This document shows, one piece after another, positions 1 through 54,162 of a stretch of DNA of 54,162 nucleotides. The notes under the pieces are model-generated. The model saw only the letters and a list, made by a program, of their open reading frames with translations, ran no database searches and was not told the DNA's origin. The DNA lies in contig JAFWEW010000008.1 in assembly GCA_017512725.1 (NCBI GenBank), positions 1-54,162 of the forward strand, written 5' to 3'. Made by a program: the position numbers and the translations under genes. This DNA is from Solobacterium sp. Lineage in GTDB: Bacteria; Bacillota_I; Bacilli_A; Erysipelotrichales; Erysipelotrichaceae. How positions within the stretch are numbered: the first letter of the stretch is position 1; each line of letters opens with the position of its first letter.

Positions 1-112
1 GATAAGCTTCAATCTCAGGAGAAAGAACTTTTCTTCTGTACTTGACAGACCATACCATATGGTAATTGATATTGCATACAGAAGTTCTGTAATGAACAAG
101 ATTCTGTTTCAT
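1..112 (-). CDS. tnpA: IS200/IS605-family TnpA transposase, N-terminal part (runs off left edge)
   Basis: Only the first 37 codons are inside the window. The minus-strand frame from the ATG at 112-110 reads like the start of a Y1 (HUH) transposase of the IS200/IS605 family, with the characteristic segment HYRTSVCNINYHMVW followed by SVKYRRKVLSPEIEAY. TnpA moves the element as single-stranded DNA by recognising hairpins near its ends, and a perfect palindrome lies about 87 bp upstream at 199-219. The HUH motif and catalytic tyrosine lie beyond the window, so intactness cannot be judged. The call rests on recognising the N-terminal signature and its position next to the hairpin. Confidence 0.8.
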   Translation of the reverse strand, partial: MKQNLVHYRTSVCNINYHMVWSVKYRRKVLSPEIEAY

Positions 113-198
113 ACATATAGTATAGCAATAAAAGGGTATAAGAGATAGGGATTAGAAGAAAAAGACTATTAAATGACTTTCTGAGGTGCGATTTTCAT

Positions 199-219
199 CT
201 CGGTAATTGAATTACCGAG
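199..219. repeat. Perfect 21-bp palindrome, probable IS200/IS605 end hairpin
   Basis: The arms CTCGGTAATT and AATTACCGAG flank a single G. No T-run follows on either strand, so it is not a factor-independent terminator. Its position 87 bp upstream of the tnpA start fits the subterminal hairpin recognised by TnpA. A symmetric protein-binding site is the alternative. Confidence 0.6.
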
Positions 220-225
220 GATTCC

Positions 226-479
226 CGCTTAGTGTCCTAAAACGGCAGTCCTCCTCAAAGAACACCTCCGGAATATGTTCAGACAGAGCCATCATTTATT
301 GTGTACCCCTGTATTTGCAGATTGCAGTAAAAAAGATCCTCTCAGATCGATGTCCGAGAGGATCGAAATGTCCGGAACCCTCTACTATGCGATTCGATCG
401 CTTAACAAGCGGGCGAATCCTCCGGGGTATGTAGCATGAATCACATAACTCTCAAACTGGAACGAGAGTTAAATCAGTT
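226..479. other. Non-coding interval between the IS end and the CpXC gene
   Basis: I see no convincing gene here; an open frame at 207-434 on the plus strand has no family resemblance and runs through the terminator. The interval holds the terminator at 329-364 and a further inverted repeat, AACTCTC (447-453) with GAGAGTT (464-470), directly after the stop codon of the minus-strand gene. That second hairpin lacks a T-run and may be a 3'-end stabilising structure. Confidence 0.5.
329..364 (-). terminator. Factor-independent terminator after the CpXC gene
   Basis: Read on the minus strand, an 11-bp stem (GATCCTCTCGG with CTGAGAGGATC, one G-T pair) is followed directly by TTTTTT. It is nearly identical to the terminator of gap at 1390-1425. 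Confidence 0.85.
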
Positions 480-1157
480 CTAGTATGATTCTCCGACATG
501 GTCTTTAAAGGTTTGAAACGTTTCAAGCGCCCAGCTCTGATTAACAAAGAAACCACCGTTCCATATTTCCGCCAGAAAAGGCTGATAATCTTCTTTTATC
601 TTGTCATACATAGTTTTCGGAATAATCATATCCCCTAAAAGATTGCCGTTGGATAGCAGCTGAACATAATTATCTTCGTCCTGTCGATAATACAAAACCT
701 CATCCGGCCAGTCTTCTTTCTTCTGCTCGCTATACCAGATCAGAATAAACATTTTACACAACTCAACGATTCGGTCATCCAATCCCGCATCGAAAATCTC
801 GATCTTCTCCAGAAGTTCGTTCTGAGTCCGAACAATCCTCATCAAGTAATGTTTTTCTCTCATTATGCGCATCATCGGCGAGTTTTCATCAGACCAAATA
901 TCCTTTACTTTCTCAGCAGATTCATCCGTCTGCACATACTGGATCATAAATCTGTCGCTCATCTGGTGATAAAGAAAACCATAATCAAGAATGGTTTCGT
1001 AGCCACAATCAGGGCAGGTATACTTAAACGCAGATTTATTCCTGACTGCTTCCTTCATCTCAGGGTTCAGAGATGTATTAATGCTTTTCCAAATTGATAC
1101 CGTTTGTTTTTTCCCACAATTAGGACAGTTTAGTTCGATGTTTTCTTTCGATGACAT
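480..1157 (-). CDS. CpXC-domain protein
   Basis: This 225-residue protein has two Cys pairs near the N-terminus (CPNCGKK at about residues 11-17 and CPDCGYE at about 48-54), the layout of the CpXC domain, which probably binds zinc. Family function is not established. The rest is acidic and aromatic with no membrane segment, so it should be cytoplasmic. The start is the ATG at 1157, preceded by AGAGG on the minus strand. It stands alone between the IS end and gap and looks more AT-rich than gap. Its terminator is a near copy of the gap terminator, which raises the possibility that the gene arrived through a local rearrangement. Confidence 0.75.
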   Translation of the reverse strand: MSSKENIELNCPNCGKKQTVSIWKSINTSLNPEMKEAVRNKSAFKYTCPDCGYETILDYGFLYHQMSDRFMIQYVQTDESAEKVKDIWSDENSPMMRIMREKHYLMRIVRTQNELLEKIEIFDAGLDDRIVELCKMFILIWYSEQKKEDWPDEVLYYRQDEDNYVQLLSNGNLLGDMIIPKTMYDKIKEDYQPFLAEIWNGGFFVNQSWALETFQTFKDHVGESY

Positions 1158-1389
1158 TATTGTTTTCCTCTATAGAGCTAAGGATTTATGATTTTATCCC
1201 TGTAAAAAATATACCAGCATCTAAAGAGATTTTCTGTATTACGGTTGTTTTCCTATCATGGTTTCTGGTCCCGATCATTACGGTCATCCTATGTTAAGTG
1301 ACATGGCTTCTGTTAAGCCCAACCCATAAAAACGTTGTTTTCATCCCGAAAAAGCGTACGCTTTATGAAATGACTGCATATGCAAATGT
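1158..1389. other. Intergenic region between the CpXC gene and the gap terminator
   Basis: I see no gene. The region should carry the promoter of the CpXC gene near 1160-1230, where AT-rich hexamers occur on the minus strand but no pair is convincing. A 14-bp palindrome, AAAGCGTACGCTTT, lies at about 1350-1363. The plus-strand open frame starting at 1298 runs through the gap terminator and is not considered coding. Confidence 0.4.
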
Positions 1390-1425
1390 AAAAAAGATCC
1401 TCCCAGATCAATGCCTGAGAGGATC
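1390..1425 (-). terminator. Factor-independent terminator of gap
   Basis: On the minus strand an 11-bp stem, GATCCTCTCAG with CTGGGAGGATC, is followed by TTTTTT, 36 bp after the gap stop codon. Compared with the copy at 329-364, stem changes keep pairing (T-G against T-A, and A-T against G-T). Confidence 0.9.
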
Positions 1426-1461
1426 AAAATGTCTAGAAACCTTTTTGTTAAGCGGTTTTAA

Positions 1462-2502
1462 TTACTTAACGTTGGAGAAGTACTTAATGGTACGAACCAT
1501 CTGGGATGTGTAGCTGTTCTCGTTGTCATACCAGGAAACAACCTGAACGAGGAACTCACCATCCGCAACCTTGGAAACCATGGTCTGGTTAGCATCGAAG
1601 AGGGAACCATACTTCATGCCAATGATGTCGGAGGAAACGAGCTTCTCTTCTGTGTAACCGAAGGATTCGTTAACCTGGGACTTCATAGCTGCGTTGATGC
1701 CTTCAACAGTAACATCGTCTTTCTTTACGACTGCGTGCAGAATTGTTGTGGATCCTGTAGGAGTCGGAACACGCTGTGCAGCGCCAATGAGCTTGCCATT
1801 CAGTTCAGGAATAACAAGACCGATAGCCTTTGCAGCACCTGTGCTGTTCGGAACGATGTTTGCAGCACCAGCTCTAGCTCTCTGCAGATCGCCTTTTCTC
1901 TGCGGTCCGTCGAGAATCATCTGGTCACCAGTGTAAGCGTGAACGGTTGTCATGATACCGCTCTGAATCGGAGCATAGTCGTTGAGTGCCTTTGTCATCG
2001 GAGCCAGGCAGTTTGTTGTGCAGGATGCAGCGGAGATGACTGTATCTTCAGCAGTCAGTGTCTCATGGTTTACGTTGTAAACGATGGTCGGCAGATCGTT
2101 TCCTGCAGGAGCAGAGATAACAACCTTACGTGCGCCGGCCTTAATGTGAGCAGAAGCCTTTTCCTTGCTTGTGTAGAAGCCTGTGCACTCGAGAACAACG
2201 TCGATCTTCAGATCGCCCCAAGGCAGGTTAGCTGCATCAGCTTCCTTGTAGATCTGCAGTGTCTTGCCGTCAACAGTGATTGTGTTTGCTTCATCATCAG
2301 CAGTAACTGTGTGAAGGTTCTCACCGATCTTTCCTGCATAACCACCCTGAGCGGTGTCATACTTCAGCAGGTGAGCCAGCATGGAAGGCTTTGTCAGGTC
2401 GTTGATCGCAACAACTTCGTAGCCTTCAGCACCAAACATCTGGCGGAATGCAAGACGTCCAATACGTCCGAAACCATTAATCGCAACTCTTACATCTGTC
2501 AT
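1462..2502 (-). CDS. gap: Glyceraldehyde-3-phosphate dehydrogenase, type I
   Basis: GAPDH converts glyceraldehyde 3-phosphate to 1,3-bisphosphoglycerate with NAD and phosphate in cytoplasmic glycolysis. The protein opens with the Rossmann signature INGFGRIGR and carries the active-site motif [12 protein letters not shown] with the nucleophilic Cys; the conserved C-terminal WYDNENSY segment is present. The start at 2502 is chosen over an in-frame upstream start because [16 protein letters not shown] is the normal N-terminus and AGGAGGT (2515-2521) lies 12 nt upstream. At 346 residues it is slightly longer than the usual 335. It is monocistronic, with its own strong promoter and terminator. Confidence 0.97.
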
Positions 2503-2536
2503 TATATTTTCTAGACCTCCTATATGTTGCATAGCA

Positions 2537-2566
2537 ATTATACGTGTCAGCGCCGGCCCTAGTCAA
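2537..2566 (-). promoter_or_regulatory. Sigma-A-type promoter of gap
   Basis: On the minus strand, TTGACT (2566-2561) and a perfect TATAAT (2542-2537) are separated by 18 bp, 34 bp upstream of the gap start codon. Confidence 0.8.
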
Positions 2567-2610
2567 TTGACAAATCGCCGGATTCATCGCTTTTTCAGCA
2601 TATTTTCATT

Positions 2611-2642
2611 TAAAAAGACGGAGCTTCACACCCCGTCTTTTC
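2611..2642 (-). terminator. Terminator of the rapZ-yvcK-whiA operon
   Basis: An AAAAGACGG / CCGTCTTTT hairpin lies directly after the stop of the GNAT gene on the minus strand and ends in a T-rich tail. It closes the five-gene operon. Confidence 0.75.
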
Positions 2643-2650
2643 GGATCAAT

Positions 2651-3562
2651 TCATACTCGTTCGTTGAGATACAGCGGCCGGCAGGAAATCGCATAAGCCT
2701 CCTGAATCGTTCTTGCTTCGGCATTGAACAGCCGAGAGAACAGTCTTGCGTCATTAATCTTGGCAAGCACTGCCGGATACTCTTTCTTTTCCGCATCCGG
2801 AAAAATCTTTGCAAGGTTCTCTGCTGCCGTTACATGCACATTGATGACCGACCGTTCCTGAAGAGCTGCCCCGAGCATCTTCATCAGTGCCTGGGAATCA
2901 ACGTAGATCAGTTCTTCGACTTTTGCCTCGCGGCCTTCAATCAGGATCGTCGCATATCCTTTGATGACCCGTTTTTCATCGTAGTACGCTACGATCTTAC
3001 CGCCTCTGGCACTGATCTCCCGCTTGAGGTTCACAAAATAATCCAGATTGCGGGCATAATACCCGTTGAAATGCCGGATAAAGGCAGAATAGACCTTCAG
3101 CATATCCAGCGGCTGGGGATCGTAGGCACATCCATAGCTGCTGGTATGGACGTCATCACGGTTCAGCTTATAGGAGGTCCTGCGGTAGATGGGTTCAAAT
3201 CCATAGGGCCGATAGGATTCTCCGTATTCTGCGGAAACCAGGGTAATCAGCTCGTTATGAACCGAGATATCCACTGCCGCATCGATCATCTTCTTCAGAC
3301 GGCCTTCATTCCGGAAATCCGGCAGAGTGCACGCATGGCTCAGCATGCTCACCTGAAGCACCCGCCCGTTGAACATCATAGAATGAGGAATCCTGCAGAT
3401 CGTTGCCGCGACTGTTTTCCCTTCCATATCGGTCAGGAAATATTCCGGTTTATAGATATAACGAAAAAAATGTTCAAAATAGCGCGGATCATCCAGCGTA
3501 AAGCTCTTTTTCCAGCATTCACGGATCCCGGCTGTCATTTCTTCTGTTGCGATCTCAATCAT
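2651..3562 (-). CDS. GNAT-family N-acetyltransferase, Eis-like
   Basis: The N-terminal half (about residues 1-150) has the GNAT layout with the acetyl-CoA-binding stretch ending in RNEGRLKKMIDAAV, followed by the YRPYGFEP segment typical of the Eis/YitI-like branch. The remaining residues probably form a second acetyltransferase-like or SCP2-like domain. At 303 residues it is shorter than Eis proteins (about 400). The acceptor is unknown; relatives acetylate amines, including aminoglycosides, but nothing here fixes a substrate. The start codon overlaps the upstream gene's stop by 4 nt (ATGA), so the two are translationally coupled as the last genes of the operon. Confidence 0.75.
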   Translation of the reverse strand: MIEIATEEMTAGIRECWKKSFTLDDPRYFEHFFRYIYKPEYFLTDMEGKTVAATICRIPHSMMFNGRVLQVSMLSHACTLPDFRNEGRLKKMIDAAVDISVHNELITLVSAEYGESYRPYGFEPIYRRTSYKLNRDDVHTSSYGCAYDPQPLDMLKVYSAFIRHFNGYYARNLDYFVNLKREISARGGKIVAYYDEKRVIKGYATILIEGREAKVEELIYVDSQALMKMLGAALQERSVINVHVTAAENLAKIFPDAEKKEYPAVLAKINDARLFSRLFNAEARTIQEAYAISCRPLYLNERV

Positions 3563-3891
3563 AAGTTCTTCTCTTCCCCGTCCGCTTCATCCTTGCGGGT
3601 AAACTCCACATCAATGATCTCACCCGCTTCTTCCTTCTTTCTGGCTGCCTGCTCATAAAACAGATCATTCTGCCAGGTATTCTCATTCATCGCTTCTTCT
3701 TTCCGCAGCGCTTCTGTGGCTTTCTCCGCTTCTTTCCGGACTTCCCTTGTTGCCCGAAACATCCGGAACATTCCAACCGCGATCAAAACGATAACCACCA
3801 GCACGAGCGGCCAAAGGTACCGGATCGTAAAATATACACCTGCGATAAATACGATCATCCAGAGAAACAGTCTGAACGCATCAACTCTCAT
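3559..3891 (-). CDS. Small membrane protein of unknown function
   Basis: This 110-residue protein has two closely spaced hydrophobic stretches (about residues 7-25 and 27-43), then a highly charged Lys/Glu-rich tail likely to be a cytoplasmic helix. I do not recognise a family. It overlaps whiA by 11 nt upstream and the GNAT gene by 4 nt downstream, so it is certainly part of this operon. Confidence 0.7.
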   Translation of the reverse strand: MRVDAFRLFLWMIVFIAGVYFTIRYLWPLVLVVIVLIAVGMFRMFRATREVRKEAEKATEALRKEEAMNENTWQNDLFYEQAARKKEEAGEIIDVEFTRKDEADGEEKNL

Positions 3892-4828
3892 GGTCTTTCC
3901 TCATCTGTTCTGCGAGATCATGGATCTTCACAAACCGGTGCTTCATGCCCGATTTGGATACCGTAATTCCCTTTTCATTATGATATATCTCAGCCAGTTC
4001 GACCAGCGTCGCATAGGGGTTCTGCTTTCTCAGCTCTGCCACATCCCGGACCTTTTCATCCATGGTCCGCATCCGGTCATATTGTTCCAGTGTTTCAATA
4101 TCCGCCAGCTGCTGTGCGCTTGCCTTTAAGGATTTGACCTCATTGGCAACCTCCACATTGTTGAGCCGCTGTACATTATTCAGAAAATCACGGGAGATCC
4201 GTTCATTCTCAAAGTTCAGCAGACAGCCGTCTGCCCCGCATACCCGCAGGAAATCCGCAATCTTTTCACTGGCTTTGATATAGACAACCCACTTCGACCG
4301 ACGCTCCAGCATCCTTGCCGGAATAAAAAACCGGCCCATCAGATCGATCAGAAACTGTCCGTGCTTTTCATTGCAGGCTTTGATTTCGAGATGGTACCTG
4401 CTTGTCTGAGGGTTATTTACACTGCCGTCTGCCATGAACGCTCCGGCAAGATAAGTCCTTGCCCAGGCATCCTTGGAAACAACCTTCTGCAGCGGCCGGT
4501 CCAGAAGACCTCTGGCACTGTACAGGCCAAGATCTCTGAGGATATCGGTTACCGGTCCATAGATCTTCAGCGCATAGATCAGATTCTTGTTCAGGTTCAT
4601 TCTCCGGCGCACCGAAGTCTCAATATTGACGTCATAGCGGTTCTTCACCATCCGGTAGGCCGCTCTTGAGACGGATGCGTTCTCCGTGACAAGTGAAATC
4701 GCAGTTCCTTTTGAGGACACGGAAATGGAAGAGGTCATCTGAATCAACGCTGAAAGAACCGCCCTCTCCTCCTGCGGATCATATGTTTTCAAAGAAAGTT
4801 CCTGTTTTACATCTGAAGTAAATGACAT
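3881..4828 (-). CDS. whiA: DNA-binding regulator WhiA
   Basis: WhiA combines a LAGLIDADG-homing-endonuclease-like N-terminal domain with a C-terminal helix-turn-helix. The fold-defining motif LAGAFMADGSV is visible near residue 130, and the C-terminal HTH (LVELAEIYHNEKGITVSKSGMKHR region) precedes the end. In Bacillota WhiA influences cell division and chromosome segregation. The length of 315 residues matches the family. The start at 4828 has GGAG about 6 nt upstream. It sits 13 nt after yvcK in the classic rapZ-yvcK-whiA order. Confidence 0.96.
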   Translation of the reverse strand: MSFTSDVKQELSLKTYDPQEERAVLSALIQMTSSISVSSKGTAISLVTENASVSRAAYRMVKNRYDVNIETSVRRRMNLNKNLIYALKIYGPVTDILRDLGLYSARGLLDRPLQKVVSKDAWARTYLAGAFMADGSVNNPQTSRYHLEIKACNEKHGQFLIDLMGRFFIPARMLERRSKWVVYIKASEKIADFLRVCGADGCLLNFENERISRDFLNNVQRLNNVEVANEVKSLKASAQQLADIETLEQYDRMRTMDEKVRDVAELRKQNPYATLVELAEIYHNEKGITVSKSGMKHRFVKIHDLAEQMRKDHES

Positions 4829-4841
4829 TTTTTCTCCGGTC

Positions 4842-5789
4842 TCAGTCAGCCAATGATTCTACCGCTTCCTGAATCTTCTGCGGATCATGTCTGACCAGTT
4901 CCCGGTCAAAACATAACAACGGGCAGCGGATGATCTCATAGCTGTGGGTTTTCTTCATAACATGTACCACCGTACTGCCTTCCTTCTGGTACCGTTTCTC
5001 GATCTCTGCAGGAATCTCATCCTCCGGCACAACAACCGCATCGATCGGTGCTCCGTGATCAATCAGTGCCTGTGCGTGATCTTCCACGGAATAACCGTCG
5101 GTTTCACCCGGCTGTGTCATTGCATTGCAGAAATATACCCGTTTCGCCTTTGTTTTCTGAAGTGCTGTACGGATCTCCGGAATAATGACATTTGGCAGAA
5201 TCGACGTGTATACCGAACCGATACCGTAAATGATCAGGTCTGCCTTCCGGATTGCTTTTACCGCTTCCGGTGTCGCTACGACATCACAGTCATAAAACAC
5301 TTCCCGGATATGGTTGGAAACCGTCGGGATATTCGCTTCTCCCTTGACGATGACTCCGTCATCCATCCGGGCATAAAGAGAAATAACCTGGGTCGTTGCA
5401 GGAATAATCTCTCCCTTGACCTGAAGAACCTTTCCAATCGTCTGTACCGCCTCAAGAAAGGATCCGCACTGCTGTGTCATTGCCGTCAGGATCAGATTGC
5501 CGAGATTATGACCGGACACATCCTTTTCTGAACCGTTCGGATCTTCAAAACGGTAGTTCATCAGATCCCCCAGCATCGATTCACTTTCTGCCAGAGAAAT
5601 CATGACATTGCGGATATCTCCCATTGCCGGAATATGAAACTGTCTGCGCAGACGGCCGGTGCTTCCGCCGTCATCCGCAACGGTTACGATCGCAGAAATC
5701 TGAGCATTTTTGATATTTTTGACACCACGGCAGATCGCAGCCTGTCCATGGCCGCCGCCGATAATGACAATGTTCACTTTTTTAGCCAT
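4842..5789 (-). CDS. yvcK: YvcK / gluconeogenesis factor, CofD-like protein
   Basis: The protein begins with the nucleotide-binding segment VIIGGGHG and contains VADDGGSTGRLR at about residues 37-48, both typical of YvcK. YvcK binds UDP-sugars and is needed for growth on gluconeogenic carbon and for proper cell-wall synthesis. At 315 residues it is a normal-length family member. It overlaps rapZ by 8 nt and is followed by whiA after 13 nt. Confidence 0.96.
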   Translation of the reverse strand: MAKKVNIVIIGGGHGQAAICRGVKNIKNAQISAIVTVADDGGSTGRLRRQFHIPAMGDIRNVMISLAESESMLGDLMNYRFEDPNGSEKDVSGHNLGNLILTAMTQQCGSFLEAVQTIGKVLQVKGEIIPATTQVISLYARMDDGVIVKGEANIPTVSNHIREVFYDCDVVATPEAVKAIRKADLIIYGIGSVYTSILPNVIIPEIRTALQKTKAKRVYFCNAMTQPGETDGYSVEDHAQALIDHGAPIDAVVVPEDEIPAEIEKRYQKEGSTVVHVMKKTHSYEIIRCPLLCFDRELVRHDPQKIQEAVESLAD

Positions 5790-6651
5790 GTGTCACCCAT
5801 TCCTTTTCATCCCGATGCTGCTTATAGCAGCGGTACTGATCCTTATAGTTGTCGTACAGGAAGTTGGTGATTGTAACAGAACGGTGCTGACCGCCGGTAC
5901 AGCCAATCGCTACCGTGAAATGGTTCTTTCCTTCTTTTACATACTGTGCAAATGCATAGTCCAGGAACGCCAGCAGACGCTTGATGAATTCTTTGGTTTC
6001 ATCTTTATCCATAACATAGTGGTATACTTCCGGATCATTGCCGGAATACATGCGCAGTTTCGGCTCCCAGAACGGATTCGGCAGAAAACGCACATCAATC
6101 ATGAGATCTGCGTCCAGCGGTACACCATGCTTGTATCCGAATGACACAAAGGAAATCGAAAATGTCGGAGCGGTATTCTTGGCAAAATACTGTTCCAGGA
6201 CCCGCTTGACTTCTTTGGCAGTCAGGAATGAAGTGTCGATCGTCACAAAGGAGTTATCAATCGCCCGGGTAAGCAGCTGCCGTTCCACCGCGATGGCTTC
6301 CTCAAGGGTATTTGCGGTATTGCTCAGAAGCAGCGGATGGGTTCTTCTGGTGCTCTTATAACGCCGTATCAGAACAAGATCCGACGCATCGAGGAACAGA
6401 ACCCGTACTTCCATGCCCTCTCCGCGGATCCGGCGCAGAAACTCCGGAAAATCATTCGCATTGGTAGAAAGCGCAATATAGTCGTATCGGGGATCGTTGC
6501 TGGATTCGATGATATCCACAAGAAAACTCAGCAACTGTACCGGATAATTCTCGATGATGTGATAGCCCATGTCTTCCAGAATGGTTGTTGCCGTACTTTT
6601 TCCGGCACCGCTCATTCCGCTGACCAGGATTACTTTTTTGATCTTTTCCAT
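5782..6651 (-). CDS. rapZ: RNase adapter / nucleotide-binding protein RapZ (YvcJ)
   Basis: A P-loop, GMSGAGKST, lies at about residues 11-19, and the C-terminal domain carries GCTGGQHRSV, the conserved RapZ motif. In Bacillota the YvcJ/RapZ protein binds and hydrolyses nucleotides and is linked genetically to yvcK. An upstream in-frame start would add 41 residues unlike the family; the ATG at 6651 gives MEKIKKVILVSGMSGAGKST, the normal N-terminus, and 289 residues. The ribosome site is only a weak GCAGGT. It is the first gene of the operon. Confidence 0.96.
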   Translation of the reverse strand: MEKIKKVILVSGMSGAGKSTATTILEDMGYHIIENYPVQLLSFLVDIIESSNDPRYDYIALSTNANDFPEFLRRIRGEGMEVRVLFLDASDLVLIRRYKSTRRTHPLLLSNTANTLEEAIAVERQLLTRAIDNSFVTIDTSFLTAKEVKRVLEQYFAKNTAPTFSISFVSFGYKHGVPLDADLMIDVRFLPNPFWEPKLRMYSGNDPEVYHYVMDKDETKEFIKRLLAFLDYAFAQYVKEGKNHFTVAIGCTGGQHRSVTITNFLYDNYKDQYRCYKQHRDEKEWVTHG

Positions 6652-6777
6652 ACGTGTACCTGCCTGCCCTATTTTATCATTATTCTTTATTGCTTTGGTG
6701 GAACACACAACGGGAGCCGGACGGCTTCGCCTTTCTGACGGATAAGACCGGCAGGCCTTCCCCGCCCGATACAAAAC

Positions 6778-6831
6778 AGAAAAAACAGCAGTCCGTATCC
6801 CGGATTATTCCGGAAAAGAGACTGCTGTTTT
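6778..6831 (-). terminator. Terminator of the AAA+ / XpaC-like operon
   Basis: On the minus strand the inverted repeat AACAGCAGTC ... GACTGCTGTT encloses an AT-rich loop and ends in TTTTTT, shortly after the AAA+ gene. Confidence 0.85.
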
Positions 6832-6846
6832 CATAAATGGTTAGGG

Positions 6847-9033
6847 TTATTCTGCTGCGTTCTTCAGCATTTCGTTGAATTCCCGCAGTTCCTTGAATTC
6901 ATCGGCCGGCTGTACTTTTACCGTCAGATCAAAATCTTCCAGTTTCAGCTCATCGATCTTTGCGCTGCTGTCATTGACGACACGGCCCGACTGTTTCAGG
7001 ATCGCATCCTCAACCACATTCCGCGCCAGACGTCCGTTTCCGGCTTCTGCCGCATTGATCGACTGCACTTTGTCAAAGAATTCCTCAAGCGGTCCAAGCG
7101 CGCTTTCTTCAATGACATATCCCTTGCCCTTAGCCTGGATTACTGCAATCTTGCGGAGTTCTTCACCGGTATAATCCGGGAAGTGAATCGTATTCGGGAA
7201 CCGGGATTTCAGACCGCTGTTGGATTCCAGGAATACTTCCATTTCTTTGCTGTAACCGGCGAGGATCACGATCAGATTGTCGCGGTTGTCTTCCATCGCT
7301 TTGACAATCGTATCAATACACTCAAGACCGAAGGAATCATCCTTGCCGCGGTAAAGAGAATACGCCTCATCAATAAACAGAACTCCGCCGATTGCCGACT
7401 TGATGACCGACATCGTAAGCGGTGCGGTCTGACCGACATACTGCGCAACCAGATCGGCTCTGGTGACTTCCACAAGCTGACCCTGCGTAAGTGCGCCAAT
7501 CGCTTTCATATACCGGGAAAGCAGTCTTGCGATCGTTGTCTTGCCGGTTCCCGGATTGCCCGTAAAGATCATATGCTTGGAGATTTCACTGGTCTTCATG
7601 CCCTGTGCCTTACGGATCTCCTGCATGCGGATATGGTTCTGCAGAGCCTTGATATATGCCTTGATCTCTTCCAGTCCGACGATCTCATCCAGTTCTTTAT
7701 TGACTGCTTCAATTTCTTCCGCACTGGTCTTTGAACGGGAGAGTCCTACGGACCGTTCACCAAACACAGCGGAAGGAGCTCCATCCTTTACCTCCAGGGA
7801 TACCGGTATTCCGGCAGCGAGATTTTCAATCAGAGCTGCCTGGCTGAGCGAAATGTAGAAGTCATCGAACAATCCGTTCAGGGCATCCGCACCATTGGTT
7901 TTGTCATAGTTGGCTACGACCCAGTGTTTGAGGTCATCCTTCACATTCACGGCAATCTTGAGATTGCGGTTTGCCTTTTCTTCCAGTGCCTTGGAGAGAC
8001 GCTCCGTATACTCCAGTGCATCCTCTTCCGTAAACTGCGTCAGTGTGACGATATCGAGCACATGGTACAGAAAGTTGGCACCAAAGGCATTCTGCACCGC
8101 CTTGGTTCCGTTTGACGTAATGAATACCAGATACTTGCCGGCCGCGGAAAGGGAATCAACCGCATCCTTGACCAGTCCGGTCTGGTTCTCAACCAGAATT
8201 CCCTTGTTCAGAACATAACGCTTGGACAGCGTAACTTTTCCTTCACAGACCAGGGAGTCTACCATTCTCAGGAATCCCGGGAATCCCACTTCAAAATTCT
8301 CGAAGCAGATGATTTCTCCATGCCCGGAAAGATCCTTATAGAGGTCCTGCAGGAAGATTCCTTCCTGTGCTCCGCTCTGATAGAGGCTCATATCTACGGT
8401 GTATACATCGTCACTGCCAATCACCCGGTGCTCAAACAGAGACTTTGCCATCTTGGTGACACACGCATGACGGCCGCTGCCTCTCGGACCGGTGACAAGA
8501 ATGACATTTTTCGGCTTGCCCTCTTCCACACCCATGACATAGGGTCTGCGGAATGCGACACACATCTGTTCCAGCGCCTCATCCTGTCCGACGATCTCTT
8601 CGTCCATTTCGGTCAGGATCTCGCCGAACACTTTTGCGGAATCAAAGTCCCGGAGCACAGGCGGCTTATTCGCCTCCTGTTTGGTAAGTCCATAGTCCTG
8701 TTCAATTTCTTTCTGTACGCGCTCCATATCATCCTGATTGAAGCCGTTGTCCTTTGAGAGTTCTTCCAGATCCTTCTGCTGGCCGACAAGAAGCTTGCGA
8801 AGTTCATCAAATGAACGGTCCGCATTCTTCAGAAGATCACTGGTTGCCTGTGACGCTGTGTTGATCATGTTCGACATCGTCGAAACATCTTTGGCTGTTT
8901 TATCAATCGAATCTTCTCCGGAACCGCTGTCCGTTGTCAGAACAATCTCTCCATCTTTCATATAGGTCTTGGAACGGTCTTTGTTCAGAACCTCCCGCAT
9001 CAGACGTTCTTTTTCTTTACTGCGGTCTTTCAT
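6847..9033 (-). CDS. Tandem AAA+ ATPase, CbxX/CfxQ (SpoVK-like) with an inactive first module
   Basis: This 728-residue protein has a charged helical N-terminus (1-125) and two AAA+ modules. The first (about 130-400) resembles a Clp-type module, but its Walker A is GPRGSGRH (Lys and Thr replaced) and its Walker B reads ICFENFE instead of a DE pair, so it should not hydrolyse ATP. The second (about 450-700) is a CbxX/CfxQ module with intact GNPGTGKTT (about 493), FIDEAYSL (about 551), sensor-1 region VILAGYSKEM and arginine finger LKSRFP. CbxX proteins remodel protein complexes. It starts 3 nt after the XpaC-like membrane protein gene, with AGGGG as ribosome site, so the two probably act together. 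Its substrate is unknown. Confidence 0.85.
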   Translation of the reverse strand: MKDRSKEKERLMREVLNKDRSKTYMKDGEIVLTTDSGSGEDSIDKTAKDVSTMSNMINTASQATSDLLKNADRSFDELRKLLVGQQKDLEELSKDNGFNQDDMERVQKEIEQDYGLTKQEANKPPVLRDFDSAKVFGEILTEMDEEIVGQDEALEQMCVAFRRPYVMGVEEGKPKNVILVTGPRGSGRHACVTKMAKSLFEHRVIGSDDVYTVDMSLYQSGAQEGIFLQDLYKDLSGHGEIICFENFEVGFPGFLRMVDSLVCEGKVTLSKRYVLNKGILVENQTGLVKDAVDSLSAAGKYLVFITSNGTKAVQNAFGANFLYHVLDIVTLTQFTEEDALEYTERLSKALEEKANRNLKIAVNVKDDLKHWVVANYDKTNGADALNGLFDDFYISLSQAALIENLAAGIPVSLEVKDGAPSAVFGERSVGLSRSKTSAEEIEAVNKELDEIVGLEEIKAYIKALQNHIRMQEIRKAQGMKTSEISKHMIFTGNPGTGKTTIARLLSRYMKAIGALTQGQLVEVTRADLVAQYVGQTAPLTMSVIKSAIGGVLFIDEAYSLYRGKDDSFGLECIDTIVKAMEDNRDNLIVILAGYSKEMEVFLESNSGLKSRFPNTIHFPDYTGEELRKIAVIQAKGKGYVIEESALGPLEEFFDKVQSINAAEAGNGRLARNVVEDAILKQSGRVVNDSSAKIDELKLEDFDLTVKVQPADEFKELREFNEMLKNAAE

Positions 9034-9036
9034 ACA

Positions 9037-10101
9037 TTACCCCTGTAATCCGCTTTCCTCGGATGCCATACTGCTTTCCTGGCGCTTCAGAGCTTCCAGA
9101 ATATCATCATCTGCGGTCATGCCGTCTTTGCGAAGCATCGCTTCCAGCGTAGACATATCCGCAGACAGGTTGATGGAGTCGCTTTCCGACATTGCCGGAA
9201 TCAGACGGTCCTTCATCGCACTGTTGATATGACTGATGGTATCTTTGAGTCCCTGAACATTGCGTTCGTAGTTCGCATCGGTCTGTACATGCTGCATCTT
9301 GGTATACTGCTGCAGAATTCCGATGAGATATGGCAGGTAATTGTTGTAGAGTTTATTGAGTTTTCCCTTCTGGGCCGGGAATGCACGCTCCAGATCATCA
9401 AGCTGTTTGAGAAGTGCACTGGTTTCATAAAGTCCGTTGGAGATTTCCTCATCCGGAATTCCTTCATTCAGTGCATTGATCGCTTCACGGAAAGAGCTGG
9501 CATCCGAAGGTTTCGGAGCTTCCGGTGCCTTTTCTGCTTTTTCCTGCTTTTTTGCCTTTGCGGACGCAGAAGCCGTACCGGTCTTCGGTACATATTCCAC
9601 ATCTACGACTTCCGGCTGTTTCACCGCGACATCATTCTGTTCCATGGTGAGAAGCGTATCAAACATCTGATCGTAGATCTGCGGATAATCTCTCCGGAAA
9701 TCCGCGACCGTACGGAAATAATGCCCGTCGCAGTCTACTTCCAGTGCATCCAGACTTGAGAACCGGTCGTTTTTCAGTGTCAGAACGATGTTATGGCTGC
9801 CGCTGGAAAGCGTAATAGCCTGCTCACCGCTGCGGAAGCGTTTCAACAGATAGGCATTGACTCTTGCCTTCTTGTCTGCAGAGTGGTGATTATCCGACAT
9901 CCCATAACGGTTTACCGTCGTACGGCGTCTGCTTGCCGTATTGCTGGTATACGTATTGGTTTTGGATGACTCAATCGCCTTAAACATGATTAAAGCGACT
10001 GACCCTAAGATCAGCAGCAGCGGCAGCAGCGTGTTTGTGAATCCAAACACGAAGAATAATATAAACAGGATCCAGAATCCCCCATTTGATGAACGAAACA
10101 T
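9037..10101 (-). CDS. XpaC-like membrane protein
   Basis: Of 354 residues, the first 45 form two close hydrophobic stretches, followed by a Ser/Thr/Arg-rich linker, a small domain (about 85-160), an Ala/Lys/Pro-rich linker and a helical C-terminal domain (about 195-340). The last contains YNNYLPYLIGILQQYTKM, similar to the core of the XpaC family (often next to TelA-type toxic-anion-resistance proteins). Assignment to XpaC is tentative. The ribosome site is AAGAGG, and a TATAAT lies at 10123-10128 on the minus strand. It is the first gene of a two-gene operon with the tandem AAA+ protein. Confidence 0.65.
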   Translation of the reverse strand: MFRSSNGGFWILFILFFVFGFTNTLLPLLLILGSVALIMFKAIESSKTNTYTSNTASRRRTTVNRYGMSDNHHSADKKARVNAYLLKRFRSGEQAITLSSGSHNIVLTLKNDRFSSLDALEVDCDGHYFRTVADFRRDYPQIYDQMFDTLLTMEQNDVAVKQPEVVDVEYVPKTGTASASAKAKKQEKAEKAPEAPKPSDASSFREAINALNEGIPDEEISNGLYETSALLKQLDDLERAFPAQKGKLNKLYNNYLPYLIGILQQYTKMQHVQTDANYERNVQGLKDTISHINSAMKDRLIPAMSESDSINLSADMSTLEAMLRKDGMTADDDILEALKRQESSMASEESGLQG

Positions 10102-10122
10102 GCTTTTTTCCTCTTAACGTGC

Positions 10123-10128
10123 ATTATA
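10123..10128 (-). promoter_or_regulatory. -10 box of the XpaC-like/AAA+ operon
   Basis: A perfect TATAAT on the minus strand lies 21 bp upstream of the start codon. No good -35 hexamer exists at 16-18 bp; that position is occupied by the terminator of the upstream gene. Confidence 0.5.
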
Positions 10129-10134
10129 CCATGT

Positions 10135-10161
10135 AAAAAGGGGCTGAATCACAACCCCTTT
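10135..10161 (-). terminator. Terminator after the 269-residue unknown gene
   Basis: On the minus strand AAAGGGG-TTGTGATTCAG-CCCCTTTTT forms a short GC-rich stem with a T-run. Confidence 0.8.
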
Positions 10162-10182
10162 ATATATATTTTTCTAGAAGAT

Positions 10183-10992
10183 TCAGTTTCCTTCTTCTTC
10201 CGTTCCGACAACCCACATCTGCCGGTAACTCAGAATCGGAACTTCATCCGCATTCAGCCTTGCCTGATTGCGCTGTTTGTGAATATCCCCCTCATGGACT
10301 GCCGAGCGGATACTCTTGTTGACCATATACTGTACATACAGCAGTTTCTTGAGCAGGAACCACCGTACCACGTACCAGCGGATCAGATCCCTGCGGTCGG
10401 TGAGATCTTTTAATGAAGCAGCAGCTTCTTCCTTCAGTGTCTCACTTGCCTTGTAGGCCTGCGTTTTGAGTTCTTCATAATCTTTGTAATGGTTCCGGTC
10501 CAGCTGCCGCTGAATCATTCCCGCTTTGCCGTCCTTCAGCCGGTTCCAGCTGCTGACGATTTCTTCGCTGCTGTCGGTGCAGATTTCAAGAATCTCATTG
10601 CGGGCGTCATAGAACTCGCCTCCGGCTTCACTCATGCAGTAGTAATAACCGCGGGCATACAGATAACCGTTTTCTTCATACGGAAGTACCAGCATTGCCC
10701 GGTCTACATTCTCATCGGTTGCGTAGAGAATGTATGGATAAACGATCGGGTTTCCCGTAAGCTTGCTGATGTCACGGTAATGAATGATCCGGTTGCTGAT
10801 CGCATCCAGCTTCACGGAATCCGCAAGATCACAGATGATATATGTCTCCGGTTCTGATTCTGCGATTTCCGCAAACGCTTTCTGAAGCGTCTCATCCGGC
10901 AGTTCTTTCTGTTCCAGAAATGAACTTAACAATCCGTTATAACTGCATCCCGATTGTTCATCTTTCTGTCTGAGAATTTCAAATACTGCCAT
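10183..10992 (-). CDS. Protein of unknown function, 269 residues
   Basis: I do not recognise a family. The protein appears soluble, with an acidic N-terminal half rich in Tyr/Asp/Glu and a basic helical C-terminal part (about 165-250) with a KLLYVQYMV stretch. It has an excellent promoter (TTGAAC-17-TATAAT) and a GGAGG ribosome site 6 nt upstream of the ATG, and its own terminator, so it should be well expressed. Its place directly upstream of the XpaC-like/AAA+ pair, on the same strand, suggests a functional link, but it is transcribed separately. Confidence 0.7.
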   Translation of the reverse strand: MAVFEILRQKDEQSGCSYNGLLSSFLEQKELPDETLQKAFAEIAESEPETYIICDLADSVKLDAISNRIIHYRDISKLTGNPIVYPYILYATDENVDRAMLVLPYEENGYLYARGYYYCMSEAGGEFYDARNEILEICTDSSEEIVSSWNRLKDGKAGMIQRQLDRNHYKDYEELKTQAYKASETLKEEAAASLKDLTDRRDLIRWYVVRWFLLKKLLYVQYMVNKSIRSAVHEGDIHKQRNQARLNADEVPILSYRQMWVVGTEEEGN

Positions 10993-11022
10993 ACGCCGCC
11001 TCCATTAATGCATGTTCGATTC

Positions 11023-11051
11023 ATTATAGGCATAAAGGATATTGAGTTCAA
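11023..11051 (-). promoter_or_regulatory. Sigma-A-type promoter of the 269-residue gene
   Basis: On the minus strand, TTGAAC (11051-11046), a 17-bp spacer and TATAAT (11028-11023), 31 bp upstream of the start codon. Confidence 0.85.
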
Positions 11052-11129
11052 CGAAAACAGCGCATGCATTATTGACAGTTTTCAAAACATGCAAACATGT
11101 CAGATTTTCCTCTCTGATTTCCCGTACGA

Positions 11130-11540
11130 TCAGATCAGAATTCCGTTCAGATGATCGATTTCATGCTGGAGTGTTTCTGCCGGAAGATCGGTGAAATCCT
11201 GCCGCTTTTTGTTCCAGTTCATATCAAGATATTCCACAGTAATATTCTTCCATCGTCTGGTCTTTCTGGTTCCTTCCAGAGACAGGCATCCTTCTTCCGC
11301 TTCATACTCCCCGCTTTTTCTGACGATAACCGGATTGAACATGACAACGGTAATCGGCCCAATCGCCGCGGCGATAATCCGTTTGCGGATACCGATCATA
11401 TTGGCTGCCAGTCCGATACAGCGGCGGCGGTTGGCATTCAGTGTATCGATCAGATCGATGCCGTCTCCGATATCACTTTTCTGTGCTTCCTGACACTTCT
11501 GACTGAGAAACATCACATCTTTGATGATCTGCTTTTCCAT
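11130..11540 (-). CDS. Peptide deformylase-like protein with an altered motif 1
   Basis: Deformylases remove the formyl group from the N-terminal Met of new proteins. Motif 2 (EGCLSL, metal-binding Cys) and motif 3 (HEIDH, two His ligands and the catalytic Glu) are intact. Motif 1, normally GIGLAATQ, is CIGLAANM here, so the catalytic-site Gln is Met. The protein is 136 residues and ends soon after motif 3, shorter than standard Def (about 150-185). The start at 11540 (MEKQIIKDV) has GGAGGT upstream; the longer frame beyond it is antisense to addB. It may be a Def-like paralogue with reduced or different activity, and a canonical def gene probably lies elsewhere. Confidence 0.8.
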   Translation of the reverse strand: MEKQIIKDVMFLSQKCQEAQKSDIGDGIDLIDTLNANRRRCIGLAANMIGIRKRIIAAAIGPITVVMFNPVIVRKSGEYEAEEGCLSLEGTRKTRRWKNITVEYLDMNWNKKRQDFTDLPAETLQHEIDHLNGILI

Positions 11541-11561
11541 CCCGTACCTCCATGTGCTGTC

Positions 11562-11590
11562 ATTATACCTGTGCTCCCTTTGTAACAACA
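11562..11590 (-). promoter_or_regulatory. Promoter of the deformylase-like gene
   Basis: On the minus strand, TATAAT (11567-11562) is 17 bp from TGTTGT (11590-11585). It is back to back with the addB promoter. Confidence 0.6.
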
Positions 11591-11596
11591 TCATCA

Positions 11597-11605
11597 TGCT
11601 AAAAT
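11597..11605 (+). promoter_or_regulatory. Extended -10 promoter of addB, giving a probable leaderless start
   Basis: TGC-TAAAAT forms an extended -10 box. Transcription should begin near 11612, at the ATG at 11613. The in-frame ATG at 11604 lies inside the -10 box and cannot be used from this promoter. No Shine-Dalgarno sequence precedes either ATG. Confidence 0.5.
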
Positions 11606-11612
11606 GGGTTGT

Positions 11613-14222
11613 ATGAAAACAATTCTCTGCGGGAGCGGTCAAAAAGACCGTATTTATCATGATCTTGCGGGCAGTCAGAATATCTCTGCCATCGCAGATG
11701 TACAGCTGCTGACGCTTTCCGCTCTGCTCAAGGCAGATGAGGCCGACGATCTGCTGGCCATGCCGCTTCGGCTTTCCCATCTGCTTCTGCAGTCTGCGGA
11801 ACGGTTTCCCATCTATCGGGATATGTTCGTTTATCCGGCTTTTATACAGGAGATTCTTTCGTTTGCACGGGAATGCGCGCTTTATCAGATCGACTGTGAC
11901 ACGCTTCCGGAAACGACTGCAGGAGAAGCAGAACTGAAACAGATTCTGAAGATTGCGTTTTCGCTTCCCCTTTCGGAAAAAGAAGTTGCAAGGCAATACG
12001 ATGCCGCTCTTCAAAAGGCACTGTCTCTGGAAGATCTTGAAATCCGGATCCGGTTTGAAGCCGATCCGTTCAAAGCGGATTTTCTTGCGTCGATCATCAA
12101 AAATCATCCCCACGCCGTTCTTTCCATTCCCAGAAAAAAAACCTCTGTCCGGGAAGTCCGTTATGCGCGCAGTACAAGGCTGGAAATCGAAGCAATTGCA
12201 CAGGATATCTGCCGGCATTCTTCCCCCTGCACTGTTGTGCTCTGTTCCTATGGAAAAATGATGCCGGTGCTGAAGCAGGTTTTTTCAAGATACGGAATTC
12301 CATTCTGCAGTCTTCCGGAATCAACACCATCCGCTCTGGTTCGGGCATATACGGCACTGGCTTATTTCGCACTGCAAAAAGACAGGGATTCCTTTATGAA
12401 AGCACTGGAAGCCAATGCGTTCCCGGTTCCCTGCCGTGAGCCATTGCTTTCCTGGTTGCGTCAGACACTGAAAGACGCTTCCTTTTCTTCCGTTGAAGAC
12501 AAACTGTCTTCTGATCTATTTGAAAACGATCGGAAATACGTTCACCAGATGGACGCTGCTGCTGCGGATTATTTCAGTGCCATCCAGCCTTGCCTTGATC
12601 AGCTGAAATCGGATGTCACCCCTTCTCAGGCACTGCAGAACGCATGGGAGGTACTGCGGAAGTCTCCAATCGCTGACGATCCGCAGGAGATTCGGGCCGC
12701 CCGGTCTCTGATGGCACTTCTGAATCAGACGCTGAATGAGATTCATACAGAAACCGATGCGGTATTCGTACTGCGTCAGATCGAATCGGTCATGGTAACC
12801 CATGAGCAGCAGAAATCCTATTTCTGTACGGTAACCGATCTTTCGCATCCGTCGGATCTCTGTGAAACCGTCTATGTCGCAGGATGCAGTGCCCAGGATT
12901 ATCCCGGCACTCCGGTGCGCAAAGGCCTGTTTGATGAAGCCTATGTTTCCCATATTGCAGATTATCCGACACTCGAAAAGCGCCATTCCCTCTGGAACAG
13001 TCAGCTTTCCTGGCTGGAAGAATTGTCCGATCGGGTCATTTACTCTTATTCTGTCAGTGATTATCAGGGCAAAGAGATCCAGCCCGCCTTTGAAATCACT
13101 TCCAGGTACACCGCCGGAACCCCATGGCAGATTGACCAGCTGGCGCCTAAATTCCCTTCCCCGCATTCCCTGAACGCCGATACGGCAGTGGCACTGTGCA
13201 CTGGCGAAGACGGGAAAATCCACTCTTCCATTTCCCGGATCGAGCGTTACTTTTACTGCCCGTATTCCTGGTTCATCCAGTCTGCCCTCAAGATCCGCAA
13301 GCCGATGCATGCGGCACTGGACGCAGCGACAACCGGGAATCTTCAGCATGCCCTCATGGAACATGCGGTCAATTCGCTCGGCAAGCAGTATACCGCGATA
13401 CGGGAAGAAGAAATCCATTCTTATCTGGCACCGGCCTTTGCGACACTGCGCGCTCTGTATCCTTCGGAAACCACCCAGATCGAGCTCAGTGAAGAACGTA
13501 TGATCAGCGGGATTCTGGATACCATGCGATTCCTGTCCGGAAGTGAAGCGGCCGCACCGGTGTGGATTCCCTCCGATGCGGAAAAGGCCTTTAACGAAAA
13601 TCTTACCGAGCATCTTCAGCTCAACGGAATCATTGATAGGATCGATGAATCACCGGATGCGATCCGTGTCATGGATTACAAATCGTCTCACAAGGCGCTT
13701 TCGGAAACAAAGATCCGCGCAGGAATACAGCTCCAGCTTCCTTCTTATATCATCATTGCCGCCATGCTGAAACAGAAGAAGCCGGGCGGTATCTATTACA
13801 TCTCCATGAAGCCGGACTCTACCTCGATAAAAGCCGGCTCGTTCAAAACGGCCAATAAAGAAGGTGTTCCGATGCAGGACTTCTCCAGCGAGGAGACACT
13901 CCGGGATGCCGAAAAGAAGACCCGCCGGATCGCCGGCTGGGCTCTGGAAGACCCTGAAATCAGCAATGATCTCTATAAGGAATATTTCAATCCCGGATCC
14001 GGCCAGTTTGATTACGAACAGATCAAAGCCTGCATTCTCGAACTGTATGAACGGTTCTATCACAGTGCTGCAGAAGGAAAAATCGATGTCGATCCGATTA
14101 ACGGTGCCTGCACATTTTGTGAATACAAACCCGCATGCAGATTTCATGACAACCCCAGAAGCATTTCGCCTGTAGTTACGGAAGGCGGCGCATTCAAAAA
14201 AGGAAAGGAGGCAGATGACTGA
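11613..14222 (+). CDS. addB: ATP-dependent helicase/nuclease subunit B (AddB-type)
   Basis: AddB pairs with AddA to process double-strand breaks and respond to Chi. This 869-residue protein is shorter than B. subtilis AddB (1166). The nuclease domain is recognisable near the C-terminus: NGIIDRIDE, then VMDYKSS and the QLQLPSYI helix of the PD-(D/E)XK fold. Four Cys fit the AddB iron-sulfur staple: one in FYCPYSW (about 549) and three in CTFCEYKPAC (about 832-841). The N-terminal nucleotide site normally present as a P-loop is degraded (ILCGSGQKDR). The start at 11613 is inferred from the promoter. It overlaps addA by one base (TGATG). Confidence 0.88.
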   Translation: MKTILCGSGQKDRIYHDLAGSQNISAIADVQLLTLSALLKADEADDLLAMPLRLSHLLLQSAERFPIYRDMFVYPAFIQEILSFARECALYQIDCDTLPETTAGEAELKQILKIAFSLPLSEKEVARQYDAALQKALSLEDLEIRIRFEADPFKADFLASIIKNHPHAVLSIPRKKTSVREVRYARSTRLEIEAIAQDICRHSSPCTVVLCSYGKMMPVLKQVFSRYGIPFCSLPESTPSALVRAYTALAYFALQKDRDSFMKALEANAFPVPCREPLLSWLRQTLKDASFSSVEDKLSSDLFENDRKYVHQMDAAAADYFSAIQPCLDQLKSDVTPSQALQNAWEVLRKSPIADDPQEIRAARSLMALLNQTLNEIHTETDAVFVLRQIESVMVTHEQQKSYFCTVTDLSHPSDLCETVYVAGCSAQDYPGTPVRKGLFDEAYVSHIADYPTLEKRHSLWNSQLSWLEELSDRVIYSYSVSDYQGKEIQPAFEITSRYTAGTPWQIDQLAPKFPSPHSLNADTAVALCTGEDGKIHSSISRIERYFYCPYSWFIQSALKIRKPMHAALDAATTGNLQHALMEHAVNSLGKQYTAIREEEIHSYLAPAFATLRALYPSETTQIELSEERMISGILDTMRFLSGSEAAAPVWIPSDAEKAFNENLTEHLQLNGIIDRIDESPDAIRVMDYKSSHKALSETKIRAGIQLQLPSYIIIAAMLKQKKPGGIYYISMKPDSTSIKAGSFKTANKEGVPMQDFSSEETLRDAEKKTRRIAGWALEDPEISNDLYKEYFNPGSGQFDYEQIKACILELYERFYHSAAEGKIDVDPINGACTFCEYKPACRFHDNPRSISPVVTEGGAFKKGKEADD

Positions 14223-17200
14223 TGGAAATGGATGTCAATCAGCGTCTTGCGGTTGAAACAACCGGGAAAAACATTCTGGTCAGTGCCTCCGCAGGAGCCG
14301 GAAAGACCCGTGTTCTTGTTGAACGGCTCGTGAAGCGATGTGTAAAGGACCGGATCGGAATGGACGAGATTCTCGCAGTCACCTTTACGGAAGCAGCGGC
14401 GGCAGAAATGAAAAACCGGATTGCCGCTTCTCTGCAGGAACTTTCGATTAATCCTTCCTCAGAGGAAGAGGAAGAATGGATCCGGAAACAGATCGTGCTG
14501 CTCAGCAACGCAGATATCACAACAATCGACAGCTTCTGTCTGAACCTGATCAGAAAGTATTGCAGCGTGATCGGCCTGGACCCGGCTGTAACACGAAATG
14601 TTCTGGATGAGAGCAGCCGTCAGACACTTCTGGATGAGGCATTCCAGAAAGCACTCATCCGTCACAATGCGATTCATCATGATGAACTGCTTTATCTTTT
14701 GAAGACTTCAAGTCCGCGCAGTGAAGACTATGACACTTTGAAAACGATGATTACTGCAATCATCAATCAGTGTCAGCAGCATGAATCCGCTTCTGAATGG
14801 TTCAGCCGCATTCGTGTTTCCTATGATAATATCCACACGCTGAATGATCTGCCTGAGGAAGCGTCTTCTGCTTTTTTCGATCGTCTGAAGTTTGAATACG
14901 ATGCGATCTGCACGCTTCTGGATCAGATGATCCAACTGGCTTCCTCCAGTGAGAAACTCAGCAAAAAAGCAAAGGATCTTAAGGAAGCACAGAATCTCCT
15001 GCTTTCCTGCAGCGATGCACTGAACGATCACAATTATGATCATTTCCGCCAGCTGTTTCTTGCCTTCGGGGCTGACCAGAAAACGCCTGCCGATACAAAG
15101 GCAGCAGAATACACGGAACTGCGGAAATACTTTTACAAGAAGTGCGACACCCTTACCGGGATCCTTTATGACTCGGATGTGCTGATCAAAGATATCAAAG
15201 ATCTTTCTCCGGTCGTTCATCTGCTGTGTGATCTCTGCGAAGATACCATGACGACTTTTCAGAAGGCCAAACTGAAAACCGCATCGATGGATTTTGTCGA
15301 TATGGAACACTATGCCTGGGAGATTCTGAAACGGAACAACTGGGAAGTTGCCAGACTGTTCAAAAACCGTCTGAAAGAAGTAATGGTAGATGAATTCCAG
15401 GACACGTCTCTGCTTCAGGACAGCATCATTAAAGCAGTCGCTCCGGAAGGAACGATCTTCCGGGTCGGCGATGTAAAGCAGTCCATTTATCGCTTCCGCG
15501 GCGCAAGACCTGCACTGATGCGTTCGCTGATGAGTGATCCGGATGTTTTCAATATCACACTGGACCATAATTATCGTTCTTATGAAAAGATCATCCGTTT
15601 TTCAAATCTCCTGTTCTCACGTCTGATGAATCTTGGCGGTGAGGATGCGTATACAGACCGGGATATTGTCTCCCCCGGAACAGAGCGGCAGAACCAGCCG
15701 GATTCTCAGCCGATTCAGCTGATCCTGATTCAGAAGACCGAACCCGACGAGCAGGAAGAGGATGAGTCTTTGGATAAGGAGTCGGAAGCCATTAAGGATA
15801 AGACCATGAAGGCAGAATGGATTGCCAATGAAATGATCCGTCTTCATGAAAACGGCCGTCACTGGAACGAGTTTGCGGTTCTTGTCCGCTCCCATGCGGA
15901 AAAAAGCATTCTGCGCAGAGTATTCAATGCCGCCCATATCCCTGCTTTGATTGATGTCCGGGAAGGCTTTTACAACAGTGATCTCTGTCTGTATATCCTT
16001 GCGGTACTGTCCTGTATTACGGATCCTGCGGATGATGTTGCTCTGCTGACGGTTCTTTCCGGGGAACTGTTTGAACTGCCGGATGAACTGCTTGCCCAGT
16101 GGAAACTCTCCTGCGGTTCTGTCCGCAAAGGCGCTTCATTAAACCGGCCCGATATTTTTGAATGGTTTTCGCATCTTCAGGAAACCGCAGAAAAATCTCT
16201 GTACGATGTTCTGAATGAGATTGCACTGTATAACCGGTTCTATGAAAAACTCCGGGAAAGTGAAAAAGCGAATTTTGACTTTCTGTATGAAAAGACTTCT
16301 GCAATGTCTTCTTCCCTCTTTACGCTTCATGATCTGAAACGGATGATGGAAACCGGCACAGAAGAAAAATCCTCTGCAGCAGTGATCCGCAGCAGAGATG
16401 ATGATACCGTCACCGTTACCACAATTCATCAGTCCAAGGGACTCCAGTATAAAGTGGTATTCCTCTGGGGAAGCGGAAAAAATCCGATGATGGATTCGAA
16501 AAACCAGCTGATCCTTGATGATTCGGTCGGACTGGGACTGAAGCATTATGATCTGCCCTGGCATACCAGCCGTCCTTCCCTGTTCCGTATTGGTGCGGAA
16601 CACCGGCAGAACATCGCAGACGTGGAAGAATACACCCGTGTACTGTATGTCGCTCTGACCCGTGCGGAAGAAACCATGTATATCGTCGATCTCAAACCGA
16701 ATGAACAGAGTTATGCGGAAGATCTTACGCTGATGCATCTCGCGAAGCGGAAGGGAATTACCGGTCTTATTACCACAGCAATGCAGACAGTTTCTGACCT
16801 GTATGAGGTTCACCACGTTTATCCGGAAGAGCTGATGCGTGCTCCGTTTCTTGAAACCCGATATACCGATATCCTTCCTCAATATGACAATGATTATCCG
16901 GTACTCGGAGCGCTGCTGCGGCCAAGTGAACATGAAATTGACGCACTTCCTTCTCTTTCCCCCGGTGAATTATCGAAAGGAACCCGCTATGGAACGATGA
17001 TCCATGAGACAATTGCTTCCCTTCCGGACCGCATGTGGAACAAAGATGATTTTTCTTCCGATGTGCTGCGGGAAACCGACATTGCCCATATTCTGGCATT
17101 TGGTAATTCCAATCTTTACCGGAAAGCATTAACGATGCAGATCCGCAAGGAAATGCCGTTCTATGCGGAAGACCCGGAAAACGGATCAAGGCTCATGGGT

Positions 17201-17404
17201 GTCATGGACTTTGTGGCATTCGGAGAAGATGAAATCCTGCTGATTGATTTCAAAACCGATTCTGCGTCCATGGAAGAAATCCGCAGACGCTACAGCAGTC
17301 AGCTCAACATCTACCGCAGAGCACTCCAGATACTGCGGCCCGGCATTCCGGTAACTGCTTATGCCTGGAGCCTCCATAACAGTGAGGCCATCGAAATACG
17401 GTAA
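14222..17404 (+). CDS. addA: ATP-dependent helicase/nuclease subunit A (AddA)
   Basis: AddA is the UvrD-type motor and second nuclease of AddAB. Visible motifs: Walker A SASAGAGKT (about residues 20-28), motif Ia region ITTIDSFC, Walker B VDEFQDTS, motif III GDVKQSIYRFRGA, motif V TTIHQSKGLQ, motif VI YVALTRAEE, and C-terminal nuclease residues GVMDFVAF with IDFKTDS. At 1060 residues it is somewhat shorter than the usual 1200. The start ATG overlaps the addB stop by one base, so the genes are translationally coupled. Confidence 0.96.
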   Translation: MEMDVNQRLAVETTGKNILVSASAGAGKTRVLVERLVKRCVKDRIGMDEILAVTFTEAAAAEMKNRIAASLQELSINPSSEEEEEWIRKQIVLLSNADITTIDSFCLNLIRKYCSVIGLDPAVTRNVLDESSRQTLLDEAFQKALIRHNAIHHDELLYLLKTSSPRSEDYDTLKTMITAIINQCQQHESASEWFSRIRVSYDNIHTLNDLPEEASSAFFDRLKFEYDAICTLLDQMIQLASSSEKLSKKAKDLKEAQNLLLSCSDALNDHNYDHFRQLFLAFGADQKTPADTKAAEYTELRKYFYKKCDTLTGILYDSDVLIKDIKDLSPVVHLLCDLCEDTMTTFQKAKLKTASMDFVDMEHYAWEILKRNNWEVARLFKNRLKEVMVDEFQDTSLLQDSIIKAVAPEGTIFRVGDVKQSIYRFRGARPALMRSLMSDPDVFNITLDHNYRSYEKIIRFSNLLFSRLMNLGGEDAYTDRDIVSPGTERQNQPDSQPIQLILIQKTEPDEQEEDESLDKESEAIKDKTMKAEWIANEMIRLHENGRHWNEFAVLVRSHAEKSILRRVFNAAHIPALIDVREGFYNSDLCLYILAVLSCITDPADDVALLTVLSGELFELPDELLAQWKLSCGSVRKGASLNRPDIFEWFSHLQETAEKSLYDVLNEIALYNRFYEKLRESEKANFDFLYEKTSAMSSSLFTLHDLKRMMETGTEEKSSAAVIRSRDDDTVTVTTIHQSKGLQYKVVFLWGSGKNPMMDSKNQLILDDSVGLGLKHYDLPWHTSRPSLFRIGAEHRQNIADVEEYTRVLYVALTRAEETMYIVDLKPNEQSYAEDLTLMHLAKRKGITGLITTAMQTVSDLYEVHHVYPEELMRAPFLETRYTDILPQYDNDYPVLGALLRPSEHEIDALPSLSPGELSKGTRYGTMIHETIASLPDRMWNKDDFSSDVLRETDIAHILAFGNSNLYRKALTMQIRKEMPFYAEDPENGSRLMGVMDFVAFGEDEILLIDFKTDSASMEEIRRRYSSQLNIYRRALQILRPGIPVTAYAWSLHNSEAIEIR

Positions 17405-17452
17405 CGGACTTTTGACAGATCCTTCCGCCGGACTTATCAGCTGCCCATAAAG

Positions 17453-17503
17453 AAAAAGGAGTGAAGCTGTGTGTGTTTTGTTCACAGAGCTTTACTCCTT
17501 TTT
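17453..17503. terminator. Bidirectional terminator between addA and a membrane protein gene
   Basis: AAAGGAGT...ACTCCTTT with nested GAAGCT/AGCTTT pairing is followed by TTTTTT on the plus strand and preceded by an A-run, so it can serve convergent transcripts of addA and the minus-strand gene. Confidence 0.9.
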
Positions 17504-17506
17504 TCA

Positions 17507-17992
17507 TCAGTGCTGTGAATCATCTTTCGGCGCAAAGAACCGGATCAGATAATAGACTGCCATTCCCAGCATGACCAATGCGCCGATGATCAGCATGTAA
17601 TACCCGGATGAAAGTTTGAAGTAGTCTTCCGGTTTGAAGATACTGTCCAGCCCGGATGCCTGAAGCAGATCCTTTGCCTTTTTATACTCATTCAGCGCCC
17701 GCAGGGCTTTTGGCACAAACAGTGCGAAGAAGATAACACCGCAGGCACTGTAGCCAACTTTCGGTATTTTCGGAATCACAATTACTGCGATTGCCAGAAG
17801 ACACAGGATCCGTGTGATCATCACCTGCCGGTCCAGAGAAAGATCATGAAGATTAAACGGATAGTTCAGACCAAACAGACTGAACCTTCCTATTTCCATA
17901 AACGTTCCCGCAAACAGAATGCCCGCACCGATAATCGCTGCAATTGCAGGTACTGAGAAAAGATCCTTCCAGTCTTCCCGTTTGTTATCCAT
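17507..17992 (-). CDS. Integral membrane protein of unknown function
   Basis: This 161-residue protein has hydrophobic segments at about residues 14-33, 60-77, 80-95 and 132-152, so about four membrane spans, ending with a short polar tail. I do not recognise a family. GGGAGG lies upstream of the ATG. It follows the M20 hydrolase gene by 24 bp and is probably its operon partner. Confidence 0.75.
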   Translation of the reverse strand: MDNKREDWKDLFSVPAIAAIIGAGILFAGTFMEIGRFSLFGLNYPFNLHDLSLDRQVMITRILCLLAIAVIVIPKIPKVGYSACGVIFFALFVPKALRALNEYKKAKDLLQASGLDSIFKPEDYFKLSSGYYMLIIGALVMLGMAVYYLIRFFAPKDDSQH

Positions 17993-18016
17993 TGTTGTCT
18001 GCCTCCCCGGGAAATC

Positions 18017-19282
18017 TTACCCGTTCAGATAATTCATATATTCCTCATACGTCATATGAGGCACATAGTTCTTCTTTACTTCCTCTACCTTTTCCGGATG
18101 TTCCAGAAGATCCGCAACGATCGATGCCAGAAGCTTGGCCGGTACGATATAAACCTCTTCCGGATCACGGATTGCAAAATCCTTACCGTGGATCGCTCCT
18201 TCAAATCCGCTGTAGCCAAACTGAATAACCGGTTTGAACATGCAAACATCACCGACATCTCCTGCCGCCGGACTCATTTCTCCGTGCAGGATCTCGTCTG
18301 GCTCTGCAAACGCAAGCATATGTTCATAAACCACTTTATTCAGTGTTTCATCCTGATGGAACGGCAGATAACCGGGAGTATCTTCCACTGTCACACTGCC
18401 GCCGATCGCAGCCGCACAGCATTCCGCCGCATTGGTTACTCTGCGGTTCAGATCGATTACCACATCCGGATTAACCGAACGGACATAGCATTCATAAATC
18501 ACTTTATCCGGAATGGAATTAACGGTATTGCCTCCATAAGCAATCATGCCGTGGAACCGGACCACATCCTCATCCCGGAAGGTTTCTCTCAGCATGTTTA
18601 CCGCATTGAGAAACAGCGTGCATTCATTCAGGGCATTGATTCCCTTATCCGGGAGTGCAGCCGCATGACTGGCCTTTCCGTGAAAGGTGATTTTCTTATA
18701 GATGAATCCGCTCAGTACAGATCCGACACTGAAGCGATATCCTGTACTGTTCATCGCATGGAAATGCAGAATGACATCCGCATCATCAAACAGGTGTTCT
18801 GCCAGCATATTCTGTTTTCCGGAACAGCAGCGGATCTTCCCTTCCTTTACCAGGCTTTTGCGGTATTCCATATCCGTAAACTCTTCTGCCGGTGTAAAGT
18901 AGACCGTCACTTTTCCCAAAAGATCCTTCATGGTTTCCTTCAACGCCGTTAATGCACCCACTGCGATCACAAGCTGCGTAGAATGCCCGCATGCATGCGC
19001 AGCACCGGTTTCCGGATCTGCAAACGGATGTCCCGGAGTCGGGATTGCATCCAGTTCGGCAAGGATGCCAATATGCGGACTTCCTTCCCCGATTGATACC
19101 GAGAAACCGGTAATATCAAATTCCTTTTCAACTTTGATGCCATATTGCGAAAGCCATTTTTTCAGGTGTTCTGCGGTTTTAAACTCCTTAAACCCGAGTT
19201 CCGGACAGGCAAACAGCGTATTGCCAAGTGCCAGCAGTTCTTCGCGATGATCATCAATATACTGAATCAGATTATTATCCAT
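18017..19282 (-). CDS. M20-family amidohydrolase/metallopeptidase (M20D-like)
   Basis: The protein has the two-domain M20 architecture. Metal-ligand motifs are visible: AHACGHS (about residues 91-97), TPAEEF (about 130) and HGKASHAA at the start of the dimerisation domain. M20D enzymes cleave N-acyl or aminoacyl amide bonds, such as N-acetyl-amino acids, indole conjugates or p-aminobenzoyl-glutamate; the substrate here is not fixed by sequence. Length (421 residues) is typical. It lies 28 bp downstream of a cyclase-family hydrolase gene, so both may act on the same amide-containing compound. Confidence 0.85.
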   Translation of the reverse strand: MDNNLIQYIDDHREELLALGNTLFACPELGFKEFKTAEHLKKWLSQYGIKVEKEFDITGFSVSIGEGSPHIGILAELDAIPTPGHPFADPETGAAHACGHSTQLVIAVGALTALKETMKDLLGKVTVYFTPAEEFTDMEYRKSLVKEGKIRCCSGKQNMLAEHLFDDADVILHFHAMNSTGYRFSVGSVLSGFIYKKITFHGKASHAAALPDKGINALNECTLFLNAVNMLRETFRDEDVVRFHGMIAYGGNTVNSIPDKVIYECYVRSVNPDVVIDLNRRVTNAAECCAAAIGGSVTVEDTPGYLPFHQDETLNKVVYEHMLAFAEPDEILHGEMSPAAGDVGDVCMFKPVIQFGYSGFEGAIHGKDFAIRDPEEVYIVPAKLLASIVADLLEHPEKVEEVKKNYVPHMTYEEYMNYLNG

Positions 19283-19310
19283 AACTGAAACCTTCCTTTT
19301 TTCAATACCA

Positions 19311-19859
19311 TTATACTTCCGCGATCACTCTGCACGGCAATCCGGTAGCGCCAATCAGCCGCATCGGGTAAATATTTACCGTACATTCATCGGTTATCTT
19401 CAGCACTTCCGAAAGACTGCAGAGATTCTCTACTGCAAATACATTTCGTTCTGCACAGAACCGGTCATATTCCGTATGTTCCTTCCCTCTGCGCATGCCC
19501 GCAAAATCCAGTCCGATCACAGAAATGTTGTATTCCGTCAGTGTTCGGATCAGCTCTTTCGAAAGCTGTGGATGGCTGTGCCGGTATTGTTCTGAACCAT
19601 ATTCAAACTTCTCAATGAATCCCGAACAGAAAAGCACTGCCATTCCTTCTTTGATCCGCGCAGGGTCGATATCTTCCACGGTGATCTCACGTCCCGAAAT
19701 ATCCCGTACATCAAACAGAATTGCGTTCCGTCTTGTATATTCCAAAGGAAAGACCTGTTCCATGACATCAAAATGTGTTCCGATATGTCCTTTCAGTTCC
19801 CCTTTGTTTCCTTCGCTCAATACAGATATATCAACTGGCAGTGTCAGATCGATCAACAT
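19311..19859 (-). CDS. Cyclase-family (kynurenine formamidase-like) metal hydrolase
   Basis: The family motif HxGTHxD is present as HIGTHFD near residue 26, and the protein opens with MLIDLTLPVDIS, the usual N-terminus. Members hydrolyse formamides, arylformamides or cyclic amides with a divalent metal. The length of 182 residues is slightly short. The start at 19859 is preceded by AGGAAAGGAAGGGG; an alternative ATG at 19913 with AGGA would add 18 polar residues. It forms an operon with the M20 hydrolase and the membrane protein. Confidence 0.75.
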   Translation of the reverse strand: MLIDLTLPVDISVLSEGNKGELKGHIGTHFDVMEQVFPLEYTRRNAILFDVRDISGREITVEDIDPARIKEGMAVLFCSGFIEKFEYGSEQYRHSHPQLSKELIRTLTEYNISVIGLDFAGMRRGKEHTEYDRFCAERNVFAVENLCSLSEVLKITDECTVNIYPMRLIGATGLPCRVIAEV

Positions 19860-19951
19860 AAACCCCTTCCTTTCCTGTCTGAAAGCAGATTCCTCTGATT
19901 CTGCATGATTCATTCGTTCCTGACTCATGGATTTCTGAAACTGCCCGGCAA

Positions 19952-19976
19952 AAACAAAAGGGCGCAAGCGCCCTTG
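19952..19976 (-). terminator. Terminator of the DUF349 gene
   Basis: On the minus strand AAGGGCG-CTTG-CGCCCTT is followed by TTGTTTTT, 13 bp after the stop codon. Confidence 0.9.
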
Positions 19977-19988
19977 AATCCAGAATCA

Positions 19989-21353
19989 TCAGCCTGCGAT
20001 CTTGTCTTTTAATGCGCTGATTGCGTTTTCGAGATCACTGATCTGTGACTTCTTGATATAAACGTCTTTTTCAAACCCTTCTTTCATCGCAGGGGTTTCA
20101 GCAATTCCGATCCGGTATTCCAGATCTTCGAGCTGATTGGTGAGCGACTTCAGACGTGCCTCTTTTTCATCAAGCTCTGTCTGCAGCTTGGCAACCGCAA
20201 TTGCTTTCTTGCCGGCCCAGAATACTTCCTTGGCTTCATTGAATTCATTCCAGAGACGATCGTTTTCTTCCCGTCCGGAATAGCCGGCTGCTCTCCACTC
20301 AACATCAAGTGCCTTCATGCGATCCGTATTTTCACGGGTATAAGATTCTTCTGCAGCAATCTTCTTCGCTTCTTCAATCAGCTTATTCTTGGCATCGATG
20401 CTCTGTCTGAACTTCTCATTGCGCTCATTAAAGAATTCCTTGCGCTTGGTATAGAACTCATCGCGAACCGCATTGAACTCCTCCCAGAGGGTATCATCAA
20501 ATTCACGTCCTGCAGAACCGGCAGCTTTCCAGTCACTGAACAGTCCGTTCAGCTGATCTCCTGCTGCTTTCCAGTTGGAAACATTGGCAAGCAGATTCTT
20601 TGCGCTTTCAATAATCTGAGCCTTCTTCTCCTTCGCAGCAGCCCGGTTGGTATCCAGATTGTCGAAGAACTCCTTGCGGCGGCGGTCAATATCTTTCTGA
20701 AGATCACTGATCTGCTTTGCAAATTCACGGTCCTTTTCTTCTCCGGCAGAACCGATCTCCATCAGCTCTTCCCGGAGTTTCCCTGCAGCAGCTTTCGCTT
20801 CCTTGAAGTTTGTGAGTTCTGCAATCGCCGCAATCTTATCTACAACAGCCTGCTTGGCAGCTGTGTTATCACGGATCGCTTCTGCGCGAGGCGCATATTC
20901 TGCCAGAGCTCTTGCAAAACGCTTTTCAAGCTCTGCATCCTTCGGCGTATTCCAGTTCTTCATCGCATCCCATTCCGCTTTGATGGCATCGAGTTTCTCC
21001 TGGCCATCTTCGCCTTCATAGTCCCGTGCGATTTCTTCTGCATTCCGGCAAAGAACCTGCTTCTGACGAAGCTGTTCTTCCATGACATTCACTGCGTCAT
21101 CTTTATATTCGGTTCCATACTCGGTTTCACCGCCTTCCGCATTTGAATGCGTCCAGCTGAACATGGTATAGTCACCGCCGCAGTCAATACCGTACCAGCG
21201 TCCATGTCCGTCATTTTCGCCGTCTCTCGGTTCCACTGCATTTCCATCTGCGTCTTTGGCACCGTAGAGAATCTCTACAACATAACCGCCAAACGCTTTA
21301 TGCTCTCTTCTTCTTTCCTTCAGCTTTTCGTCATTAAACACAGGTCTGTTCAT
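19989..21353 (-). CDS. DUF349-repeat coiled-coil protein
   Basis: This 454-residue protein has an N-terminal domain (about 1-90) with Gly/Trp/Tyr-rich segments such as YGIDCGGDYTMFSW, then a long charged helical region with repeated DUF349 units, recognisable from WKAAGSAGREFDDTLWEEFN (about 265) and WRAAGYSGREENDRLWNEFN (about 345), and a C-terminal coiled coil. DUF349 proteins are poorly characterised helical-bundle proteins. The ribosome site is AGGGGG. It is monocistronic. The N-terminal domain is not one I can name, and its pairing with DUF349 repeats may be lineage-specific. Confidence 0.8.
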   Translation of the reverse strand: MNRPVFNDEKLKERRREHKAFGGYVVEILYGAKDADGNAVEPRDGENDGHGRWYGIDCGGDYTMFSWTHSNAEGGETEYGTEYKDDAVNVMEEQLRQKQVLCRNAEEIARDYEGEDGQEKLDAIKAEWDAMKNWNTPKDAELEKRFARALAEYAPRAEAIRDNTAAKQAVVDKIAAIAELTNFKEAKAAAGKLREELMEIGSAGEEKDREFAKQISDLQKDIDRRRKEFFDNLDTNRAAAKEKKAQIIESAKNLLANVSNWKAAGDQLNGLFSDWKAAGSAGREFDDTLWEEFNAVRDEFYTKRKEFFNERNEKFRQSIDAKNKLIEEAKKIAAEESYTRENTDRMKALDVEWRAAGYSGREENDRLWNEFNEAKEVFWAGKKAIAVAKLQTELDEKEARLKSLTNQLEDLEYRIGIAETPAMKEGFEKDVYIKKSQISDLENAISALKDKIAG

Positions 21354-21431
21354 TCCATTGCCCCCTTGAAGTATCTAGTGAATATTATTTCACATTTTTT
21401 CATATGTGACTAATTAAAAACACATGCATGT

Positions 21432-22232
21432 TTACTGAATTTCGTATTCAAACAGCACGGTTTCGTGCTCAACACCCTCCGCATCCTTCTCATATACCGA
21501 TACGGTTCGCGGCGTAACATCGGCAGTCTCACTGTAGCGGGTATATGACGTTTCCGTGATTTCGTCCTGCGTACGGACGGTTACCCGGTAATAGGCTTCC
21601 TGCTCATTGTCACCGACTTTCTGGATTTCCGGATTCTCAAGAAGCTGGATATCGATCAGCTTCACACTGCCGTCTTCAACGACCATCGTCCGCAGGATGG
21701 AATATACCCCCTGTTTCACAAGTCGTGAGAAATCATTATAGATACCGGGATTCAGTGCCTTCCCGTCGACAATGACAAACCACTGCAGATCATCTGCCGC
21801 TTTCTGCGGATCCATCGTCATATCCGCATCTTTGATGGAGCCAAGCTCCCAGGCAACCTCATCATCTCCGGTCCAACCCGCACAGGCATTGCCGTTCTGA
21901 AAATGAAAGGTAACACTGGCCGGTACCCCGCCGGAAGTCTCATATCCTTCCAGAGAAATATCGCTGTCTTTCAGATAATAATAGGTTTTCCCGTAGCACT
22001 TTGTCTCTTCTCCGGAATGGAGCGCATTTTCACTGTCCTTTGCCAGAGCATAGGCACTGCGCACACCGCTGAACGTCACACTGCTGTCGGTTTTGCCCGT
22101 AAACCAGGTACCAAACGGCACCCGCCAGGTGTGATTGGCATCGTCCGTTCCGTTTACTGTAACAAACGGCATGAAATACAATGCCGCAAGAATCAATACC
22201 GCCGCTAAGATTTTCTTCAGCGTGCTGCTCAT
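21432..22232 (-). CDS. Membrane-anchored extracytoplasmic protein of unknown function
   Basis: A single hydrophobic stretch at about residues 6-22 (ILAAVLILAALYFMPF) lacks a lipobox and may be a signal anchor. The remaining 240 residues are polar and beta-rich (many Thr, Val, Tyr, Asp), suggesting an exported domain. I recognise no family. Its start overlaps the rpiB stop by 4 nt, so it belongs to the lgt-rpiB operon and is its last gene. Confidence 0.7.
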   Translation of the reverse strand: MSSTLKKILAAVLILAALYFMPFVTVNGTDDANHTWRVPFGTWFTGKTDSSVTFSGVRSAYALAKDSENALHSGEETKCYGKTYYYLKDSDISLEGYETSGGVPASVTFHFQNGNACAGWTGDDEVAWELGSIKDADMTMDPQKAADDLQWFVIVDGKALNPGIYNDFSRLVKQGVYSILRTMVVEDGSVKLIDIQLLENPEIQKVGDNEQEAYYRVTVRTQDEITETSYTRYSETADVTPRTVSVYEKDAEGVEHETVLFEYEIQ

Positions 22233-22687
22233 TGAGCCCCTCTGTTGCGGCGTTCGATTTCCATAATCAGATCAACACGGTGTGCATGTCTGCCGCCTTC
22301 AAACTGTGCATTCAGGAATTCTTCAATCAGAAGTTTTGCCGTTTCGGTTCCAATCACGCGGGCACCAAAGCACAGAATATTGCAGTTATTGTGCAGACGG
22401 GAGTATCTGGCCGTATAGGCGTCCGAGCAGACACAGGCACGGATCCCGTTCACCTTGTTGCAGGCAAGGCTGATGCCAAGACCGGTACCGCAGACAGCGA
22501 TTCCAAGATCCGCATTGCCGCTCGCTACCATATTGGCAACCATTTCACCAATAATCGGATAATCCACTGCCTTTTCTTCGTCGGTTCCGACATTGATCAC
22601 TTCATAGCCCTTTTCCTCAATGAAGGGAATCAGTTCCTTTTTCATCTGTACAGCACTGTGATCATTTCCGAATACGATTTTTTTCAT
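22229..22687 (-). CDS. rpiB: Ribose-5-phosphate isomerase B
   Basis: RpiB interconverts ribose 5-phosphate and ribulose 5-phosphate in the pentose phosphate pathway. The protein starts MKKIVFGNDHSA and contains the family motifs AVCGTGLGISLACNK and NNCNILCFGARVIG; the Cys of CGTG (about residue 66) is the general base of this family. At 152 residues it is a normal RpiB/LacAB-type protein, and genes of this type can be misnamed as galactose-6-phosphate isomerase subunits. It follows lgt after 5 nt. Confidence 0.92.
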   Translation of the reverse strand: MKKIVFGNDHSAVQMKKELIPFIEEKGYEVINVGTDEEKAVDYPIIGEMVANMVASGNADLGIAVCGTGLGISLACNKVNGIRACVCSDAYTARYSRLHNNCNILCFGARVIGTETAKLLIEEFLNAQFEGGRHAHRVDLIMEIERRNRGAQ

Positions 22688-22692
22688 AATCT

Positions 22693-23448
22693 TTACCCTG
22701 CTTTCTTCTCCCTGTTCCGGGAAACATATATTACGATCAGTCCTGCGATCAACATAAATATTGAAATGAACTGTGAAGTAGATAATCCAAATAAGAAGCC
22801 GCGGGATTCATCCCCTCGGAAGAATTCAAGAATGAACCTGCCGACGCTGTAAAGTACCAGATAAAGACCGGCGGTCATCGGCCGTGTCTTCTCATTACAG
22901 TAGGTTTTGTAAAGAATATAGAACAACACGAAATCCCCGAAGGAAGAGATCAGCTGTGTCGGAATCAGTTTGACTCCTGCCGGAGCAAGCGATCCTTCCG
23001 GGAATACCACTCCAAGCCCGGTTGTTTCCTTGCCATAGCAGCATCCTGCAAAAAAGCAGCCGATTCTGCCGAATCCCTGTGCCAGCGCAACTGCCGGCAA
23101 CATCAGATTTGCATAGGCCGGAAAGGAAATCTTCCGGAATTTACACCACAGCCATCCGCCCAGAAGACCGCCAAGAATCCCTCCGTAGACGACCCAGCCG
23201 TCGGCGCCAAGATATGCCAGAGGATTCTTCAGAAACGCGTTCCAGTTTGTCAGTACAAATGTGATCTTACTGCCAAGAAACCCTGTGATCAGGCAGACAA
23301 ACACAAGATTATCGACTTCATTCGGATCCAGCCCATATTTTTTAGCCATGCGCTCTCCATAGAAAAACGCCATCAGGATCCCGATTGCAATCATTACTCC
23401 GTATCCATGGATCGTTATTGACCCAATTCTTAACCAGTCATTAAACAT
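22693..23448 (-). CDS. lgt: Prolipoprotein diacylglyceryl transferase
   Basis: Lgt transfers diacylglycerol from phosphatidylglycerol to the lipobox Cys of prolipoproteins in the cytoplasmic membrane. The Lgt signature GRIGCFFAGCCYG lies near residue 125, preceded by GGLLGGWLW, and about seven hydrophobic segments are visible. Length (251) is within family range. The start has GGAGG 6 nt upstream. It is the first gene of lgt-rpiB-(exported protein). Confidence 0.95.
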   Translation of the reverse strand: MFNDWLRIGSITIHGYGVMIAIGILMAFFYGERMAKKYGLDPNEVDNLVFVCLITGFLGSKITFVLTNWNAFLKNPLAYLGADGWVVYGGILGGLLGGWLWCKFRKISFPAYANLMLPAVALAQGFGRIGCFFAGCCYGKETTGLGVVFPEGSLAPAGVKLIPTQLISSFGDFVLFYILYKTYCNEKTRPMTAGLYLVLYSVGRFILEFFRGDESRGFLFGLSTSQFISIFMLIAGLIVIYVSRNREKKAG

Positions 23449-23483
23449 ATAGCCTCCAACGGATATTATAAAAGGAATACTCT

Positions 23484-23519
23484 TCGAAAGAAAAGAACCC
23501 GGGAGTTCTCACTCCCGGG
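23484..23519 (-). terminator. Terminator of the DUF308 gene
   Basis: On the minus strand CCCGGGAGT-GAGA-ACTCCCGGG is a perfect 9-bp stem with a GAGA tetraloop, followed by TTCTTTTCTTT. Confidence 0.92.
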
Positions 23520-23526
23520 ACAGGAA

Positions 23527-24357
23527 TCACTTTGTCTCTTCTTCGGAATCCTCTGCAGGTGTCTCTGCAGGCTCTTCGGAAGGTACTTCTGCAGGTATTT
23601 CTTTCGGTTCTTCTTCCACTGCCGGCAGTGCTGCAGGCTTTTCGGAAGGAACTTCCGGAAGTGCCGGAGCAGCCGGAGCAGAAAGTTCTTCACGGATCGC
23701 AGACATGCCGGTAGCGGTTGTATTCCAGTCTACATAAGCGGCAGTGCTCTCCTCTTCCTCCGGAACCGGTTCTTCTTTCGGAGGCTGTACCACCGGCGGC
23801 TTCGGTTTCTCCAGATTATCCATGAATTTCTTGATCTTTCCGGAAAGATACAGGGTCGTATACAAATCGGTCAGGCCGCTGTAGAGCAGCGCCCCTCCTG
23901 CCACCTGCAGCATCAGCTGCTCAGCCGGGATCAGATTGAACATGATCACAATACCGGCAATGATCGAGATCGCCGCAAGCACCAGGAACTGCCAGCTGTT
24001 CGGATAGCCGATTCTTGCCACATCCACTCCGTTCTGAAGCTTCAGAATACCGCTGGCGACCAGTGCGATCGCAAGCAGGAACGGAATCAGTGCCTGAAAG
24101 ACATCCTTATGGTAAATAACCATGACACCCAGCAGGATCTTGATGATGCCGGACGCAAAATCATTCCGGAACAATGATAACCGGATATCCATCATGAAAT
24201 ACATGACAATACTGATAATTCCGTAAATGATGAGCGCAATTCCGAACAGATCACAGAACAGTTCTCCCATTTTTCCCGGATAAAGCAGCAGAAGAATACC
24301 CGCAGCAATATACAGAAGCGAGTACGCAATTGATGTCCATTTCATTCGATCAAGCAT
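23527..24357 (-). CDS. DUF308 (HdeD-like) membrane protein with an acidic Pro-rich tail
   Basis: The first 180 residues contain about six hydrophobic segments in HdeD/DUF308 style, with the repeated pattern ending LYSGLTDLYTTLY. The last 85 residues are a low-complexity Glu/Pro/Ala tail (many EEP and PAE units), probably cytoplasmic. HdeD proteins are linked to acid stress in enterobacteria; in Bacillota their role is unknown. AAAGGAGT precedes the ATG. Confidence 0.82.
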   Translation of the reverse strand: MLDRMKWTSIAYSLLYIAAGILLLLYPGKMGELFCDLFGIALIIYGIISIVMYFMMDIRLSLFRNDFASGIIKILLGVMVIYHKDVFQALIPFLLAIALVASGILKLQNGVDVARIGYPNSWQFLVLAAISIIAGIVIMFNLIPAEQLMLQVAGGALLYSGLTDLYTTLYLSGKIKKFMDNLEKPKPPVVQPPKEEPVPEEEESTAAYVDWNTTATGMSAIREELSAPAAPALPEVPSEKPAALPAVEEEPKEIPAEVPSEEPAETPAEDSEEETK

Positions 24358-24408
24358 GAACCAGACTCCTTTCCCCTATTCAGGTACCACACTGATAAAA
24401 CTGTTTTT

Positions 24409-24417
24409 ATAATAGCA
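24409..24417 (-). promoter_or_regulatory. Extended -10 promoter of the DUF308 gene
   Basis: TGC-TATTAT on the minus strand, about 50 bp upstream of the start codon. No convincing -35 hexamer is seen; the upstream side runs into the terminator of the CapA-like gene. Confidence 0.45.
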
Positions 24418-24426
24418 CACACCTAA

Positions 24427-24455
24427 AGAAAAGAGACGTTCTCTGCGTCTCTCTT
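24427..24455 (-). terminator. Terminator of the CapA-like gene
   Basis: On the minus strand AAGAGAGACG-CAGAGAA-CGTCTCTTTT is followed by CTTT; the stem begins at the stop codon itself. Confidence 0.8.
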
Positions 24456-25656
24456 ACTGAATTTCAATTCCGACCCGGATGGAGTCATCATATTCGTTGA
24501 TCTTGGCTTTGTATTTTTCATAAAGGCCTACGGGATCTGCCACATGTGCCTCATCCAGTTCCTTCATCGGGATGACCTTAAAGTTATGGTATCCATAGTC
24601 ATAATACGTATAGATCAGATCCGCCCTCGGATCACTGATTGTGACCGTCGTGTTGTCTCCGTCCACGGTTTTTTCAATCGTAACGCCGCCGACCATTCCG
24701 ACCAGATTCGGTTCCTCAATCTGTGCCGAAACCATGTTGCCCATGGCATAGTAACAGATTGTTTTGCCGTCATTGACCCATTCAATCGGCTGAATGACAT
24801 GCGGGTGGTTCCCGATAATAATATCCGCTCCGTTTTCCGAGAGTTTCTGTGCCAGCTCCCGCTGTTCATCATTGGCTTCCATGGAGTATTCCGTACCCCA
24901 GTGCATTGCCACAATGACAACATCACTGATCTCATTGGCACGTCTTACCTGATCCAGCAGTTCATCCACATGTTCCGGATAGATATTTACGATGTATTCA
25001 TATCCTTCCGGGGGCAGCAGGCCGTTACAGCCATAGGTCCATGAGAGGAAGGTATAGGTAATGCCGTTGATCTCATAAGCATTCAGGGCATCATGTGCTT
25101 CCTGGGAATCATACGTACCGGCCATATGGACTCCATACTGTTCTTCCTGTCTGCGCCAGTACTCACAGGAACGGTTGATTCCAGTCAGTCCCTGATCCAG
25201 AGAATGGTTATTTGCGGTGGAAACGAGGCGGAAGCCAAGGCTCACCATTGCGTCGCCCACTTCCTGTGGGCTGTTAAACGTCGGATAGCCGTGCAGACCA
25301 AGCTCCGTTCCGCCCAGGATCGTCTCCTGATTGTAATATTTCAGATCATAGCCTTCGGAAAGCCTGCCCATATTTTCCAGAATCGGCAGAAAATCATAGC
25401 TTCCGTTGCCAAGATCTGCATCCATCCATACCGTGCCGTGAATCAGTGCATCTCCGGTAAAGAAGAACTCGGCTTTGTAATGTTCCGGCTCCGGTGTCGG
25501 TGTCGGCTCTTCCGTCGGCTCAGCAGCGACTGTTGGTTCTTTCGGTTCTGCGGCCGGACGGTTTAGCAGAAAGAACAGTCCGGCACCGGCAGCGATCAGC
25601 ACCAAAAGTGCAATCCATACCCAGCTTCTCAGCTTTCGTCTCTGCCGTTTTGCCAT
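24454..25656 (-). CDS. CapA-family (poly-gamma-glutamate synthesis-type) metallophosphatase-like protein
   Basis: A membrane anchor at about residues 8-30 (WVWIALLVLIAAGAGLFFLL) is followed by a Pro/Glu/Thr linker and a CapA/PgsA domain: FFTGDALIHG, TANNHSLDQG, AMHWGTEY and GNHPHVIQP supply the conserved Asp, Asn, His and GNH residues of the calcineurin-like fold. CapA is required for capsule poly-gamma-glutamate in Bacillus, but no pgsBC genes are in the window, so the actual role is open. Length is 400 residues; AGGGGG precedes the start. Confidence 0.88.
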   Translation of the reverse strand: MAKRQRRKLRSWVWIALLVLIAAGAGLFFLLNRPAAEPKEPTVAAEPTEEPTPTPEPEHYKAEFFFTGDALIHGTVWMDADLGNGSYDFLPILENMGRLSEGYDLKYYNQETILGGTELGLHGYPTFNSPQEVGDAMVSLGFRLVSTANNHSLDQGLTGINRSCEYWRRQEEQYGVHMAGTYDSQEAHDALNAYEINGITYTFLSWTYGCNGLLPPEGYEYIVNIYPEHVDELLDQVRRANEISDVVIVAMHWGTEYSMEANDEQRELAQKLSENGADIIIGNHPHVIQPIEWVNDGKTICYYAMGNMVSAQIEEPNLVGMVGGVTIEKTVDGDNTTVTISDPRADLIYTYYDYGYHNFKVIPMKELDEAHVADPVGLYEKYKAKINEYDDSIRVGIEIQ

Positions 25657-25681
25657 AGTTCTTTCCCCCTAAACGTCTGTT

Positions 25682-26086
25682 TTATTTCCGAATGCCAAAT
25701 GCAATCGCAGTTCCCGGCTCAAGTTTATTCTTTTCGAAATACGCTTCAATCTCCGGATAGCTCCTGATTACGATATAATCAATCGTTTTCCAGTCGCGTT
25801 CCATTCCGTGTGCATACAGAAAATCTTCAACTCCGGTTTCTGCGGCTGTCTCCGGTACTAATGTAACACGCGGGCTGTTGTCGTCCAGCCAGTTCCATCC
25901 CAGCAGAATTCCTTTTTCTTCCGGAAGAGCTTCATCATACATGAACGTCATCCAGTCTTCCGCATTTCCTCTGCCGTTATAGAAACAGGTGTTTCCGATA
26001 AACAGCTTTCCGCTTTCATCTCGGTATAATACAACAATATTCTGAAAAACATCGAGTTTTTCTTCGAATCTTACCACTGTAGACAT
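25682..26086 (-). CDS. Small protein of unknown function, 134 residues
   Basis: I do not recognise a family. The protein is acidic and aromatic with no membrane segment. The start is set at the ATG at 26086 because AAGGAGG (26096-26102) lies 8 nt upstream; an in-frame TTG at 26092 would sit too close to that site. It is separated from the CapA-like gene by 25 bp and may be its operon leader. Confidence 0.65.
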   Translation of the reverse strand: MSTVVRFEEKLDVFQNIVVLYRDESGKLFIGNTCFYNGRGNAEDWMTFMYDEALPEEKGILLGWNWLDDNSPRVTLVPETAAETGVEDFLYAHGMERDWKTIDYIVIRSYPEIEAYFEKNKLEPGTAIAFGIRK

Positions 26087-26116
26087 ATTCAATTCCTCCT
26101 TGAAACACTCCTATCA

Positions 26117-26148
26117 TAGCTGCCGCAGTACGATATTCAATCGTACCG
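26117..26148. repeat. Inverted repeat in the intergenic region before the EAL gene
   Basis: GTACGAT and ATCGTAC flank ATTCA, with outer G-C pairs extending the stem with one mismatch; a run of T follows on the plus strand. It resembles a plus-strand terminator, but no plus-strand gene ends here. Confidence 0.45.
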
Positions 26149-26174
26149 CAGTGTTTTTTTCGTGCCCGGATCGC

Positions 26175-26217
26175 CTGTATCCCCTTTCAAATGGCACTTT
26201 TCTGTATCCCCTTTCAA
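26175..26217. repeat. Two 16-bp direct repeats, 27 bp apart
   Basis: CTGTATCCCCTTTCAA occurs exactly at 26175-26190 and 26202-26217. The pair lies between divergent genes. It could be a pair of operator sites or the remnant of an insertion sequence end that carries internal repeats. Confidence 0.75.
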
Positions 26218-26326
26218 CACTTTTTTTATATGTAATGCATATATATAATAGGAATCAGGAACAGGAAGATTCTCTGATTTTCCGGAATCTGCCTTGCTTG
26301 CCGAAATCATTTGAAGTTACCACAGT

Positions 26327-28615
26327 ATGAGAAAAGTATTTTCTGTCGTCTTTTTAGTACAAATCCTGTCTCTGGCAGTCTGCTGCTTTTATGCGCGCAG
26401 ATCCCATAAGGAAATAGCCCCTTCGGTCAGAAGACTTCTGCGGTACCTGATTCCTCCGGTGATCGGAAACCTGATTATCGTCGCATCAGGCTCGGAATTC
26501 ATTTCGACGATCGGCTGCTATATCTATTTCATCGGCATGGATTTTGTCATCCTCGCCCTGCTGCTCTTTACCTTCAGCTACTGCCGGTTATCATGGCCAA
26601 GTCAGAAACTGCGCTTCTTTGTACTGGCGATGCTGACGATTGATGTTCTGCAGTTCCTGCTGAATCCGTTTTTCCATCATGCGTTCCGTACCGAGGCGAT
26701 TCCCGTTGACGGCTATAACTATTACCGTCTGATTCCATACGCCGGCCAGACCTTCCACCGTGTTGTTGTCTATGCCGTCTACCTTTCCGTTGTAATTATT
26801 TTTATCATCAAGACGATCCGCTCCTCCCGCATCAATTCCGAGCGTTATTCCGTAATTCTGTTTGTCATGCTGTTTACCGGCATGATCCAGACATTCTATA
26901 TCTTTTCCCGTGCACCGATTGATGTTTCCATGGTCGGCTATGGCCTGTTCGGCATCCTGGTATTCTATTTCTCCCTCTATTACCGGCCGCTCCGGCTGAT
27001 GGACCGCATGCTGGCGGGCATTGCCGCAGAGATGAATGAAGCCCTCTTCCTGTTTGACTCCAACGACCGGTGTATCTGGGCAAACAAGCCGGGTATCGAA
27101 ATGGCCGGTATTGAAAATGATGACTTCGATAAAGCAGAGGAACAGCTCAGCAATCTGTTTTCGCAGTATGCCGACAAAAAAGATGACTGGACAACAACCC
27201 AGACTTCCGGAAGCGGGAAAGATACAAAGTACTATATTCTGGAGAAACATGCCGTCAAAGATGACCAGGGACGGCTGATCGGTTCGTTCCTCAGTGTCCG
27301 TGACAACACCGAACAGCAGAATGCACTGGAAGAAGAAAAATACATTGCCCGTCATGATCCGCTGACGGACCTGTATACACGGGAATACCTGTACGAGCGG
27401 ATAAAGGAGACACTCCGGATCAATCCCGATACGGTTTATTATGTCATTTTCGCAAATATCAGGGAGTTCAAGATCATCAATGATATATTCGGCACGGAAT
27501 TCGGGGATTACGTTCTTCTGAGCATCGCTGACTGGATCCAGAATACCTTTCCGGATGGTTCTGTCTTTGGAAGACTGGCCGGTGATACGTTTGGAATTCT
27601 GCTGCCGAAAGAGAAGTTCGATCAGGAAGCAGTGGAAAACTCGCTCTCCTCGTTTGTTGTCCGGAAGGGAAACGCATCGCACGCAGTACTCGTTCATCTT
27701 GGCATCTACGAAATCAATGAACCGGACATCAAGATTTCGGTTATGTTTGACCGTGCCCATATGGCACTCTCTTCCATCCGGGATCAGTACAAAACGCATA
27801 TTTCCTTCTATGACGATGATATGCGGGAGAAAGTCCTCTGGAACCAGCACATTTCATCGCAGCTCCACAATGCGATCAAGGAACGCCAGCTGCAGCCCTA
27901 TCTTCAGCCGATTGTTGACCAGAACGGAACAATCGTAGGTGCGGAAGCGCTTGTTCGATGGATCCATCCGACGGACGGTTTCCTGTCTCCTGCGATGTTT
28001 GTTCCGGTATTCGAAAACAACGGCATGATCTCAGAACTTGATCAGTACATGTGGCAGTGTGCGTGTGAAATTCTTGCCCGATGGGAAAAAGAAGGGATCG
28101 ACCGCTTTATTTCCATCAATATCTCACCGAAAGATTTCTACTTCATGGATGTGGCGGTCATAAAGGATCTTGTAAAAACGTATGGGATCGCTCCGGGCAA
28201 GCTCCGAATCGAAATTACTGAGACGGTGATGATGACGGATATCAATACCCGCATGTCCCTGCTTAACGATCTGAAGCAGAGCGGTTTCTTCGTTGAGATT
28301 GATGATTTCGGAAGCGGATACTCCTCCCTGAACATGTTAAAAGATATGCCGGTGGACCTTCTGAAAATTGATATGGCATTCCTGAATAAATCCAATAACG
28401 AACAGAAAGCCGAAAAGATCATTCACAACATTATCAACATGTCCTATGATCTCGGCATCGCTCCTCTCAGTGAAGGCGTTGAGACAGAAGCACAGTACAA
28501 TATGCTTTCTCATATGGGCTGCCAGCTGTTCCAGGGCTACTACTTTGCAAAGCCAATGTCTGTGGCAGACTTTGAAGCCTTCTGCAGCAGGCAGTCTGAC
28601 GGTACTCCTTCGTAA
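26327..28615 (+). CDS. Membrane-bound EAL phosphodiesterase with degenerate GGDEF
   Basis: The order is: about seven membrane segments (1-220), a PAS-like region (about 230-335), a GGDEF domain (about 345-500) and an EAL domain (about 515-755). The GGDEF motif at about 415 reads AGDTF, so no cyclase activity is expected. The EAL domain keeps AEALVRW (about 538), NISPKDF, ITETVMM, IDDFGSGYS, LLKIDMAF, EGVET and QGYYFAKP, so hydrolysis of c-di-GMP is likely. The start ATG has no clear Shine-Dalgarno site; a TATAAT lies at 26244-26249. It converges on the HD-GYP gene. Confidence 0.9.
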   Translation: MRKVFSVVFLVQILSLAVCCFYARRSHKEIAPSVRRLLRYLIPPVIGNLIIVASGSEFISTIGCYIYFIGMDFVILALLLFTFSYCRLSWPSQKLRFFVLAMLTIDVLQFLLNPFFHHAFRTEAIPVDGYNYYRLIPYAGQTFHRVVVYAVYLSVVIIFIIKTIRSSRINSERYSVILFVMLFTGMIQTFYIFSRAPIDVSMVGYGLFGILVFYFSLYYRPLRLMDRMLAGIAAEMNEALFLFDSNDRCIWANKPGIEMAGIENDDFDKAEEQLSNLFSQYADKKDDWTTTQTSGSGKDTKYYILEKHAVKDDQGRLIGSFLSVRDNTEQQNALEEEKYIARHDPLTDLYTREYLYERIKETLRINPDTVYYVIFANIREFKIINDIFGTEFGDYVLLSIADWIQNTFPDGSVFGRLAGDTFGILLPKEKFDQEAVENSLSSFVVRKGNASHAVLVHLGIYEINEPDIKISVMFDRAHMALSSIRDQYKTHISFYDDDMREKVLWNQHISSQLHNAIKERQLQPYLQPIVDQNGTIVGAEALVRWIHPTDGFLSPAMFVPVFENNGMISELDQYMWQCACEILARWEKEGIDRFISINISPKDFYFMDVAVIKDLVKTYGIAPGKLRIEITETVMMTDINTRMSLLNDLKQSGFFVEIDDFGSGYSSLNMLKDMPVDLLKIDMAFLNKSNNEQKAEKIIHNIINMSYDLGIAPLSEGVETEAQYNMLSHMGCQLFQGYYFAKPMSVADFEAFCSRQSDGTPS

Positions 28616-28617
28616 GG

Positions 28618-28677
28618 AAAAAACGTTATGCAGGATCCCTGCCTCGAATTTCATGCGGATCACTCATAACGTTTTTC
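28618..28677. terminator. Bidirectional terminator between the two c-di-GMP genes
   Basis: AAAAACGTTATG (from 28619) pairs with CATAACGTTTTT, followed by CTTTTT on the plus strand and an A-run on the other side. Confidence 0.85.
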
Positions 28678-28700
28678 TTTTTAAATTTCTGCTGACCGGG

Positions 28701-30923
28701 TTACTTTTCTTTCAGCTGTTTCAGGTTGATATTTCTTGAAACATATACCAGACGGAACTGGTTCTCCGGGATCATCCGGTAGAATTCCTTCATAATACGG
28801 TCGATAACCATCTGCACATTTTCATCCGGCAGATTGGTAAACAGCACAATGCGCTGTGTACTTGAGAACCGCGCGGTGACGTCTACCTTTCGTACGGTAT
28901 TATTGATTGCCGCCTCCAGATATTTCATGACCATCGTACGGTCGGATATCGGCATGCTCGCATTATCACTGAACAATATGGTGAACAGCACCAGCTGTAC
29001 GGTCTGGGCATTGCGGATACCGAGGTTACGGATAAGCTCATATACCCGTCCGAACTCCTTGTACTCAAGGTCAAACGCGCCTTCATAGCCGTATTCCTTT
29101 TCAATGATAGAAGAGATGCTGTCGAGGTCTTTCTCCACCGCAAGCTTTTCTTCATCACCATACTCTTCGTAAATGACCGTTCTGTTCTTCCCGCGTTTTT
29201 TCGCAGCCATCATTGCTTTTTCGCATCCGCTCAGCATCCGTGCGAATCTCCGGCCGCAGACCGTTGACAGCGCTGCGCCAAAGGACAGTGTGATGCCTCT
29301 CAGTGCATCCATCTGATCAAACTTCCGGTCCATTTCATTCCGGATTCCTTCGATCAGCAGGTTCGCTTCTTCCGGTGTTTTTGTTCCCTGATGGAAGGCC
29401 AGGAAAGAGTCTCCTTCATAGCGGCAGACCATCATGTTTTCACATCCAAGCAGTGTCTCGGCAATCATGCGCAGGCAGACATCTCCGCACAGGAACCCGT
29501 ATTTATGGTTCAGATTGGAGAACTGGTCGATATCCAGAAGCATCAGACATCCGTCTTCTTTCTCCAGCATTTCTACTGCCTTCAGTTCAAATTCCTGAAT
29601 TCGGTTTTCTTCCGCCAGCGTATCCAAGAGATCCTTTTCATCGTTCAGAACCAGATAATCCCGGATGCGGTTTGATACTTCTTCCAGTTCTCTCTGAATC
29701 TCAGGTGTTTCATGACTCCGGCGGTCAATGGCAGCGATCTGCGATACACTTCTGCCGCTCTCCGGTGTTGCGAAGTCTTCTTCTTTGCGCGTATCAATTC
29801 CTTCAAGAGCCCCTTCATCGAGAAGTTCAAGCATGGCTTTGGCAATCTCAGGATCAAACTGTGTTCCCTGACAGTGCTCAAGTTCTGCACGGATATATTC
29901 TTTTGTAAAATGCCGGCGGTAAACACGGTTGCTGTTCATCGCATCATAGCTGTCCGCAACACAGATAATTCTTGCGATCTCAGGAATATCCATCCCGGAG
30001 AGACCCTCCGGATATCCTCTTCCGTCATAACGTTCATGATGATATTTTGCGCCGGTCTGAAGACTCGGATAGGATTTGACATCGTTCAGGATCTTCGCAC
30101 CGATCATCGGATGCTGTTTGATCATGTTGAATTCTTCTTCTGTCAGCTTACCGGGTTTGTTCAGAATCGAATCAGGGACACCGATCTTGCCGATATCATG
30201 CAGCAGTGCGATGTTATAGATTTCTTCTGCTTCCTCATCACTCTTCCCGAGCTTTTTTGCCAGAAGTCTGGAATACTGCGCTACCCGGGTGGAATGACCT
30301 TCGGTATAGCCATCCTTCGCATCGATCGTATTGGCAATCGTTGTGATCGTCTGCATGGTCATATCAGAGAGCTGGGATGTTTTCTGTTCCAGTTCTTCAT
30401 TAAACGCTTCATTGGCAGCACTGATATCTTCATACAGTTCGGAAGCGTAATAAGAGAATGAAAACACAAGTACAATCAGCGCGATCATGATTTCAGTATC
30501 GCGGCTGTTCTCAAGCGTGATTTCTCCGCCGATCATCGATGTAATAATGACGACAAGGTTTACTGCAAGCGCAATTCCTCCCATTACAAGGATCAGTTTC
30601 CGGTCATGGTAAAGAATCAGCAGCGACAGCAGCGGGAATATATAAGTAAAGACAAGTATCGTCTTGCCGGTTACCAGCACAAACAGATACATAATGAGAT
30701 AGCCCAGACCGACATAGTATTTCAGCCTGGGGGAATCCGGAGCCTTTCGATATGCTAAATATGAAATCAGAAATGGAATAACCGTTAACAGTGTAAAAAC
30801 CACACAGTACGAAACCGTTCTGCTTCCCTTCAGTACTTCAAGCAGATACGCAGCGAGCAGGACTACAACGATCATCGCCCATCCTGTCAGAAGTTTTCGG
30901 TTGATCTTTTGATAATGGTTCAC
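28701..30923 (-). CDS. Membrane HD-GYP phosphodiesterase with degenerate GGDEF
   Basis: About six membrane segments (13-170) and a short coil lead into an HD-GYP domain (about 190-370) with EGHSTRV, HDIGK (about 243) and HHERYDGRGYPEGL (about 296-309), the full set for c-di-GMP or cGAMP hydrolysis. A GGDEF-like domain (about 440-570) has EGDSF instead of GGDEF and should be inactive. The last 160 residues look like a second, more divergent sensor or GGDEF-like fold. The start is a GTG directly after a TATAAT box, so the mRNA may be leaderless. Confidence 0.88.
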   Translation of the reverse strand: MNHYQKINRKLLTGWAMIVVVLLAAYLLEVLKGSRTVSYCVVFTLLTVIPFLISYLAYRKAPDSPRLKYYVGLGYLIMYLFVLVTGKTILVFTYIFPLLSLLILYHDRKLILVMGGIALAVNLVVIITSMIGGEITLENSRDTEIMIALIVLVFSFSYYASELYEDISAANEAFNEELEQKTSQLSDMTMQTITTIANTIDAKDGYTEGHSTRVAQYSRLLAKKLGKSDEEAEEIYNIALLHDIGKIGVPDSILNKPGKLTEEEFNMIKQHPMIGAKILNDVKSYPSLQTGAKYHHERYDGRGYPEGLSGMDIPEIARIICVADSYDAMNSNRVYRRHFTKEYIRAELEHCQGTQFDPEIAKAMLELLDEGALEGIDTRKEEDFATPESGRSVSQIAAIDRRSHETPEIQRELEEVSNRIRDYLVLNDEKDLLDTLAEENRIQEFELKAVEMLEKEDGCLMLLDIDQFSNLNHKYGFLCGDVCLRMIAETLLGCENMMVCRYEGDSFLAFHQGTKTPEEANLLIEGIRNEMDRKFDQMDALRGITLSFGAALSTVCGRRFARMLSGCEKAMMAAKKRGKNRTVIYEEYGDEEKLAVEKDLDSISSIIEKEYGYEGAFDLEYKEFGRVYELIRNLGIRNAQTVQLVLFTILFSDNASMPISDRTMVMKYLEAAINNTVRKVDVTARFSSTQRIVLFTNLPDENVQMVIDRIMKEFYRMIPENQFRLVYVSRNINLKQLKEK

Positions 30924-30929
30924 ATAGGG

Positions 30930-30938
30930 ATTATAACA
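30930..30938 (-). promoter_or_regulatory. Extended -10 promoter of the HD-GYP gene, probable leaderless start
   Basis: TGT-TATAAT on the minus strand ends 6 bp before the GTG at 30923, so transcription should start at or next to the start codon. Confidence 0.55.
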
Positions 30939-31065
30939 GGAATTATGTTTTCATCTTTACAATAATATATATTTCAAAACATTCTCCTGAACCTGACGAA
31001 ATAACTCTGTCCTGTGTTTCCGAAAACAGATATTTTCACAATTTTCCTGCAAGAATAAATGTCTT

Positions 31066-31088
31066 TTCTATTACAATAATTAATAGAA
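31066..31088. promoter_or_regulatory. Inverted repeat upstream of glycerate kinase, possible operator
   Basis: Perfect 8-bp arms TTCTATTA and TAATAGAA flank a 7-bp spacer, 33 bp upstream of the start codon. The region is very AT-rich, which lowers the significance. Confidence 0.4.
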
Positions 31089-31121
31089 ATAAGAAATATT
31101 ATTTAATAATAAGGAGGACTT

Positions 31122-32354
31122 ATGACAATACTTAATGATGCTTCTGCAATCATGAAAGCTGCGCTGGATTCTGCAATGCCCGATGTTGCCGTCAAAAAAG
31201 CACTTTCTTCCATGGCAGAACCAAAGGGAAAAATCGTTTTGATCTCAGTCGGAAAAGCTGCCTGGCAGATGGCAAAAGCCGCCCAGGATTATCTTGGCGA
31301 CAAGATCAGTGATGGGGTCTGCATAACAAAGTATGACCACGTGATGGGAGAGATTCCGCATGTCCGCTGTTATGAAGCCGGTCATCCGGTCGTAGATGAA
31401 AACTCCATCAACGCGACAAAACAGGCGGAAGAACTGGTGAACGGTCTTACTGCAGATGATACGGTTGTCTTCCTGGTTTCCGGCGGAGGATCTGCATTGT
31501 TTGAAGATCCCTGCATTCCTCTGGAAGAACTTCAGGGTATTACTAAAAAGCTTCTTGCATGCGGAGCGGATATCACAGAAATCAATACGATTCGCAAACG
31601 TCTCTCCAATGTAAAAGGCGGCAAATTTGCCGAACAGTGTGAACCGGCTTCAGTATTCTCCATCATTCTCTCGGATATCATTGGTGATCCTCTGGATATG
31701 ATCGCTTCCGGTCCGGCCTATCCGGATTCCTCAACCTCCGAAGATGTTCTTGCCATTGTACGTAAATATCAGCTTTCCCTTTCCGATACCGTGATGGATC
31801 TCTTTACGAAAGAAACACCAAAAGAGCTTAAGAATGTTGAAACTCATATTACCGGAAGTGTACGGCAGCTATGCAAAGCTGCGGTCGAAGAAAGTCAGAA
31901 ACTCGGATATGAACCGGTTTTCCTGACCGCTTCTCTTGACTGTGAAGCACGGGATGCCGGATCCATGCTGGCGGCGATCGCAAGGGATCACTACGACGAC
32001 AACAAGAGCCTCGCTTATGTCTGCGGAGGCGAAACCGTCGTTCATCTAACCGGCAAGGGTCTTGGCGGCCGCAACCAGGAAATCGCATTATCTGCTGCTG
32101 CAGGAATTTCCGGTCTGAAAGATGTTGCGGTATTCTCGCTAGGAAGTGATGGTACAGACGGTCCGACCGATGCGGCCGGCGGTATTGTTACCGGAGAAAC
32201 CAGCGGAATGTTAAAAGACATGGGAATTCTGATTTCAGATGTTCTGAACGATAATGACGCCTATCATGCACTGCAGAAGGTTAATGGTCTGATTACGACA
32301 GGCCCAACCGGGACAAACGTAAATGATGTGACGGTTCTGCTTATTAAGAAGTAA
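31122..32354 (+). CDS. Glycerate 2-kinase, MOFRL type (GckA/TtuD family)
   Basis: The protein begins with the DUF4147-type domain (VSVGKAAWQMA region, then VSGGGSALFEDP at about 118) and ends with the MOFRL domain, with GGETVVHL, GKGLGGRNQEIAL and SLGSDGTDGPTDAAGG. MOFRL enzymes phosphorylate D-glycerate to 2-phosphoglycerate; TtuD of tartrate operons was long called hydroxypyruvate reductase. Length is 410. AAGGAGG is 4 nt upstream of the ATG. It lies beside, but transcribed toward, the sugar-acid operon containing a tartronate-semialdehyde-reductase-like gene, whose product would be D-glycerate. Confidence 0.9.
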   Translation: MTILNDASAIMKAALDSAMPDVAVKKALSSMAEPKGKIVLISVGKAAWQMAKAAQDYLGDKISDGVCITKYDHVMGEIPHVRCYEAGHPVVDENSINATKQAEELVNGLTADDTVVFLVSGGGSALFEDPCIPLEELQGITKKLLACGADITEINTIRKRLSNVKGGKFAEQCEPASVFSIILSDIIGDPLDMIASGPAYPDSSTSEDVLAIVRKYQLSLSDTVMDLFTKETPKELKNVETHITGSVRQLCKAAVEESQKLGYEPVFLTASLDCEARDAGSMLAAIARDHYDDNKSLAYVCGGETVVHLTGKGLGGRNQEIALSAAAGISGLKDVAVFSLGSDGTDGPTDAAGGIVTGETSGMLKDMGILISDVLNDNDAYHALQKVNGLITTGPTGTNVNDVTVLLIKK

Positions 32355-32359
32355 TTATT

Positions 32360-32953
32360 ATGCTTGGATTTGCAAAAGGCTATATACTCCGCAATGTAAC
32401 TGCGAAGACAAAAGGGATTCAGGTCTTCTATGACGATGTTAACGTCATGGCTATGACAAACAAAGCCGCAGCAGAATTGCCGCAGCATATCGAAAATGGT
32501 GAGTTCATTGCCGCTGTATACAAAAAAGATAAGCTGAAAGGCTATTACCGGTTCCGGGTTGAGAATACAGACTGCTCTGCTTATCAGGATGATGCAGGCA
32601 GTAAAAACTGCTGTATGCTGAAGGAGCGCTACTATGATTCTTCTGTTCCAAACGAAGCACAGAAAGCACTTGATGATGAACTGGTCTGCAGTCTTATGGA
32701 AGACATCCCGCTCGGAAAATATGAAGCGATTGTTTTCGAAAATCGCTTTGTAACAATTGACCGTTCCCCGATCATCAAAGCAGTTGTCAGCGGAATCCTG
32801 TTTGGTCTCTGTGTCGGGGTGATTATCTGGTTCCTGTTCAAAAATACGGCGATGGCAGTCATTATCGGACTGCTGTGGATCGCAGCAACAATCTTCATCT
32901 CTGTTACGGCTGAACTGAACAAACAAAAGAACCTCATCCGTGAGGAAAATTAA
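32360..32953 (+). CDS. Membrane protein of unknown function downstream of glycerate kinase
   Basis: This 197-residue protein has a polar N-terminal domain (1-137) and two hydrophobic segments (about 140-160 and 163-180). I recognise no family. It begins 5 nt after the glycerate kinase stop, so it is co-transcribed, followed by a strong terminator. No good ribosome site is visible in the 5-nt gap, so translational coupling is likely. Confidence 0.7.
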   Translation: MLGFAKGYILRNVTAKTKGIQVFYDDVNVMAMTNKAAAELPQHIENGEFIAAVYKKDKLKGYYRFRVENTDCSAYQDDAGSKNCCMLKERYYDSSVPNEAQKALDDELVCSLMEDIPLGKYEAIVFENRFVTIDRSPIIKAVVSGILFGLCVGVIIWFLFKNTAMAVIIGLLWIAATIFISVTAELNKQKNLIREEN

Positions 32954-32977
32954 AAAAACGGGAGATTCCCGTTTTTA
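32952..32977. terminator. Bidirectional terminator between the glycerate kinase operon and gntR
   Basis: AAAAACGGGA-GAT-TCCCGTTTTT is a perfect hairpin with A- and T-runs on the outside. It overlaps the stop codons of both converging genes. Confidence 0.9.
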
Positions 32978-33649
32978 GTTTTCATTATTCCCGTTGTTTT
33001 CTGAGATCTGCTGAATTGCTGTTTCTTTCGCAAGGGTCAGATGCGTATCATTCACACTGGCCGCTTTTTCCATTTCATCTGCAATCATATGGTCGATGAT
33101 CTGGACATGTTCTTTCTGTGATTCATCAAACCGTTCTTTATCTCTTAAAGACAGAATCCGAAATGTCATGTTCATCGTCCGGACTTTCCGGTAAAGTTCC
33201 ATCAGAATCGTGTTTCCCGTACATTCAATGATATACCGGTGAAACGCAGAATCGACATTGATGTACTCGTCCAGATTTCCTTCCTGGTGCAGCCGGATAA
33301 AGTCTTCCCGAAAGGATTCGAGCGTCCGTTTCATTTCTTCCGTCAGCTTTCCCTTCAGACTTTTCAAGGCACTGCTTTCCATCATTTTGCGGATCTCATA
33401 GATTTCCATGATTTCCTTCAGGGAGAAGGAACGCACGAACATCCCCTTGTTTGGAATTTCCACTGCCAGTCCGTCTGCCGCAAGCTGCCGAAGCGCTTCC
33501 CGGACCGGACTGCGGCTGACCTGAAGCCGTTCTGCAAGTTCTTTTTCCTGCAGCCAGTCATTCGGCTTATAAACTCCGGATGCGATTTCATCCTTGAGAA
33601 TCTGATACACCTGACGGGATATTGTTTGTACCTGGCGTAATGATTCCAT
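32975..33649 (-). CDS. GntR-family transcriptional regulator, FCD type
   Basis: An N-terminal winged helix (about residues 8-75, with the motif SRSPVREALRQLAADGL) is followed by an FCD effector domain with conserved Asp/His positions (DSAFHRYIIE at about 140). FCD regulators usually sense small organic acids and repress catabolic operons. It is the last gene after the reductase gene (1 nt gap), so it probably regulates this locus. An ATGTATACAT palindrome, the typical form of FCD-type operators, lies upstream of larA at 38939-38948. Confidence 0.9.
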   Translation of the reverse strand: MESLRQVQTISRQVYQILKDEIASGVYKPNDWLQEKELAERLQVSRSPVREALRQLAADGLAVEIPNKGMFVRSFSLKEIMEIYEIRKMMESSALKSLKGKLTEEMKRTLESFREDFIRLHQEGNLDEYINVDSAFHRYIIECTGNTILMELYRKVRTMNMTFRILSLRDKERFDESQKEHVQIIDHMIADEMEKAASVNDTHLTLAKETAIQQISENNGNNEN

Positions 33650-33650
33650 G

Positions 33651-34538
33651 TTACGGTTTCTCTTTCAGATTCACTCCATTCAGCAATTCATAGTATTTCA
33701 CGATGGCACTGTGGTCACAGCCTCCAAAACCATTGCTGCAGAGATATTCCATAACTTCCTGTACCTGAACGGTCATTGGAATAAAAGCTCCATTCTTATG
33801 TGCGCAGCCGATCGCATTGTTCAGATCCTTGATATGCAGATCGATTCGGAAGCCGGGCTGATCATTTCCTTCCAGCATCATCGGTACTTTCGCATTCATA
33901 ACCGTACTGCCGGCAAGTCCTCCGCGAATTGCGTTGAAAACCAGTTCCGGATCGACACCGGCTTTTTTCACCATTGTGAAAGCTTCTGAAACAGCCTGAA
34001 TATTCGCAGCAACAATAATCTGATTTGCCAGTTTGGTTGTATTTCCTGCACCAACATCTCCGCACCGTACTGCAGAAGCACCCATAGCCAGAAGCAGATC
34101 TTTATATTTGTTAAAGACTTCTTCTTTACCTCCGACCATGAAACTCAGTGTTCCATCGATCGCTTTGGGTTCCCCTCCGGATACCGGCGCATCCATCATC
34201 TCAACACCGCGGCTGGACAGAATTTCAGCAAGCTTTTTACTGATCTCGGGATTGATTGAACTCATATCAATCAGAACCGATCCCGGTTTCATGTTTTCTG
34301 CAACTTTTTCTCCCAGCAGTACTTTCTCTACATCCGGTCCATCCGGCAGCATCGTCAGAATTACATCGCTTTCTGCCGCCAGTGTTTCCTTTGATGCACA
34401 GTATTTTGCGCCGCATGCCAGTACAGATTCCGCTTTTTCGGGAGTGCGGGTATTAACCGTCACGTCATATCCTGCTTTCAGGAGATTGACCGCCATTGGA
34501 CGTCCCATAATACCCATTCCAATAAACCCAATCTTCAT
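33651..34538 (-). CDS. Tartronate-semialdehyde reductase-like beta-hydroxyacid dehydrogenase (GarR family)
   Basis: The N-terminal NAD(P) signature GFIGMGIMGRPMAVNLLKAGY and the substrate motif DAPVSGGEPKA define the 3-hydroxyisobutyrate dehydrogenase family; the catalytic Lys is in GAGNTTKLANQ (about residue 170). The sequence is closest in style to GarR/GlxR (2-hydroxy-3-oxopropionate reductase), which makes D-glycerate; related enzymes oxidise threonate or sulfonated hydroxyacids. Length is 295 residues. GGAGG lies upstream. A terminator between gntP and this gene suggests it can be transcribed separately with gntR. Confidence 0.87.
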   Translation of the reverse strand: MKIGFIGMGIMGRPMAVNLLKAGYDVTVNTRTPEKAESVLACGAKYCASKETLAAESDVILTMLPDGPDVEKVLLGEKVAENMKPGSVLIDMSSINPEISKKLAEILSSRGVEMMDAPVSGGEPKAIDGTLSFMVGGKEEVFNKYKDLLLAMGASAVRCGDVGAGNTTKLANQIIVAANIQAVSEAFTMVKKAGVDPELVFNAIRGGLAGSTVMNAKVPMMLEGNDQPGFRIDLHIKDLNNAIGCAHKNGAFIPMTVQVQEVMEYLCSNGFGGCDHSAIVKYYELLNGVNLKEKP

Positions 34539-34571
34539 ACGTCCTCCTTTATCGTATTGCCGATACTGATT

Positions 34572-34602
34572 AAGAAAACCGATCCGAACGGTCGGATCGG
34601 TT
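34572..34602 (-). terminator. Terminator between gntP and the GarR-like gene
   Basis: On the minus strand AACCGATCCGA-CCGT-TCGGATCGGTT is a perfect 11-bp stem with TTTTCTT after it, 27 bp beyond the gntP stop. It should end most transcripts coming from larA. Confidence 0.88.
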
Positions 34603-34628
34603 CTCTTTGTTAAACGTTCAATCCGATA

Positions 34629-36089
34629 TTAGTGGAAGAACAGGCTGAGAATAACAATCAGCACAGATCCGAAAATCGGGATGATAATTGTGGAAATCGT
34701 CCATGTCTTGAGCGATGTTGTGATATCCATGCCAGAGAAGTTCGTGACGACGTGGAAGTAAGAGTCGTTCAGGAACGAAGGCATCATAGCTGTCAGGCAG
34801 ACAGCCATAGCTGCAAGATACGGGTTGATTCCAAGAGTAGCCATCATCGGAGCGATGATTGCAGAACCGGTGATCATAGCAACTGTACCGGAGCCCTGCG
34901 GGAAACGCATGATTGTACCAACCAGCAGCGGTACGAGGATTGCCGGAATACCCAGTCCAACAATGCCATCAGCCATAATCTGAGCAGCGCCAGTAGCCTT
35001 AACAACTGCACCAAGTGCACCACCGGCAGCAGTAATGAATACGATCGGACCAGCGTCTTTGCACGCCTCATTCATCATTCCAACAACCGTCTTTCTGTCG
35101 AGATCCTTTGCAAGGCCGAATGCACCGATGCAGAGGGAGATGAAGAGAGCGATGATCGGAGTTCCGAGGAACTGAATGAACTGACCAACAGGAGTTGCCT
35201 TAAGAGCGGTCTGTCCAACGAGTGTGTTCAGAAGAATGAGGAATACAGGGAGCAGAAGGACGGTGAAGGAAATGCCTGCGCCAGGGAGCTTCTCTGTTGT
35301 AAGCAGTTCTTCGAAATCAGAGTTTTCAAGCTCTTTGCCATCATTCAGCTTCGCTTCGATCTTATCCAGAACAGCCAGCTGAGCATCTGTATACTTCGAA
35401 CGGTCGATTTCAGACGGTACTACAAACTGACCTTCATATTTCTTTCCATAGTAACGGAACAGGAATACGGAGACGATGAACAGAGGGATAGAGAACAGAA
35501 GTCCGCAGATGATGAACATACCGAGGTCGATATCAATGCCATTCTGCTGGAATGTGCCGATAACAGCCAGAGGGCCCGGTGTAGGAGGAACCATAAAGTG
35601 TGTGATGTAGAGTCCCATACCGAGGATACCGCCAAGCCATACCATGGACTTCTTGGTAAGACGTGAGAATTCCTTTGCGAGTGAAGACAGAATAACGAAG
35701 CCGCTGTCGCAGAATACCGGGATCGATACAACGAAGCCTGTAAGACCCAATACGACGTCTGCGTTCTTAACGCCTACTCTCTTCAGAATGGTGAGAGCCA
35801 TACGTTTTGCAGCACCGCTCTTCTCCATGAAGATACCCATGATCGTTCCAAAGCCGATGACGATACCGATGGAGGTCATGGTACTTCCGAAGCCGCCGGT
35901 AACGGTATTAACCGCTACAGAAAGCAGGTTTCCGCCTTCATTTCCGGTTCCAACCAGAAGTGCGTTTCCGGAAAGAATACCGATGAGAATTGCCGAGATG
36001 ATCATCGCCGGGAATGCATGCATTCTTGTGAAGATGATCATGAGCATCATGATGATGATACCGATGAGCATTGCTAATACTGGATTCAT
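34629..36089 (-). CDS. GntP-family sugar-acid:proton symporter
   Basis: This 486-residue protein has about 12 hydrophobic segments and the GntP-type conserved loops PVFCDSGFVILSSL and HFMVPPTPGPLAV. GntP permeases bring gluconate and related sugar acids or hydroxy-acids into the cell. Its place between the dehydratase and the reductase genes marks it as the transporter of the locus. AAGGGG precedes the ATG. The substrate cannot be read from the sequence. Confidence 0.92.
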   Translation of the reverse strand: MNPVLAMLIGIIIMMLMIIFTRMHAFPAMIISAILIGILSGNALLVGTGNEGGNLLSVAVNTVTGGFGSTMTSIGIVIGFGTIMGIFMEKSGAAKRMALTILKRVGVKNADVVLGLTGFVVSIPVFCDSGFVILSSLAKEFSRLTKKSMVWLGGILGMGLYITHFMVPPTPGPLAVIGTFQQNGIDIDLGMFIICGLLFSIPLFIVSVFLFRYYGKKYEGQFVVPSEIDRSKYTDAQLAVLDKIEAKLNDGKELENSDFEELLTTEKLPGAGISFTVLLLPVFLILLNTLVGQTALKATPVGQFIQFLGTPIIALFISLCIGAFGLAKDLDRKTVVGMMNEACKDAGPIVFITAAGGALGAVVKATGAAQIMADGIVGLGIPAILVPLLVGTIMRFPQGSGTVAMITGSAIIAPMMATLGINPYLAAMAVCLTAMMPSFLNDSYFHVVTNFSGMDITTSLKTWTISTIIIPIFGSVLIVILSLFFH

Positions 36090-36117
36090 AATTTTCCCCT
36101 TTCAATAAATCCTTTTT

Positions 36118-37284
36118 TTAGATAACCGGCCCGAGGCAGTGAATATCGATTGCGCTGAAATACTGAATTGCTTCGTTCTTCGTCATCTTTCCATTCAGAA
36201 CTTCAAGCAGCAGAGCGAAGGCCTCTTCGCCGACTTCCTCAATTGTTTTGTCGCCGGTAATAATCAGTCCGGCGTTCAGATCCATGTCATCTTTCATATT
36301 TTCATATGTATTCGGATTACCGCAGATCTTGATGACAGGCATGCTTGGGAATCCCTGAGGGGCTCCGCGGCCTGTCGAGAAGCACATGAACTGTGCACCT
36401 GTAGCAGCCATTCCGGTCAGGATTTCCGGTTCTCTTCCCGGAGAATCCTTGATCCAGAGACCTTTCTGATTTGTAACGTGTTCCGGATATTCCAGAACGC
36501 CCTGAATCGGACGGGTACCGCTCTTTACAATTGCACCGAGACTCTTTTCTTCAATACTGGAGAGTCCTCCTGCAATATTTCCCGGAGTGGGCTGTCCTCT
36601 TCTCATATCGCAGCCAATACTCTTGGCACGCTCTTCCATTTCGTTGACGATCTGGAAGATCTTTTTGCCGACTTCTTCATTGACTGCACGCTTGGCGAGC
36701 AGATGTTCTCCGCCAAGGAATTCGGTTGTTTCACCGAAGATTACCGTTGCGCCAAGATCTACGAGCTTGTCCGCAACATAACCGATGACACAGTTCGATG
36801 CCATGCCGCTTGTTGTATCGGATGCACCGCATTTGATTGCCATGACGATTTCAGATACATCGGCCGGCTCTCTCTGCTGGGAACTGATTTCCATAACGAG
36901 TCTTCTTGCGATATCGGTTCCTTCGCGAATTGCTTTTGATACGCCTCCGAGCTCCTGAATGTGGATGATTTCGGTCGGTTTGCCGGTCGCCTTCAGTTCT
37001 TCATACATTCTGGCATGATCTGTGCCTTCGCAGCCGAGACTGACAATCAGTACCGCACCGACATTCGGGCTTTTTCCAAGACTGATCAGCGTCTCTGTAA
37101 CACGATCCAGATCCGGCGGAAGCTGACAGCATCCCTGATGGTGCATATAGGTTACGGTTCCCTGCACTTCCCGGCAGATCGCATTCGCAACATCATTTGC
37201 ACACGTTACGGAAGGGATAACCGCAACATAGTTTCTGGAGCCGACGGAACCGTCTGCTCTGCGATATCCATACCACGTTGTCAT
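36118..37284 (-). CDS. UxaA-family dehydratase, large subunit (altronate/galactarate dehydratase or sulfolactate lyase type)
   Basis: The protein matches the C-terminal catalytic part of UxaA/GarD/SuyB: SVTCANDVANAI at the start, HQGCCQ, VSLGCEG, IKCGASDTTSGMASN, and FSTGRGAPQGFPSMPVIKICGN near the end. The family eliminates water (or sulfite in SuyB) from hydroxy-acids using a metal centre. At 388 residues it is the stand-alone large subunit; the SAF domain is encoded separately just upstream with a 4-nt overlap. Which acid is used remains open; UxaA, GarD and SuyB share these motifs. Confidence 0.87.
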   Translation of the reverse strand: MTTWYGYRRADGSVGSRNYVAVIPSVTCANDVANAICREVQGTVTYMHHQGCCQLPPDLDRVTETLISLGKSPNVGAVLIVSLGCEGTDHARMYEELKATGKPTEIIHIQELGGVSKAIREGTDIARRLVMEISSQQREPADVSEIVMAIKCGASDTTSGMASNCVIGYVADKLVDLGATVIFGETTEFLGGEHLLAKRAVNEEVGKKIFQIVNEMEERAKSIGCDMRRGQPTPGNIAGGLSSIEEKSLGAIVKSGTRPIQGVLEYPEHVTNQKGLWIKDSPGREPEILTGMAATGAQFMCFSTGRGAPQGFPSMPVIKICGNPNTYENMKDDMDLNAGLIITGDKTIEEVGEEAFALLLEVLNGKMTKNEAIQYFSAIDIHCLGPVI

Positions 37285-37598
37285 TGCACTGTCTCCTTTT
37301 CAAGATCTCCGCGCCCTCTCATACTGTCCAGATTATGTACGTGGACATATTCTCCGCGTTTAATCTCATGTGTCGCAACACCAATTTCTTCTCCGTATTT
37401 GATAATCTGTTCTTTCACATGAATATCCTTTACGGCGATTTTATGTCCGTAAGGAACATCCCCGATTACCGTTACGGTTTCCTTGTTACCCTTCTTGTCG
37501 CGAATTTCAACTTCCATGCCATCCTTGATGCCGTTGGCAAAGATCGTCGCAACATTGTCCAGGTCATTGACCCGTAAAGCAATTTTCAACTCTTCCAT
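37281..37598 (-). CDS. UxaA-family dehydratase, small SAF-domain subunit
   Basis: This 105-residue protein carries the SAF-domain signature of altronate dehydratase N-termini: PYGHKIAVKDI, YGEEIGVATHEI and YVHVHNLDSMRGRGD. It is the counterpart of SuyA or of the N-terminal domain of UxaA and must act with the large subunit. GGAGG lies upstream of the ATG at 37598, and the stop overlaps the large-subunit start (ATGA). Confidence 0.88.
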   Translation of the reverse strand: MEELKIALRVNDLDNVATIFANGIKDGMEVEIRDKKGNKETVTVIGDVPYGHKIAVKDIHVKEQIIKYGEEIGVATHEIKRGEYVHVHNLDSMRGRGDLEKETVQ

Positions 37599-37611
37599 TC
37601 ATTCCTCCATA

Positions 37612-38895
37612 TTATTCCGGTGCGACCGCCAGAACACTTACTCCATCCGGTATCACTACGACAGATGCATCTCTTCCCTTCAGACCATACGCAATTTCCA
37701 GAGCCTCATCCGGTGTGCTTGCCGGAATCATATTGCACTTGCGTACTAGATCATGGTCGAGATAGGTAGTGACCAGAATCATCTTATGTTTGTGAAGAAT
37801 TCGTGCGTAAATCTGCGGGCACCACTGTTCCGGAATGGTTTCCTTTGCAGGGATGGCAGAGAGATACGCATCAATCTCTTCCGGTGTTCCCATCTGAATC
37901 AGACGTTCGAAATGGGTTCCTCCCATGCCGTCTGCACAGCTGCAGCACATGATGATGACGCCATCTTCACCGGCACAGGCTTCTGCAGTAGCGACTGCCT
38001 TCGGGCTCTGGTAGAGATTCTGATCCAGAGGATATCCGCCATTGCTTGTCACAACGATGTCGCCGGTAATGCTCGGGCACTGTGACCATTCGCGGATAAA
38101 CGCAACTCCCTCAGCATGTGCTTCTTCCAGATCGCCTGCCCATGCGGCAATTACTTTCTTTTCTGCGTTCAGCGCAACGTTGAGAATGAACTGTACATTC
38201 ACCATTCTTGCGGCTTTTACCATATCCTCATGGATCGGGTTGTGTTCCAGAACTCCGGTTTTGGAATACCTGCTTGCGATCGCTTTGTAGGAATGGTTTT
38301 CGTTTACGGTCTCCTGTGAACAGATTCCCGGAAGAATACTCTTGCGTCCGCCCGAGAATCCCGCGAAGAAGTGCGGTTCGATAAATCCTTCGCAGATCAG
38401 AAGGTCACAGTCTACCGCCAGTTTGTTGACATGGAATTCGGCTCCGGAAGGAAGTGTTCCCATGTTTACATAATCCTCTGGCTGGAAGGCCATGTTTACG
38501 GCGATCTTCTCGTTATCAACGATTTCATCTCCGAACATCTTCCGCTGTTCTTCCGGTGTTGTCGGACGGTGCAGTCCGGTTGCGATCAGAATCGTAATAT
38601 CTGCATCCGGATTTCCTTTGCGGATCTCCGCCAGTTCCAGCGGAAGCGTGATCTTGCTTGGAACCGCTCTGGTGTGGTCACTGGTTACAATGACAACTTT
38701 GTTTTTGCCTTTTGCCAGTTCACTGAGTTTTGGCGAACCGATTGGATTCTCGAGTGCTTCTTTTACGAGTTCTGCTTCTGTCTTCTCTGTCTTGAATTCA
38801 TGCATTTTTGCTGTAATCACAGCCTTCAGGTTTTCTTCCTCTACATGAATATCAAGCGTGGAAGTGTAATAAGGTATGGCGATGGTCTTTTTCAT
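37612..38895 (-). CDS. LarA-family nickel-pincer racemase/epimerase
   Basis: LarA enzymes racemise 2-hydroxy-acids with a nickel-pincer nucleotide cofactor. The residues known in Lactiplantibacillus LarA all have matches one position later: DHTR (D73, R76), GLHR (H109), EPHFFAG (H175), GGRKS (K185), NHSY (H201) and LYQSPK (Gln and Lys three apart), plus a Trp in EQWCPQIY. So the protein should be active, but members act on lactate, malate and other hydroxy-acids. The ATG at 38895 is preferred over a TTG at 38904 because GGGGGTG lies 11 nt upstream. Cofactor genes larB, larC and larE are not in the window. It leads the operon. Confidence 0.9.
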   Translation of the reverse strand: MKKTIAIPYYTSTLDIHVEEENLKAVITAKMHEFKTEKTEAELVKEALENPIGSPKLSELAKGKNKVVIVTSDHTRAVPSKITLPLELAEIRKGNPDADITILIATGLHRPTTPEEQRKMFGDEIVDNEKIAVNMAFQPEDYVNMGTLPSGAEFHVNKLAVDCDLLICEGFIEPHFFAGFSGGRKSILPGICSQETVNENHSYKAIASRYSKTGVLEHNPIHEDMVKAARMVNVQFILNVALNAEKKVIAAWAGDLEEAHAEGVAFIREWSQCPSITGDIVVTSNGGYPLDQNLYQSPKAVATAEACAGEDGVIIMCCSCADGMGGTHFERLIQMGTPEEIDAYLSAIPAKETIPEQWCPQIYARILHKHKMILVTTYLDHDLVRKCNMIPASTPDEALEIAYGLKGRDASVVVIPDGVSVLAVAPE

Positions 38896-38938
38896 GCAGT
38901 ACAAAACACCCCCTTGCTTCAGTAACGTACTGTGTATA

Positions 38939-38948
38939 ATGTATACAT
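38939..38948. promoter_or_regulatory. ATGTATACAT palindrome, likely operator of the FCD GntR regulator
   Basis: A perfect 10-bp palindrome lies 44 bp upstream of larA, within the AT-rich segment TGTATACATTATACA that should hold the -10 region. FCD-type GntR proteins commonly bind TGTATACA-like sites. Confidence 0.55.
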
Positions 38949-39035
38949 CCTACAAATAGTATCTTCTCTTTCCCCTTCTGCGGCAACAAAAAAAGAGTTA
39001 CAATAATCCGGTTTTTGTAAACCCTTACACTCCGG

Positions 39036-39596
39036 TTACTGTCCTCTTAATATATCTTTTTGAATATTGCTGATCGATTTATCAATATAATCCCGGACCT
39101 GATTCCACTCCTCGTCGGACAGCGAATAGGACCGGTTAATGGCCGCAAGACATCCGCTGACATGATGGTACAGCAGCAGTTCGGCCTGATGATCGCTCAG
39201 CCTGGCCTTTTCCTGAATCAGTTCAAAAAAGGAATCTTTCTGCGTCTGAACAATTGTCCGGATCACAATATGCAGCAGCATGGCATCGCTGAAAATCGGC
39301 TTATATTCTTTATGCGCGCGCAGAAATTCGCATATTGGAGCCTTTTTCCGTTCGTTGTTCCCGGATATCTGGGCAATGATTTCATCCCGGTAGCTTTCGG
39401 ACTGTGAGAGCACCTCCTGAATCAGCTCATTTAAAACGTCTTCCGGTTTCGAATAATACCGATAGAACGCTGTACGGCTGACATTTGCCTTTCTGCAGAT
39501 GGCCGCAACACTGATCTGTTCAAAGGGATATTCTTTTTTCAGCTCCAGAAGCGCTTTTCGAATCTTCTGAGGAGCCGTCTCCGCTTTATTATTCAT
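39036..39596 (-). CDS. TetR-family transcriptional regulator
   Basis: The N-terminal HTH (about residues 9-55: KIRKALLELKKEYPFEQIS, then ICRKANVSRTAFYRYYSKPEDVL) is typical of the DhaS/YbiH-like branch of TetR proteins, with a helical C-terminal ligand domain. Length is 186 residues. The ATG follows TATAAT by 8 nt with no Shine-Dalgarno site, so the transcript is probably leaderless. It lies between the LarA operon and the MscS gene; its target is not evident. Confidence 0.87.
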   Translation of the reverse strand: MNNKAETAPQKIRKALLELKKEYPFEQISVAAICRKANVSRTAFYRYYSKPEDVLNELIQEVLSQSESYRDEIIAQISGNNERKKAPICEFLRAHKEYKPIFSDAMLLHIVIRTIVQTQKDSFFELIQEKARLSDHQAELLLYHHVSGCLAAINRSYSLSDEEWNQVRDYIDKSISNIQKDILRGQ

Positions 39597-39604
39597 TTAT
39601 TATT

Positions 39605-39610
39605 ATTATA
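39605..39610 (-). promoter_or_regulatory. -10 box of the TetR gene, probable leaderless start
   Basis: TATAAT on the minus strand is separated from the ATG at 39596 by 8 bp (AATAATAA). The expected transcription start falls on or within 2 nt of the start codon. Confidence 0.5.
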
Positions 39611-39765
39611 TCGCCTTCCGATCGGGAAAGAACGGTGTCCCGGGATTTTCCAATCCTGCAGATATCCGTCAATCCGCTTCCCAGTCATCCCACAAAAACC
39701 GGTCTTTCCGGACATCCTGACCCTTCTTCCCTTATTTTCAGCTTCTTCCGCTTCTGCCGGATTAT

Positions 39766-39799
39766 TTTAAAAGAGATCCCCCGGACAAAGGGAGATCTC
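39766..39799 (-). terminator. Terminator after the MscS-family gene
   Basis: On the minus strand GAGATCTCCC-TTTGTCCG-GGGGGATCTC (10 bp, one G-T) is followed by TTTTAAAATAA, 45 bp beyond the stop codon. Confidence 0.8.
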
Positions 39800-39844
39800 A
39801 ATTCATTTCATCCGTACGTCCGAATCACCTGAACAGGAATGCGG

Positions 39845-42736
39845 TTATAAGGGCCTCACTTCCCCGCTGATGGGCTGGATTCCGTTTTCCATAAGAATCT
39901 TATAAGCAACCTCCAGCGAGATTGCACGAACATTATCCCAGTACTTCACATCGCATAAGGTGTTGTACAGCAGAACATACTGTTTGCAAAAACCGTCCTC
40001 AACTTTTGTCATACCCTTATAGATGGGACCAACGGCCATTTGGTCGCCCATCACTTCCCGGAAACGCTTGGAATTTCCCTCAATCAGAGCCCTGACCTTG
40101 TCCACATCCTCTTTCTTGGGCAGACCGATTGTCCAGGCTGCCGGCGTGGATTCACGGCTCAGGTTGGAAAAGCCAACCATATTGGAGTTGCTGATGACCT
40201 TTGTACGGTTTTCATACGAAGCTCGTGTCGTCCGCAGTCCGATGTGCTCCACTTTTCCCATAAAGCCCTCGATTTCAATGAACTCCCCTATACGCACCTG
40301 ATCTTCCATGATAAGGAAGATACCGCTGACAAGATCACTGACAATGCTCTGAGATCCGTATCCTATGATCAGGGAAACGACTCCGGCAGATGTGAGGATT
40401 ACGTTCGTATCCACACCCAGTTCATGAAGCGAATAGATTATGATGACAACCGTCAGAATAAACTGAACAATACTGATGATCAGGTCACCGAAGGTCTCTG
40501 CACGGGAATCCATCTTGGCGGACAGATTCTTCATGATTGTCTTCAGAATCCGCATTCCAACGGCCAGGAATACAACACTCAGAAGAATGGTCGTAACCGA
40601 GAAAATGCTGAACTCCCGCTGCCACTGGTGCGAGAACAGATAATCCGCCATCGGGTGAGGAGAGAAGAGCGCATCCGCGAAGTAAAATACGACCAGAAGT
40701 GCGCACAGGAACCACAGCAGTTCGGAGCAGTATTTTCTTACGTCCATGCGCAGCTGCTGCTCCTCAGGGGAAGGCTCTCCCTTTCTCTGGAACATCCGGA
40801 TGAAGGAAGGCTTTTCCTGCTCATCTTCCGCCGCAGAGAGTTCATAAGGATAAATGCACGCAGCACAGAGAATCAGCAGTGAACAGAGAAGAATCTCCGG
40901 GATAATCAGGCCCATATCTCTCCGGATCGGTGCTGTAAATACCTCCGGCTGTTCCGCACTGACGAGGACGTGGTTGTCATCCGTCATGGTGTTCAGGTAA
41001 TACGTATAGCCATTAATGGTCTGTAAGCCGCAATAGCGGTTCATCAGAACGGTCTGTGGCAATGTATTGGCAACGGAACGCGTGGCAGAAGAAGCAGCGG
41101 TGGCCCACAGGAACGTTTCCGGTTCTTCGATATAGGTATGCATTTTTGCATAGGTCTCGGTATTGATCCTGAGAAGCGCGGTATTGATGTCCGTCTGCTC
41201 TTTCATTGCCACCAGATTATCCTCCGGCAATGTGATGTAAATCAGGCCGGGAGTTTTGAAAAAGCGGCGTGAAGCAGCGTAAAAACCGCTCTTGTCCGGT
41301 AATTCTTTCATGATGTCCGTGTCCGCATTCCTCAGCAGATTCCAGAGAATGTACTCATCATCTTCCGGATTCTCACTGATCGTATAACCGACATAATAGC
41401 CCGTTGACATGGTGGAGACGCCTTCTGCGTTATAGATCGTCACGCCGCTCAGGCTCATGCGCTGTGCCAGGTCCATGAGAACCTCCTGCGTGAAGTCCTC
41501 TCCCATGTAATCGTCAAACATGTCGATCATGTACATACGGCCTAACAGGACCTGCTTGTAGATTGACTCCATCTTGTCCCATTCCTCGTCATTGAGTTCG
41601 AGCTCTTTGACAAAGGCATCAAGCTTTTTTTCCATCCTGACATTATGATTGATATAGTTTGTCAAAAGCGGCAGATAGGAGTTGAATAACAATGCCGCAA
41701 GAATGCCCGAGAGCAGCAACGGCAAAAGCTGCCGCATCACGGAAAGACTGAAACAGCGTTTCTTTCCAAGCCGCAGGCAGTTATTCAGATTCAGCAATGC
41801 CCGTCCTTTTTTCCGGATATTCCGGGAACAGAACCAGATAAAGAAGAAGATGATAATGAGCAGCGCATGTACCGCCGTTGTTTTATCCAGTGTGTCATTG
41901 AACACAGTCGCAAACGGTGTATATACGTATACCGTATAGCGGTCCAGCAGCTGGCTCTTCTCAAAGTAGAGACCGGTGAACAGTCCCTTTCCCTTGAGAA
42001 ATCCCGCCTGGATGCCATCCGCTGCACCACTGCTTTGCTCCTCGTCATAGACGATCCTGCTTTCATCCAGAAAATCGTATGGAACCTTAGAGGACGATAT
42101 CAGGACCCTGCCTGTGGCATTTTCAACGATACAAAGATCGCTTGGAACGGCGTCATCGATACGCTGAAAATCCACGTCATAGATATTGCCGAACTGCAGC
42201 CACTTGATGTACAGCCATCCGTCCTTCAGCCGGACCGCATTGTAGACCCACTCGTCCAGAAACAGCATCCCGTCCATTTTGAGCTTGCTGATCTGGCTTT
42301 CATTCAGGGTAAACGGATCTGCGTTATCGGTTGTGATGACATCCCCCTCATCCGGGAAAAAGTAGAGGTAGTCGGCCTCCCAATTGTATTTGCAGTCGTT
42401 GAGTGTCTCCACAGACACGCCAAGATATTCGAAAAACGGTTTTGCCAGTTCTGCATACATATCCGTTTCCGAGTCTCTGAGGTTTGCAAACGCATCCTGC
42501 AGACTGCCCTCAAAGCTGATGAGACTGCGCAGGGAGTACATGGAATTGCGCAGGGATGCATAAGAATCCTCCCGCTCAATCTCAAACTGCTTGAAGGTAC
42601 AATAGCCCATGGTCAGAACAAGCGTCAGGACCAGCAGGGAGGCAAACAGCGAAGAGACTGCTTTTTCCCGTCTGACTGCTGTTCCGGATTCTTCTGTTTC
42701 CGGAACCTGGTTCTTCGTTTTTTTCTTTCTATTCAT
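39845..42736 (-). CDS. Large MscS-family channel with two predicted extracytoplasmic sensor regions
   Basis: This 963-residue protein has a basic N-terminal tail, a membrane segment (about 25-45), an extracytoplasmic region (about 46-280), two further membrane segments, a second extracytoplasmic region (about 370-620, with SLSGVTIYNAEGVSTMSTGY resembling a Cache-type sensor), more membrane segments, and an MscS core (about 760-960: LIIGYGSQSIVSDLVSGIFLI pore/TM3, then EGFMGKVEHIGLRTT of the beta domain). MscS channels open under membrane tension; the sensor regions suggest ligand gating or sensing. The ATG at 42736 has AAAGGA 9 nt upstream; an upstream GTG would be in frame. It lies 118 bp downstream of a sensor-GGDEF gene. 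Confidence 0.85.
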   Translation of the reverse strand: MNRKKKTKNQVPETEESGTAVRREKAVSSLFASLLVLTLVLTMGYCTFKQFEIEREDSYASLRNSMYSLRSLISFEGSLQDAFANLRDSETDMYAELAKPFFEYLGVSVETLNDCKYNWEADYLYFFPDEGDVITTDNADPFTLNESQISKLKMDGMLFLDEWVYNAVRLKDGWLYIKWLQFGNIYDVDFQRIDDAVPSDLCIVENATGRVLISSSKVPYDFLDESRIVYDEEQSSGAADGIQAGFLKGKGLFTGLYFEKSQLLDRYTVYVYTPFATVFNDTLDKTTAVHALLIIIFFFIWFCSRNIRKKGRALLNLNNCLRLGKKRCFSLSVMRQLLPLLLSGILAALLFNSYLPLLTNYINHNVRMEKKLDAFVKELELNDEEWDKMESIYKQVLLGRMYMIDMFDDYMGEDFTQEVLMDLAQRMSLSGVTIYNAEGVSTMSTGYYVGYTISENPEDDEYILWNLLRNADTDIMKELPDKSGFYAASRRFFKTPGLIYITLPEDNLVAMKEQTDINTALLRINTETYAKMHTYIEEPETFLWATAASSATRSVANTLPQTVLMNRYCGLQTINGYTYYLNTMTDDNHVLVSAEQPEVFTAPIRRDMGLIIPEILLCSLLILCAACIYPYELSAAEDEQEKPSFIRMFQRKGEPSPEEQQLRMDVRKYCSELLWFLCALLVVFYFADALFSPHPMADYLFSHQWQREFSIFSVTTILLSVVFLAVGMRILKTIMKNLSAKMDSRAETFGDLIISIVQFILTVVIIIYSLHELGVDTNVILTSAGVVSLIIGYGSQSIVSDLVSGIFLIMEDQVRIGEFIEIEGFMGKVEHIGLRTTRASYENRTKVISNSNMVGFSNLSRESTPAAWTIGLPKKEDVDKVRALIEGNSKRFREVMGDQMAVGPIYKGMTKVEDGFCKQYVLLYNTLCDVKYWDNVRAISLEVAYKILMENGIQPISGEVRPL

Positions 42737-42854
42737 CCTTGTTAATCCTTTCACGCTTCAGCCGTTCCGCTCCTGCGCAGCATCCGGAAACGGCCCTGAA
42801 CATCGGACGCCATCGCCTTCCAATGTGACCCTTCAGACCGCAGATAGTTATTAA

Positions 42855-44348
42855 TTATCTGGCCGTTTCGCCATGGCTGGTTTTGAAATTCGTTTTATTC
42901 TGATACATGGACTTGTCTGCCCGTTTGAATACCAGTTCGATCGTATTATCATCCGCTGCACTCTCACCCATTCCGACCGCAGCCGAATACCTTAACCATG
43001 GAGAGACGCCTTCCTGCTCATAGGACTTCTCGAAGTCGTTCTTCAGTTTTTCGCAGATCTCATGCCGGTTCTCATAATCCTGGCCAAGCAGAATTACCAC
43101 AAATTCATCCCCGCCGATCCGGTAGACCGGAGAATGCTTGAACGCATCACAGATCATCTGGCAGCATCCCTTTATATACTGATCTCCGGATTTATGACCG
43201 TACCGGTCATTGATCTGTTTCAGATTGTTGATGTCGACCATCACCATAGCAAAATCGGCAGCTTCTTTTTTCAGTGCTGCAGACAGTTCTTCCGTCTTCT
43301 TGATATATGCAGCTTTATTGCCGACACCGGTCAGAGCATCTTTATAAGTCTCGATACTGAGTTCTTCGATCCTCTCATCCCGGTCCCTCAGATCACTCTC
43401 CGCTTTCTGCTTATCCTGCTGCAGTGCGAACATATCCTTCAGATAATCAATGATCTTAATCTGCATACTGCGGATTCCCTGATAAATCTCGCCGATCTCA
43501 TCGTTGCTTCGGATATCGATATCCATCACACCGGCTTCTTCATAGCTGAGATTCTCTCCCGGATTGAACTTTTTCATCTCACTGGTCATACTGTTCAGCG
43601 GCTTTACAACCGTACTGTTAATGAACAGCATCGCCGCGATCAGAATCACCATCGCAATCACCAGTGTGCCCAGGATCAGCAGATACAGCATTCTCTGACG
43701 TTCCGCCATGACATCATCCATTCCGATATCACAGCCTACGATGCAGATACATTTACCGTCTTTGTTGTAGACCGGTTTGAAATCAGAACACAGCCAGCCC
43801 CAGTCCCCATTCGAAATGGTTGGTTCCGGCAGATGTTCCAGGTCCGTTCCTAACAGTTCGGATTCCCGCTCTTCGTAATAACCGGTCTCATAGATCGGGT
43901 TTTCTTTATCGTCCACCAGATACATGTCATATCTGGCATTCTCATCTCCATTCGCAACGATGTAGAGATACTTGATCCCTTCCATGTTCTGAATGTATTC
44001 CGTAAGCATCTCACGGATTTCTTCATACTCCGTCCACAGATCCTGTTCCTTCAGGTAGGCTTCGATCAGAGCTTCATTCTCTTCTTCCTCTGCCTGATCT
44101 CTCAGCTTCTGGTACTCCTCAGACTCGGCAACGCTGCGGAGTTTCTCAAGAAAATCCGCTTTCTCGTTCATGAACGACGCAAAATTTCTCGCATTATCCG
44201 CGGTGTTCTGCTTGTAATACTTGTCAATCTGATTTGCGCTGGTCCGAAAAGCAATTGCGGAGGTTCCAAGCGCTACAGCAAACACCGTGATAATGATGAA
44301 GATGAACATTTTGCTTCGAATGGATACTGTTTTTCTGTTTCCGTCCAT
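42855..44348 (-). CDS. Membrane diguanylate cyclase with extracytoplasmic sensor and HAMP-like linker
   Basis: A membrane segment (about 14-33), an extracytoplasmic domain (34-215) containing YLYIVANGDENARYDMYLVD and ending SDFKPVYNKDGKCICIVGCDI (Cache-like), a second membrane segment (about 222-245), a HAMP-like linker and a C-terminal GGDEF domain with an intact GGDEF motif at about 410. No RxxD inhibitory site is visible five residues upstream of GGDEF. It should synthesise c-di-GMP in response to an extracellular signal, and is the only intact GGDEF in the window. GAGAGGA precedes the ATG. Confidence 0.92.
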   Translation of the reverse strand: MDGNRKTVSIRSKMFIFIIITVFAVALGTSAIAFRTSANQIDKYYKQNTADNARNFASFMNEKADFLEKLRSVAESEEYQKLRDQAEEEENEALIEAYLKEQDLWTEYEEIREMLTEYIQNMEGIKYLYIVANGDENARYDMYLVDDKENPIYETGYYEERESELLGTDLEHLPEPTISNGDWGWLCSDFKPVYNKDGKCICIVGCDIGMDDVMAERQRMLYLLILGTLVIAMVILIAAMLFINSTVVKPLNSMTSEMKKFNPGENLSYEEAGVMDIDIRSNDEIGEIYQGIRSMQIKIIDYLKDMFALQQDKQKAESDLRDRDERIEELSIETYKDALTGVGNKAAYIKKTEELSAALKKEAADFAMVMVDINNLKQINDRYGHKSGDQYIKGCCQMICDAFKHSPVYRIGGDEFVVILLGQDYENRHEICEKLKNDFEKSYEQEGVSPWLRYSAAVGMGESAADDNTIELVFKRADKSMYQNKTNFKTSHGETAR

Positions 44349-44414
44349 AATCAGTTCCTCTCCCTCGAGAAGTTCATTTCTGTTGAATTCGACCGTAAGC
44401 GATATACAGAGATC

Positions 44415-45476
44415 CTACTTCAGATATTCGGTCAGCGTTTTCCCGCATTCACTGGTTGACGCATTTCCGCCAAGGTCCGGGGTAAGACCCCGCTTCTGTT
44501 CCAGCATGGTCTCGATTCCGTCAATGATCCGCTTGCCCCACTCTTTATAACCCAGGAAATCCAGCAGCTGTGAAGCCGCCCAAATAGAAGCCAGCGGGTT
44601 TGCGATACCCTTCCCTGCAATATCCGGGGCCGAACCGTGAATCGGTTCAAACATCGACGGGTATTCCCGTTCCGGATTGATATTTGCGCTTGCCGCAAGT
44701 CCCATTCCTCCGGCGATCGCAGCGCCAAGATCCGTCAGAATATCGCCGAAGAGATTCGAAGTGACAACTACGCCGAACCGCTTCGGATCTTTGACCATAA
44801 ACATGCTTGCCGCATCAACCAGAAGAGAATACGTCGGAACATCCGGATAATCTTTCTTCACTTCATTAAAGATCTGATCCCAGAACACCATAGAGTAATT
44901 CAGGGCATTCCCTTTTGAAACCGAAGTCAGGGAACGCTTTTCTTTCCGTGCCAAATCAAACGCATAACGAATGATCCGTTCACATCCCTTTCTTGAAAAT
45001 ACGCCGTTCTGGATCACTACTTCCTGATCGCTGTTGGGATACAGCCAGGCACCGCTTCCTGCATATTCCCCTTCACTGTTTTCACGGATAAAGATCATAT
45101 CAATATCTTCCCGCTTTACATCCTTCAGAGGGCAGGGTGCCCCTTTCAGCAGTTTGACCGGCCGGAGATTCACGTACTGATCAAAATCATGGCGGATCCG
45201 CAGCAGAAGATCTCTCAATGAGATATGATCCGGCACTCCCGGATAACCAACCGCACCAAGCAGAATCGCATCATAGTCCCGCAGAATCTCCATTCCATTC
45301 TCAGGCATCATTTCCCCGTTTTTCAGATAATCTTCACATCCCCAGGGATACTCGGTAAACGCAAACTGAATCTTTGGATCCAGTTCACTTATGGTTTCCA
45401 ATACCCTTACCGCTTCATGTACTACTTCCGGTCCGATTCCGTCTCCCGGAATCAAAGCAATTTTATAAGCCGTCAT
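44415..45476 (-). CDS. Tartrate/D-malate dehydrogenase (TtuC/DmlA family)
   Basis: This is a beta-decarboxylating dehydrogenase of the isopropylmalate dehydrogenase superfamily (IALIPGDGIGPEV at the start, VTSNLFGDILTDLGAA for metal binding, HGSAPDIAGKGIANP for NAD). The segment GAVGYPGVPDHISLRDLLL in place of the LeuB loop, and VNLRPVKLL, are those of TtuC/DmlA, which act on D-malate and tartrate. Tartrate decarboxylation gives D-glycerate, which the MOFRL kinase 13 kb away could use. Length is 353 residues. AGAGGG lies upstream. Confidence 0.88.
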   Translation of the reverse strand: MTAYKIALIPGDGIGPEVVHEAVRVLETISELDPKIQFAFTEYPWGCEDYLKNGEMMPENGMEILRDYDAILLGAVGYPGVPDHISLRDLLLRIRHDFDQYVNLRPVKLLKGAPCPLKDVKREDIDMIFIRENSEGEYAGSGAWLYPNSDQEVVIQNGVFSRKGCERIIRYAFDLARKEKRSLTSVSKGNALNYSMVFWDQIFNEVKKDYPDVPTYSLLVDAASMFMVKDPKRFGVVVTSNLFGDILTDLGAAIAGGMGLAASANINPEREYPSMFEPIHGSAPDIAGKGIANPLASIWAASQLLDFLGYKEWGKRIIDGIETMLEQKRGLTPDLGGNASTSECGKTLTEYLK

Positions 45477-45558
45477 AAAAAGTCCCTCTTCCAGTTATTC
45501 TTTATAAATAATAATAGCGCGATATAATCCCTTCCGATTGCCAAAAGCAGTCCCAGAA

Positions 45559-45603
45559 GAAAAATGGCCCGGTTTGGTGCGGGTGTACCAATCGTTCCGG
45601 ACC
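45559..45603 (-). terminator. Terminator after the zinc-ribbon coiled-coil gene
   Basis: On the minus strand GGTCCGG and CCGGGCC enclose a nested GGT/ACC pair, followed by ATTTTTC. It lies 27 bp past the stop codon. Confidence 0.7.
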
Positions 45604-45629
45604 GCTCTTTTGATTATTCTTTTTTCGAA

Positions 45630-47351
45630 TTACTGTTTTTTATGTTCCCTCAGGAACTCTTCACTGGTTTTCAGCTTTTCTTCCGCCAGTGAATAATATG
45701 CCTCAACAGATTCTCTGTAGGAGTCCACCTCATTCATTTCTCCGTTATGAATGGTATCGTAAATGAGCTGATCCGTTTTCAATGCGAGATCTGAATAGGC
45801 ACTTGAAACGTCCGACATCAGGGAAAAGATCGTATACTCCCGCTGAAAGTCCATCTGAATCGCTCTCGCATCTGTACTGTCCTGCGAAAAATGATTATTG
45901 CGCATTTCGGTATCGTACACCCGGTATGCCCCATTTGAACCATTCAGCTGGGTACAGCGGCCGCTTTTCAGATATTCGTAAATCTTGGCGACTGCAATCA
46001 CATCCAGATATTTTGGAAGAACAAATACCAGAGTCTGAAGCTGTGCTTCCAGAACATATGCTTTTTTCAGCAGTTTGATATTTCTCGCGGCTTCTTCTTT
46101 ATTGAGATCTTCAAGCTGGTTTATGGGGTGATCTGCCGTGAGTCTTCCGACGATTGCAGAAAAATGATTCTCTGCATTGATCACTTCGTCCATCTCTTTC
46201 TGAAGCGCTATCCGCTGGTTCTGATTCTCCCGGTAAAAATACGTGCCTCTCCAGATTATTTCTTCCCGTTTGAAAATCTCGTTTCTGCGCGCTTCGTAAT
46301 CTTCCATTTCCTGTCTGAACCGCGCTTCTGCCTCGCGGGCTGCCTGAACTGCCTGCTCATACTGATTCTTTTTCTCCAGGTATTCAAGCCGAAGCATTTC
46401 ATTCTCTTTGGCGATTTTCTCTTTGTTCAGAAGACCTGCTTTTTTATACTCCGGTTCAACCGGCTCCGGCGGAACCGTCAGATCAGGCGGAACCGGCTTT
46501 CTGCACGCATACTTTTCTTCCCAGTCAGGCAGGATCTGAAACGCCATTCTGCTTTCCGTCTCAGCAATCATCGGCTCCAGTTTGGCTCTCCTCTGCGCGA
46601 TCTGCCTTGCCAGATCGTTTCCTGTAAGACTGATCACTCTGGTAAAACCGCGGTCTATTTCCATCTGATTCATAACCAGATCAAACAATCGGTTCTCCAG
46701 AAGCCAGACGCCAACTTTCGCAGTGGTCAGAATATTAAAGAAACTGATAAGATCTATATCATCCGGTTTTACATAGGAAGTATCATCTCTTGCGACAGGG
46801 ACCTGAAACTCTCTTATGATCTCTTCAAACGGAACAGCAGCGTCGTCTCTGTTTTCGTTGGCAATATACTTACTGATATCCCGTTTTTCCAGTTCTGTTA
46901 TGGAGCCCTCTCCGAACGAAGAATCGGAAAGAATGTACCAGGTATGATCGCTTTCAATGTAGTTGTCCCAGACTCCGTTTTCCTCCGTCGTAGGGAGAAG
47001 ACCAAGTGTATGGTACATTGTCGTGGAACCACAGATCGGACAGATCATAGATTCCACTCCATCGATCACAGATTTTGTGCCGATTTTCACTTCATCCGCC
47101 TGCATATTTTCCAGAACATACGAAAACGTCGGGCCCGCCGCATAGCGTGTCCCATATGCTTCGTCGTCCGAAATCACCAGAAACTCCGCAAAATCCGACT
47201 CCAGAAACGGTACCGGTTCAGGGGCAGTATAAAAACCGTTCTTCTCGATTGTTTTCAGGATTTCTTCTGCCTGACAGCCATCCAGTTCCATCGGTTCAGA
47301 GACACCGTAGAGCAGCTGACCGCAGCTTTTACATTTGTATAAATCGCCCAT
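45630..47351 (-). CDS. Zinc-ribbon and coiled-coil protein of unknown function
   Basis: Of 573 residues, the first 110 contain two Cys pairs (CKSCGQ at about 7-12 and CPICGS at about 104-109) that could form a split zinc ribbon. A middle part (about 150-260) is alpha-helical, followed by a long charged coiled coil (about 290-430) after a Pro-rich stretch, and a helical C-terminus. No membrane segment or catalytic motif is visible and I recognise no family. It is monocistronic and sits next to the integrative element, so it may be the last chromosomal gene before the insertion. Confidence 0.7.
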   Translation of the reverse strand: MGDLYKCKSCGQLLYGVSEPMELDGCQAEEILKTIEKNGFYTAPEPVPFLESDFAEFLVISDDEAYGTRYAAGPTFSYVLENMQADEVKIGTKSVIDGVESMICPICGSTTMYHTLGLLPTTEENGVWDNYIESDHTWYILSDSSFGEGSITELEKRDISKYIANENRDDAAVPFEEIIREFQVPVARDDTSYVKPDDIDLISFFNILTTAKVGVWLLENRLFDLVMNQMEIDRGFTRVISLTGNDLARQIAQRRAKLEPMIAETESRMAFQILPDWEEKYACRKPVPPDLTVPPEPVEPEYKKAGLLNKEKIAKENEMLRLEYLEKKNQYEQAVQAAREAEARFRQEMEDYEARRNEIFKREEIIWRGTYFYRENQNQRIALQKEMDEVINAENHFSAIVGRLTADHPINQLEDLNKEEAARNIKLLKKAYVLEAQLQTLVFVLPKYLDVIAVAKIYEYLKSGRCTQLNGSNGAYRVYDTEMRNNHFSQDSTDARAIQMDFQREYTIFSLMSDVSSAYSDLALKTDQLIYDTIHNGEMNEVDSYRESVEAYYSLAEEKLKTSEEFLREHKKQ

Positions 47352-47538
47352 CTGTATTTACCGTCAGCGGATCTTCACAGGAAGCTCCTGTAAATCGGAG
47401 GATTACCGGAGAGAATGTAAGTTAAATAGTATTCCTGCATGAAGAGTCCTATTACGCATTTTACACCATGCGTCATATTTATGCTTTTTATTCTGTTTTT
47501 GATTTTTAATGAACCCTTTTATCAACAACGATAAATAC

Positions 47539-47570
47539 AAAAAAAGCAGCTGTATTTAAGCCGCTTTTTC
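47539..47570. terminator. Bidirectional terminator near the left end of the element
   Basis: AAAAAGCAGC-TGTATTTAA-GCCGCTTTTT with one mismatch; read on the minus strand it ends in TTTTTTTG. It lies about 200 bp after the XRE gene stop. Confidence 0.65.
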
Positions 47571-47703
47571 AATCGTCGGGAATACGGGAAAGCTGTTAAT
47601 ACATTTTAAGAGGAAGAACAACTTGTTTTTCGCGGTTTTCCCCGCTGATTGATGCAAAAAAAACGCAGATAGTAGCTTATTGATAGTTTATATTTTTTAC
47701 AAC

Positions 47704-47722
47704 TGTTACCAAAATGTTACCA
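47704..47722. repeat. TGTTACCA direct repeat inside an inverted repeat, possible integrase site
   Basis: TGTTACCA occurs at 47704-47711 and 47715-47722, one helical turn apart, and the pair is enclosed by ACAACTG (about 47699-47705) and CAGTTGT. Arm-type sites of tyrosine integrases often look like this. Confidence 0.4.
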
Positions 47723-47766
47723 GTTGTTCTTAAAAAAAGAACAGAATAACAGAAACAAAATAACTA

Positions 47767-48216
47767 TTATTCTTTATCCTTTTGGTTCCTGACAATTCGC
47801 TTATAAAAGATATTGCTGCATAAAGTTGAAATTGAGCTTAATTCCTCACATGTCATAATGCCCATATATTCATTTATTATGTTGATATATTTTTCTCTTG
47901 TTTTAGGACTATCTTCTAAAAGATCTAGATACTCTTCATCTGAAACTAAATATACAATTTTGTCTACTTCATTTGTTGTGGAAGGAACACCATAAAAACA
48001 GTCGTCCAATTGATTCTCCTCAATAGATTGACCAAAATACCTTTCATCTACAAGAAGAATCATTCTCATTGCTTCCAATACTTTGGCTTTAGGGTTTCGG
48101 ATACCTTTCTCCCACTGATACATTTGAGATTCTGAAACCTGTAACAAATCTGCCAACTGGACTCGAGAAAAACCTCTTTTTTTTCGTGCATAAGTAATCT
48201 TTTCGCCAATGGTCAT
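47767..48216 (-). CDS. XRE-family regulator of the integrative element
   Basis: An HTH domain occupies about residues 1-60 (IGEKITYARKKRGFSRVQLADLLQVSESQMYQWEKG), followed by an acidic C-terminal part typical of element repressors. It is transcribed away from the excisionase and integrase genes. The start is set at the ATG at 48216, giving MTIGEKITYARKK, a normal XRE N-terminus; an ATG at 48240 is also in frame and neither has a clear ribosome site. It probably binds the 13-bp repeats at 48355-48406. Confidence 0.85.
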   Translation of the reverse strand: MTIGEKITYARKKRGFSRVQLADLLQVSESQMYQWEKGIRNPKAKVLEAMRMILLVDERYFGQSIEENQLDDCFYGVPSTTNEVDKIVYLVSDEEYLDLLEDSPKTREKYINIINEYMGIMTCEELSSISTLCSNIFYKRIVRNQKDKE

Positions 48217-48335
48217 AATTGTGTAACTGCATCTTATCATAACTGAGCACTATTGGAATTGAATTAGTTTGGAGAAAAGCATCATAAAACAACGATAAAC
48301 GAATGTAATCCATCATTTGAAGATAAAGACAACCA

Positions 48336-48364
48336 TTGACATACAGCAAATGCTATAGTATTAT
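48336..48364 (+). promoter_or_regulatory. Strong promoter of the excisionase/integrase operon
   Basis: A consensus TTGACA (48336-48341), a 17-bp spacer and TATTAT (48359-48364), 79 bp upstream of the first gene. The -10 box overlaps the first of four 13-bp repeats. Confidence 0.85.
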
Positions 48365-48406
48365 GCAATAGCATTATGCTACTGTATAACGCTATAGCAA
48401 TTATCT
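48355..48406. repeat. Four tandem 13-bp repeats, probable operator
   Basis: Consecutive units are ATAGTATTATGCA, ATAGCATTATGCT, ACTGTATAACGCT and ATAGCAATTATCT. They cover the -10 box and the expected transcription start, a position suited to repression. Iterons for replication are the alternative. Confidence 0.75.
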
Positions 48407-48442
48407 TTTAAAAGAAGCATTTTTAAATAATGAGGTGATAAC

Positions 48443-48757
48443 ATGCGTATTTGTGCAGCAAAAGAAACGCTAAATATTGAACGACTTGAATTAATGCGTA
48501 AGGGATATTTGACCAAGTCTGACTTGATGAAATTCGTCCCTTGTGGGAGTAGAAAAGCGTCAGAAATGTATCGGCATATATCTGCGCTAATACTATCGGA
48601 AGGCAAAGTTCCAGGGTATTTCGGATTGGATACCGCTCGTGTCTTAAAGTACCTTCATCTGACTGAATCACAAATTCGCCGTTTTGCTGCGGACGAGGAG
48701 CGTTATATAAACAATCGTTCTTCAGGGGTAATACGGGATGCCAATCATACGATCTGA
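48443..48757 (+). CDS. Excisionase-like small protein (DUF3173-type)
   Basis: This 104-residue protein contains GYLTKSDLMKFVPCGSRKAS, then a helix ending SEGKVPGYFGLDTARVLKYL, resembling DUF3173 proteins commonly found just upstream of tyrosine integrases in Gram-positive integrative elements. It likely acts in excision or its control. GAGGTGAT precedes the ATG. It overlaps the next gene by 20 nt and is first in the operon under the strong promoter. Confidence 0.65.
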   Translation: MRICAAKETLNIERLELMRKGYLTKSDLMKFVPCGSRKASEMYRHISALILSEGKVPGYFGLDTARVLKYLHLTESQIRRFAADEERYINNRSSGVIRDANHTI

Positions 48758-49484
48758 TCTTCTTACACGGCCTAATACATGTAATTTGAGTGCCGAAGCG
48801 CAGCTGTTAATAACTGATGCATGGGCTGGGGCAGATAATGAAGGCTGTTTTAACATTATCCCCGCATTAAAGTATCGGGGCCTTCAAATCACTTCAGATT
48901 CGTTTGTCTCAGCAACAAGCAGGCGGAATTCTTATTTGGAACCTCCCTTGATACTTCTTTATGAAGGGATAGTCTATGCGCAACAGTTTATTGAGGTAAA
49001 CAAAGGACTTTTGACTTCCGTTGCATTTAGGCCTTCGGTGTATCGCTGGATGCTTTTTGATCGGTATCCAACTGTCATACGATTTGAGGAAAACTATCTG
49101 CTTGCAGAACTCGCATCCTGTAAACAGCAATCCAGACAGAATATACTCATCAAACACTTGAAGGACCTTAAAGAAGTTGATGAATCCTTGGATCTTAAAT
49201 TAATCGACTGTCCCAACAATAATAAAGCAACCTACAAGCCTAACCTTCATGAATTTGCGGAGTATGTAGTTGAAAACGGATTGTGGTTCGATTTTCAGGC
49301 CTTTTGGACATTAAATGAGGGTCATGGCTGGAAAGGAGACTGGAAAGAAAACTGCAGAATATTTGCAGGCAATCATGCACTAAAAAACCCAAAAGAACAA
49401 TACATTCCGAAATACCTTATCGAAAAAAAGGCTGAGGAATTCTGTCAGTCGCAGCAAAGAAAGGAAACACATGGCGATTTATAA
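48738..49484 (+). CDS. Replication/replisome-organiser-like protein
   Basis: The N-terminal segment CNLSAEAQLLITDAWAGADNEG followed by a region probably forming a winged helix, and the end segment FAEYVVENGLWFDFQAFWTL with HGWKGDWKENCRIFAG, resemble phage and plasmid replisome organiser proteins (DnaD/replication-loader type). This is pattern resemblance only. Length is 248 residues. It overlaps the preceding gene by 20 nt and the integrase gene by 14 nt, so the three are translated in tandem. Confidence 0.5.
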   Translation: MPIIRSDLLTRPNTCNLSAEAQLLITDAWAGADNEGCFNIIPALKYRGLQITSDSFVSATSRRNSYLEPPLILLYEGIVYAQQFIEVNKGLLTSVAFRPSVYRWMLFDRYPTVIRFEENYLLAELASCKQQSRQNILIKHLKDLKEVDESLDLKLIDCPNNNKATYKPNLHEFAEYVVENGLWFDFQAFWTLNEGHGWKGDWKENCRIFAGNHALKNPKEQYIPKYLIEKKAEEFCQSQQRKETHGDL

Positions 49485-50574
49485 GGACGGGAAAACATAT
49501 ACAGTTCGTTTTCATACATCGGGCGGCAAGACAATCGTGAAGCGTGGGTTTCATACGAAAAGCGAAGCCAGGCATTTTGAGAATGAAATACGCAAGAGTA
49601 AGGACAACATACCGGAACGCAAGACATTTGAAGAAGTATTTAACGAAATGAATTCGAGGTATTTATTACGAGAAGATAGGTCGACGCACAACGAAACGAC
49701 AAGCGTTTATAAAAACCATATTGCTGAAGTATTCCCTGTAAAGAAGATCATTTCAAAGATATCATCCGACGACATCGAAGAATTCCGTGTAAAACTCGCT
49801 GAAACAGGGGCAAGCAATTTCACTATCAACAAAACAACCGAAGTCGTAAAAAGAACCTTTAATTATGGAATAAAGAAAAAGTATACATATATCAATCCAG
49901 CAGCATACTGTGAGAAGCTCAAACATACGAAGAAACCAATAGATTTTCTGAACTACAAAGAATTTTGCACATTAATGAGCGTGGTTGAAAACCCTAGAGA
50001 CAGGGCGATGTATTACGTCTTTTTTTACAATGGTTTGCGAATTGGTGAACTTCGCGGAATTAAATGGAGAGACGTTGACTTCTTCAATCTCACTATCCAT
50101 ATAAACAAACATATTGTTGAGCCGGGAAATCGAAGTTTTAAACCTGTTCCCGGGAGGAAGAATACAGGAGACTACTTTTCAGAGATTGATCCCGAGACCG
50201 CTGATCAATTAAAAAAATGGCTAGAAATTGCCAAAAAGATTGATGGATGGAATGTGGACTTCTATGTATTCGGGGACATTTCCCCTTTTGGAAGAACAAC
50301 AATCTCAAGCTGGATTAAGCGTGATGTCGAAGCGGCAGGAATCAAAAAGCATATCCATCCGCACTGCTTCCGGCACTCATGTGTTTCATTTCTATGGAAT
50401 TACAGTGACCTTAATGAACAAGACATTGCAGACAGAATCAATGACAGTGTTGAGGTGGTTAAAAAGACGTACGCACACATCTTTAAGTCCAAAAAGGGAA
50501 AATATGCGAAGGCTATTAGGGATGCCATAGATAAAGCGAAGAATACAGAGCTATTTTCAGACGATGAGGAGTAA
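49471..50574 (+). CDS. int: Tyrosine recombinase/integrase
   Basis: The N-terminal arm-binding domain (about 1-45, MAIYKDGKTYTVRFHTSGGK style) is followed by a core-binding SAM-like domain (about 60-150) and the catalytic domain. Catalytic residues are visible: Arg in GLRIGELRG (about 191), His-x-x-Arg in HPHCFRHSC (about 295), and the Tyr nucleophile in VKKTYAHIF (about 332). All are present, so the integrase should be active. Length (367) is normal. It overlaps the preceding gene by 14 nt. Confidence 0.95.
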   Translation: MAIYKDGKTYTVRFHTSGGKTIVKRGFHTKSEARHFENEIRKSKDNIPERKTFEEVFNEMNSRYLLREDRSTHNETTSVYKNHIAEVFPVKKIISKISSDDIEEFRVKLAETGASNFTINKTTEVVKRTFNYGIKKKYTYINPAAYCEKLKHTKKPIDFLNYKEFCTLMSVVENPRDRAMYYVFFYNGLRIGELRGIKWRDVDFFNLTIHINKHIVEPGNRSFKPVPGRKNTGDYFSEIDPETADQLKKWLEIAKKIDGWNVDFYVFGDISPFGRTTISSWIKRDVEAAGIKKHIHPHCFRHSCVSFLWNYSDLNEQDIADRINDSVEVVKKTYAHIFKSKKGKYAKAIRDAIDKAKNTELFSDDEE

Positions 50575-50579
50575 CAATT

Positions 50580-51273
50580 ATGAGAAAAGTGTTGGTGGTA
50601 TCTAACGAAAAAGGAGGAACCGGAAAAACGACGACCTCTGTAAATCTCGCAGCTGTCTTTCATGGCTTCGGCAACCGGGTCCTGTTAATTGACAGTGACC
50701 CGCAGATGAATGCCACAAGCTCCCTTGGTTGCAACGGCAGAAATGAAAATAACTATGCCGATCTGCTAAACGGAGTGAAGTATGTACGGGAGTGTATTCT
50801 CCACACCGAATACTGCGATCTGATTCCCGCCTCCGCAAGACTCGGAGTCACGGAGAAGATACTGGCATCGATGGGTAATCATTATCAGCTTGCGGAGGCT
50901 CTGGAAGACATGAACGAATATGACTACGTCATCATCGATTGCCCGCCAAGGATGGACGAACTGGTACGGAACGCTTTTGTCGCTGCAACGGATGTGATCG
51001 TACCAATGAGTACATCTTCCTACAGCATGGACGGTCTGATGCAGGTGTATTCCACGATCCGGATGGTAAAGAAATACGAGAATCCGGGTCTGAATATAAA
51101 CGGTCTCTTCCCCGTTTCGGACAGAGGATCCGGAAAAGATACACAAGGAACTCACAAAGGTAAAAGCAGTCACTCTGTTTCGAAGTGCGGGAGTGGCCTC
51201 GATCCCGAGTGAAAAACCATCACTTGGTCAGCTGCTCAATTCTTACATGGAACGCTGCTCAATATGTTCGTAA
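50580..51273 (+). pseudogene. parA: ParA-family ATPase, frameshifted
   Basis: The deviant Walker A KGGTGKTT (about residues 11-18), DSDPQMNATSSL and DCPPRMDELVRNAF identify a ParA/Soj-type partition ATPase. After NINGLF (near 51110) the frame becomes unlike ParA and stops at 51212, while the next frame continues with KIHKELTKVKAVTLFRS and ends at 51273. A one-base insertion near 51110-51130 explains this. The gene starts 6 nt after the integrase. Loss of the C-terminus should impair ParA function. Confidence 0.75.
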
Positions 51274-52658
51274 GTGTGTTTCTTCGAAATACATCCGCCG
51301 GAGAAATGGGAGACCGGTTCTGGTACGAGCTGGCTTCTGGCTATCTCAAGGCTGCGATCGGGTATGCGGCATATAAACGGGAAACAACGGTCATCAGTGA
51401 TCTCAAATCCCTTTATACAGGATTGTTTCCGGATCTTTCTTACAAGGAGGTAAGTGAAATATTCAATTCCAAAGCTTCTATAAAGGAATGCAAAAACCGT
51501 CTGTTTCACGACGCACTGAGCAAAGGAGTCGAATGGAATCAGATTTCAAAATATATATCCAATGTTGAACGTATGGCTCCTCCCTTTACGATCCAGCAAG
51601 TTCATAACCTTCTTATGGATTTCGATCCGGTGGAAGAAGCGTACAGAAACGACAAATTCATTCCTGATACCTTCATCGGAAAGATCGCATATAAAACCTG
51701 TTCCCAGCGAGCATTATCGGAGAACGTAAAAGCTTCCGGTATTCTTGGGACACTTGGCAAGCTTTCCCTTTTCACGGACGAAAAACTTTCGTTCAACCTA
51801 TCGGAACCTGGCATTGATCTTCGAGATATTAACAAAAACCCATGTGCAGTATTCCTGATTAGTCCGGAGGACAACGCGGATATGCGAGCTATCACCAGTC
51901 TGTTCATAACCTTCGCATTCGTAAATGCAAAGGAAACCTATGACAAGGCGCGTCAGGTATCAGAGTCACAAGGTATAAAGAATCCGACGCTGCCACTCTC
52001 GATTATCCTGGATGAGTTTCACTCGATCGGTGTTATCGGAGGCACACCGGATGTATTCGTCACGTATATGTCAGATTCGCGTAAGCGACTGATCCATATC
52101 AATCTGATCATTCAGAACATCACGCAGATTGCCTCACTTTACGGAAAAAGTAACGCAGAAACGATCATATCCAACTGTAATACCACGCTGTTTTTCGGCG
52201 CGAATGATCCTGAAACAAAACGGTATATTTCCGAACTCAGCGGCCAGGTTACTGTTATGACGGACAGCTACGGCGGGACCTACGCTGAAGAAACAAGTAT
52301 GTCATCAGGAAAACGGAATTTACTGACGCCGGATGAGGCAGGAAGGATCCGCAATGAGGTAATCGTATTCCGTCACGGCTGTTATCCATTGCGGCTGAAT
52401 ATTTTCGATTATCGAAGCCTCCCTGTTTTCCGGAGCGGAGATACACGGAAAGTATCACTTGCGGAAAGTACAGTCCCATTCGAGCAGAGGTACAGAGATC
52501 CATACCGAATAAAGGAAGACAGAAAATCGTTAAACACGGCTGTACAACACATGCTTGAAGATGATCGTCGTCTATCACTGGAATGTACTATTCCATGGGA
52601 AGACCCATGGTTAAAACGATCGCGAAAAAACAGGCAGAGGCTGCTGGAACGAAACTGA
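51264..52658 (+). pseudogene. Type IV coupling protein (VirD4/TraG-like), 5'-truncated
   Basis: The 464-residue frame contains the C-terminal half of a coupling protein: GDRFWYELASGYL at its start, Walker B ILDEFHSIGVI (about 250), IQNITQIASLYG and TLFFGANDPETKRYISELSG. The N-terminal membrane segments and Walker A P-loop, which should precede GDRFW, are missing. The frame begins inside the tail of the broken parA gene with no ribosome site, so a deletion has joined the two genes. The protein cannot be a functional DNA pump. Confidence 0.85.
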
Positions 52659-52709
52659 AAAGCTTAATTAATCAGAAAACACTATCAATCACATTAGGAG
52701 GAAAACAAC

Positions 52710-53054
52710 ATGTCAGACGGTGATTACTGGGATGGTTATAACGCAGGAAGAAGTGACGGTGAAGCGTCAGCAAGAAGAAGTACCGATAATTATGAAAAGT
52801 CGATACTTCATTTGATCACGACGATCGTAATGTCAAATGTTGAATACGAGGATAAGGATGAATTCTGGAAGAAGAGCCAAAGCGAAGTACGAAGAATTGC
52901 AAAAGGTATTCGGAAGGACGCAGAATCCAAAAACTATTTTGAGCTGATTTTAGCGCCGGTTTATATTCTCGGAGTTTGTTTTGAAATTATAGGCGGATTG
53001 TTCGAATTGTTTATGAAAGGAGTCAGACGTACTCTGGATGAAATATCAAGATAA
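52710..53054 (+). CDS. Small protein of unknown function with a hydrophobic C-terminal segment
   Basis: This 114-residue protein has a Gly/Asp/Ser-rich start, a charged helix and a hydrophobic stretch at about 80-100 (LILAPVYILGVCFEIIGGLF), so it may be membrane-associated. AGGAGG lies upstream of the ATG. I recognise no family. It overlaps the next gene by 17 nt. Confidence 0.6.
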   Translation: MSDGDYWDGYNAGRSDGEASARRSTDNYEKSILHLITTIVMSNVEYEDKDEFWKKSQSEVRRIAKGIRKDAESKNYFELILAPVYILGVCFEIIGGLFELFMKGVRRTLDEISR

Positions 53055-53268
53055 GATCAACGAACTGCGGAAAATTGCGGATATCAACGGAAGGTATGTT
53101 TCGATTCCTTTGTTTGAAGATGGATATTTTTGTACAGTCGATTACGGCGGAACCGATGCATTTTCCGGCACACTTGAAGAGGTCATCGAATGGGAAAAGG
53201 GTTATACATCATATATCAAATGGGAGAAAAACCATGGTAAAGGTCAGGATGACAGGAACAAAAGATGA
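53038..53268 (+). CDS. Small protein of unknown function, 76 residues
   Basis: A short acidic protein with aromatic residues (YVSIPLFEDGYFCTVDYGG) and no recognised domain. It overlaps the previous gene by 17 nt and the next by 35 nt, consistent with a cargo operon. The ribosome site is weak. Confidence 0.5.
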   Translation: MKYQDKINELRKIADINGRYVSIPLFEDGYFCTVDYGGTDAFSGTLEEVIEWEKGYTSYIKWEKNHGKGQDDRNKR

Positions 53269-53443
53269 GTTAGAACGTGCATTGTCACAGTTTAGAGAAG
53301 CTGAAGGAATTCACATATATTCTGAATCGGATTACTACAAGAATCGCGGCGCGACTGAATACTATCGTATATATCTTGAATGTGAATTTGATAACGATGG
53401 ATACAAGCGAATACCTGATAGGCAGCTTACCAGCATTCAATAA
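53234..53443 (+). CDS. DUF3970-like small protein
   Basis: Starting at the ATG at 53234 (GGGAG about 9 nt upstream) this 69-residue protein reads MVKVRMTGTKDELERAL, then HIYSESDYYKNRGATEYYRIYLE, resembling DUF3970 proteins found on plasmids and integrative elements. The longer open frame from 53075 would overlap the previous gene heavily and has no ribosome site. Function is unknown. Confidence 0.6.
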   Translation: MVKVRMTGTKDELERALSQFREAEGIHIYSESDYYKNRGATEYYRIYLECEFDNDGYKRIPDRQLTSIQ

Positions 53444-53531
53444 GGTACCGTGCCCCGGGCTCCTCCGCTCACACAAAAGCGATTCATATAACTGCATTGC
53501 TGAAATCAATTGAAAGGAAGTGATAATTCAA

Positions 53532-53645
53532 ATGCCAGCGAAGAAAAACTGGATTATTCGATAATTGGTGCTGCAATCAAAATGTATCGTCAGAAGAACG
53601 GTATGAGCCTGGATGATCTTTCAGAATATGGATTATTTAACGCTT
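53532..53645 (+). pseudogene. XRE-type regulator remnant, frameshifted
   Basis: AAGGAAG precedes an ATG that reads MPAKKNWIIR and stops. If one A is restored to the A-run at about 53541-53548, the frame becomes MPAKKKLDYSIIGAAIKMYRQKNGMSLDDLSE, the start of an XRE HTH protein. The similarity ends near 53636, so the 3' part is also lost. Confidence 0.65.
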
Positions 53646-53650
53646 ACAAT

Positions 53651-53681
53651 GATGCGGTTTCAAATCGCATCTTTTTTGTCA
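53651..53681 (+). terminator. Terminator at the end of the element's plus-strand genes
   Basis: GATGCG-GTTTCAAAT-CGCATC is followed by TTTTTT. Confidence 0.75.
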
Positions 53682-53841
53682 TCATCACCAAGATATGTTT
53701 GATGCAATATATTTGTCATTGGACATCATCCTTTAACGATGACAGTTTTGCAAGTTTTGCCAATAAGCTGAAGTTTAGTTAAAAAGTTGCAGCTGGGAAA
53801 ATGGTCTTAAATATCACATTTATTGTTGATTCTGGAACAAC

Positions 53842-53868
53842 ACAAAAACGGACCATAGTGATCCGTTC
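53842..53868 (-). terminator. Terminator after the right-edge gene
   Basis: On the minus strand AACGGA-TCACTATGG-TCCGTT is followed by TTTGTGTT, 37 bp after the stop of the partial gene. Confidence 0.75.
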
Positions 53869-53904
53869 TATATATACAGGATATTAATCTTTTGCATAAG
53901 TTGC

Positions 53905-54162
53905 TCAGTCAAGTTCGTCATGGTAACAGATGATGTCGCTATACACATAAACATAAGTGTTGCATTTCTTACAGCGAAAGATATCGCGGGGACGCGGATA
54001 CGTACTAAACCTGGACGCAAAGAACTGCCATGAAAAGTCATCACGGTTGTCGTTGCCGCATGTACAGCTGACTAGTGCCTGATTGTGTTCAAAGCCTCCC
54101 GCAATCTTTTCAAGCTCTTCATCACGAACTTCCTGCAGGCAGATCTTATTTAGATTAAATCC
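53905..54162 (-). CDS. C-terminal part of a Cys-pair (zinc-ribbon-like) protein, runs off right edge
   Basis: The minus-strand frame is open from the window edge to a TGA at 53905 (85 residues visible). It holds SCTCGND and RCKKCNTY, two Cys pairs about 40 residues apart, suggesting a zinc-binding fold. It has no recognised family. A clear terminator follows. It may be the first chromosomal gene after the element, or its last gene. Confidence 0.65.
   Translation of the reverse strand, partial: GFNLNKICLQEVRDEELEKIAGGFEHNQALVSCTCGNDNRDDFSWQFFASRFSTYPRPRDIFRCKKCNTYVYVYSDIICYHDELD

What the first reader, a model, noticed from the sequence alone, without database searches (positions are those of the whole stretch)
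6847..10992. Dead/active tandem AAA+ protein coupled to an XpaC-like membrane protein
The first AAA+ module has lost both Walker motifs (GPRGSGRH and FENFE) while the second CbxX-type module is intact. The gene begins 3 nt after an XpaC-like membrane protein, and a strongly expressed unknown protein gene lies just upstream. This looks like a membrane-tethered remodelling machine in which the inactive module could be an adaptor. I know of no described function for this combination.
Basis: partly seen in the sequence, partly recalled or inferred. Interest (0 to 1): 0.62.

Follow-up and report, generated by a model that had tools for sequence, protein, structure and literature searches.

The report
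Half-dead AAA+ motor with XpaC–TelA
A gut bacterium of the Erysipelotrichaceae makes a two-part molecular motor whose first half has lost its ATP-burning residues and whose second half is intact; across related bacteria this motor travels with the membrane protein XpaC and the stress protein TelA, which ties a dedicated motor to a poorly understood toxin- and antibiotic-tolerance system.

Summary
The 728-aa protein (6847-9033, minus strand) has two AAA+ modules. The first has the ClpA/ClpB second-domain fold, but the catalytic K/T of Walker A and D/E of Walker B are replaced (GPRGSGRH, IICFENFE), as are the residues at the arginine-finger and sensor-2 positions. The second is an intact SpoVK/CbbX-type module. 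In 91 aligned relatives module 2 never loses its Walker residues, while module 1 keeps its own non-canonical signature (R/K then H), so it is maintained rather than decaying. The neighbour is an XpaC-family membrane protein, directly upstream of the AAA+ gene in all focal-genus loci where both are complete. Of 95 Erysipelotrichales genomes with the tandem AAA+, 93 have TelA; of 100 without it, 11 do. In sister genera the order is XpaC-L, a ~175-aa gene, AAA+, sometimes XpaC-S, then TelA. The third gene named (10183-10992) is a looser neighbour: separate transcription unit, and common in genomes lacking the AAA+. Best reading: a membrane-docked, narrow-client AAA+ chaperone for the XpaC–TelA envelope-stress system, with module 1 as a non-hydrolysing docking or regulatory ring. 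Partnership is well supported; TelA as client is inference.

The parts
6847..9033 (-). Tandem AAA+ protein, 728 aa
7759..8652 (-). Module 1 (aa 128-425): ClpA/ClpB second-domain (NBD2) fold with catalytic residues replaced
   Evidence: VIA-align Z 25.2 to ClpA 6uqe; phmmer to Hsp104/ClpB/ClpC NBD2, E 6e-6 for the module alone
8467..8490 (-). Degenerate Walker A of module 1, GPRGSGRH (aa 182-189): K->R188, T/S->H189
   Evidence: R 75/91, K 15/91; H 84/91
8290..8313 (-). Degenerate Walker B of module 1, IICFENFE (aa 241-248): D->E245, E->N246
   Evidence: E 85/91; N 57/91, H 24/91
6907..7734 (-). Module 2 (aa 434-709): SpoVK/CbbX/EccA-clade AAA+, all catalytic motifs intact
7537..7560 (-). Walker A of module 2, GNPGTGKT (K498, T499 invariant in 91/91)
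7360..7383 (-). Walker B of module 2, VLFIDEAY (D555, E556 invariant in 91/91)
9037..10101 (-). XpaC-long: N-terminal pair of hydrophobic segments, conserved middle region, linker, PF10112-type C-terminal helical region
   Evidence: directly upstream of the AAA+ in all focal-genus loci with both genes complete
9982..10080 (-). Two predicted TM segments of XpaC-long (about aa 8-20 and 24-40)
   Evidence: sequence; hydropathy scan of orthologues
10123..10131 (-). Extended -10-like element TGGTATAAT before XpaC; TATAAT-type elements at the same place in most of the 18 species
10137..10161 (-). Terminator-like hairpin between the upstream gene and XpaC
   Evidence: -15.3 kcal/mol for the 53-nt stretch, z -2.5; hairpins at the same place in 18 of 18 species folded
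6781..6832 (-). Strong terminator-like hairpin plus T tract after the AAA+ gene
   Evidence: -30.8 kcal/mol, z -6.9
10183..10992 (-). P0003: 269-aa protein of unknown function, frequent neighbour but separate transcription unit; probably not a core part
11023..11051 (-). Promoter-like site of P0003 (TTGAAC-17-TATAAT)
   Evidence: 10 of 12 matches; the number of such sites in the region is not above shuffles

Best explanation
The protein is the dedicated AAA+ chaperone of an XpaC-TelA envelope-stress system. Module 2 (SpoVK/CbbX-type) assembles into a hexamer and hydrolyses ATP to remodel one client. Module 1, a ClpB-NBD2-like pseudo-ATPase, forms a non-hydrolysing second ring or collar that docks partners and sets the motor's register. 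XpaC-long, a two-TM membrane protein with a cytoplasmic helical domain, holds the motor at the membrane, and the likeliest client is TelA or the XpaC-TelA assembly. Shown by sequence and comparison: the two modules, the lost catalytic residues in module 1, their conserved substitutes, intact module 2, adjacency to XpaC, co-occurrence and operon linkage with TelA. Inferred: hexamer, membrane docking, TelA as client, role of module 1.
For: Structure and motifs. Clade markers of the SpoVK/CbbX/EccA group, whose characterised members are narrow-client chaperones, several linked to the cell envelope (PMC10659427): GY signature 91/91 and sensor-2 arginine 90/90. XpaC directly upstream of the AAA+ in focal-genus loci where both genes are complete. 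TelA in 93 of 95 genomes with the tandem AAA+ against 11 of 100 without; outside the focal genus 54 of 55 against 11 of 99; by genus 22 of 22 against 4 of 46 (stronger TelA hits only). AAA+ and TelA within 1 kb in 27 genomes. Operons such as AAA-XpaC-TelA in L060, with PF10112 E 2.6e-16 and PF05816 E 3e-123, and XpaC-L-X175-AAA-XpaC-S-TelA in L142/L147. In 12 of 12 genomes holding the most divergent members (mostly Lachnospiraceae and other Clostridia), XpaC and TelA are present although the AAA+ mostly lies elsewhere.
Against: No physical interaction or client is shown. TelA and XpaC occur widely without this AAA+ (TelA in 82 of 150 Lachnospiraceae-type genomes, tandem AAA+ in about 5), so they can work without it. 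In the window's own genome TelA lies on another contig. Fisher tests were not corrected for phylogeny. The AlphaFold model has pTM 0.46 and 26 sequences, so the arrangement of the two modules is unknown.
Confidence: 0.55

Rival explanations
1. The AAA+ serves another client, for example a cytosolic cell-wall enzyme as SpoVK serves MurG, and shares only regulation and the stress context with XpaC and TelA.
For: SpoVK activates MurG and EccA1 has been linked to envelope lipid synthesis (PMC10659427). In the window's genome and in the Clostridia, TelA is not next to the AAA+.
Against: 22 of 22 genera with the tandem AAA+ also have TelA, linkage is within 1 kb in 27 genomes, and the AAA+ stays next to XpaC. 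No cell-wall gene recurred in the neighbourhoods inspected.
Confidence: 0.22
2. Module 1 is not dead but binds nucleotide without (or with very slow) hydrolysis and works as a switch that couples nucleotide state to partner binding. This can be true together with the best explanation.
For: P-loop glycines are kept (G182 89/91, G187 89/91), position 188 is R or K in 90 of 91, and an acidic residue (E 85, D 6) stays at the Walker-B position.
Against: The T/S ligand is replaced by H (84/91), the catalytic E by N/H, the residue aligned with the arginine finger by H/K/other and sensor-2 R by D/E in most. The divergent member L060 has no recognisable P-loop.
Confidence: 0.35
3. It is an EccA-like part of a type VII secretion system or a SpoVK orthologue in sporulation.
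For: Module 2 hits spore_V_K (298 bits) and T7SS_EccA (243 bits) best among named families.
Against: Both scores are far below the curated cut-offs (423 and 467). Module 1 and the partners differ from SpoVK and EccA, and no secretion or sporulation gene recurred next to it.
Confidence: 0.04

Closest known systems
SpoVK / CbbX / EccA clade of AAA+ chaperones
   Same: Module 2: CbbX fold (Z 24.9), GY signature in sensor 1, conserved N before the arginine-finger segment, sensor-2 arginine
   Different: Scores below all three curated cut-offs; N-terminal partner is a whole degenerate AAA+ module rather than TPRs, a beta-prism or a short NTD; associated with XpaC and TelA
ClpA/ClpB/ClpC (Hsp100) second nucleotide-binding domain
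   Same: Fold of module 1 (ClpA Z 25.2, 270 aligned residues); homologous sequence over the whole domain
   Different: Catalytic K, T, D, E and sensor-2 R replaced; placed N-terminal to a CbbX-type module, not C-terminal to a Clp D1 ring
XpaC-TelA (YaaN) operons, e.g. lmo1966-lmo1967 of Listeria and xpaC-yaaN of Bacillus subtilis
   Same: Same two families; linked to tolerance of nisin, other envelope-acting agents and tellurite (PMC12791056; xpaC-yaaN gene order from own knowledge)
   Different: Those operons carry no tandem AAA+ (own knowledge). Here XpaC-long has an extra conserved region between the membrane segments and the PF10112-type C-terminus

Membership tests
SpoVK/CbbX/EccA clade (module 2) | Tyrosine in sensor-1 region as GY signature | tested here: met
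   G593 and Y594 91/91; definition from PMC10659427
[quoted passage not shown]
   N605 90/90, but the residue 4 downstream is K609 in 84 of 90; R611 is invariant. The register of the first finger is uncertain
SpoVK/CbbX/EccA clade (module 2) | Sensor-2 arginine present | tested here: met
   R668 and R671 90/90
SpoVK (TIGR02881), EccA (TIGR03922), CbbX (TIGR02880) proper | Score above NCBI's curated cut-off | tested here: not met
   298/423, 243/467, 231/459 bits
Active Clp/Hsp100 NBD2 (module 1) | Walker A GK[TS], Walker B DE, arginine finger, sensor-2 arginine | tested here: not met
   R188, H189, E245, N246, H324, D383
Clp/Hsp100 NBD2 fold (module 1) | AAA+ core plus small domain of the Clp second domain | tested here: met
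   VIA-align Z 25.2, rmsd 2.4, 270 residues to 6uqe
XpaC (PF10112) | Score above Pfam gathering cut-off | tested here: not met
   Window protein 16.4 against 29.8 bits. 23 of 28 orthologues hit at E <= 0.01 and several sister-genus orthologues pass the cut-off, so it is called XpaC-like
XpaC (PF10112) | Two N-terminal TM segments followed by a helical cytoplasmic domain, in an operon with TelA | tested here: met
   TM pair in the sequence; XpaC/TelA loci in L060, L142, L147 and others. In the window itself TelA is not adjacent
XpaC-TelA stress system | Tellurite or envelope-antimicrobial phenotype | not testable with these tools
   needs genetics

The most novel reading that the evidence does not exclude
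An undescribed AAA+ family, fusing a maintained Clp-type pseudo-ATPase to a CbbX-type motor, is the dedicated engine that assembles or disassembles a TelA-XpaC structure at the membrane, comparable in logic to Vps4 with ESCRT-III; this would give TelA its first mechanism.
Probability: 0.3. Interest if true: 0.8.

Novelty: new variant of a known kind. Interest (0 to 1): 0.56.

Why it matters
TelA and XpaC are widespread in Gram-positive bacteria and affect tolerance of nisin and other envelope-acting agents, yet neither has a known mechanism. A dedicated motor that is almost never found without TelA in Erysipelotrichales gives a concrete handle: trap the motor's client and the role of TelA follows. 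The protein also looks like a natural case in which a dead AAA+ ring is kept under selection next to a live one of a different clade.

Tried and rejected
Three-gene operon including 10183-10992: rejected as a core unit. Anti-phage defence: PADLOC hits are generic AAA+ matches, and none for the two partners. T7SS EccA or SpoVK orthology: below cut-offs. Decay of module 1: rejected because it is kept at 0.68 mean column identity in 48 focal-group proteins, against 0.47 for the N-terminal tail and 0.86 for module 2 (a rough split by locus number), with its own fixed signature. Fold of P0003: confident model (pLDDT 92.6) but no PDB match at E <= 0.001; Pfam CotH hit below cut-off. TelA and XpaC-long have no clear homologue of known structure by sequence. 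Literature: no held paper joins XpaC or TelA with this AAA+ type; most subscription papers are not held, and figure 3A of PMC10659427, which shows operons of the clade, could not be seen, so prior notice is not excluded. No Rfam match in the window. Lachnospiraceae-type control: 5 of 5 AAA+ genomes have TelA against 82 of 150 overall, only weakly informative, and one of the 5 is a module-2-only match.
Full report
WHAT IS THERE. The minus strand carries, in order of transcription, a 269-aa protein (P0003, 10183-10992), a 354-aa XpaC-like protein (9037-10101) and a 728-aa tandem AAA+ protein (6847-9033), with 81 and 3 nt between them. Downstream come reading frames that look like rapZ, yvcK and whiA after a strong terminator-like hairpin. 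The window belongs to a rumen/gut Erysipelotrichaceae genome; named records carrying the closest relatives are 'Solobacterium sp.' MAGs, and Lactimicrobium massiliense carries another.

MODULE 1. AlphaFold2 on 26 orthologues gives a confident module (pLDDT mostly 82-91 over aa 131-430). VIA-align places it with the second domain of ClpA (Z 25.2, rmsd 2.4 over 270 residues) and the ClpB/ClpC/Hsp104 equivalents; phmmer agrees. Against Hsp104/ClpB the Walker A K/T are R188/H189, Walker B D/E are E245/N246, the residue aligned with the arginine finger is H324 and sensor-2 R is D383. Across 91 relatives from Erysipelotrichaceae, Lachnospiraceae and other Clostridia the glycines of the P-loop persist and the R/K-H pair is nearly fixed (R 75, K 15; H 84), while the catalytic-glutamate position is N or H in 81. 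This is maintenance of a non-canonical site, not random decay. L060 goes further and has no recognisable P-loop.

MODULE 2. It has the CbbX fold (Z 24.9, 39% identity) and intact, invariant catalytic residues. It carries the GY and sensor-2 markers of the SpoVK/CbbX/EccA clade but scores well under the curated cut-offs for SpoVK, EccA and CbbX, so it is a separate member of that clade. Characterised members are chaperones with one narrow client (PMC10659427).

XPAC. The window protein alone hits PF10112 only weakly (E 0.009), but 23 of 28 orthologues hit it (best 6.9e-6) and orthologues in sister genera pass the Pfam cut-off. It has two N-terminal hydrophobic segments, a conserved middle region, a variable linker and a conserved helical C-terminus. 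In focal-genus loci with both genes complete, it lies directly upstream of the AAA+, from about 80 nt overlap of predicted frames to 25 nt apart. In sister genera a ~175-aa gene (X175, 29 loci by profile) sits between them.

TELA. The missing partner is TelA (PF05816). In L060, from another family of the order, the genes run AAA+, XpaC (4-bp overlap), TelA. Of 195 order genomes at least 90% complete, 95 have the tandem AAA+ and 93 of these have TelA; of the other 100, 11 have TelA. The result does not rest on the focal genus: outside it, 54 of 55 against 11 of 99. At genus level, with the stronger TelA hits, it is 22 of 22 against 4 of 46. AAA+ and TelA are within 1 kb in 27 genomes and within 7 kb in 41 of 46 with both listed on one contig. 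In 12 of 12 genomes holding the most divergent members, mostly Lachnospiraceae and other Clostridia, XpaC and TelA are present, next to each other in most, although the AAA+ mostly lies elsewhere. In the window's own genome TelA is on contig 26. These tests are not corrected for shared ancestry, but the pattern spans several families and survives loss of linkage.

THE UPSTREAM GENE. P0003 precedes XpaC in most focal-genus species but is elsewhere in some; in G013 and G008 it sits directly upstream of TelA, so a loose link to the system is real. It also precedes XpaC-L in several other genera (coordinates). Yet 18 of 18 intergenic regions folded contain a hairpin after P0003, and most also a TATAAT-type element before XpaC, and 37 of 100 genomes without the AAA+ carry the gene. 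It is best treated as an associated but independent gene. Its model is confident (pLDDT 92.6) and has no significant match in the PDB.

HOW IT MOST LIKELY WORKS. Shown: domain content, residue losses, conservation, linkage. Inferred: module 2 forms the working hexamer; module 1 adds a non-hydrolysing ring or collar that holds partners; XpaC-long tethers the motor to the membrane; the client is TelA or an XpaC-TelA assembly. TelA looks helical from its sequence (not folded here), its body is highly conserved, and it has a variable N-terminal tail ending in a conserved I-x-LTL motif, which could be a handle for the motor (speculation). The physiological setting is probably envelope stress, since xpaC/telA pairs respond to, or are needed for tolerance of, nisin and related agents (PMC12791056, PMC7864038).

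VERDICT. A real, conserved and apparently undescribed arrangement: a new architectural variant within the SpoVK/CbbX/EccA clade, attached to the known but unexplained XpaC-TelA system. The partnership is strongly supported by comparison; mechanism and client are not shown.

Noticed in passing
window 10183-10992 and A3 relatives: P0003 family: well-folded (pLDDT 92.6) protein without a significant PDB match, in 106 of 195 Erysipelotrichales genomes, next to XpaC-AAA+ in many and next to TelA in two.
   Followed up: partly
L067 9315-9749 (G000 contig 5): A 144-aa stand-alone homologue of the C-terminal region of XpaC-long without TM segments, between a PNPase-like and a TrmB-like gene; weak hits of similar size in many genomes of the genus.
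   Followed up: no
focal genus, e.g. G018:C13:2431-3102: A second, shorter TelA paralogue (about 300-350 aa, matching only the first two thirds of PF05816) in many genomes.
   Followed up: no
L118, L120, L112 and others: X175, a ~175-aa protein encoded between XpaC-long and the AAA+ in sister genera, not found near the AAA+ in the focal genus; function unknown.
   Followed up: partly
G040:C40, G055:C22, G058:C122: Other proteins of about 1300-1500 aa with several CbbX-type modules in a row, a different expansion of the same clade.
   Followed up: no
TelA N-termini: TelA has a poorly conserved N-terminal tail ending in a conserved I-x-LTL-x-P motif, and focal-genus members have an extra C-terminal tail (INxERDVTKR-like).
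   Followed up: no
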